In this document: positions 1 through 37,653 of the stretch, piece after piece
Layout of the letters: each line of letters begins with the position of its first letter
Position numbering within the stretch: position 1 is the first letter of the stretch
Assembly (NCBI GenBank): GCA_003553795.1
Contig: PWFH01000231.1
Location: 1-37,653, forward strand
Reading direction: 5' to 3'
DNA: 37,653 nucleotides
From: Egibacter sp.
GTDB taxonomy: Bacteria; Actinomycetota; Nitriliruptoria; Euzebyales; Egibacteraceae
The notes under the pieces: generated by a model
The model's input: only the letters and a program-made list of their open reading frames with translations
Told to the model about the DNA's origin: nothing
Database searches by the model: none
Translations under genes and position numbers: made by a program

Positions 1-19
1 CCCGCCGACCGGAGGCACC

Positions 20-739
20 GTGAGCTGGCACGAGGGGCCGATCCTGGCCTTCGACACCGAGACGACGAGCCGTCGACCCCGCGAGGCGCGCATCGTGCAG
101 GCGGCGGTCGCACGCTGCGAGCCGCACCGCGACAACGACGTCCGCACCTGGCTCCTCGACCCGGGGGTGGAGGTCCCCGAGGAGGCCGCGGCGATCCACG
201 GGATCACCACCGAGGTGGCCCGGCGTGACGGCGAGCAGCCCGCCGCGGCGCTCGGCGTCATCGCCGACGCCCTCGTCGCGGCCTGGCGCGAGGGCCTTCC
301 GACGGTGGTGATGAACGCCCCGTACGACCTCACCGTCCTCGACGCCGAGCTCGTCCGCCACGGCCTCGCCGACCTCGATGCGCGCCGCGGGACGGTCCCG
401 ATGCTGCTCGTCGACCCGCTCGTCATCGACCGTCACCTCGACCGCTACCGCAAGGGCAAGAAGCGCCTCGAGGACCTCTGCCGGGTCTACGGCGTCGCGC
501 TCGACGACGCCCACACCGCCGACGCCGACGCGCTCGCGACCGCACGGGTGGCCTGGCGGCTCGCCGAGCGCTACCCCGACGAGCTCGGTGACCTCGTCGC
601 GCTGCAGGAGCGCCAGGCGCAGTGGCACCGTGCGTGGGCCGAGGACTTCGAGGCCTACCTGCGCGAGCACGTCGACCCGACGGCGGAGATCGGGCGGTCC
701 TGGCCCCGACACCCACGGCCCGACGAGGACCCGGGCTGA
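20..739 (+). CDS. DEDDh-family 3'-5' exonuclease (DnaQ-like)
   Basis: A 239-residue protein that looks like a stand-alone exonuclease of the DNA polymerase III epsilon superfamily, which removes nucleotides from 3' ends. Visible motifs are ExoI (FDTET, D12/E14), ExoII (NAPYDLTVLD, D103) and ExoIII (HTADAD, H165 and D170); the histidine marks the DEDDh subfamily. An IHGIT segment near residue 60 is also typical. No polymerase, BRCT or UvrC-like domain is attached. The GTG start is preceded by GGAGG with a 4-nt gap. The gene is alone on the plus strand and converges on the SWIM/SNF2 genes. Family assignment is firm; the substrate and partner are unknown. Confidence 0.88.
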   Translation: MSWHEGPILAFDTETTSRRPREARIVQAAVARCEPHRDNDVRTWLLDPGVEVPEEAAAIHGITTEVARRDGEQPAAALGVIADALVAAWREGLPTVVMNAPYDLTVLDAELVRHGLADLDARRGTVPMLLVDPLVIDRHLDRYRKGKKRLEDLCRVYGVALDDAHTADADALATARVAWRLAERYPDELGDLVALQERQAQWHRAWAEDFEAYLREHVDPTAEIGRSWPRHPRPDEDPG

Positions 740-805
740 GCCGCGCCCACCCGCAACCGGGCCGCTCCCGCCCCCTCCCGAGGCCCGAACCGCTCTGCGG
801 AAGGG

Positions 806-822
806 CCGTGGAACGACCACGG
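806..822. terminator. Stem-loop between convergent genes
   Basis: CCGTGG (806-811) and CCACGG (817-822) form a 6-bp perfect stem around the loop AACGA, in the 119-bp gap between the stop codons of the exonuclease and the SWIM gene. No T-tract follows on either strand. A bidirectional terminator is a reasonable guess from position only. Confidence 0.35.
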
Positions 823-858
823 GCGCCCGACGGGGGCCGCCCGCGAAGCCCGCGTGGG

Positions 859-1650
859 TCAGGACGCCTCCGCCGCCCCGTCGGCGCCGGCGGCCTCGTC
901 GCGCTCGGCCATCCACGCCGCCGCGCCCTCGACGAGGGGGTGGAGGAGCTCCCAGGCGCCCACCCCGCCGGCCCACCCCGGCGGGTCGCCGAGCACGCGC
1001 AGCGCCCCCGCGGGCGTCGGCGGCGCCTCGGGCGCGGGCACCCCGATGTCCTCGATGGGAGCCTGCGCGCTCGACCAGCGCGCGACGTCGAGCGAGTCGG
1101 GGTCGACACCGGCGACGCGGTCACCGTGCGCACGACGTCGACGCGCCTCGGTGAGCTCGCGCAGGAGCCGCTCGCGTCCGCGGCCGCGCAGCTGCAGGAG
1201 GACGAAGGGGTCAGCGTCGAGGGCCTCGGCGAGGACCGACCACAGCGCCGCGCCGTGCGCGCAGGGCCAGACGGGGTCCTCGCAGTCGCAGGTCACCGTG
1301 AGCTCAGCGCGCTCGGGGAAGACCCGCACCCCGGTGCGCGCGAGCTCGGCGTCGAGGCCGTCGGGGGCATGACCGGCGAGCAAGCGCGCGGTGTGGCGCA
1401 CCTGCCCGGCGAGGGTGTCGACGACGGTCTCCCACGCGGCGTCGTCGAGCACGGGCGTCCTCACGCTCACCGGCACGGGTGTGGCGCGGCTGTCCTGGAC
1501 CCGCGCGCTGGCCTCCCCCGCGACGACGCGCAGGTCGCTGACCCGTGCGGCGCGGTGGAACTGCCGTCCCTGGTGGAGCCGCCGCGCGACCTGCGGGTCG
1601 GTGGCCTCGACGAGGTCCCACCAGGCCTCCTGCCAGTCCATGGCGCTCAT
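859..1650 (-). CDS. SWIM zinc-finger protein
   Basis: A 263-residue protein with a SWIM zinc finger, CDCEDPVWPCAH, giving ligands C121, C123, C130 and H132 (CxC-x6-CxH). SWIM fingers are predicted to bind DNA or protein. The rest of the chain, which opens with a Trp-rich segment (MDWQEAWWDL), matches no enzyme I recognise. It starts 11 bp after the stop codon of the SNF2 helicase gene and is very probably co-transcribed with it. SWIM/SNF2 pairs recur in high-GC actinobacteria, suggesting that the finger guides or regulates the helicase. An internal ATG at codon 4 is an alternative start. The family call is secure; the role is inference. Confidence 0.85.
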   Translation of the reverse strand: MSAMDWQEAWWDLVEATDPQVARRLHQGRQFHRAARVSDLRVVAGEASARVQDSRATPVPVSVRTPVLDDAAWETVVDTLAGQVRHTARLLAGHAPDGLDAELARTGVRVFPERAELTVTCDCEDPVWPCAHGAALWSVLAEALDADPFVLLQLRGRGRERLLRELTEARRRRAHGDRVAGVDPDSLDVARWSSAQAPIEDIGVPAPEAPPTPAGALRVLGDPPGWAGGVGAWELLHPLVEGAAAWMAERDEAAGADGAAEAS

Positions 1651-1661
1651 TGCCCCATCGC

Positions 1662-4658
1662 TCAGCTCGCCTCCTCGAAGGCGCTCTCGCCCCAGTGCTC
1701 CTCGTCGAGCTCGGTGATCTGGGCGTCGACGCCGAGCGCGACGAGCTCGGCGAGCTCGTCGTCACCGAGCTCGGTGATCCACGCCTCGCCGGCACCGACG
1801 ACCGAGGAGGCCAGCGAGCGCTTCTGCTCGAGCAGGTCGGCGACACGCTCCTCGACGGTGCCGGCGGTGATGAGCTTGTGCACCTCGACGGTGCGCCGCT
1901 GGCCGATGCGGTGCGCGCGGTCGGTGGCCTGGTCCTCGACCGCGGGGTTCCACCAGCGGTCGTAGTGCACGACCTGCGTCGCGGCGGTGAGGTTGAGCCC
2001 GGTGCCGCCGGCCCGCAGGCTCACGACGAGCACCGGGGACGCCGGCGCATCGCCCTCGCCCTGGAACGCCGCGACCATGCGGTCCCGGGCCCCGGCGTTG
2101 ACCCCGCCGTGCAGCAGCGGCACGTCGACGTCGAGGTCGGCGGAGAGCTGGCGGGCCAGACGGCGCCCCATCGCGACGTACTGGGTGAAGATGAGGACCT
2201 GCTCGCCGCCGTCGACGGCGTTGGCGACGAGATCCCGGCAGGTCGCGAGCTTGCCGGACCGCCCCTCGAGCTCGGCGGACTCGGGCTCGTCGTTGGCCTG
2301 GGCCGGGTGGTTGCAGATCTGCTTGAGGCGGGTCAGCAGCGCGAGGACGCGCCCGCGGCGCTCCATGTCCGAGGCCTCGGCGAGGCCGCCCTCGAGGACC
2401 GCGGCGGTGGCCTCCTCGTACAGCTCGGCCTGCTCGGGGGTGAGCGGGCAGACCACGGTGCGCTCGATCTTCTCGGGGAGGTCGTCGATGACCGCGGGAT
2501 CGGTCTTCTCGCGGCGCAGGACGAAGGGGGCGACGAAGCGCCGCAGCCGCAGCGCCGTCGCCGGGTCGCGGCGCTTCTCGATGGGGGTGACGAAGCGCCG
2601 CCCGAACGCCGCACGCGTGCCGAGCAGCCCGGGGTTGCAGACGTCCATGAGCGACCACAGCTCGGCGAGGCGGTTCTCGAGCGGTGTGCCGGTCATCGCC
2701 ACGGCATGAGCCGCCTCGAGGCGGCGCACCGCGCGGGCACCGGCCGTCGTCGGGTTCTTCACGTGCTGGGCCTCGTCGAGGGTGAGCACGTCCCAGGTCA
2801 CACCGGCGAGCAGGTCGGCGTCGCGCCGCAGCGTCCCGTACGTCGTGAGCCACACCCCGCGTGGGGCCGGCGGCAGCTCGGTGGGCCGGTCCGGGCCGTG
2901 GTGGCGGGTCACCTCGAGGCCGGGCGCGAAGCGGCCGATCTCGCGCTCCCAGTTGCCGACCACCGAGGTGGGGCAGACGACGAGGTGGGGGCCGTCGCCG
3001 CCGCGCGCGAGGAGGTAGCCGATGAGCTGGATGGTCTTGCCGAGGCCCATGTCATCGGCGAGCACGGCGCCGAGGCCGAGCGCGCCCATGCCCGCGAGCC
3101 AGCCGACGCCGCGCTGCTGGTAGGGCCGCAGCTCCCCCTCGAAGCCCTCGGGACGCTGAGCGGCGGGGGGCACGTCGGCGGCGCTGCGCAGGCGCTCGAG
3201 GAGCTCGGCCACCGCCCCGTCGGCGACGACGTCGGCCTCGGTGGTCGTGCCGGTCGGTCCGTCCCAGCCGGCGGGCTGGGTGCCGGCGAGGGCGAGGCCG
3301 AGGCCCTCGGCGAAGCCCACGGTGCCAGGCGCGCCGAGGCTGCGCAGCCGCTCGGCGTCGGCGGGGTCGATGCGGACCCAGCGGCCGCGCCAGAACACGA
3401 GCGGGTCCGGGCTCGCGAGCAGCCGCGAGACCTCGTCGTCGCTCAGCGTGTCCTCGCCGAGGGCGACCTCCCAGGAGAAGGGCACCTCGCCGCGGTCGCC
3501 CCCATCGTCGGTGTCGCCCCCGTCGCCGGTGGCCGCACCGACCCGCAGGCGGATGCGCAGGTCGTCGGCGGCGAGGTCCTCGGGCAGGCGCACGACGACG
3601 CCGGCGCCGTCGAGCAGGGGCGCGACCTCGCTGAGGAAGGTCCAGGCCTCCTCGACCGAGAGCGGCACCGCCTCGGGCACCGCCTCGGAGAGGGCCTCCT
3701 CCATCGGCGCGAAGAGCCGCGCGCAGCGCCCGAGGCCCGCGAGCAGCGCCTCCTGGCGTGCGGCGACGGCGCTGTCACCCTCGGGATCACCGGCCCAGAC
3801 CTGCTCGGCGGGCAGCAGTGCTCCGGTCTCGGTGCGCACCCCGAGCTCGAGGCGCCAGGCGCCGTCGGGATCGGGTGGCGCGACGAGGCGCACCTCGGTG
3901 AGCCCCCCGGCGTCGGTGTCGACGGCGGCGTGCCAGCCGGCGATGCCGGCGGCGAGGTCGGCGGCGCCCTCGCGCAGCGGCACCGACGGGTCGGCGCTGT
4001 CGCGCAGGCCCTCCTCCCACCGGGCGGTCCACGGCAGCAGCCGGGCGCGCGGCCGACCCTCCCGGGGGTCGGCGTTACCGCGGCGGGCGGCGAGGTCGGC
4101 GAGGGCGTCGAGCGCGGCGGCGAGGAGGTCCTCGGGTCGCCAGACGCGCTCGGCGTCGGCGGGGCTCGGCACCGCGTGCGCGGCGGGTGGCATCGCCGCG
4201 GCGAGACGGGCGAGGGTGTCGAGCGAGGCGGGGTCGCCACCAGGGTGGGCACGCCAGACCCCGGCGGCGGCGCCGTCCCCCCCGATCGTCATCGACGGGA
4301 CGACGCGCTGCTCGACCACGAGGCGCCAGGCCACCCGGAAGGCCAGCGCCCACACCCGGACGCTGTCGCTGGGCCGCTCACGCCCACCGTGCTCGAGCCC
4401 GCGCGGCTCGCGCAGGTCGAGCAACGCGGGCAGCGCCCGCTCGAGCGGAACGGCCACGACGGCGATCTCGTCGCGGACCGGGCGGTCCCCGTCGGGCCGG
4501 TACAGCGTCGCCGTCGCCCGAGCGCCGTCGAGCCCGAGCCGCGCCGCCGCCTCGACGGGCACGGCCTCGCCGGGCCCCCCGAGGGTGTAGAGCGCCATCC
4601 GGCCCCGGGCCGGAACGGCCGCGTCGGGCAGGAAGGTCAGCTGTGGCTCGGCGTGCAT
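1662..4658 (-). CDS. SNF2-family DEAD/DEAH-box helicase
   Basis: A 998-residue SNF2/RapA-like ATPase that would translocate on duplex DNA and remodel DNA-protein complexes. The N-terminal half (about residues 1-480) resembles the SNF2-associated region of bacterial helicases. The motor follows: Walker A DDMGLGKT near 535, motif II DEAQ near 628, motif III MTGTPLEN, and a C-terminal RecA lobe ending in ATDRAHRIGQ near 913. The start chosen is the ATG at 4658, with AGGGGA just upstream. The frame stays open to a GTG at 4715, but that start has no ribosome binding site. It lies upstream of the SWIM gene. A role in repair or transcription recycling is plausible but not shown here. Confidence 0.9.
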   Translation of the reverse strand: MHAEPQLTFLPDAAVPARGRMALYTLGGPGEAVPVEAAARLGLDGARATATLYRPDGDRPVRDEIAVVAVPLERALPALLDLREPRGLEHGGRERPSDSVRVWALAFRVAWRLVVEQRVVPSMTIGGDGAAAGVWRAHPGGDPASLDTLARLAAAMPPAAHAVPSPADAERVWRPEDLLAAALDALADLAARRGNADPREGRPRARLLPWTARWEEGLRDSADPSVPLREGAADLAAGIAGWHAAVDTDAGGLTEVRLVAPPDPDGAWRLELGVRTETGALLPAEQVWAGDPEGDSAVAARQEALLAGLGRCARLFAPMEEALSEAVPEAVPLSVEEAWTFLSEVAPLLDGAGVVVRLPEDLAADDLRIRLRVGAATGDGGDTDDGGDRGEVPFSWEVALGEDTLSDDEVSRLLASPDPLVFWRGRWVRIDPADAERLRSLGAPGTVGFAEGLGLALAGTQPAGWDGPTGTTTEADVVADGAVAELLERLRSAADVPPAAQRPEGFEGELRPYQQRGVGWLAGMGALGLGAVLADDMGLGKTIQLIGYLLARGGDGPHLVVCPTSVVGNWEREIGRFAPGLEVTRHHGPDRPTELPPAPRGVWLTTYGTLRRDADLLAGVTWDVLTLDEAQHVKNPTTAGARAVRRLEAAHAVAMTGTPLENRLAELWSLMDVCNPGLLGTRAAFGRRFVTPIEKRRDPATALRLRRFVAPFVLRREKTDPAVIDDLPEKIERTVVCPLTPEQAELYEEATAAVLEGGLAEASDMERRGRVLALLTRLKQICNHPAQANDEPESAELEGRSGKLATCRDLVANAVDGGEQVLIFTQYVAMGRRLARQLSADLDVDVPLLHGGVNAGARDRMVAAFQGEGDAPASPVLVVSLRAGGTGLNLTAATQVVHYDRWWNPAVEDQATDRAHRIGQRRTVEVHKLITAGTVEERVADLLEQKRSLASSVVGAGEAWITELGDDELAELVALGVDAQITELDEEHWGESAFEEAS

Positions 4659-4698
4659 CGTCCCCTGGGGTCCCGACGATCGGTGCGCGGACCCGACC

Positions 4699-4734
4699 AC
4701 GCTACCCGCCGCCACCCGATGCTGCCGTCATCGG
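4699..4734 (-). promoter_or_regulatory. Possible SNF2-operon promoter with inverted repeat
   Basis: On the minus strand a TAGCGT hexamer (4699-4704) could be a -10 about 40 nt before the SNF2 ATG. Where the -35 should be there is instead a perfect inverted repeat, CCGATG (4716-4721) and CATCGG (4729-4734), 7 nt apart. It may be an operator or an activator site. It does not resemble the actinobacterial LexA box. Confidence 0.3.
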
Positions 4735-4771
4735 TGCGGCTCCTAGGCGTCCGCGCGCCCGCGCGCCGCGC

Positions 4772-5323
4772 TCAGCCGCGCTCGCCCTCGAGCTCGGCGA
4801 GGAGGTCGCGCACGGCCTGCAGCGGCACGCTGTCGCCCTCGGCCTGGGCGAGCAGATCGCGCAGCCGGGCGGCGAGCGCGGCCGACTCCGGCGCCCGGGG
4901 GGCGAGCTCGGCGACGACCTCCGCACGGCGCCGCCTCGGCGGCGGTGGCTCCTCGCGCGGAGCCTCGTCGAAGAGCGGCGGCTGCCCCGGCCCCTCGCCG
5001 CGCCCCTCGAAGGCCTCCGGCGTCGTGCCGGACAGCGCCGCGGCCCACCACGTCAGCCCGCGGTCCCACGAGGCGCCGGCGGGGCGACGCTGCGGCACGC
5101 GGCCACCGAAGGCGACGTCGGCGATGACGCCGACGAGCACGTCGCGGGTGAAGGGGTCGTCCTCGAAGCGGGCACGGAGGTCGTCGACGAAGCCCGGTGT
5201 CGGCGGGCCGCCGGTCAGCTGCTCGGCGGCGGCGGTGAGCACCGGCCGTGAGCGCTGCAGCCATGCCCAGGCGTGGGCGGGCGGTCGCGGCACGCGACGC
5301 CGGACGGCCTCGCTCTCGGGCAT
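4772..5323 (-). CDS. Hypothetical protein upstream of SNF2 helicase
   Basis: A 183-residue protein I do not recognise. The start is the ATG at 5323, preceded by AGAGGAG with a 5-nt gap, rather than further upstream where the frame remains open. The N-terminal half is hydrophilic, with Trp-containing segments (HAWAWLQR, GLTWWAAAL) and a conserved-looking stretch DPFTRDVLVGVIADVAFGG. A Pro/Arg-rich linker (EEPPPPRRRR) separates this from a C-terminal helical segment (LRDLLAQAEGDSVPLQAVRD) that could be a coiled coil. There is no signal peptide or membrane span. It lies 113 bp upstream of the SNF2 gene in the same direction, so a shared role with the helicase and SWIM protein is possible but unproven. 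Confidence 0.65.
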   Translation of the reverse strand: MPESEAVRRRVPRPPAHAWAWLQRSRPVLTAAAEQLTGGPPTPGFVDDLRARFEDDPFTRDVLVGVIADVAFGGRVPQRRPAGASWDRGLTWWAAALSGTTPEAFEGRGEGPGQPPLFDEAPREEPPPPRRRRAEVVAELAPRAPESAALAARLRDLLAQAEGDSVPLQAVRDLLAELEGERG

Positions 5324-5422
5324 GGCGGCTCCTCTGCTTGCCTGCGCGTCGTTCGGTCGGCCCCTCGCCCTCCCAGGGTCGGTCGCGGCTGCCGGGAAAT
5401 CAAGCACCCGCCCCGACCGCGG

Positions 5423-6286
5423 TCAGCCGAGCACGCGGCGCCGGAAGCCATGGACGCCGAGCCATGTCGCGGCTGCGGTGGCCACGAGCAGGGCGCCGAA
5501 GATCGCGACTGGCGGCATGTGCGGCAGATCGGCGGTGAGCGCGTAGCGGAAGCCCTCGGCGATGTACACGAGCGGGTTGACGAGGAGCGCGACCTGCAGC
5601 CAGGGGATGACGCTGAGCTCGGCCCACGGGAAGTACGTCGCCCCGAGGAAGGTCACCGGCAGGATGATGACGCTGAACATCAGCGGGACGTTGTCGGGCT
5701 CGACGAACGTGCCCATGACGAGCCCGAGCGCCGAGGACAGCACCGGCGCGAGGAGCAGCACCGCGACGAGCGCCGGCCAGGTGATGTCGAGGGCGATCGG
5801 CTCGGCGGGCACGAGCGCGACGATGGGCACGACGATCGCCGCCGCGAGCAGCCCCTGCAGGGCACCCGAGGCGATCTTCTCGAGCGCCACCGCCCAGACC
5901 GGCAGCGGAGCCATGACGCGGTCCTCGATCTCGCGCGTGTAGCCGAACTCCTGCACGAGCGGCAGCGCGACCGACTGCACGCCCTTGATGAGGATGGCGA
6001 TGGCGAGCACCCCCGGCACGAGGACGTCGGTGAACGAACCCTGCCCGCCGACGCCGCCGAGGTCCCGGCCGATGGAGGGCAGGACGTAGGTGAAGACGAA
6101 GACGAGCAGCAGCGGCTGGCTCACGGTGCGCACGAGGAAGCGCCCGCGTTCCTTCGTGAGGACCCGGAGGTCGCGCAGCAGGAGCCCACCGAAGGCGGCG
6201 AGGGGGTGCGCGGCGTCGGCGGGCCCGGGCGTCTCGGTCGCCGCCTCGACGCGGGCGGCCTCGCGCGCCGCTGCGCCCTCAGTCAC
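5423..6286 (-). CDS. ABC-2 type transporter permease (DrrB-like)
   Basis: A 287-residue integral membrane protein with about six hydrophobic spans, matching the ABC-2 permease fold used by daunorubicin/oleandomycin-type exporters. A cytosolic N-terminus of about 45 residues precedes the first span (VSQPLLLVFVFTYVLP). The segment EDRVMAPLPVWAVALEKIASG and the late NPLVYIAEGFRY segment are typical of the family. Its GTG start overlaps the end of the upstream ATPase gene by 8 nt, showing translational coupling and making the two genes one transporter. The substrate cannot be read from sequence; the family exports drugs, lipids or polysaccharides. Confidence 0.88.
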   Translation of the reverse strand: MTEGAAAREAARVEAATETPGPADAAHPLAAFGGLLLRDLRVLTKERGRFLVRTVSQPLLLVFVFTYVLPSIGRDLGGVGGQGSFTDVLVPGVLAIAILIKGVQSVALPLVQEFGYTREIEDRVMAPLPVWAVALEKIASGALQGLLAAAIVVPIVALVPAEPIALDITWPALVAVLLLAPVLSSALGLVMGTFVEPDNVPLMFSVIILPVTFLGATYFPWAELSVIPWLQVALLVNPLVYIAEGFRYALTADLPHMPPVAIFGALLVATAAATWLGVHGFRRRVLG

Positions 6287-7223
6287 GGAGCTCCCTGCCC
6301 GTCAACGAGATGAAGACCGACTCGAGGGACGGCTCGCTGACCCCGACGTCGCTGACCCGCGCCTCGACGGTGTCGGCGGCGGCCAGCAGCGGCGGCAGCA
6401 GGCCGCGGACCTCGGCGGCCCAGACCCGCACGCCGCCGGGACGGGCGTCGGCGTGGTGCACCCCGGCGACGCCGCGCAACCGCTTGGCGAGCGCGTCGAC
6501 GTCACCGTCGGCGCTGAGGTCGACGACGCGGTCGCCCTCCACGGAGGCCTTGAGCTCGGCGGGCGTGCCGACGGTGAGCAGTCGGCCGTGGTCCATGATC
6601 GCCACCCGGTCGCAGAGCCGCTCGGCCTCCTCCATGTAGTGGGTGGTGATGACGATGGTCTCGCCCTCGTGGTGGAGCTCGACGAGGAGGTCCCACAGGG
6701 CGATGCGGCTCTGCGGGTCCAGTCCGGTGGTGGGCTCGTCGAGGAAGAGCACCGCGGGCCGGTGCAGCAGGGCCCGGGCGACCATGAGGCGCTGCGCCAT
6801 GCCGCCCGACAGCGCGGCGGGCCGCTGCCGCGCCTTCCCGGTGAGGCGGAAGCGCTCGAGCAGGTCGTCCGCGCGCGCCCGGGACGCCCGCGCCGTGAGG
6901 CCGAAGTAGCGGCCGTGGAAGTAGAGGTTCTCCCAGACGTCGAGGCTGCGGTCGAGGGTGTTGGTCTGCGGGACGACGCCGATGCGCTGCTTGGCGCGGG
7001 CCGGCTCGGCGACGACGTCGACGCCGCGGACCGTCGCGCTGCCCGAGGTCGGCACCACCCGGGTGGTGAGCATGCCGATGGTCGTCGTCTTGCCGGCGCC
7101 GTTGGGGCCGAGCAGCCCGAAGATCTCACCCGCCTCGACGGTGAGGTCGAGGTCGGCGACCGCGCTCAGCCCGCCGGGGTAGGTCTTGGCGAGCGCGGAG
7201 GTCCGCACCGCAGGGGCGGCCAC
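6279..7223 (-). CDS. ABC transporter ATP-binding protein (DrrA-like)
   Basis: A 314-residue nucleotide-binding subunit that powers the adjacent permease. It has Walker A GPNGAGKT (39-46), signature LSGGM (138-142), Walker B LFLDEP near 160 followed by TTGLD, and the switch histidine in TTHYMEE. A C-terminal accessory domain of about 90 residues is typical of DrrA-type ATPases. The start chosen is the GTG at 7223, because GAGGAGGA sits just upstream. A TTG at 7268 preceded by GGAG would add 15 residues and is a fair alternative. The frame continues open into leuD, but that part is antisense noise. The gene is separated from leuD by 143 bp. Confidence 0.88.
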   Translation of the reverse strand: MAAPAVRTSALAKTYPGGLSAVADLDLTVEAGEIFGLLGPNGAGKTTTIGMLTTRVVPTSGSATVRGVDVVAEPARAKQRIGVVPQTNTLDRSLDVWENLYFHGRYFGLTARASRARADDLLERFRLTGKARQRPAALSGGMAQRLMVARALLHRPAVLFLDEPTTGLDPQSRIALWDLLVELHHEGETIVITTHYMEEAERLCDRVAIMDHGRLLTVGTPAELKASVEGDRVVDLSADGDVDALAKRLRGVAGVHHADARPGGVRVWAAEVRGLLPPLLAAADTVEARVSDVGVSEPSLESVFISLTGRELRD

Positions 7224-7366
7224 CCGGTCCTCCTCGGCGCCCGGCGCCTCGGGCAGGGCATGGGTCAAGGGTCGCTCCAGGTCAGGGTCGCGGCGCGCGG
7301 GCGCAGAGGGGATACCCGCGGCCGCGCCGCCCGACACCGTCGCGACCCCAGGGGCGCGGGGTGCCC

Positions 7367-7966
7367 TCAGCCGGTCGGCGCCGGGGTGGTCGGCATGAAC
7401 GGTGGCCGCGCCGCCTCGAACGCCTGGATGTCGTCGTCGTGCTCGAGGGTGAGGCCGATGGGGTCGAGGCCGTGGACGAGCATGTGCTTGGTGTGACCGT
7501 CGATGTCGAAGCGCGCGAGCACGCGTCCGGCGACGACGAGCTGCTCGGGCAGGTCGATGCGCACCGGCGCGGCGGGGTCCTCGAGGGCCATCGCCACGAG
7601 CTCCTCGCACGCGGAGGCCTCGAGCGGCACGGTGAGCAGGCCGATCTTCGCGCAGTTCGTCTTGAAGATGTCGGCGAAGCTCGGCGCGATGATCGCGTCG
7701 AAGCCGTACTGCTGCAGACCCCACGGGGCATGCTCACGACTCGAGCCGCAGCCGAAGTTCGGCCCGGTCACGAGGACGTTGCCGCCGGCGTAGCGCGCGT
7801 CGTTGAGGACGAAGTCGCGGTCCTCACGCCAGTCGTCGAAGAGGAACTCGCCGAACCCGGTGCGCTCGATGCGCTTGAGGTGCTGCTTGGGCATGATCTG
7901 GTCGGTGTCGATGTCGGCCTGCCAGAGCGGCACCATCGTGCCGCTCACGACCGTGACGGGGTCCAT
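7367..7966 (-). CDS. leuD: 3-isopropylmalate dehydratase small subunit
   Basis: A 199-residue swivel subunit of isopropylmalate isomerase, which with LeuC interconverts 2- and 3-isopropylmalate in leucine synthesis. Recognisable segments are DIDTDQIMPKQHLKRI near the N-terminus, GPNFGCGSSREHAPWGLQ in the middle and SFADIFKTNCAKIGLL. The length is normal for bacterial LeuD. Its ATG overlaps the leuC stop by one base (TGATG), so the subunits are translationally coupled. No leuB follows; the next gene downstream is an ABC ATPase 143 bp away. Confidence 0.97.
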   Translation of the reverse strand: MDPVTVVSGTMVPLWQADIDTDQIMPKQHLKRIERTGFGEFLFDDWREDRDFVLNDARYAGGNVLVTGPNFGCGSSREHAPWGLQQYGFDAIIAPSFADIFKTNCAKIGLLTVPLEASACEELVAMALEDPAAPVRIDLPEQLVVAGRVLARFDIDGHTKHMLVHGLDPIGLTLEHDDDIQAFEAARPPFMPTTPAPTG

Positions 7967-9396
7967 CAGCGGTTCACCTCCGCGGCGTCGGCCATGCGGG
8001 CTTCCTCTCGGATGTCGACGAAGTGGCCGTGGATGGCCGCCGCGGCCGCCATCACCGGCGAGACGAGGTGGCTGCGGCCGCCGCGGCCCTGCCGCCCCTC
8101 GAAGTTGCGGTTCGACGTCGAGGCGCAGCGCTCCCCCGGCAGGAGGATGTCGGGGTTCATCCCGAGGCACATCGAGCAGCCGGCCTCGCGCCACTCGAAC
8201 CCGGCGTCCTTGAAGACGACGTCGAGGCCCTCGGACTCGGCATGGAGCTTGACCATCGTCGAGCCGGGCACGACCATCGCGCGGATGCCGTCGGCGACCT
8301 TGCGGTCGCGGACGACCGCGGCAGCGGCCCGGAGGTCCTCGATGCGGGCGTTCGTGCACGAGCCGAGGAAGACGCGGTCGAGCGGCAGCTCGGTGATCGC
8401 CTCCCCGCCCTCGAGGCCCATGTAGGCCAGCGCCCGGCGCGACTGATCGGGGTCGGCGGTGTCCTCGGCAGCGGGCACCCGACCGGTGACCGGCACGCTC
8501 ATCGCCGGGGTCGTGCCCCAGGTCACCGTCGGCTCGAGGGTCGCGGCGTCGATGTGGTGGTGCTGGTCGAAGCGGGCGTCGGGGTCGCTGGGCAGCTGCC
8601 GCCAGGAGTCGAGCGCGGCCTCCCAGTCCTTGCCGACCGGGGCGTGCGGGCGCCCCTCGAGGTAGGCGAACGTCGTGTCGTCGGGGGCGATCATGCCGGC
8701 GCGGGCCCCGCCCTCGATCGACATGTTGCAGATCGTCATCCGGCCCTCCATCGACAGCGACCGGATCGTCGAGCCGCGGTACTCGTAGACCGAGCCGACG
8801 CCGCCCTCGACGCCGAGGTCGCCGATGATGCGGAGCATGACGTCCTTGGCCGTCGTGCCGAACGGCAGGTCGCCGTCGACTTCGATGGCGTAGGTCGCCG
8901 GCTTGGCCTGCTGGAGGGTCTGGGTGGCGAGGACGTGCTCGACCTCGGAGGTGCCGATGCCGAAGGCCAGCGCGCCGAACGCCCCGTGGGTCGAGGTGTG
9001 GCTGTCGCCGCAGACCACCGTCGTTCCCGGCTGGGTGACGCCGAGCTCGGGGCCGATCATGTGGACGATGCCCTGGCGGTCGGACTTCGTCGAGAAGAGC
9101 CGGATGCCGAACTGCTCGCAGTTGGCCTCGAGCGTGGCGATCTGCTTCGCCGAGAGCTCGTCGTCGATGGGCAGGCTGCGGTCGGTCGTCGGCACGTTGT
9201 GGTCGACGGTGGCGAGGGTGAGGTCGGGGCGGCGCACGGTGCGGCCGGCCAGGCGCAGGCCCTCGAAGGCCTGCGGGCTCGTGACCTCGTGGATGAGGTG
9301 GAGGTCGATGTAGAGCAGGTCGGGCTCCTCGGCGGGGGACCGCACGACGTGGCGGTCCCACACCTTCTCCATGAGCGTCCGGGGCGCGTCGGTCAT
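7966..9396 (-). CDS. leuC: 3-isopropylmalate dehydratase large subunit
   Basis: A 476-residue aconitase-superfamily protein carrying the 4Fe-4S cluster of isopropylmalate isomerase. The three cluster cysteines are visible in [10 protein letters not shown] (near 347) and CSMCLGMN (near 407 and 410). Other family marks are [26 protein letters not shown] and PGSTMVK. The ATG start is preceded by AGGAG about 11 nt upstream, a rather long spacing; a later ATG (MEKVWDRH, codon 9) is less likely. It is transcribed in the same direction as leuA, 138 bp downstream of it, with a strong hairpin in the gap. Confidence 0.97.
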
Positions 9397-9484
9397 GAGG
9401 GGGTCGCTCCTGACTCGGGTGTGCGTGGTCGTCGCGCTTGCGGCGCGGGCTCGGACGCGACGCTGCGCCCGCTGCGGCGGGGCG

Positions 9485-9514
9485 GGGGGTCGCCCTTCGC
9501 GTCGGGCGACCCCC
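9485..9514 (-). terminator. Strong GC stem-loop between leuA and leuC
   Basis: GGGGGTCGCCC (9485-9495) and GGGCGACCCCC (9504-9514) form an 11-bp perfect stem with an 8-base loop, 20 bp past the leuA stop. With bulges the stem extends outward into CGGC/GCCG-rich flanks. No T-run follows on the minus strand, so it may be a partial terminator, an mRNA-stabilising structure or a processing site that sets the leuA:leuCD ratio. Confidence 0.55.
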
Positions 9515-9534
9515 GCCGCCGCGTCGATCTCCCC

Positions 9535-11127
9535 TTACGGGGTCTCGGTGGTGGCCCGCACCCGCTGGAGGCGCACGGACCGGTTCAGCGCGGAGAGGAA
9601 CGCTCGCGCGCTGGCCTCCACCACGTCGGTCGACACGCCGCGCCCGGTGTAGCGCTGCCCGTCGACGTCGACCTGGACGGTCACGTCACCGAGGGCGTCG
9701 ATGCCCTTGGTGACCGCCGCGACGTTGAAGTTCACCAACGTCGCATCGCTGCCGATCGCGCGGCGGATCGCGCCGCACGCCGCATCGACCATCCCGTTGC
9801 CGTCGCCGCTCACCGACTCCTCCAGCACGACGTCGTCGGCGGTGCGACGCACGCGGACCGTGGCGGTGGGTTGCCCCACGGTGCCGCCGGAGACCTCGAG
9901 CCCCTCGAGCTCGTAGGCCTCCTCGCTCGTTGCCGAGATCTCGTCGGCGACGATCGCCTCGAGGTCGGCGTCGGTGAGCTCGACCTTCTTGTCGGCGAGG
10001 CCCTTGAAGCGCTCGAAGGCGCGCTGGGTCTCCTCTGCGGTCAGCTCGTAGCCCATGTCGGTGAGCTGTTGGCTGAACGCATGGCGCCCGGAGTGCTTGC
10101 CGAGGACGATCTGGCTGCCGACCATGCCGACGGCCTCGGCGTCCATGATCTCGTAGGTCAGGCGGTCCTGGAGCACCCCGTGCTGGTGGATGCCCGACTC
10201 GTGGGCGAAGGCGTTCTTGCCCACGACCGCCTTGTTGAACTGCACGGGATAGCCGGTGAGGGTGCTCACCAGCCGGCTCGTGCGCCCGATCTCGCGGGTG
10301 TTGACCCGCGTGGGTCGGGCCAGGAGGTCCGCTCGGGTCGCGAGCGCCATGACGACCTCCTCCATCGCGCAGTTGCCCGCGCGCTCCCCGATGCCGTTGA
10401 CGGCGACCTCGACCTGCGTCGCGCCGTTGCGCACCGCCTCGATGGAGTTCGCCACGGCGAGCCCGAGGTCGTTGTGGCAGTGCACGCTCACCGCGACCTC
10501 GGGACCGACGCGGCGCACGATGTCGCCGATCATCGCCCCGAAGTCGTGGGGGATGGCGTAGCCGACGGTGTCGGGGATGTTCACCGTCGTCGCGCCGGCC
10601 TCGACCGCGGCGTCGACGATCCGCTTGAGGAACTCGACGTCGGTGCGGGTGGCGTCCTGCGGGCTGAACTCGACGTCCGGGGTGAACTCGAGCGCCTGCT
10701 TGATGCCCTCGACCGCCTGGTTGACGATCGCGTCCTCGCTCGCGCCGTGGTGCAGCACGTGGCGGTGGATCTCGCTCGTGGAGAGGAAGACGTGGATGCG
10801 CGAGTGCGTCGCCGGCGCGAGCGACTCCGCCGCACGGGTGATGTCGGCGGGGTGGCAGCGCGCGAGCGCGGCGATCGTCGGCGGGGTCTCCGCCTCGTTC
10901 CACACCTGCGTGCCCACGGCCTCGGCGATGCCGTGCACCGCCGCGGTGTCCCCCGCGGAGGTGATGGGGAACCCGGCCTCGATGACGTCGACGCCGAGCC
11001 GGGCGAGCTGCTCGGCGATCTCGAGCTTCTCCTTGGCATCGAGGGAGATGCCGGGGGCCTGCTCGCCGTCGCGCAGCGTCGTGTCGAAGATGCGGACGGG
11101 CGCAGCGGCCGGGTCGGTGGCGGTCAT
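9535..11127 (-). CDS. leuA: 2-isopropylmalate synthase (type I)
   Basis: A 530-residue enzyme condensing 2-ketoisovalerate with acetyl-CoA, the committed step of leucine synthesis. The catalytic TIM barrel carries DTTLRDGEQAPG (15-26), the metal-binding HCHNDLGLA and the NGIGERAGN segment, followed by GKHSGRHAF. The C-terminal 130 residues form the LeuA regulatory domain where leucine inhibits. Sequence and length fit the type I (proteobacterial-like) enzyme, whereas many actinobacteria use the longer type II form. The ATG is preceded by a very strong GAGGAGGAG Shine-Dalgarno with a 6-nt gap. That same sequence is complementary to leucine codons in the upstream leader frame. A citramalate synthase reading is less likely given leuCD nearby. 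Confidence 0.93.
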   Translation of the reverse strand: MTATDPAAAPVRIFDTTLRDGEQAPGISLDAKEKLEIAEQLARLGVDVIEAGFPITSAGDTAAVHGIAEAVGTQVWNEAETPPTIAALARCHPADITRAAESLAPATHSRIHVFLSTSEIHRHVLHHGASEDAIVNQAVEGIKQALEFTPDVEFSPQDATRTDVEFLKRIVDAAVEAGATTVNIPDTVGYAIPHDFGAMIGDIVRRVGPEVAVSVHCHNDLGLAVANSIEAVRNGATQVEVAVNGIGERAGNCAMEEVVMALATRADLLARPTRVNTREIGRTSRLVSTLTGYPVQFNKAVVGKNAFAHESGIHQHGVLQDRLTYEIMDAEAVGMVGSQIVLGKHSGRHAFSQQLTDMGYELTAEETQRAFERFKGLADKKVELTDADLEAIVADEISATSEEAYELEGLEVSGGTVGQPTATVRVRRTADDVVLEESVSGDGNGMVDAACGAIRRAIGSDATLVNFNVAAVTKGIDALGDVTVQVDVDGQRYTGRGVSTDVVEASARAFLSALNRSVRLQRVRATTETP

Positions 11128-11133
11128 GACGAG

Positions 11134-11238
11134 CTCCTCCTCGATGCGTGCGGGGTCGCACCCTTGTGGCGATGTCCTCCGCGGGGGGCTCGGTGCGTCA
11201 GCGGCTGCCGCCCCGCGGCATCAAAGGATGAGGAGGAG
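11134..11238 (-). promoter_or_regulatory. leuA translational attenuator
   Basis: The leuA Shine-Dalgarno in the mRNA, GAGGAGGAG (11142 down to 11134), is a perfect 9-nt complement of CTCCTCCTC (11238 down to 11230), the consecutive leucine codons of the upstream leader frame. The paired segments enclose two hairpins: CCGCGGGG/CCCCGCGG (11211-11218 with 11179-11186) and a 5-bp GTGCG/CGCAC stem (11157-11161 with 11148-11152). A ribosome stalled on the leucine codons would hide one arm and free the leuA start. Rapid translation would let the arm close over it. A conserved pseudoknot called the LEU element is known upstream of leuA in many actinobacteria; this may be a relative. The mechanism is inference. 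Confidence 0.7.
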
Positions 11239-11328
11239 AAGGCCCACGATGGGGCCGAGCAGGCGCACGTCGATGCCCGCGGCGCGGGTCGCGCGCCGGG
11301 CGCTCTCGGAGGTCGTGTGCGGGCTCAC
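11221..11328 (-). CDS. Leucine leader peptide upstream of leuA
   Basis: A 35-codon frame ending 93 bp before leuA. Its last 15 residues read VRLLGPIVGLLLLIL, with seven leucines, two isoleucines and two valines: the make-up of a branched-chain attenuator peptide. Two of the seven leucine codons are CTT, a poor choice in so GC-rich a genome. The GTG at 11328 lies 8 nt after a good -10 hexamer, so the mRNA would begin at or next to the start codon and need no ribosome binding site. A shorter reading from the GTG at 11268 gives only the 15-residue tail. It probably acts in cis, sensing charged tRNA-Leu; the peptide itself need not function. Confidence 0.72.
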   Translation of the reverse strand: MSPHTTSESARRATRAAGIDVRLLGPIVGLLLLIL

Positions 11329-11336
11329 GAGCCCAA

Positions 11337-11365
11337 GTTGTACGCGCCGCGGCGCGCGCCGTCAA
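11337..11365 (-). promoter_or_regulatory. leuA leader promoter
   Basis: Minus-strand TTGACG (11360-11365) and TACAAC (11337-11342) are separated by exactly 17 bp, close to the housekeeping sigma consensus. Transcription should start 7-9 nt downstream, essentially at the GTG of the leader frame (11328). The region upstream is shared with the divergent ACT-domain gene. Confidence 0.7.
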
Positions 11366-11456
11366 CCTCGCGCCACGATCGGGCCGGCGCCGAGGCCGCT
11401 CGCCGCGGCGTCTCCGGGGCCCCAGGGCGCGAAACACCGCCGTCATCGGGGCGGCG

Positions 11457-11462
11457 TAGGCT
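11457..11462 (+). promoter_or_regulatory. Candidate -10 of the ACT-domain gene
   Basis: TAGGCT ends 8 nt before the ATG at 11471, the spacing expected for a leaderless transcript. The gene has no clear Shine-Dalgarno, which agrees. A convincing -35 was not found. Confidence 0.4.
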
Positions 11463-11470
11463 CTGCGGCG

Positions 11471-12013
11471 ATGGAGATCATGCTGCGGTGCGAGCTCGAC
11501 GACACCCCCGGCTCCCTCGCCCTGCTCGCAGGCACGATCAGCGAGGCCGGGGGGGACATCCAGTCGGTCGACGTCGTCGAGACCGAGGAGGGGCGCGTGC
11601 TCGACGACCTCCTCGTCGTCATCGACGGCGAGCGCGGCGCCGCCCTGCTGCACGCCCTCGAGGCGCTGCCCGAGGTCACGCTCGTCCACGCCGGGCCGTC
11701 CCGCGGGCACCCCGGCGATGCGGTCACCCGGCTGGCGGTCGGCCTCGAGGCGCTGCTCGACGGCCAGGCTCCCACCGAGCGGGCGCTGCCGACGCTCATC
11801 GGCGGCATGCTCCGCGCCTCCGCCGCCGAGCTCGTCGCGCGGGGCGAGGCACCACGACCCTCGAGCAAGGTCCTCGTCCTCGACGTCGACGCCCGCGTGC
11901 TCGTGGTGCGGCGCGACTACCGCTTCACCGACACCGAGCGGGAGCGTGCCGCCGCCCTGCTGCGCCTCGCGTTGCTCGCCGAGGGCGCCCGCGATCACTC
12001 CGCGACGGGGTAG
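11471..12013 (+). CDS. ACT-domain protein, unknown C-terminal half
   Basis: A 180-residue protein. Residues 1-75 look like an ACT domain (MLRCELDDTPGSLALLAGTI, then GGDIQSVDVVE), a small-ligand sensor usually binding amino acids. The remaining 100 residues hold a basic and hydrophobic segment (SSKVLVLDVDARVLVVRRDY) that I cannot assign. No DNA-binding motif, catalytic domain or membrane span is visible. It is transcribed divergently from the leuA leader, with the two starts 142 bp apart, and its last 19 bp overlap the 3' end of the convergent phoU gene. A role in sensing branched-chain amino acids is suggested only by position. Confidence 0.75.
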   Translation: MEIMLRCELDDTPGSLALLAGTISEAGGDIQSVDVVETEEGRVLDDLLVVIDGERGAALLHALEALPEVTLVHAGPSRGHPGDAVTRLAVGLEALLDGQAPTERALPTLIGGMLRASAAELVARGEAPRPSSKVLVLDVDARVLVVRRDYRFTDTERERAAALLRLALLAEGARDHSATG

Positions 12014-12654
12014 TTCATCTCGTCGAGCGGCATGACGACCGCCGAGCCGATGTTGATGACGTTCGCGGCGACGCGGGAGATCTGGCGGTAGGTCAGCACC
12101 GTGGCGGCCGGCGAGGGGATGTCCTCCTCCTCGCGCAGCAGCGCGTCGATGCGCACCCGGCAGCGCTCCTTGAGTTGCTGCGCCTCGGTGATGACCCGGT
12201 GCGCGCGGTCGACGTCGTCGGCGCGGAAGGCCTCGGCGACCTCGGCGATGAGCGGGGAGAGCGCGCGGCTGATCTCGGCGAGGTCCTCGCGCACCGGACC
12301 CGAGGCCACCGGCCCGACCGACGTCGCGATGCTGAAGAGCTGCTTGGAGAGGTCGCCGATGCGCTCGGCGTCCTTGGCCACGCTCATGTAGCGCAGGCAC
12401 GACGGCAGGTCGGCTGCGCGGCCGTGGACGCTCGCGTGGACGAGCACCCGGCGGCGGATGTCGCGCTCGGCGTCGTCGGTGCGGTCCTCGGTGTGGCGCA
12501 GGTCCTCGGCGACCATCTCCGGGTCGGTGCCGCCCACGCGGGCGCCGGTGGCGAGATCGAAGACGTGCCGCGCGTCGTGGAGCATCGCGACGAAGCGCTC
12601 CTCGACGGCGAGCAGACCGCTGCTGCCGTCACCACCACGGAAGAGCTTGAGCAC
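11995..12654 (-). CDS. PhoU-domain protein
   Basis: A 219-residue, almost wholly helical cytoplasmic protein of the PhoU family. PhoU proteins carry metal-cluster-binding motifs and tune phosphate transport and signalling. The segment RYMSVAKDAERIGDLSKQLF is the E/D-rich signature of one three-helix bundle, and LTYRQISRVAANVINIGSAV resembles the second. The GTG start has AGGAGG 4 nt upstream. It lies 9 bp downstream of the Na/Pi cotransporter gene, so the two are co-transcribed. In many bacteria the PhoU domain is fused to such transporters; here it is a separate protein, probably the transporter's regulatory subunit. Confidence 0.85.
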   Translation of the reverse strand: MLKLFRGGDGSSGLLAVEERFVAMLHDARHVFDLATGARVGGTDPEMVAEDLRHTEDRTDDAERDIRRRVLVHASVHGRAADLPSCLRYMSVAKDAERIGDLSKQLFSIATSVGPVASGPVREDLAEISRALSPLIAEVAEAFRADDVDRAHRVITEAQQLKERCRVRIDALLREEEDIPSPAATVLTYRQISRVAANVINIGSAVVMPLDEMNYPVAE

Positions 12655-12663
12655 GGGGCCTCC

Positions 12664-13812
12664 TCACCTCAACAGGATGATGCCCAACAGCGGAGCGACG
12701 TAGAAGAGGACGATGACGTAGACGATGACCTGGATGCGCCGCCGCACCGCGATGTCGGCGATGCGCAGCGCGAGCCGCACGGGGACGTCGCGCACCGCGG
12801 GTACGGCGTAGAGGGCCACGATACCGGCGATGTTGAAGAGCAGGTGGACGAGGGCGATCTGGAGGCCGGCGACGAGGTCGACGGCGAGCGCGGCGAGCAG
12901 GGCGGTGATCGTCGTGCCGAGGTTCGCCCCGAGGGTGACGGGATAGGCGCTGCGCAGCGAGAGCACCCCCGCGGCGAGCATCGGGATGAGCAGCGACGTC
13001 GTGATGCTCGAGGACTGCACCGCGACGGTGAGCAGCACCCCGGCGAGGATGCCGACGACGCCGACGCGGCCGAGGACGTCGTTGAGGACGCGCTCGGCGG
13101 GCCCGGCCATGACCGCGCGCATCGTGCGGGTGATCGCGAAGAGCGTCGCGAAGATCGCGCCGAGGCCGAGGACGATGAGGACGACGCCGGAGGCGATCCC
13201 GTCGCCGGCGACCGACTCGACCACCGAGACCACCGCGCCGCTCGCCGTGTCGACGAGCGCCTTGATGGGGCTGCGCAGCTCGCCGGTCGCGGCGTCGGAC
13301 AGCGGCCCCGACAGCCACACCGCCGCGCGGGCGAGGACACCCGTGGCGAGCTCGATCGGCAGCAGCACGACGACCGCGAGGAGGTTGAAGACGTCGTGCA
13401 CCGTCGCGCCGGCGAAGGCCCGGCGGAACTCCTCGGGCCGGCGGATGCTGCCGAGCGAGGCGAGGGTGTTCGTGATCGTCGTGCCCACGTTGGCGCCCAT
13501 GATCACGGGCACGGCCTGGTCCAGCGGGATGACCCCGGCGCCGACGAGGCCCACGACCGTGGCGGTCGTCACTGACGACGACTGCGCGAGGACCGTGGCG
13601 AGGATGCCGACGCAGAGGCCGACGATGGGGTTGTCGAGCCCGCGGAACAGCGCGTCGGTGAAGTCCTCGCCGAGCGCGGCGATGCCGTCGCCGAGGAGGT
13701 CGACGGCGAGGAGGAAGACCGACAGCAGCACGAGCAGCACGACGATGCGCTGCCAGCGCTCGGCCCGCGACAGCCCGCGGGCCGGCCTGCGTCCCTCGCT
13801 CTCGGCGCTCAT
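12664..13812 (-). CDS. Na+/phosphate cotransporter family protein (NptA-like)
   Basis: A 382-residue inner-membrane protein with two inverted Na/Pi-cotransporter repeats, each marked by a QSSS motif: LAQSSSVTTATVVGLVGAG in the first half and VQSSSITTSLLIPMLAAG in the second. Each is followed by a GANVGTTIT or GANLGTTIT loop. About nine hydrophobic spans are visible. The family couples sodium to phosphate uptake. The ATG is preceded by AAGGGAGG with a very short gap. The PhoU partner gene follows directly. The promoter upstream carries a large inverted repeat, suggesting control by a regulator, possibly phosphate-responsive. Confidence 0.88.
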   Translation of the reverse strand: MSAESEGRRPARGLSRAERWQRIVVLLVLLSVFLLAVDLLGDGIAALGEDFTDALFRGLDNPIVGLCVGILATVLAQSSSVTTATVVGLVGAGVIPLDQAVPVIMGANVGTTITNTLASLGSIRRPEEFRRAFAGATVHDVFNLLAVVVLLPIELATGVLARAAVWLSGPLSDAATGELRSPIKALVDTASGAVVSVVESVAGDGIASGVVLIVLGLGAIFATLFAITRTMRAVMAGPAERVLNDVLGRVGVVGILAGVLLTVAVQSSSITTSLLIPMLAAGVLSLRSAYPVTLGANLGTTITALLAALAVDLVAGLQIALVHLLFNIAGIVALYAVPAVRDVPVRLALRIADIAVRRRIQVIVYVIVLFYVAPLLGIILLR

Positions 13813-13882
13813 CGCCTCCCTTCCGTCCTCGACGTGACCCCGCGACGCTGCGGTGCCGCCGCCGCGCAGCGCGTAGCCGGCG

Positions 13883-13929
13883 CGCCCGGCGCCGAGGGCA
13901 ACCTAGGAGCGCCGGGCGGGGTCCGGCAA
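13883..13929 (-). promoter_or_regulatory. nptA-phoU promoter with inverted repeat around the -10
   Basis: Minus-strand TTGCCG (13924-13929) and TAGGTT (13900-13905) are 18 bp apart, about 80 nt before the transporter ATG. A 10-bp perfect inverted repeat, CGCCCGGCGC (13883-13892) and GCGCCGGGCG (13909-13918), flanks the -10 symmetrically with 16 bp between arms. A repressor bound there would block RNA polymerase; alternatively the arms are simply a GC-rich structure. Confidence 0.5.
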
Positions 13930-13985
13930 GCCGCGGTCCTCCCGCGGTGGTGTGGCCCGACGCGGCCTGTGGCAGCATGCGGGCC

Positions 13986-14921
13986 ATGACGACCACGGCC
14001 CTGCTCATGATCGCCCACGGCACCCGCAACCCCGACGTCGTCGGCGAGGCCGACGCCCTCTGCGGCCTGCTCCGCGAGCGCCTCGGCGTCCCGGTGGCGA
14101 TGGGCTGGGTGGAGTGGGACCTCGTCGAGCCCGCGCCGGTCGATGCGGCGAGGGGGCTCGTCGAGGAGGGCGCCGACGCGCTCGTCACGCTGCCCCTGCT
14201 CGCCTTCGCCGCCGGGCACGCCAAGACCGACGTCCCCGAGGAGCTCGAGCGCATCGGTGAGGCGCTGCCCGACCTTCCGCGCCATCACGGCACCGTGCTC
14301 GGCGCCCATCCCGCGCTCCTCGCCCACGCCAGGCTGGGGGTGCGCTCCGCGCGCGCCGCACAGGGCTGGCCGGAGGAGGTCGGCGCCGACGAGGCCCTGC
14401 TCGTCACCGGCCCGGGCAGCTCCGACCCCGACGCCAACGGCGAGCTCGCGAAGGCCGCGCGCTTCCTCGCCGAGACGACGGGACACCGCTGGGCCGAGAT
14501 CGCCTTCGCGGGGGTGACCTGGCCCAAGCCGGACCTCGCGCTGCGGCGCTTCGCCGCCGCCGGGGCCACGCGCGTCACGCGCTTCTCGTGGTCGCTGCTG
14601 GCCGGGGTGCTCGAGCAGCGGGTCGACGGCATCGTCGAGGAGGTCCTCGCCGAGCACGACCTCACGATCGCCAACGCCGGGCGCTTCGGGCCCGTCGACG
14701 CGCTCGCCGAGGCCGTCGCCTACCGCTACGACGAGGTGCTGCACGGCGATCCCCGATCGAACTGCGACCTCTGTCAGTTCCGCTTGCCGCTGCCCGGCCG
14801 CGAGGGCCGGGCGGGGCTGCCCAGCGCCGGTGGTACCGGGGCGGCGGTGCGCGAGGACGCCGCCGAGATCCAGGCGGCCCGCGCGGACTCCCCGGACTAC
14901 ACCGACTGGAAGCGCGCCTGA
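13986..14921 (+). CDS. CbiX/SirB-type sirohydrochlorin chelatase
   Basis: A 311-residue protein with two CbiX-like domains. The first has the metal-binding LLMIAHGTRNP (H11) and LLAFAAGHAKTDVPEEL. The second has LLVTGPGSSDPDANGEL. Such long CbiX proteins insert cobalt or iron into sirohydrochlorin for cobalamin or siroheme. Near the C-terminus, SNCDLCQFRLPLPGREG supplies a CxxC pair like the metal- or cluster-binding tails of some long CbiX enzymes. The start is the ATG at 13986; a -10-like CAGCAT ends 7 nt upstream and there is no ribosome binding site, so translation may be leaderless. The gene is isolated, with no other cobalamin or siroheme gene in the window, and ends 4 bp from the convergent dehydrogenase. 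Confidence 0.82.
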   Translation: MTTTALLMIAHGTRNPDVVGEADALCGLLRERLGVPVAMGWVEWDLVEPAPVDAARGLVEEGADALVTLPLLAFAAGHAKTDVPEELERIGEALPDLPRHHGTVLGAHPALLAHARLGVRSARAAQGWPEEVGADEALLVTGPGSSDPDANGELAKAARFLAETTGHRWAEIAFAGVTWPKPDLALRRFAAAGATRVTRFSWSLLAGVLEQRVDGIVEEVLAEHDLTIANAGRFGPVDALAEAVAYRYDEVLHGDPRSNCDLCQFRLPLPGREGRAGLPSAGGTGAAVREDAAEIQAARADSPDYTDWKRA

Positions 14922-14925
14922 GCCC

Positions 14926-15852
14926 TCAGTAGCCGAGCTCGGGGTCGACACGGCCGATGAGCGGCTCGCCGGCGCCGAAGCGGCGGACGTTCTCGCTGAT
15001 CCGCGCCGAGAGCAGGGGCTGGGCCATGTCCTCGGTGTTGGCGACGTGCGGGGTGATGAGGCAGTTCGGCAGCTCCCACAGCGGGTGGCCCTCGGGCAGC
15101 GGCTCGGGGTCGGTGACGTCGAGCGCGGCGCCCCCGATGACGTCGTCGCGCAGCGCGACGAGGAGGTCCTCGGTGACCACGTGCTCACCGCGGGCGACGT
15201 TGACGAGCCAGGCGTGGGGCTCCATGACCTCGAGCTCGACGTCGGTGATGAGCCCTCGCGTCTCCGGGGTGAGCGCGAGGGCGAGGATGACGGCGTCGGC
15301 GCCCTTGAGCGACTCGAAGCGCCGCCCGAAGCTGATGACCTCGCTCGCGCCCTCCATGGGCTCGGGATGGCGTCGCACGACGGTGACCTCGCACTCGAGC
15401 GGCGCGAGCAGCCGCAGCAGCATGCGGGTGATCGCACCGCCGCCGAAGATCGTCACCCGACCCCGCACGAGGCTGATGCCGGCCTCGGGCCCCCACGACT
15501 CGGCGCGCGCCCAGCGCTTCATCTCGCGCAGCCCCGCGAGGGTGAGGGCGAGGGCGTGCTCGGCGACGGGCTCGGCGTAGACGCCCTTGCCGCAGGTCCA
15601 CAGCCGCTCGTGGTCGAAGATCCCCGCCTCGGCGTAGGGCTCGACGCCGGCCCAGGGCAGCTGGACCCAGCGGATCGCGTCGTAGCGGGAGAGGATCTCC
15701 GAGAGCCCCTCGGGGTCGTTGACGTCGGTCCAGACGAGCCCTTCGGCGTCGGCGGGGTCGACGAGCTCACCGCCGCCCTCGCGGACGGCGTTGCGGACGT
15801 AGTCGCGGGTGCCAGCCGGGCCGACCGCGATGCGGGGTGCGGGCACGCTCAC
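14926..15852 (-). CDS. D-isomer-specific 2-hydroxyacid dehydrogenase
   Basis: A 308-residue NAD(P)-dependent oxidoreductase of the family that includes phosphoglycerate, glyoxylate/hydroxypyruvate and lactate dehydrogenases. The catalytic triad is visible: Arg in LVNVARGEHV, Glu in DPEPLPEGHPLW and His in LITPHVAN. The nucleotide-binding segment is VRGRVTIFGGGAITRMLL, a departure from the usual GxGxxG spacing. There is no ACT domain. Its GTG start overlaps the serA stop by 4 nt (GTGA), so it is translated with SerA. In Streptomyces the gene after serA is leuB; here it is this enzyme, which is not a LeuB. A hydroxypyruvate- or serine-linked substrate is a guess. Confidence 0.85.
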   Translation of the reverse strand: MSVPAPRIAVGPAGTRDYVRNAVREGGGELVDPADAEGLVWTDVNDPEGLSEILSRYDAIRWVQLPWAGVEPYAEAGIFDHERLWTCGKGVYAEPVAEHALALTLAGLREMKRWARAESWGPEAGISLVRGRVTIFGGGAITRMLLRLLAPLECEVTVVRRHPEPMEGASEVISFGRRFESLKGADAVILALALTPETRGLITDVELEVMEPHAWLVNVARGEHVVTEDLLVALRDDVIGGAALDVTDPEPLPEGHPLWELPNCLITPHVANTEDMAQPLLSARISENVRRFGAGEPLIGRVDPELGY

Positions 15853-17426
15853 TCCTCGAGGTCGATCTGTCGGGCGGCGGAGGCACCGATCGCCTCGGCG
15901 ATCTCGTCGACCACCTCGGCGCGGATCGCCGAGTCGACGCTCATCGCGATGAGCGCCTCACCGCCGGCGGTCTGCCGACCGACCTGCATCGTGGCGATGT
16001 TCACCCCGGCGCGGCCGAGGCGGCTGCCGATCTCCCCGACGATGCCGGGCCGGTCGCTGTAGCGGAAGAAGACCATGTGGTCGGTGGGCTCCATGTCGAC
16101 GGCGAAGCCCCAGACCTCGACGAGGCGCGGACGGTCGCTCGCGCCGATGAGGGTGCCGGCCACGGAGACCTCGCCGGCGGAGACCCGCACGAGCGAGACG
16201 TAGTCGCGCGTCTCCCGCGAGCTGACCGTCGAGACCTCGAGGCCGCGCTCGTCGGCGAGCAGCGGCGCGTTGACGAAGGTCACCGGCTCCGAGGAGATGT
16301 CGGTGAGCAGCCCGCGCAGCGCCGAGAGCGTGAGCGCGGAGGTGTCCTCGTCGGCGAGGCGGCCGCGGAACTCGAGGGTGACCCCCGAGACGCCAGTGGG
16401 CTGCAGCGCGGTGACGACGCGCCCGATCGTCTGGGTCAGCCCCATGTAGGGCTTGACGCGCTCGGGGATGCCCGCCGAGACCTGCACGTTGACTGCGCTC
16501 GGGACGTAGTCGCCCGCGAGGGCGAGGCGCACGGCCTCGGCGACCATCGTCCCGGCCTTGTCCTGCGCCTCGGTCGTCGACGCCCCGAGGTGGGGGGTGA
16601 CGACGATGTTGTCGAGGCCGAACAGCGGCGAGTCGGTCTTGGGCTCGGGGTCGAAGACGTCGAGCGCCGCACCGGTGATCCAGCCCCGCGACAGTGCGGT
16701 GTGCAGGGCGTCCTCGTCGACGATGCCCCCACGCGCGGTGTTGACGAGCAGCGCGGAGGGCTTCATCGCCCGCAGCTGCTCCTCGCCGATGATCCCGACG
16801 GTGTCGCTGTTCTTCGGCAGGTGGACGGTGACGACGTCGGCGACGCGGCACAGCTCGGTGACGTCGTCGACGAGCTCGACGCCCATGCGCGCGGCGCGCT
16901 CGGGGGACACGAAGGGGTCGTAGGCCCGCAGCTGCATCCCGAAGGCGCTGCAGCGCTGCGCGACGAGGGCGCCGATGCGCCCGAGCCCGGCCACGCCGAG
17001 GACCTTGCCGTGGAGCTCGGTGCCCGAGAAGGCCGAGCGCTTCCACTCCCCGCCGACGAGGCTGGCGTGGGCCTGCGGCACCTGGCGCGCGAGCGAGAGC
17101 AGGAGCGCGACCGCGTGCTCGGCGGCGCTGATGATGTTCGACTGCGGGGCGTTGCAGACGACGACGCCGCGGGCGGTCGCCGCGGCCACGTCGACGTTGT
17201 CGAGGCCGATGCCCGCCCGTGCGATGACCTTGAGCCGCGTCCCCGCGGCGATGATGTCGGCGTCGATCGTCGTCGCCGAGCGCACGATGACGCCGTCGTA
17301 CTCGGGGATCGCCTCGACGAGCGAGGCCTTGTCGAGCCCGGTGCGGACGTCGACGTCGAAGTGCTCGGCGAGCTCCTCGACCCCGACCTCGGAGAGCTTG
17401 TCAGCCACAAGGATGCGCATGGTCAC
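15849..17426 (-). CDS. serA: D-3-phosphoglycerate dehydrogenase
   Basis: A 525-residue long-form SerA that oxidises 3-phosphoglycerate at the start of serine synthesis. It has the dinucleotide fold LGVAGLGRIGALV, catalytic Arg in LVNTARGGIVDE, Glu in FDPEPK and His in VVTPHLGAST. A C-terminal allosteric-substrate-binding domain and an ACT domain (FRYSDRPGIVGEIGSRLG) follow, as in the serine-inhibited actinobacterial enzyme. The start is the GTG at 17426, 8 nt after GAGG; an ATG two codons later is too far from it. It is coupled to the downstream 2-hydroxyacid dehydrogenase by a 4-nt overlap and has its own promoter. Confidence 0.97.
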   Translation of the reverse strand: MTMRILVADKLSEVGVEELAEHFDVDVRTGLDKASLVEAIPEYDGVIVRSATTIDADIIAAGTRLKVIARAGIGLDNVDVAAATARGVVVCNAPQSNIISAAEHAVALLLSLARQVPQAHASLVGGEWKRSAFSGTELHGKVLGVAGLGRIGALVAQRCSAFGMQLRAYDPFVSPERAARMGVELVDDVTELCRVADVVTVHLPKNSDTVGIIGEEQLRAMKPSALLVNTARGGIVDEDALHTALSRGWITGAALDVFDPEPKTDSPLFGLDNIVVTPHLGASTTEAQDKAGTMVAEAVRLALAGDYVPSAVNVQVSAGIPERVKPYMGLTQTIGRVVTALQPTGVSGVTLEFRGRLADEDTSALTLSALRGLLTDISSEPVTFVNAPLLADERGLEVSTVSSRETRDYVSLVRVSAGEVSVAGTLIGASDRPRLVEVWGFAVDMEPTDHMVFFRYSDRPGIVGEIGSRLGRAGVNIATMQVGRQTAGGEALIAMSVDSAIRAEVVDEIAEAIGASAARQIDLEE

Positions 17427-17522
17427 CGAACGTTCCTCTCACGTGCCCGGGTCGCGCCTGGGAGGGGGCGTGGCGCCCGGGGTGCCTGGTTGGTCCTCGC
17501 AGCCGCACGGGCTGCACGCTGC

Positions 17523-17552
17523 ACCGTAGCGAGATCGTGCGCGCGCGCACAA
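17523..17552 (-). promoter_or_regulatory. serA promoter with embedded palindrome
   Basis: Minus-strand TTGTGC (17547-17552) and TACGGT (17523-17528) are 18 bp apart, about 100 nt before the serA start. The spacer contains the perfect 14-base palindrome GTGCGCGCGCGCAC (17537-17550), which touches the -35. It could be an operator or a chance GC-alternating tract. Confidence 0.45.
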
Positions 17553-17623
17553 TGCGCGACCGACAAGGCCGCCGCCGCGCCCGCGGACGCCACGGCCGGC
17601 GCGCCACCGGGCCCGCGCCGGGC

Positions 17624-18550
17624 TCAGCCGGCGAGGCCCGCGGCGACGAGCCGCGCGTGGACCTCGCGCGTCGCCGTCGAGCGGTTGAGGGTGTAGAAGT
17701 GGATCCCCGGCGCGCCGCCGCCGAGCAGCTCGGCGCTGAGCTCGGTGGCGACCTCGACGCCGATGGCGCGCACCGCCTCGGCGTCGCCCTCGACGGCGTG
17801 GAGGCGCCGCGCGAGCGCCTCGGGGAAGGCCGCCCCCGACAGCTCGGCGAAGCGCTCGATCTGCGAGACGTTCGTCACCGGCATGACGCCCGGGATGATC
17901 GGCACGTCGACGCCACGCGCCGCGGCGTCCTCGACGAAGCGGAAGTAGTCGGCCGCGTCGAAGAAGAACTGCGTGATCGCGAACGACGCCCCGGCACGGA
18001 CCTTCTCGGCGAAGCGGTCGAGGTCGGCCTCGCGGCTCTCGGCCTCTGGATGGCCCTCCGGGAAGGCCGCGACGCCGACCGTGACGTCGCCGAGGCCCTT
18101 GAGCAGCGCGACGAGGTCGACGGCGTGGCGCAGGCCCTCGGGGTGCGGGCGCCAGTCGGCGCGCGGCCCGTCGGGCGGGTCGCCGCGCAGGGCGAGGATG
18201 TTGCGCACGCCCGCACCGACGAGGTCGGCGGCGACCTCGCGCACCTGCGCCGCGCTCGACCCCACGCACGTGAGGTGGGCCACGACGGTGAGGTCGGTCG
18301 AGGCCACGAGGTCGCGCACGACCCGCAGCGTGCGATCCCGCGTCGAGCCCCCCGCGCCGTAGGTGACGTCGACGAACATGGGCGCCAGCGGCTCGAGCTC
18401 GGTGATCGCCGTGCGCAGCCGCGCCTCGCCCTCGTCGGTCCTCGGCGGGAAGAACTCGAAGGAGAACGACGGCTCGGGCGCGGCGATGAGCTCGGCGACC
18501 GACCGCTGGGCGCTCACCGCGGCGGCTCCGCGCGCCCGGCCGCCACCCAC
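17624..18550 (-). CDS. metF: 5,10-methylenetetrahydrofolate reductase
   Basis: A 308-residue flavoprotein that reduces methylene-THF to methyl-THF for methionine synthesis. Family marks are FSFEFFPPRTDEGEARL, PMFVDVTYGAGGSTRDRT, HLTCVGSS, LALRGDPP and ITQFFFDAADYFRF. The GTG at 18550 is chosen because GGGGAGG lies 5 nt upstream. A GTG at 18517 with GGAG is a near-equal alternative and would remove an 11-residue low-complexity tail. It starts 25 bp after ilvC on the same strand, so it may be the last gene of the ilvBNC transcript. No riboswitch is visible in front of it. Confidence 0.95.
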   Translation of the reverse strand: MGGGRARGAAAVSAQRSVAELIAAPEPSFSFEFFPPRTDEGEARLRTAITELEPLAPMFVDVTYGAGGSTRDRTLRVVRDLVASTDLTVVAHLTCVGSSAAQVREVAADLVGAGVRNILALRGDPPDGPRADWRPHPEGLRHAVDLVALLKGLGDVTVGVAAFPEGHPEAESREADLDRFAEKVRAGASFAITQFFFDAADYFRFVEDAAARGVDVPIIPGVMPVTNVSQIERFAELSGAAFPEALARRLHAVEGDAEAVRAIGVEVATELSAELLGGGAPGIHFYTLNRSTATREVHARLVAAGLAG

Positions 18551-18575
18551 GGCGGCCTCCCCACGGCGGGGGCCC

Positions 18576-19580
<1,005 letters not shown>

Positions 19581-19628
19581 GGCGTGGAGTCCCTCCGTGG
19601 GGGGCCGGCGGGGGCCGGCGTCGTCGGA

Positions 19629-19656
19629 CCGTCCGCGCGCAGACGCGCGCGGACGG
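19629..19656 (-). other. Perfect 12-bp hairpin between ilvN and ilvC
   Basis: CCGTCCGCGCGC (19629-19640) and GCGCGCGGACGG (19645-19656) enclose the loop AGAC. No T-tract follows. A TAGGCT hexamer at 19686-19691 (minus strand) could be a -10 for a separate ilvC transcript, which would place this hairpin in its 5' leader; no -35 supports that. Processing site, partial terminator or stabiliser are all possible. Confidence 0.5.
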
Positions 19657-19722
19657 ACCCGCGGCGCGGCGCGCGGCGCGGCGGAAGCCTAGCCGCTGCG
19701 CGCCGCGGCCGTGGTCGGGGCG

Positions 19723-20241
19723 TCAGGCGCTGCGCTCGAGGCGCAGCGAACGGCCCTCGGTGATGCTGCGGGACCCGCGGCCCACGGCGATCGTCCCCGA
19801 GCGCACGAGCTCCCGGATGCCGTAGGGCCCGAGCAGCCGCACGAGCGCGTTGAGCTTGTCGGTCGAGCCGGTCGCCTCGAGGGTGACCGCGTCGACGTCG
19901 ACGTCGACGACCTTCGCGCGGAAGACCTCGGCGAGCTCGATGACCTCGCCGCGGGTGCGGCCCTCCGCGGCGACCTTGACGAACCACAGCTCACGGGTGA
20001 CGGCCTCGTCCTCGGACAGCTCGACGATCTTGATGATGTGGACGAGCTTGTTGAGCTGCTTGGTGATCTGCTCGATCGACTGGGTCTCGGCGTCGACGAC
20101 GATCGTCATGCGGCTGATGTCGTCGACCTCGGTCGGCCCCACGGCGAGCGAGTCGATGTTGAAGCCGCGGCGGCTGAAGAGCCCGGCGACGCGGGCGAGC
20201 ACGCCCGGCTTGTTCTCGACGAGCACGGACAGGGTGTGCAT
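19723..20241 (-). CDS. ilvN: Acetolactate synthase small (regulatory) subunit
   Basis: A 172-residue regulatory subunit that activates IlvB and confers feedback inhibition by valine. The N-terminal ACT domain begins MHTLSVLVENKPGVLARVAG, followed by GFNIDSLAVGPTE and SRMTIVV. A C-terminal ACT-like domain carries LWFVKVAAEG and FRAKVVDVD. The length is typical of the long IlvN/IlvH form. The ATG at 20241 has AAGGAA upstream. It follows ilvB by 46 bp. Confidence 0.96.
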   Translation of the reverse strand: MHTLSVLVENKPGVLARVAGLFSRRGFNIDSLAVGPTEVDDISRMTIVVDAETQSIEQITKQLNKLVHIIKIVELSEDEAVTRELWFVKVAAEGRTRGEVIELAEVFRAKVVDVDVDAVTLEATGSTDKLNALVRLLGPYGIRELVRSGTIAVGRGSRSITEGRSLRLERSA

Positions 20242-20287
20242 GGGCGTTCCTTCCCGATGGATGCGGGGTCGCGGCAGGGGGTCGTGC

Positions 20288-22099
20288 TCAGACGACGTTG
20301 CCCTCCCGGAGGTGCTCGGGCAGCGCGTGCCCGCCGGGCTCGCCGTCACCGGCGGGCGCGGCCTCCGCGCCCGCGCGGACCTGCTCGTACCACTCCTCGG
20401 CCGACTCGATGATGTCGTCGTTCGACGCGCCCGCGGGCACCATCGGGAAGACCTTCTCGGTCTGGTCGCAGCGGAAGTCGATGATCACCGGGCCGTCGGC
20501 GACCCCCAGCGCCTTGTCGAGGGTGGCCTCGACCTCCGCGGCGTTGTCGCAGCGGTAGCCCGGCATGCCGTAGGCATCGGCGAGCTTGACGAAGTCGGGG
20601 ACGTCGAAGCCGAGGTCGATGGCGCTGTAGCGCTCGTCGTAGAAGAGCTCCTGCCACTGGCGGACCATACCGAGGCTGCCGTTGTTGATGATGCAGAAGA
20701 CGACGGGGATGTTCTCGCTGCGGGCGGTGGCGAGCTCCTGCAGCGTCATCTGGAAGCTGCCGTCGCCGTCGACGGCGATGACCGGCAGGTCGGGCCGGCC
20801 GACCTTCGCGCCGATGGCCGCGGGCACGCAGAAGCCCATCGTCCCGAGCCCGCCGGAGTTGATCCAGGTGCGCGGCTGCTCGTAGCGGATGAGCTGGGAG
20901 GCCCACATCTGGTGCTGGCCGACGCCGGTGACGACGATGCCCTCGCCATCGAGCTTCTCGGAGAGCGCGCGCAGCACGGTCTGCGGCTTGAGGACGCCGC
21001 CGGGCTCCTGGGTGTCGTGCAGCGGGTGCTCGGCCTGCCACTCGGCCAGCGTGCGCCACCAGCCCGAGAGGTCCGGGGCGCGCTGGCCGCTCGCGAGCGC
21101 GGCGTCGAGGGCCTCGCACATCTGCTCGATGACGATGCCGGCGTCGCCGACGATCGGCACGTCGACGGCGCGGTTCTTGCCGATCTCGGCGGGGTCGACG
21201 TCGACGTGGATGACCCGTGCGCCGGGCGCGAAGCTGCCGAGCTTGCCGGTGACGCGATCGTCGAAGCGCGCGCCGAGGGCGATGAGGAGGTCAGACTTCT
21301 GCATCGCGGTGACCGCGGTCCAGTGCCCGTGCATGCCGGGCATGCCGAGGTGCTGGGGGTGGCTGTCGGGCAGGGCGCCGCGGGCCATGAGCGTCGTGAC
21401 GACCGGGAGGTTCGCGGTCTCGGCGAGGCGGCGCAGCCCCTCGCTGCCGTTGGCCTTGATGACCCCGCCACCGGCGTAGATGACCGGCCGCTCCGCGGCG
21501 AGGATCTCGGCCACGGCCTGGCGCACCATCTTGCCGTGTCCCCGGGTGGTCGGCCGGTAGCCGGGCAGCGCGAGGCCGTCCGCAGGCTGGTACTCGAACG
21601 TCGCGTTGAGGACGTCCTTCGGGAGGTCGATGAGCACCGGACCGGGGCGCCCCGTCGAGGCGATGTGGAAGGCCTCGGCGATCGCCGGCGCGATGCGCTC
21701 GGGCTCGGTGATCATCTCGTTGTGCTTCGTGATCGGCATGGTGATGCCGGTGATGTCGGCCTCCTGGAAGGCGTCGCCGCCGACCGCGGCGGTGGGAACC
21801 TGCCCGGTGATCGCGACGATCGGGACCGAGTCCATGTAGGCGTCGGCGAGGGCGGTCGTGAGGTTCGTCCCGCCCGGGCCGCTCGTCGCGATGCACACCC
21901 CGACCCTGCCGGTGGCGTGGGCGTAGCCCTCGGCCATGTGCCCCGCGCCCTGCTCATGGCGCGCGAGGATGTGGCGGATCGACGAGTCGAGCATCGGGTC
22001 GTAGGCCGGCAGGATCGCTCCCCCGGGATGGCCGAACATGACGTCGACGCCCTGGTCCTCCAGGGCGCGGATGACGGCGGTGGCGCCGGTGATCTCCAT
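20288..22099 (-). CDS. ilvB: Acetolactate synthase large subunit
   Basis: A 603-residue thiamine-diphosphate enzyme that joins two pyruvates, or pyruvate and 2-ketobutyrate. The active-site segment VMFGHPGGAILPAYDPM near the N-terminus includes the region of the catalytic Glu. The FAD-binding middle domain follows, then the ThDP-Mg motif GDGSFQMTLQEL ending in NNGSLGMV. The ATG at 22099 is used: it matches the family N-terminus, while the upstream open frame runs through the attenuator. The Shine-Dalgarno is weak (GAGGA about 13 nt away). Expression should depend on read-through of the terminator 45-75 nt upstream. Confidence 0.97.
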   Translation of the reverse strand: MEITGATAVIRALEDQGVDVMFGHPGGAILPAYDPMLDSSIRHILARHEQGAGHMAEGYAHATGRVGVCIATSGPGGTNLTTALADAYMDSVPIVAITGQVPTAAVGGDAFQEADITGITMPITKHNEMITEPERIAPAIAEAFHIASTGRPGPVLIDLPKDVLNATFEYQPADGLALPGYRPTTRGHGKMVRQAVAEILAAERPVIYAGGGVIKANGSEGLRRLAETANLPVVTTLMARGALPDSHPQHLGMPGMHGHWTAVTAMQKSDLLIALGARFDDRVTGKLGSFAPGARVIHVDVDPAEIGKNRAVDVPIVGDAGIVIEQMCEALDAALASGQRAPDLSGWWRTLAEWQAEHPLHDTQEPGGVLKPQTVLRALSEKLDGEGIVVTGVGQHQMWASQLIRYEQPRTWINSGGLGTMGFCVPAAIGAKVGRPDLPVIAVDGDGSFQMTLQELATARSENIPVVFCIINNGSLGMVRQWQELFYDERYSAIDLGFDVPDFVKLADAYGMPGYRCDNAAEVEATLDKALGVADGPVIIDFRCDQTEKVFPMVPAGASNDDIIESAEEWYEQVRAGAEAAPAGDGEPGGHALPEHLREGNVV

Positions 22100-22144
22100 G
22101 GGTGCTCGTGGTCCTCGTGTCGTCGCGGATCGGTCGGTGGAACG

Positions 22145-22181
22145 AAAAAGACCTCCCACCGGGTATCCGGTCGAGAGGTCT
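22145..22181 (-). terminator. ilvB attenuator (intrinsic terminator)
   Basis: In the minus-strand transcript AGACCTC and GAGGTCT form a 7-bp stem (22175-22181 with 22149-22155), with an inner ACCGG/CCGGT stem, followed at once by a run of T (22145-22149). It lies between the leader peptide stop and ilvB. CCACC/GGTGG-type alternative pairing and an 8-bp GCGCCTGG/CCAGGCGC stem (22218-22225 with 22182-22189) linking the leader codons to the segment just before the terminator make a ribosome-controlled switch likely. Confidence 0.85.
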
Positions 22182-22203
22182 GCGCCTGGGCGGCGGGTGG
22201 GCG

Positions 22204-22269
22204 TCAGCGCACGCCAGCCAGGCGCAGCGAGGGTACGAGCACGAGGTGGCGGAGCGGAAGCCGCGGCAT
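22204..22269 (-). CDS. ilvB leader peptide
   Basis: A 21-codon frame with a strong GGGGAGG Shine-Dalgarno 6 nt before the ATG. The peptide begins MPRLPLRHLVLVPSLRL and has six Leu and three Val among its 21 residues. CTT and GTA, poor codons in this genome, occur among them. It is followed by an 8-bp stem and the intrinsic terminator before ilvB, the classic transcription-attenuation layout already known for ilvB of Corynebacterium, Mycobacterium and Streptomyces. Stalling at Leu/Val codons when charged tRNA is scarce would favour read-through. It acts in cis. Confidence 0.85.
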   Translation of the reverse strand: MPRLPLRHLVLVPSLRLAGVR

Positions 22270-22327
22270 CGTGCACCTCCCCTGCAGTCCCGTTGGCGTC
22301 GCCCGGCAGCCCGCCGGGTCAGGCGCC

Positions 22328-22356
22328 AGTGTGCGGTGCCGCGGCCCGGCTGTCAA
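22328..22356 (-). promoter_or_regulatory. ilvB leader promoter
   Basis: Minus-strand TTGACA (22351-22356), a perfect -35, is followed after 17 bp by CACACT (22328-22333), an imperfect -10. Transcription would begin near 22320, about 50 nt before the leader peptide. A CCCGGC/GCCGGG hairpin (22302-22318) lies in the early transcript. Confidence 0.6.
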
Positions 22357-22596
22357 CCCCGCCGCTGCGCGCTCGGGCCGAAGCCGACGAACGGCGTGGC
22401 CCGACGGACACGCCAGGACACCGCCGGGAGGATTCATCGAGGCCCCCGGCGGGGCATGATGGGGTGCAACACCGCGACGCACCATGCGGCGGGCGGGTTC
22501 CCGCCCCCTCCCGCCGCAGACGGTGCCCCCTCCCCCGCCATCCGGCCGCCGAGCCCCGAGGGCTCGTTGCGACGTGCGCCCCACCACCAGCACGGG
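22357..22596. other. Gene-free stretch between nagZ and ilvB promoter
   Basis: About 240 bp between the nagZ stop and the ilvB -35. I see no gene here. It holds the nested hairpin at 22486-22517 and otherwise C-rich sequence without recognisable sites. Confidence 0.6.
22486..22517 (-). terminator. Stem-loop downstream of nagZ
   Basis: GCGGCGGG (22486-22493) pairs with CCCGCCGC (22510-22517); an alternative inner stem GGGCGG/CCGCCC (22491-22496 with 22501-22506) competes. It lies about 80 bp beyond the nagZ stop and has no T-tract. Likely the end of the crt/fni/nagZ transcript, by position. Confidence 0.4.
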
Positions 22597-23952
22597 TCAC
22601 GGCGCGCTGCGCGGCGTCCACGCGAGGCCGGCGCCACGCGCGGCGCGCCCGCAGCCGCCGGCGAGGCAGGCCACCGGGGCGCCGCGCTCGAGGGTCGTGA
22701 GCTCCTCGGGGTCGTAGGGCGCGGGCTCGTCGAGCCGCCATCCGCCCGGCAGGGCACGCCAGCGCCCCGCCGCCACGCTCGCCGCCGCACCGTCGACGAC
22801 GACGGCGTCGGCCTCGGCGATCGGCGGGAGTCCGAGCAGGCAGCTCGCCTCCGCGGGGTCGTAGCCCTTGGCCGTGAGCACGCGGCGCACCGAGCTGAGG
22901 ACGGACTCGCGCTCGAGGCGGCGCTCGGCGATCGCCTCGACGAGACGGTCGGTCACCGCCTCGGCCTCCCGCCAGGGGCCGGCGAGCAGCGCGAGGTCCG
23001 CCCCCGCGGCGATGGCCTGCTCGGCGGCAGCGGGCAGGCTCCACGTCTCCCCGATCGCCCCCATCTCGAGGGCGTCGCTGACGATGAGCCCGTCGAAGCC
23101 CCAGTCCTCGCGCAGCAGCGCATGCGCCTCGGGCGAGAGGCTCGCCGGGAGCTCCTCGTCGAGGGCGGTGACGAGGACGTGGGCGGTCATGACCGCGTCG
23201 AGGTGATCGAGGGCCTCGCGGAAGGCGAGGAGGTCGGTGGACCGCAGCTCCTCGAGGCTGGCGTCGACGGTCGGCAGCGTGAGGTGGCTGTCGACGGCCG
23301 TGCGCCCGTGGCCCGGGAAGTGCTTGCCGACCGCGCCGACGCCCCCGCTGCGCAGGCCCCTGGCGAACGCGGCGCCGTAGCGCGCGACGCGCTGGGCGTC
23401 GGCAGCGTAGGCGCGGTCACCGATGACCGTGCCGTCGGCGGCGGCGCTCACGTCGAGCACCGGCGCGAGGTTGAGGTCGATCCCGAGCTCGGCGAGCTCG
23501 GCACCGAGCTCGGCGGCGACGCGCTCGACCTCGGCGGGATCGCCATCGTCGGCCAGCGCGCGGGCCGAGGGCAGCCGCGGCACCGCGTCGACGGCCCCGA
23601 GCCGGGCGACGCGGCCGCCCTCCTCGTCGACGGCCACGAGCAGGCCGGCGGGCGCGCCGTCGCGCAGGGCGGCGACGAGCTCGGCGACCTGCCCGGCGCT
23701 CTCCACGTTCGGCGGCATGAGGATGACCGAGCCGGCGTGGCGCCCGACGACCTCGCGCGCGCGCTCGCCTGCGGCGAGTCCGGGCACCCCCGACATCACG
23801 AGCTGGGCGGCGAGCTCGCGCTCGCCCAGCGGGGTGCAGGCGCCCTCCTCCGCGGCGCGCGCGGTCGGCAGCGCCGTCGGCAGCACCGTCGACGCGAGCG
23901 CGACGAGGAGGGCGAGCAGCAGCGCGGCGGCGCGAGCGGGGGCGCGGGGCAT
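22597..23952 (-). CDS. Glycoside hydrolase family 3, NagZ-like
   Basis: A 451-residue protein with an N-terminal signal peptide (basic start, then ALLLALLVALASTVLP) and a GH3 TIM barrel. The barrel shows VAVDEEGGRVARL, LNLAPVLDV, the family signature KHFPGHGRTAVDSHLTLP and VSDALEMGAIGE. In NagZ the Asp-His pair in the KHFPGHG loop and the Asp in SDALEM act in catalysis, releasing N-acetylglucosamine from peptidoglycan or glycolipids. About 85 residues after the barrel are not NagZ core and contain a Cys pair (ACLAGGC). The protein is probably exported. It starts 12 bp after fni. The substrate is an inference from the family. Confidence 0.85.
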   Translation of the reverse strand: MPRAPARAAALLLALLVALASTVLPTALPTARAAEEGACTPLGERELAAQLVMSGVPGLAAGERAREVVGRHAGSVILMPPNVESAGQVAELVAALRDGAPAGLLVAVDEEGGRVARLGAVDAVPRLPSARALADDGDPAEVERVAAELGAELAELGIDLNLAPVLDVSAAADGTVIGDRAYAADAQRVARYGAAFARGLRSGGVGAVGKHFPGHGRTAVDSHLTLPTVDASLEELRSTDLLAFREALDHLDAVMTAHVLVTALDEELPASLSPEAHALLREDWGFDGLIVSDALEMGAIGETWSLPAAAEQAIAAGADLALLAGPWREAEAVTDRLVEAIAERRLERESVLSSVRRVLTAKGYDPAEASCLLGLPPIAEADAVVVDGAAASVAAGRWRALPGGWRLDEPAPYDPEELTTLERGAPVACLAGGCGRAARGAGLAWTPRSAP

Positions 23953-23964
23953 CGTGCCCTGAAC

Positions 23965-25017
23965 CTAGCGCGCGGCGGGTGGGCCGACCGCCTCGAGCCG
24001 GGAGCCGTCGAGGTCGGCGAGACGCGTCGCGCCGGTGGCCCAGGCGGCGATGCGCAGCTGCTCGAGGAGGATGCCGACGGCGTCGATGGCGGCCGCGGGC
24101 CCCTCGGCGGCGGCGGCGAGCACGCCGCGGGCCACGCCGGCGAGGCGCGCGCCGAGGCACAGGGCCTTCGCGGCGTCGACCCCGTCGGCGATGCCGCCGG
24201 AGGCGATGAGGACGACGTCGCCCCGGCCCCGACGGTCGAGCGCGGCGCGGGCGTGGGCGACCGCGGCGGCGGTCGGCCAGCCCCAGTCGGCGAAGGCCGC
24301 GGCCACCGCCCCGGCCCGAGCGTCGCGCTGGCCCTCGAGGCGGGCCCAGTTCGTGCCGCCCGCGCCGGCGACGTCGATGCCGGCCACCCCCGCGTCGAGG
24401 AGGAGGTCGACGTCCTCGGGGGCGAGGCCGAAGCCGACCTCCTTGACGACGACGGGCACCGAGAGCCCGGCCGCGGTCTCGGCGATGCGCTCGGCGAGGC
24501 CGGCGAAGGTGGTGTCGCCGCCGACCTGGAGCGCCTCCTGCACGGCGTTGAGGTGCAGCACGAGCGCGTCGGCGGCGCAGGCCTCGACGAGGGTCTCGCA
24601 GCCCTCGACGCCGACCTCGGCGAGCTGGACCGCGCCGAGGTTGGCGAGCACCGGCACGTCGGGCGCGACCTCCCGCACGTCGAAGCCCTCGCGCCGCAGG
24701 GGGTCGATGAGGAGCACACGTCCGGAGCCCAGGCCGACGGGCAGGCCGTGGTGCTGGGCGGCGGCGCCGAGCGCGCGGTTGACCGGGCCGGCCTCGCCGG
24801 TGCCGCCGGTCATGCAGGACAGCAGCAGTGGTGCGGCCACCGTCCGGCCCCACAGGCTCAGGGAGAGGTCGACGTCGGCGAGGTCGGCCTCGGGCAGGGC
24901 CCGTGCGCGCAGCCGCAGGCCCTCGAGGCCGGTGGTGGCCGTGGCGAAGCCGACGTCACCGCCGAGGGCGAGGGCGAGGTGGTCGCGCTTGCGGGACGCG
25001 TGGTCGCCCGCGCTCAC
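23965..25017 (-). CDS. fni: Isopentenyl-diphosphate delta-isomerase, type II
   Basis: A 350-residue FMN- and NADPH-dependent isomerase converting IPP to DMAPP, the allylic starter for prenyl chains. Family segments are SRKRDHLALAL at the N-terminus, APLLLSCMTGGTGEAG, VLANLGAVQL, HLNAVQEALQ, PVVVKEVGFGL and GAGGTNWARLEGQR. It begins 4 bp after the yjbQ-family stop, with GAGG overlapping that stop. Together with crtE, crtI and crtB upstream on the same strand it supplies carotenoid precursors. Confidence 0.95.
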   Translation of the reverse strand: MSAGDHASRKRDHLALALGGDVGFATATTGLEGLRLRARALPEADLADVDLSLSLWGRTVAAPLLLSCMTGGTGEAGPVNRALGAAAQHHGLPVGLGSGRVLLIDPLRREGFDVREVAPDVPVLANLGAVQLAEVGVEGCETLVEACAADALVLHLNAVQEALQVGGDTTFAGLAERIAETAAGLSVPVVVKEVGFGLAPEDVDLLLDAGVAGIDVAGAGGTNWARLEGQRDARAGAVAAAFADWGWPTAAAVAHARAALDRRGRGDVVLIASGGIADGVDAAKALCLGARLAGVARGVLAAAAEGPAAAIDAVGILLEQLRIAAWATGATRLADLDGSRLEAVGPPAAR

Positions 25018-25021
25018 CGCC

Positions 25022-25543
25022 TCAGCGCCAACCCTCCACCTGCACGGTGACGCGGCGGGCGCGGGCCTGGTCGAGCTCGATGAACATCACGCGCTGCCAC
25101 GTACCGAGGCCGAGCGCGCCGTCGACGACGGGGATGGTCTCCGAGGACGACCCGAGCAGCATCTGCTTGATGTGCGCGTGCCCGTTGATGGGCTCCTCCT
25201 CGGCCGTCGAGGCGAGCGTCGCGGGGTCGCGGATCTCGAAGTCGTCGTGGCGGTAGTAGGCGTCCGGCGGCACGAGCTTCTCCATGAAGAGCCGGAAGTC
25301 CTCGAGGAAGCACGTCTCGCGCTCGTTGATCTTCACCGCGCAGGTCGTGTGCGGGGTGAAGACCGAGAGGTGGCCGTCGCGCACGCCGCTGAGGGCCAGC
25401 AGCGCATGGCACTCGTCGGTGACGTCGATGACGTGGAAGGCGCGCTCGGTCGGCAGCTCGACGGTGCGCCGCATGAGCGTCGGGGTCCGCGTGCTGAGGT
25501 CGACGACCTCCACGGCCTCGGTGGTCACACCCGTCGCGCGCAT
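25022..25543 (-). CDS. YjbQ/UPF0047 family protein
   Basis: A 173-residue protein of the YjbQ family; some members show weak thiamine-phosphate synthase activity, but the real role is unsettled. Signature segments are FTPHTTCAVKINERE, GHAHIKQMLLGSS and LGLGTWQRVMFIELDQ. Conserved His residues in these form a metal-binding-like site. The ATG at 25543 is used because AGGAGG lies 5 nt upstream. An in-frame ATG at 25606 just downstream of a promoter-like sequence would add 21 Gln/Asn-rich residues. The gene sits between crtB and fni, coupled to fni, but no carotenoid role is known for the family. Confidence 0.85.
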   Translation of the reverse strand: MRATGVTTEAVEVVDLSTRTPTLMRRTVELPTERAFHVIDVTDECHALLALSGVRDGHLSVFTPHTTCAVKINERETCFLEDFRLFMEKLVPPDAYYRHDDFEIRDPATLASTAEEEPINGHAHIKQMLLGSSSETIPVVDGALGLGTWQRVMFIELDQARARRVTVQVEGWR

Positions 25544-25616
25544 CTGTGCCTCCTGTGCGGCCGCCCGATGCTGCTGGGGGGACCGACCGTTGCCGTTGGT
25601 GAACATCCGTGAGCCT

Positions 25617-25646
25617 ATCGTAGCGACGTCACATCTGTGCTCTCAG
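25617..25646 (-). promoter_or_regulatory. Candidate promoter of the yjbQ-fni-nagZ genes
   Basis: Minus-strand CTGAGA (25641-25646) and TACGAT (25617-25622) are 18 bp apart in the 134-bp gap between crtB and the yjbQ-family gene. Transcription would begin near 25609, a few bases before an in-frame ATG at 25606, so a leaderless longer protein remains possible. Confidence 0.45.
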
Positions 25647-25677
25647 CCGCGCCCACCCTACCCCTTCGCGCGCCGCT

Positions 25678-26700
25678 TCAGACCCCCCGGCTCGCCCGTT
25701 CGCGGGACCAGGCGTCGGGGCGCAGGAGCTCAGCAGCCGTGAGGGCCACCTTGCGCGGGGTCGACACCGTGGCACGGACGGTGAAGACCTGCCAGTCCGC
25801 GGCCTCGAGCGCGTCGAGGATGCCGGCGTAGAGGCGTTGGGCGAGGCGGATCGCGCTGCGGTTGCGCGGCGGAAGCAGGGCGAGGCCGGCCTCGGCGGCG
25901 GCGTAGTACTCGCGCGTGCGTGCCGCCTCGAAGGCGAGCAGCCGCCGCAGCGACGGGGTGACGTGGCGTCGGTGGAGGTCGGCCTCCTCGACGCCGAAGC
26001 GGGCGAGGTCCTCGAGCGGGAGGTAGAGCCGGCCCCGATCCCAGTCCTCGGCGACGTCGCGCAGGAAGTTCGTGAGCTGGAAGGCGATGCCGAGGTCCAT
26101 GGCGCGGTCACGGGCCGCGGGGTGGTCACAGTCGAGGACCGGCAGCATCATCGAGCCGATGACCGCCGCTGAGCCGTACATGTAGGCGTAGAGGTCGTCG
26201 AAGGTCTCGTACCGCGTCACCGTGAGGTCGGCGGCCATCGAGGCGAGGAAGGCCTCGAGGTCCTCCCGGGCGATGGAGAGCTCGTCGACGCTCGCGATGG
26301 CGGCCTTGAGGACAGGGTCGGCGCTGTCGCCGGCGTCGAGGTCGGCGAGGAAGGCCGCGCTCCAGGCCTCGAGCTCGGCGCGCCGGCGCTCGGGCGGCCA
26401 GTCGAGGCCCATGTGGTCGACGAGGTCGTCGGCGTAGCGGGCGAAGCCGTAGAGGGCGTGGACGTGGCGACGGCGCTCGGGCGGCAGGAAGCGCGTCGCG
26501 AAGAAGTACGTCCGGCCGTGCGCGGCGTGGAGCCGGCGGCAGAGCTCGTAGCTGCCGGCGAGGTCGACGCTGCCGTCGCCGCAGGCGAGCTCCTCGATCC
26601 CCCGGGCCACGAGCGAGGTGGAGGGGTCGGGGTGGCGGTAGCCCCCCGCGGCGGTGGCCTCGGCCGCGCGGGGCGCGCCGGCGGGCGTGGCCCCGCTCAC
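25678..26700 (-). CDS. crtB: Phytoene synthase
   Basis: A 340-residue squalene/phytoene synthase that couples two geranylgeranyl diphosphates head-to-head. The two Asp-rich Mg2+-diphosphate motifs are visible: YADDLVDH and NFLRDVAEDWDRGRLYLP. The family start SYELCRRLHAAHGRTYFFAT is also present. A 25-residue Ala/Gly-rich extension precedes it. Its GTG overlaps the crtI stop by 4 nt (GTGA). Squalene synthase is the other possibility, but the crtI partner argues for phytoene. Confidence 0.93.
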   Translation of the reverse strand: MSGATPAGAPRAAEATAAGGYRHPDPSTSLVARGIEELACGDGSVDLAGSYELCRRLHAAHGRTYFFATRFLPPERRRHVHALYGFARYADDLVDHMGLDWPPERRRAELEAWSAAFLADLDAGDSADPVLKAAIASVDELSIAREDLEAFLASMAADLTVTRYETFDDLYAYMYGSAAVIGSMMLPVLDCDHPAARDRAMDLGIAFQLTNFLRDVAEDWDRGRLYLPLEDLARFGVEEADLHRRHVTPSLRRLLAFEAARTREYYAAAEAGLALLPPRNRSAIRLAQRLYAGILDALEAADWQVFTVRATVSTPRKVALTAAELLRPDAWSRERASRGV

Positions 26701-28211
26701 GGCGCGAGCTCCTCCTGGCCGACCTGCGCGAGCGCGCGCTCGGCGGCGAGCTTGCCGCTGATGAGCACCATCGGCACCCCCACGCCCGGCGTCGTGCTCG
26801 AGCCGGCGAAGACCACGCCCCGGACCTTGGGGGCGACGTTGGCGGGGCGGAACGGCCCGGTCTGGCGGAAGTGGTGGCTCGCCGCGAACGGGGTGCCCGC
26901 AGCCATGCCCTGCCGCGCCCAGTCGGCAGGGGTGACGACCTCGCTGGCGACGGTGGCCTCGGCGATGGGTCCGTAGCCGGCGCGCTCGAGCTCGGCCTGG
27001 GCGCGCTCGAGCTCACGGGGGGCCTGGGCATCCCAGTCGATGGGGTCGCCCTCGAGGTTCGGCGTCGGCAGGAGCCAGAAGCCGACGTCGCCACCGGGCG
27101 GGGCGAGGTCGGGGTCGGAGTGGGTCGGCACGGTGAGGAACCACGACGGGTCGCGCTGCATGCGCCCGGCGAGGATGTCGTCGAAGGACGCCTGGAAGTC
27201 GCGCGCGAAGTGGATGTTGTGGTGCGCGGCGTCGGGCACCTTGCGGTCGAGCCCGAGGTGGACGACGACGCAGGACGGCGAGTACGTGAGGCGCTTGACC
27301 CGCCGCGGCGTCGCCTCGGGCGGCAGGAGGTCACGGTAGGCCACCGGCAGGTCGGGGTTGAGGACGACGACGTCGAAGGGCACGCGCTCACCGTCGGCGG
27401 TGCGCGCGGCGATGGCCCGGCCGCCGGCGACCTCGATCTCGGCGACCGGGGTCGACATCCGCAGCTCGACGCCCATGCGCTCGGCGAGCCCGGCCAGGGC
27501 CACGCTCGCGGCGTGGACCCCGCCCTTGGCCGAGTAGACCCCCTCGATGGCATCCATGTAGGCGATGACCGCGTAGATCCCGAGCGCCTCGTAGGGGCTC
27601 ATGCCCGCGTACATCGACTGGAACGTGAACATCCGGATGAGACGCCAGTCGGTGAGGAAGCTCTCGACGAGGGGGTAGACGCGGCGGAACCCACCGAGGC
27701 GGATGAGCCGGGCCGCGGCCTGCGGCTTGGCGAGCGCCAGCGGGGAGTCGAAGTTGTTGTCGATGAAGCTGTCGTACTCGGCGAGGTAGAGCTCCCGCAG
27801 CCGCGCGGCGAGCCGTGTGAAGCGCTCGGCCTCGTCGGGGCCGCAGACCTCGGCGACCTCCTCGCGCATCGCCTCGACGTCGCCGCGCACCCGCAGCACC
27901 GACCCGTCGTGGAAGGTCGCACGGTAGGCGGGGTCGAGGCGGATGAGCTCGAGGTGGTCGGCGAGGTCCTCGCCGCCGAGGGCGAAGAGGTCGGCGAGCA
28001 GGCGCGGCATCGTGAGCACGCTCGGCCCGGTGTCGAAGGCGAAGCCGTCGCGCTCGATGCGCCCCGCGCGCCCGCCGGGGCGCGCGTCACGCTCGAGGAC
28101 GGTGACGTCGAGCCCGGCGGCACGCAGGCGGATCGCGGCGGCGAGCCCGCCGTAGCCGGCGCCGACGACGACGGCGCGGCGCCGACGTCCCGTGGTCACG
28201 GACGCGGTCAT
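26697..28211 (-). CDS. crtI: Phytoene desaturase (CrtI type)
   Basis: A 504-residue FAD-dependent desaturase converting phytoene towards lycopene. The N-terminal dinucleotide-binding motif is VVVGAGYGGLAAAIRLRAAG with ERDARPGGRAG after it; FDTGPSVLTMP follows. The C-terminal carotenoid-oxidoreductase signature is VVFAGSSTTPGVGVPMVLIS. Length and order of motifs are normal. The ATG has AAAGG 5 nt upstream. It lies 42 bp after crtE and overlaps crtB by 4 nt, giving a compact crtE-crtI-crtB operon. No cyclase or ketolase lies in the window, so the end product is unknown. Confidence 0.94.
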   Translation of the reverse strand: MTASVTTGRRRRAVVVGAGYGGLAAAIRLRAAGLDVTVLERDARPGGRAGRIERDGFAFDTGPSVLTMPRLLADLFALGGEDLADHLELIRLDPAYRATFHDGSVLRVRGDVEAMREEVAEVCGPDEAERFTRLAARLRELYLAEYDSFIDNNFDSPLALAKPQAAARLIRLGGFRRVYPLVESFLTDWRLIRMFTFQSMYAGMSPYEALGIYAVIAYMDAIEGVYSAKGGVHAASVALAGLAERMGVELRMSTPVAEIEVAGGRAIAARTADGERVPFDVVVLNPDLPVAYRDLLPPEATPRRVKRLTYSPSCVVVHLGLDRKVPDAAHHNIHFARDFQASFDDILAGRMQRDPSWFLTVPTHSDPDLAPPGGDVGFWLLPTPNLEGDPIDWDAQAPRELERAQAELERAGYGPIAEATVASEVVTPADWARQGMAAGTPFAASHHFRQTGPFRPANVAPKVRGVVFAGSSTTPGVGVPMVLISGKLAAERALAQVGQEELAP

Positions 28212-28253
28212 GGCAGCCTTTCGGGCGGGGGGGTCGGTGGGCTGAGCCGCGGC

Positions 28254-29309
28254 TCAGGTGGCGCGGCGCACGGCGAGCTCGGCGAGCGCGGACAACGCCG
28301 AGCGGGCGGGTTCAGGCAAGGGGTCGAGGGCACGCTGGGCGGCGTCCTCCTGGCGGGACAGCAGCTCCTCGACCGACGACAGGGCGCCGGAGTCGACGAT
28401 GATCTGCCGGGCCCGGTCGGCGCCGGACTCGTCGAGCTCGGGGTTGCCGAGGGAGCGCGCGAGGACCTCGCGCTCGGCCTCGTCGGCCAGCGCCATCGCC
28501 CGCAGCATGAGGACGGTGCGCTTGCCCTCGCGGAGGTCCTCGATCGCGCCCTTGCCGGTGGCCTCGGGGTCGCCGAAGACCCCGAGGACGTCGTCGCGCA
28601 GCTGGAAGGCAAGGCCGAGGGCGTCGCCGTAGGCGGCCAGCGCGGCGGCGGTCGCGGCGTCACCGCCGCCGAGGGCCGCACCGAGCTCGAGCGGACGCGT
28701 GACCGTGTAGCGCCCGGACTTCAGCAGCGCGACGCGCCGGGAGTCCTCCTCGCCGGCCTCACGGTGCCCGGCGAGACGCAGGTCGAGGTACTGCCCGGCC
28801 ATGACCTCGACGCGCAGCGCGGTGAACACCGAGCGGGCGCGGTCGAGGGCGGCGGCGGGCAGGGCCGCCTCGTCGAAGAGCTGGTCGGCCCAGACGAAGG
28901 CGAGGTCGCCGGCGAGGATGCCGCCGCCCACGCCGAACCACTCGTCGTCACCGGCCAGCCCCTCCTCGCGGTGGGTGGCGGCCAGGGCGGTGTGCACCGC
29001 CGGGCGGCCCCGCCGCTCGGCGGAGCGGTCCATGATGTCGTCGTGGATGAGCGCGAAGGTGTGGAGCAGCTCGACCGCACCGGCAGGGGCGAGCACGCCC
29101 TCGTCGTGGTCGGCACCGGTGGCGCGGTAGCCCCAGTAGACGAACGCGGGCCGCAGGCGCTTGCCCCCGGCGGCGACGAGCCCGGCGATCTCGCGGCCGA
29201 CGGGCTCGAGGGCGGGATCGAGGGCGACGAGGTCGTCGATGCGCGCGGTGAGGAAGGCCTCGAGCGCCTCGTCGACCGCGCCGCCCACCGACTCGAGTGG
29301 GTCGCTCAT
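28254..29309 (-). CDS. crtE: Geranylgeranyl diphosphate synthase family protein
   Basis: A 351-residue trans-prenyltransferase that extends DMAPP with IPP units. The first Asp-rich motif is the short DDxxD form in FALIHDDIMDRS; the second is LAFQLRDDVLGVFGD. GGKRLRPAF near residue 55 binds diphosphate. The crt context makes geranylgeranyl diphosphate the likely product, although chain length cannot be read directly and IdsA-type farnesyl/geranylgeranyl synthase activity is possible. The start is the ATG at 29309 with AGGGG upstream; the open frame extends 132 bp further but without family similarity. It is the first gene of the crt operon. Confidence 0.9.
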   Translation of the reverse strand: MSDPLESVGGAVDEALEAFLTARIDDLVALDPALEPVGREIAGLVAAGGKRLRPAFVYWGYRATGADHDEGVLAPAGAVELLHTFALIHDDIMDRSAERRGRPAVHTALAATHREEGLAGDDEWFGVGGGILAGDLAFVWADQLFDEAALPAAALDRARSVFTALRVEVMAGQYLDLRLAGHREAGEEDSRRVALLKSGRYTVTRPLELGAALGGGDAATAAALAAYGDALGLAFQLRDDVLGVFGDPEATGKGAIEDLREGKRTVLMLRAMALADEAEREVLARSLGNPELDESGADRARQIIVDSGALSSVEELLSRQEDAAQRALDPLPEPARSALSALAELAVRRAT

Positions 29310-29414
29310 CGTGCGCACCCCTGCTCGTTCGGCTCCGGCGTCACGACCGGTTGGGCCCCGCATGAGCACCTCGTCTGGTTCTCGGCTCGACTTCGGCGAC
29401 CCCACCGAGCCGCC

Positions 29415-29466
29415 ACTGTAGCGCCAGAGGTGTGCCCACATCGGCGCCGATTCACTCGACAGAGTG
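29415..29466 (-). promoter_or_regulatory. crtE promoter region with two adjacent palindromes
   Basis: A TACAGT -10 candidate (29415-29420, minus strand) lies about 105 nt before the crtE ATG. Where the -35 should be there is a perfect 12-base palindrome ATCGGCGCCGAT (29440-29451), and directly beside it CACTC-GACA-GAGTG (29453-29466). No consensus -35 is present, so an activator or a light- or stress-responsive regulator may be needed. The regulator is not in the window. Confidence 0.5.
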
Positions 29467-29482
29467 TAAAGGCACCGACGGG

Positions 29483-30934
29483 TCAGGAGGTGAGGCGCTC
29501 GCGCAAGAGCTCGTTGACGCGCTGGGGGTTGGCCTGTCCGCGGCTGGCCTTCATCACCGCGCCGACGAGCGCGCCGATCGCCTTATCGTTGCCGCCGCGC
29601 ACCTTCTCCGCCGCCGCCGGGTCGGCGGCGATGGCCTCGTCGACGAGCGTGACGAGCTCGCCCTCGTCGGAGACCTGCTCGAGGCCGCGGGCCTTGGCGA
29701 CCTCCCCCGGCCGGCCCTCGCCCTCGAGCACGCCGACGAGGACCTCCCGGGCGAGCTTCGTCGACAGCGTGCCGCGCGCGACGAGGTCGACGAGCTCGGC
29801 GAGCGCGTCGCCGGCCAGCGGCACCCCCGCGGGATCGACGTCGGCCTCACGGCACCACGACAGCACCTCGTTGGCGAGCCACTTCGCCGCGGCGGCCGGC
29901 TCGGCGCCGGCGGCCACGGCCTCGTCGAGCACGACGACGAGCCCGGCGTCGACGAGCGTGACGGCGGCCTCGTCGCTGAGGCCGAGCCCGCCGGTGAGAC
30001 GGGCGCGCATCTGCGCGGGCAGCTCGGGCAGGGCCGCGGCGAGGCGCTCGACGTCGGCGCGCTCGGGGGTGACCGGCACGAGGTCGGGGTCGGGGAAGTA
30101 GCGGTAGTCGAAGACCTCCTCCTTGGCCCGCAGCGTCGAGGTCCGCCCGGCATCCTCGTCCCAGTGGCGGGTCTCCTGGGTGACGGCCTCCCCGGCGTCG
30201 AGCAGCGCGCCCTGCCGCTCGATCTCGTGGGCCACCGCACGCTGCAGCGAGCGCAGGGAGTTCATGTTCTTGACCTCGACGCGGGTGCCGAAGGCCTCGT
30301 CGCCGCGGCGGCGCACCGAGACGTTGGCGTCGCAGCGCATCGAGCCCTCCTCGAGCTTGGCGTCGCTGATGCCGAGGGCGCGCACGATGCCGCGCAGCTC
30401 GGCGAGGTAGGCCCGGGCCTCCTCGGGGCCGCGCACGTCGGGCTCGCTCACGATCTCGAGCAGGGGGATGCCCGCGCGGTTGTAGTCGATGAGGGAGTGG
30501 TCGGCACCGGCGATGCGGCCGGTGCCGCCGACGTGCAGGGACTTGCCGGTGTCCTCCTCCATGTGCACCCGGGTGATGCCGATGCGACGACTCGTCCCGT
30601 CGACGGCGACGTCGAGGTGGCCGTCGGCGCAGATCGGCACGTCGTACTGCGAGATCTGGTAGTTCTTCGGCATGTCGGGATAGAAGTAGTTCTTGCGGTG
30701 GAACTGGCTGCGCGGCGCGACCTCGCAGGCCAGGGCGAGGCCGAGCGAGATCGCCGCCTCGATCGCCGCGGCGTTGGGCACCGGCAGCGACCCGGGCTGG
30801 CCGGTGCACACCGCGCAGGTCTTCGTGTTCGGCTCGCCCCCGAAGTCCGTCGGGCAGCCGCAGAACATCTTCGTCCGCGTGCCGAGCTCGACGTGGACCT
30901 CGAGGCCGATGACCGCCTCGTAGGCGCTGCTCAT
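29483..30934 (-). CDS. gatB: Asp/Glu-tRNA(Asn/Gln) amidotransferase subunit B
   Basis: A 483-residue tRNA-binding kinase-like subunit of GatCAB, which turns Glu-tRNA-Gln (and Asp-tRNA-Asn) into the correct aminoacyl-tRNA. Near the N-terminus [20 protein letters not shown] opens the catalytic cradle, and the zinc cysteines are in [10 protein letters not shown] and [24 protein letters not shown] and [11 protein letters not shown] are family hallmarks; a C-terminal YqeY-like tail domain follows. Its ATG overlaps the gatA stop by 4 nt (ATGA). Confidence 0.97.
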
Positions 30935-32421
30935 GCTCGCTCCTCCGCCGCGTCGTCGAGCGCGTCCGGCGCGAGGTCGAGGCCGAGCGAGGCCTCGAGC
31001 GCCGCCGCGACCTGGAACATCACCGGCTCGCCGAGATGGGGCGCCATGACCTGCAGGCCGACGGGCAGCCCGGCCTCGTCGCCGCCGACCGGCAGCGACA
31101 TCGCCGGGGTGCCCGCGAGGTTGGAGGGCACGGCGAAGACGTCGTTCAAGTACATCGCGAGGGGGTCGTCGACCTTCTCGCCGATGCCGAACGCCGTCGA
31201 GGGCGTCGCCGGGCTCACGAGCGCGTCGCAGCTGGCGTAGGCCGCGGCGAAGTCCTCCTGCACGAGGGTGCGGACCTTCTGCGCCTGGAGGTAGTAGGCG
31301 TCGAAGTAGCCCGCCGACAGGGCGTACGTGCCGATCATGATGCGCCGCTTGACCTCCGGGCCGAAGCCCTCGGCGCGGGTGGCGGCCATCATCTCCTCGG
31401 TCGTCGGCCCGTCGACGCGCAGGCCGTAGCGCACCCCGTCGAAGCGCGAGAGGTTCGAGGACGCCTCCGAGGGCGCGATGAGGTAGTACGCCGGCAGGGC
31501 CTTGTCGGCGTGGGGCAGGGCGACCTCGACGACGTCGGCGCCGAGCGCGGCGAGGCGCTCGACGGCCTCGGCGCAGCGGGCGCGCACGCCCGGCTCGACG
31601 CCCTCGCCGTCGAGGAAGCTCGACACGACGCCGATGCGCAGCCCCTCGACGCCGCGGTCGAGCGCGGGCCGTGCCGGCGGCGGATCCTCGGGGATCGACG
31701 TCGCATCCCGCGGGTCGTGCCCGGCGATGGCCTCGTAGAGCGCCGCGGCGTCGGCCACGCTGCGCGCCATCGGGCCGACCTGATCGAGGGAGGAGCCGAA
31801 GGCCACGAGGCCGAAGCGCGACACGAGGCCGTAGGTGGGCTTGACGCCGACGATGCCGCAGAACGCCGCGGGCTGACGGATCGAGCCACCGGTGTCGGTG
31901 CCGATGCCGAGGGGGGCGTGGCGGCCGCCGACCGCGGCGGCCGAGCCGCCCGAGGAGCCGCCCGGCACGCGGTCGAGGTCGAAGGGGTTGCGCGTCACCC
32001 CGAAGGCGGAGTTCTCCGTCGAGGAGCCCATCGCGAACTCGTCCATGTTCGTCTTGCCGAGCACGACGGCGTCGGCGGCGGCGAGCCGCTCGACGACGGT
32101 GGCGTCGTAGGGCGGGTGGTAGTCCTCGAGCATGCGCGAGCCGCAGGTCGTGGCCACCCCACGGGTGCAGAGGATGTCCTTGAGCGCGACGGGCACGCCG
32201 GCCAGCGCCCCGACCGCCTCGCCGGCGGCGCGGCGCCGGTCGACGTCGGCGGCGTGGGCGAGCGCGGTGTCGTCGAGGGTGCGCAGGAACGCCCCGAGGG
32301 CACCGTCGGTCGCCCGGATGCGCGCGAGGTGGGCCTCGGCGACGGCGACGGCGGTGGTCTCGCCGGCCTCCATCGCGGCGAGTAGCGTCGCCGCGTCGGC
32401 CCGGGTGAGGTCGTCGGGCAT
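30931..32421 (-). CDS. gatA: Asp/Glu-tRNA(Asn/Gln) amidotransferase subunit A
   Basis: A 496-residue amidase that releases ammonia from glutamine for GatB. The Ser-cisSer-Lys triad is visible: Lys in [12 protein letters not shown], the signature [14 protein letters not shown], and the nucleophile region [14 protein letters not shown]. Normal length. Its ATG abuts the gatC stop directly (TAGATG), and it overlaps gatB by 4 nt, so the three subunits are translated together. Confidence 0.97.
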
Positions 32422-32718
32422 CTAGGCCTCCTCCCCCACGATGCGCGGCACGCGGAAGCGCCCGTCCTCGACGGCGGGGGCGTTGGCGAGCGCCTCGTCC
32501 TGGCCGAGCGACGGCCCGGGGGCGTCGGCGCGGGCGACGCCCGCGAGCGGGTAGGGGTGGCTCGTCGGGACGACGTCGCCGGCGGCGACCTCCCCGACCT
32601 GCTCGGCGTAGGCGAGGATGTCGGAGAGCTGGCTGGCGAGCCCCGCGACCTCCTCGTCGGTCAGGGCGATGCGCGCGAGCCGGGCGACGTGGCGCACCTG
32701 CTCATCGGACAGCGACAT
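32422..32718 (-). CDS. gatC: Asp/Glu-tRNA(Asn/Gln) amidotransferase subunit C
   Basis: A 98-residue small subunit that wraps around GatA and GatB and stabilises the complex. It begins MSLSDEQVRHVARLARIALT, the usual GatC helix, and ends with the conserved-type RFRVPRIVGEE. The ATG at 32718 has AAGGAGGT 4 nt upstream. It is the first gene of gatCAB. Confidence 0.96.
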   Translation of the reverse strand: MSLSDEQVRHVARLARIALTDEEVAGLASQLSDILAYAEQVGEVAAGDVVPTSHPYPLAGVARADAPGPSLGQDEALANAPAVEDGRFRVPRIVGEEA

Positions 32719-32747
32719 CGGACCTCCTTGCGGCGGCTGGGGCGCGG

Positions 32748-32778
32748 ACGCTACCGCGGCGGGCCGTCGGGCCGCCAA
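32748..32778 (-). promoter_or_regulatory. Candidate gatCAB promoter
   Basis: Minus-strand TTGGCG (32773-32778) and TAGCGT (32748-32753) are 19 bp apart in the 70-bp gap between the Kelch-like gene and gatC. The start site would be near 32741, about 22 nt before the gatC ATG. Confidence 0.4.
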
Positions 32779-32788
32779 CGCCGGCGCC

Positions 32789-37623
<4,835 letters not shown>

Positions 37624-37653
37624 GGGTCGGTCGCCGCCGCCGACCGGCGACCG

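Follow-up and report, generated by a model that had tools for sequence, protein, structure and literature searches.

The leuA leader in the window (the whole 37,653-nucleotide stretch of DNA analyzed here) is probably a translational attenuator of the LEU-element kind that responds to leucine through ribosomes stalled on leucine codons. Leucine codons near the end of a short leader open reading frame (ORF) can pair with the leuA Shine-Dalgarno (SD), and a hairpin and a pseudoknot lie between these two arms. We find that this layout is conserved in the window's class, Nitriliruptoria, and that the two arms change together among relatives.

The leuA locus and its leader

leuA is followed on the same strand by leuC and leuD, named here from protein family and gene order, and the three genes presumably form a leuACD operon:

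7367..7966, minus strand: leuD, Aconitase C-terminal domain PF00694
7966..9396, minus strand: leuC, Aconitase family PF00330
9535..11127, minus strand: leuA, 2-isopropylmalate synthase, 530 aa, NF002086 / TIGR00973 (leuA_bact) type
11221..11328, minus strand: leader ORF, 35 codons, GTG start, TGA stop, C-terminus GLLLLIL
11337..11365, minus strand: promoter-like sequence, TTGACG (11365-11360), 17-nt spacer, TACAAC (11342-11337)

An ORF with an ACT domain match (11483-12013, plus strand) is divergent from leuA.

The TACAAC hexamer is separated by 8 nt from the leader GTG, and a transcript start downstream of position 11238 is therefore disfavored. A start near 11330 is predicted, which would make the leader ORF leaderless. 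Another 20 leaders of the class (21 in all) have a similar promoter-like pair 4 to 10 nt 5′ of their start codon, and this closeness is the reason that we predict leaderless translation. The TTGACG/TACAAC pair is absent from the list of a stricter sigma-70 scan because its second hexamer has a final C.

The predicted product of the leader ORF is VSPHTTSESARRATRAAGIDVRLLGPIVGLLLLIL. In relatives, leaders have 27 to 37 codons and a Leu-rich tail, and the stop codon keeps its position just 5′ of hairpin H1 even where TAG replaces TGA (L011, L019, and L021). Of 37 leaders, 35 have CTT as their final sense codon (window 11226-11224) and two have CTC. In the leuA genes, CTT accounts for 7 of 1,211 Leu codons. 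The same genome contains a second match to the leader region, weak and 34 bp long (L002; G000:C144:3249-3282, E 7.7e-4).

No terminator-like site was found between the leader and leuA. An intrinsic terminator at that place, the criterion for a classical transcription attenuator, is thus not present in the window. An Rfam search, a kind of check that the earlier note had proposed, covered positions 10500-12000 and returned nothing at the curated threshold and only two sub-threshold matches.

Leader codons pair with the leuA Shine-Dalgarno

The two arms of the base stem are as follows:

11230..11238, minus strand: three CUC Leu codons (codons -5 to -3), the putative sensing codons and anti-SD arm, identified from sequence and the own-versus-swapped test
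11134..11142, minus strand: leuA Shine-Dalgarno GAGGAGGAG, the putative repressible arm, 6 nt before the ATG at 11127

The codon arm CUCCUCCUC (11238-11230, minus strand; also written CTCCTCCTC) pairs with GAGGAGGAG (11142-11134) over 9 of 9 bases. In the minimum-energy fold of the 135-nt element, this 9-bp stem forms unaided (-58.2 kcal/mol); with the CUC codons masked, the same fold reaches -49.0 kcal/mol, leaving the intact element 9.2 kcal/mol better. The earlier note had described three leader Leu codons as a perfect complement of the SD 6 nt before the ATG, and this is confirmed. The match is real, but it is not improbable in one sequence: when the leader was recoded synonymously 20,000 times with the codon usage of the window's leuA, where CTC makes up 25 of 34 Leu codons, 9,938 recodings retained a perfect 9-nt complement. 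The synonymous-codon control on the window alone was not significant (p 0.39), and the 236-nt leader showed no excess of fold stability over its shuffles (z -0.99). The 9-nt match is cheap in the window alone, and evidence beyond chance comes from relatives.

The layout is conserved and its arms co-vary

The analysis covered 66 genomes of the class, including the window's own, among which the region upstream of a TIGR00973-type leuA was readable in 40. The whole layout is found upstream of leuA in 39 of these 40; the exception is L029. Among the matches listed in a genome-wide pattern scan, element-bearing contigs belong to Nitriliruptoraceae, Nitriliruptorales, Egibacteraceae, Euzebyaceae, and Salsipaludibacter albus, and most of the hits listed from outside Nitriliruptoria have no leuA nearby. 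Among 54 leuA_bact loci belonging to other families of the phylum, not one has the class's core (the form-2 core).

For the co-variation test, 37 leaders were each set against every SD region, their own included; leader and SD regions were set once and kept fixed, and both of the scores used are given. The longest run averaged 7.59 for own arms versus 6.82 for swapped arms (3 of 20,000 permutations), and duplex energy averaged -21.2 versus -18.8 kcal/mol (0 of 20,000). After removal of close relatives, the 27 de-replicated leaders gave 188 of 20,000 for run and 30 of 20,000 for energy. Combined over species, the synonymous-codon control gave p ~5e-8 (run) and 0.005 (energy), values that treat related species as independent. 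Codon shuffles within leaders gave no signal. We conclude that the codon:SD match across relatives is more than chance.

Individual arm pairs show how the match is maintained. Compared with CTCCTCCTC/GAGGAGGAG in the window, compensatory pairs are CTCCTCCTG/CAGGAGGAG in L020, GTTCTGCTC/GAGCAGAAC in L025, CCTCATCCTGG/CCAGGATGAGG in L022, and CTCCTCATTC/GAATGAGGAG in L016; the computed pairing in L012 is CTTCTTCT/AGGAGAAG. In the nearest relative (L004), codons -5 to -3 (CTCCTTCTC) match GAGAAGGAG, and the best-scoring duplex uses codons further upstream. Best duplexes overlap the SD zone (-14 to -5) in 31 of the 37 leaders, and several relatives (L008, L027, and L174) have 5 to 6 pairs only. 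Across species, the codons that pair with the SD vary while the Leu tail remains constant. The joint changes in L020 and L025 support the earlier proposal that the sensing codons may also be the repressing arm, and the co-variation it had asked for in relatives is found. Co-variation of codons with the SD, together with the lack of a terminator-like site, likewise agrees with its preference for translational control.

Some related loci depart from this picture. Two Nitriliruptoraceae contigs (L063 and L070) have the element but lack a leuA after it; what follows is a short ORF and then a LeuC-like ORF, and a leuA may have dropped out there. At L158, the ORF that the element precedes corresponds to the C-terminal part of LeuA alone (77% over 150 aa to L172), and this leuA looks truncated. 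In another family of the phylum (L218), a Leu-rich leader without the class core motif has GCTTCTCCTC pairing 10/10 with GAGGAGAAGC before leuA. Leu leaders followed by apparent intrinsic terminators precede leuA_bact genes elsewhere in the phylum (L195, L197, L215, L229, L238, and L240).

Hairpin, pseudoknot, and simulated ribosomes

Between the two arms lie the following elements, all on the minus strand:

11211..11218, minus strand: H1 hairpin 5′ arm CCGCGGGG, starting 2 nt past the leader stop
11192..11197, minus strand: pseudoknot strand CGCACC, in the H1 loop, pairing with GGTGCG
11179..11186, minus strand: H1 hairpin 3′ arm CCCCGCGG, pairing with CCGCGGGG
11157..11162, minus strand: pseudoknot strand GGTGCG, overlapping the 5′ arm of the alternative hairpin
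11161-11148, minus strand: alternative hairpin GTGCG-ACCC-CGCAC, from sequence

The outer four pairs of H1 are invariant in 30 rows, and the inner pairs show compensatory changes, as in L012 (CCGCAGGG/CCCTGCGG). The pseudoknot is longer in relatives (11 pairs in L020 and 9 in L012). In the own-versus-swapped comparison within the window's order, it gave 55 of 20,000 for run and a marginal 1,018 of 20,000 for energy; in the other families of the class, run gave no signal and energy little, and in families f4-f5 the pseudoknot is unsupported statistically. No counterpart of the alternative hairpin is apparent in relatives. The earlier note had placed two hairpins between the arms: the region is better described as a hairpin with the pseudoknot CGCACC/GGTGCG than as just two hairpins.

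We simulated ribosomes in 36 leaders by masking ~31 nt around the Leu codons, with pseudoknots outside the method. The SD hexamer had a mean unpaired probability of 0.18 in free RNA and 0.40 to 0.47 with a ribosome on the Leu codons, while a ribosome further upstream left it at 0.18. Thus, codon masking is predicted to open the SD in most relatives. A ribosome at the stop codon opens the SD as well (0.39), and repression would therefore need the ribosome to depart. In the window itself, with 60 nt of upstream leader included, masking raises this probability only from 0.10 to 0.17, as a leader segment further upstream then pairs with the SD instead.

Proposed mechanism and alternatives

We infer that the leader is translated, that ribosomes stall in it, and that leuA responds to leucine in the following direction. 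A ribosome would begin at the 5′ end of the leaderless mRNA and read the 35-codon leader. With ample Leu-tRNA, it would complete the leader at the UGA just 5′ of H1 and depart; H1 and the pseudoknot would then bring the CUC codons to the leuA SD, the base stem would close, and leuA would be blocked. With scarce Leu-tRNA, the ribosome would stall on the Leu codons and so cover the codon arm together with the first part of H1, leaving the SD open. Points against this explanation are codon mutations in Streptomyces coelicolor, the small effect of masking in the window, the relatives with 5 to 6 pairs, and the control on the window alone.

The S. coelicolor mutations, made in leader codons of leuA, had effects inconsistent with classical attenuation, as reported in Seliverstov et al. 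(2005, PMC1262725). Because these effects were unclear, the authors thought attenuation unlikely and favored a protein-binding model, the protein being orthologs of ML1624; the mechanism of the LEU element has been unsettled since. Applied to the window, their model would make the RNA fold the binding site of a regulatory protein and the leader ORF secondary. Conservation of the hairpin and pseudoknot would suit such a site, as would the mutant results. However, conservation extends to the leader ORF with its Leu-rich end and to the place of its stop, even where TGA has become TAG, and the SD-paired codons differ among species while the Leu tail stays. We regard protein binding as unlikely. 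Should the same codons serve both for sensing and as the repressing arm, a codon mutation would alter both functions together, which could explain the unclear mutant results. The co-variation of the arms makes this double role directly testable by paired arm mutations.

Equally unlikely, in our judgment, is that leader translation acts on transcription, through Rho-dependent termination in the stretch from leader to leuA, with the codon:SD pairing incidental. The window has no intrinsic terminator, Rho has been suggested for terminator-less leaders of actinobacterial cys operons (PMC1262725), and other actinobacterial groups have Leu leaders of leuA with apparent intrinsic terminators; yet co-variation between SD and codons is unexpected if the pairing is incidental. 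Nascent-peptide arrest, in which the hydrophobic leader tail would stall the ribosome on leucine or another signal, is more doubtful still: the Gly-Leu-rich hydrophobic tails of these 27- to 37-codon leaders are compatible with it, but tail residues shift in position and identity, and no motif past Leu richness is demonstrated. A last reading takes the leader as non-regulatory and the complementarity as a side effect of a strong SD combined with CTC-rich Leu codons. It would agree with the frequent survival of the match under recoding and with the unexceptional fold stability, but this already disfavored reading is highly improbable given the whole layout in nearly every class genome and the cross-species co-variation.

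Relation to the LEU element and other leaders

The architecture of the leader places it beside the LEU element, which is defined by a Leu run in a leader peptide, by a pseudoknot, and by the pairing of Leu codons with the leuA SD in a base stem (PMC1262725). The window shares the position upstream of leuA, the Leu-run upstream ORF, the codon:SD base stem, and the internal pseudoknot. Because the codon:SD base stem defines the published element, we assign the window element to this kind; the choice in the earlier note between a LEU element and a simpler relative thus falls to the former, in a divergent form. Membership is likely, on architecture rather than proven sequence homology. The kind has been known since 2005, and the window form is a distinct sub-form, a new lineage variant; the genome list of the LEU element paper includes none from the window's class. 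A full-text literature search, covering few subscription journals, turned up no mechanistic work on the LEU element later than that paper.

The classic form precedes TIGR00970-type leuA in several actinobacterial families and at 12 loci of the window's class. Its layout is a Leu run, H1 with the leader stop in its loop, and a pseudoknot, for example AGACCGGC/GCCGGTCT. In alignment A1 of this form, H1 is 98% paired and the pseudoknot 83%; own arms exceed swapped arms at ~375 of 20,000 on both scores (n 19, some start codons probably mis-chosen). The Leu run ends in CTT in 14 of 18 classic-form leaders.

Several features separate the two forms. The leader has ~35 codons in the window form versus ~13 to 15 in the classic LEU element, and it stops before H1 rather than inside the H1 loop. 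The window's leuA is of TIGR00973 type, whereas the classic-form loci examined precede the TIGR00970 type. An alternative hairpin on the shared base stem belongs to the published element; a hairpin of this kind exists in the window, and none was seen in relatives.

By eye, the forms share a core in the same frame, CTT-NNN-(C/T)GCCGCGG, which reads CTT-CGT-CGC-CGC-GGC in the classic form versus CTT-TGA-CGC-CGC-GGG in the window form. From this core frame, we read the two as putatively homologous with a shifted stop, a reading that a covariance model did not establish. That model, built from 18 TIGR00970-type leaders, scored the window element at 20.5 bits, only third in the window and below the 29.9 bits of a chance match antisense to ligA; it is unspecific in GC-rich DNA and was dropped as a homology test. 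The genes downstream differ: TIGR00973 leuA here, TIGR00970 leuA behind the classic form in sister genomes, and a LeuC-like gene on two leuA-less contigs. Two genomes (G197 and G198) carry both forms. It is about an even call whether the window form represents a stop-shifted, class-specific LEU sub-family, one RNA module with differing downstream genes whose Leu codons are doubly constrained, by sensing and by pairing.

Other leaders resemble the window's in part. LeuL1 of Streptomyces lividans (MRFGLLLLSCRGEGL) is likewise a leaderless Leu leader before leuA, with no typical Rho-independent terminator (PMC8079986); unlike the window leader, it has 15 residues, and its C-terminus agrees with the classic form, whose leader runs into the hairpin. 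Leu-leader transcription attenuators (L045-L049 and L051) have an apparent intrinsic terminator by eye, whereas the window has none. Mycobacterial polycysteine attenuators (Canestrari et al. 2020, as summarized in a review, PMC9031893) are leaderless short ORFs with a run of sensing codons, in which ribosome speed controls downstream translation; they sense cysteine, unlike the window leader, and the likeness is one of logic. Compared with the classic LEU element, the long form that stops before the hairpin sets the sensing frame more cleanly apart from the hairpin.

Follow-up and report, generated by a model that had tools for sequence, protein, structure and literature searches.

Genes and features of the locus

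The window, i.e. the whole analysed stretch of 37,653 nucleotides from Egibacter sp. (contig PWFH01000231.1), carries on its minus strand a short leucine-rich leader frame, leuL, at a distance of 93 nt upstream of leuA; the gene order downstream of leuL is leuA, leuC and a leuD-type gene.

11360..11365, minus strand: -35 element TTGACG, zero-mismatch pattern match
11337..11342, minus strand: -10 element TACAAC, 17 nt spacer to the -35 element, ending 8 nt before the GTG
11221..11328, minus strand: leuL, predicted leaderless 35-codon leader ORF from GTG to TGA, with its frame and leucine tail conserved among relatives
11224..11241, minus strand: putative leuL sensor codons 30-35, CTT CTC CTC CTC ATC CTT
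9535..11127, minus strand: leuA, 2-isopropylmalate synthase (NF002086, TIGR00973)
7966..9396, minus strand: leuC, 3-isopropylmalate dehydratase large subunit (TIGR00170)
7367..7966, minus strand: leuD (by position), 3-isopropylmalate dehydratase small subunit (Aconitase_C domain)

The leuL frame starts with the GTG at 11328-11326 (minus strand) and its product is MSPHTTSESARRATRAAGIDVRLLGPIVGLLLLIL, with VRLLGPIVGLLLLIL as the C-terminal end. Regarding the leucine content, leuL alone among the 754 stop codons in all frames of the window is preceded by at least five leucine codons within the last six codons. The zero-mismatch pattern TTGACG-17-TACAAC has only one match within the window; with up to two mismatches allowed, four matches were found there versus 1.4 expected. 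The leuL promoter was not reported by the sigma-70 promoter scan because TACAAC lacks the final T. The original prediction had described this promoter, with its -10 element ending 8 nt before the GTG, and a 35-codon frame with a leucine-rich C-terminal third (11328-11221); each of these details was correct, the minus strand having been left unnamed. It had also called the CTT codons of the run unusual, in agreement with the codon usage counted in seven neighbouring genes of the window, where CTT accounts for 1 of 255 leucine codons.

An inverted repeat (GGGCTC-GT-GAGCCC, window 11319-11332) is centred on the leuL start codon; it is not kept in relatives and was dropped as a candidate conserved feature. 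The product of the divergent gene beside the leuL promoter (window 11471-12013, plus strand) has an ACT domain (PF01842, slightly above the cut-off) and is possibly an amino-acid-binding regulator; at least seven family members keep this gene adjacent to leuL-leuA. A Na/Pi symporter gene (window 12664-13812) and then a PhoU-like gene (11995-12654), both on the minus strand, are probably a phosphate uptake pair.

Conservation of promoter, start and reading frame

The leader is supported most strongly by its conservation in 38 related sequences. A set of 80 related genomes was searched for genes similar to leuA, and the orthologues with upstream DNA were read. A leucine-rich frame followed by the motif stop-[CT]GCCGC was found in 39 same-class sequences (window included), which were chosen by this motif, so that its presence in them is no test in itself. 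Among the class-level leuA orthologues read, L118 alone is without the motif, and another gene lies directly ahead of its leuA.

The promoter and start were compared within the order in the 19 sequences with enough DNA (window included). TTGAC and TA-N4 elements are 17-18 nt apart in all 19, an ATG or GTG start follows the -10 element after 7-10 nt in all 19, and a Shine-Dalgarno-like 4-mer is absent between -20 and -4 in 18 of them. The relative entropy maxima within the order are the -35 element, the -10 element and the start codon. In the class-level family the start spacing is similar and the promoter is weaker. Two later in-frame GTG codons (V21 and V29) were considered as the true leuL start and rejected, as several relatives have other codons there and the promoter-proximal start is kept.

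The leader frame measures 27-37 codons in the order; in the class it reaches 41. It is unbroken at ten different lengths (order and class together). All 19 order-level frames end in a leucine-rich tail. Leucine is enriched in the leader frame alone, at 5.8 per 10 codons, compared with 0.2 and 1.2 for the remaining two frames. The N-terminal part of the peptide is poorly conserved; the leucine tail and the RNA boxes alone are kept. Third codon positions of the leucine tail, inspected for an excess of variation as a sign of coding, were not clearly more variable than the other positions.

The -10 element thus occupies the place of a Shine-Dalgarno sequence, and the expected transcription start falls on an ATG or GTG, the codons required for leaderless starts (PMC4633059). 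Taken together, the spacing between promoter and start, the missing Shine-Dalgarno and the frame-bound leucine in relatives make it very likely, at the level of sequence comparison, that leuL has a leaderless start, with the predicted transcription start at or beside the GTG.

RNA fold of the leader

The predicted fold of the leader comprises a base stem, a hairpin (P2) between its two strands, and a probable pseudoknot.

11230..11238, minus strand: base stem 5' strand, CUCCUCCUC, leuL codons 31-33, in the MFE and centroid structures of the leader
11134..11142, minus strand: base stem 3' strand, GAGGAGGAG, the leuA Shine-Dalgarno, in the MFE and centroid structures and covered by the swap test
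11211..11218, minus strand: hairpin P2 5' arm, CCGCGGGG
11179..11186, minus strand: hairpin P2 3' arm, CCCCGCGG
11192..11197, minus strand: CGCACC, P2 loop strand of the probable pseudoknot, read from the window sequence, with 6-11 bp matches in many relatives
11157..11162, minus strand: GGUGCG, probable pseudoknot partner of CGCACC, downstream of P2

The two strands of the base stem are exactly complementary and form a 9-bp stem in the MFE structure of the window leader and in its centroid as well. In the swap test, the pairing of each leucine run with its own leuA Shine-Dalgarno exceeded that with permuted partners (p values of 0.02 for the order and 0.006 for the class), a support that is modest because permutation leaves relatedness in place; it was also stronger than the pairing achieved by the 30 nt of leader ahead of the run. 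When the leucine run was deleted in silico, the predicted fold placed the leuA Shine-Dalgarno mostly in a loop.

Regarding P2, 97.3% of the cells are paired across relatives, and both-side changes occur at two pairs (18 cells), a number reached in none of 500 shuffles. The loop of P2 reads GCACC, GCACUC or GCAUCCAC in relatives, with GGGUGC or GUGGAUGC as the downstream match, which extends to 9 bp in L011 and 11 bp in L019. A pseudoknot between the P2 loop and the downstream strand is graded as probable on these sequences, because its swap test was marginal (p 0.04 in the order, 0.15 in the class). A competing hairpin in the window pairs GUGCG (within 11157-11162) with CGCAC at 11152-11148. 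The folding energy of the whole leader is not unusual for its composition and GC content (z -1.39), and no Rfam family reached the gathering score for the window.

The last leader codon is CTT in 36 of 38 leaders; of the other 76 leucine codons in the runs of the order, 13 are CTT. The final CTT sits in a conserved box, CUU-[stop]-YGCCGC, a feature missed in the original prediction, which had noted the rarity of the codon. Streptomyces-type elements have CUU-AGC-UGCCGC at the equivalent place with the reading frame continuing. The retention of CTT thus seems not to depend on the stop codon and to serve either the RNA or slow decoding.

Identity of the element and comparison with known systems

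The LEU element was described upstream of actinobacterial leuA as a leader ORF with a leucine run, a base stem with the leuA Shine-Dalgarno, and a pseudoknot or alternative hairpin (Seliverstov et al. 2005, PMC1262725). A further criterion for the element is phylogenetic co-occurrence with ML1624 orthologues. The leader ORF with its leucine run and the base stem recur in the leuL-leuA leader, where the base stem encloses a probable pseudoknot or an alternative hairpin, and the lack of an obvious intrinsic terminator is shared as well. A covariance model (R1), built solely from the class of the window with Streptomyces elements left out, matches the elements before PRK03739-type leuA of Streptomyces-like genomes (about 30 bits, E 6e-5 to 1e-4 in 125 kb) as well as elements in other genomes of the phylum. 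The leuL-leuA leader is thus very probably a LEU element.

The S. lividans leader LeuL1, MRFGLLLLSCRGEGL, was found to be leaderless by RNA-seq (PMC8079986). A peptide identical to it occurs in L138, L180 and L182, and R1 matches all three. Such Streptomyces-like peptides in the phylum place the genome of the window among the actinobacteria. LeuL1 resembles leuL as a leaderless leucine leader peptide before leuA without a typical terminator, and differs in that it is shorter and its ORF reaches into P2. From the R1 matches and the LeuL1 identity it follows that the element and the leaderless start are both already known. The original proposal of a leaderless leucine-sensing leader peptide is thus well supported by the comparison of relatives, in which start spacing, frame and leucine run, named there as the features to check, are kept in all 19 order-level sequences; missed were the earlier descriptions in other actinobacteria (PMC1262725, PMC8079986) and the second role of the leucine run as the 5' strand of an element able to mask the leuA Shine-Dalgarno. 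The advantage suggested there, that a leaderless start may free the sensor from Shine-Dalgarno competition, is a possibility.

Differences from the Streptomyces-type elements are the stop right behind the leucine run, the longer peptide and the other leuA subfamily. Here translation would end directly after the last leucine codon (CTT-TGA-YGCCGC), leaving P2 untranslated, whereas the Streptomyces-type frame continues through the 5' arm (CTT AGC TGC CGC GGC GAG GGC CTG TAG). The peptides have 27-41 codons versus 15 in Streptomyces-type elements, and the downstream leuA is of the PRK00915 type versus the PRK03739 type behind the Streptomyces-type elements read. Same-class genomes with a PRK03739-type leuA (L143, L174, L177) have the read-through form of the element. 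LEU-type elements also occur before leuC in some genomes (L161, L176 and L181 around 1501), with the stop-proximal form in G036 and G028.

Two further systems are comparable. The ilvBNC attenuator of Corynebacterium glutamicum also has a leaderless leader peptide for branched-chain amino acids, and in the account given of it in PMC11857589 (citing Morbach et al. 2000) it acts, unlike leuL, via an intrinsic terminator and an antiterminator. Mycobacterial polycysteine uORFs, as summarized in PMC4633059 and in PMC13236596 (citing Canestrari et al. 2020), are likewise leaderless amino-acid-sensing ORFs before a biosynthetic operon. They differ in the amino acid, cysteine instead of leucine. To our knowledge, no stem between codon run and Shine-Dalgarno has been described for them.

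Proposed mechanism and alternatives

The LEU element of the leuACD operon probably consists of a leaderless leader ORF and a cis-acting RNA fold, with translational control by the leucine run. If the transcript begins at or next to the leuL GTG, ribosomes would load at its 5' end to translate leuL. The leucine run would then be used twice, as sensor codons and as an anti-Shine-Dalgarno RNA strand. With charged Leu-tRNA, the ribosome would clear the run and be released at the UGA right behind it; the freed run would pair with the leuA Shine-Dalgarno over 9 bp, enclosing P2 together with the pseudoknot or the alternative hairpin. Masked in this way, the Shine-Dalgarno would no longer allow initiation of leuA. 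With uncharged Leu-tRNA, the ribosome would stall at codons 30-35 and cover the run, the Shine-Dalgarno would stay free, and leuA, and leuCD behind it, would be made. This exchange between a stalled ribosome that exposes the leuA Shine-Dalgarno and a run that otherwise masks it is favoured with some reserve. What was observed, with its conservation, is the frame, the start spacing, the leucine tail, P2 and the complementarity of run and Shine-Dalgarno; from these we infer the transcription start, the stalling, the direction of control and the effect on leuCD, the most likely outcome being that a shortage of charged leucine tRNA turns leucine synthesis on.

Between leuL and leuA the minus strand showed no U-run terminator, which makes the translational model the simplest. 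The same fold might in addition lead to translation-coupled Rho termination, in which the block of leuA translation would be followed by Rho shortening the untranslated mRNA. This is a possibility of lesser weight, consistent with Shine-Dalgarno masking without an intrinsic terminator and with the suggestion of Rho for other actinobacterial leaders (PMC1262725); Rho termination would be an added output of translational masking, and both can hold together.

An unlikely alternative is that a protein ligand of the RNA element, not the ribosome, controls leuA. The conserved hairpin P2 with its probable pseudoknot would suit such a ligand, and the authors of 2005 (PMC1262725) preferred and proposed it because codon mutations in Streptomyces coelicolor did not fit classical attenuation, control there being reportedly insensitive to codon changes. 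Those mutations are hard to interpret unless both effects are controlled, because codon changes alter the stem too. Start spacing, frame and in-frame leucine tail are kept in the 19 order-level sequences despite varying peptide sequence and length, which would be needless for a protein site alone.

Classical transcription attenuation, in which the leader ORF chooses between an intrinsic terminator and an antiterminator, is less probable still. It has a precedent in related leuA leaders of other lineages (L032, L035, L122, L145-L149), where a leucine leader ORF before leuA is followed by a hairpin and a T run, i.e. an intrinsic-terminator version; against it, besides the absence of a U-run terminator between leuL and leuA, none was visible in the class-level leaders listed. 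That the leuL product is a functional small membrane protein, as the hydrophobic C-terminal third might suggest, is very improbable given the poorly conserved N-terminal part and a codon choice constrained at the RNA level.

Returning to translational control by the leucine run, the more specific proposal is that in this actinobacterial class the LEU element acts as a translational attenuator, with a single sequence of 9-12 nt as both starvation sensor (leucine codons) and anti-Shine-Dalgarno mask, in a stop-proximal form that the ribosome would leave directly before the hairpin; this is about as likely as not. The form found in the class also offers a reason for the retention of rare CTT codons in a genome of about 74% GC. 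The mechanism of the LEU element has been open since 2005, and the class studied here presents a clean form of it: the conserved and very probably leaderless start would fix where translation begins, the stop lies right after the sensor codons, and there is no confusing intrinsic terminator. Recoding would here allow the effect of codon identity to be told apart from that of base pairing, since a change of CTC to CTG retains leucine and breaks the stem. If the proposal is true, the question of mechanism raised in 2005 would be decided for the ribosome over a protein ligand.
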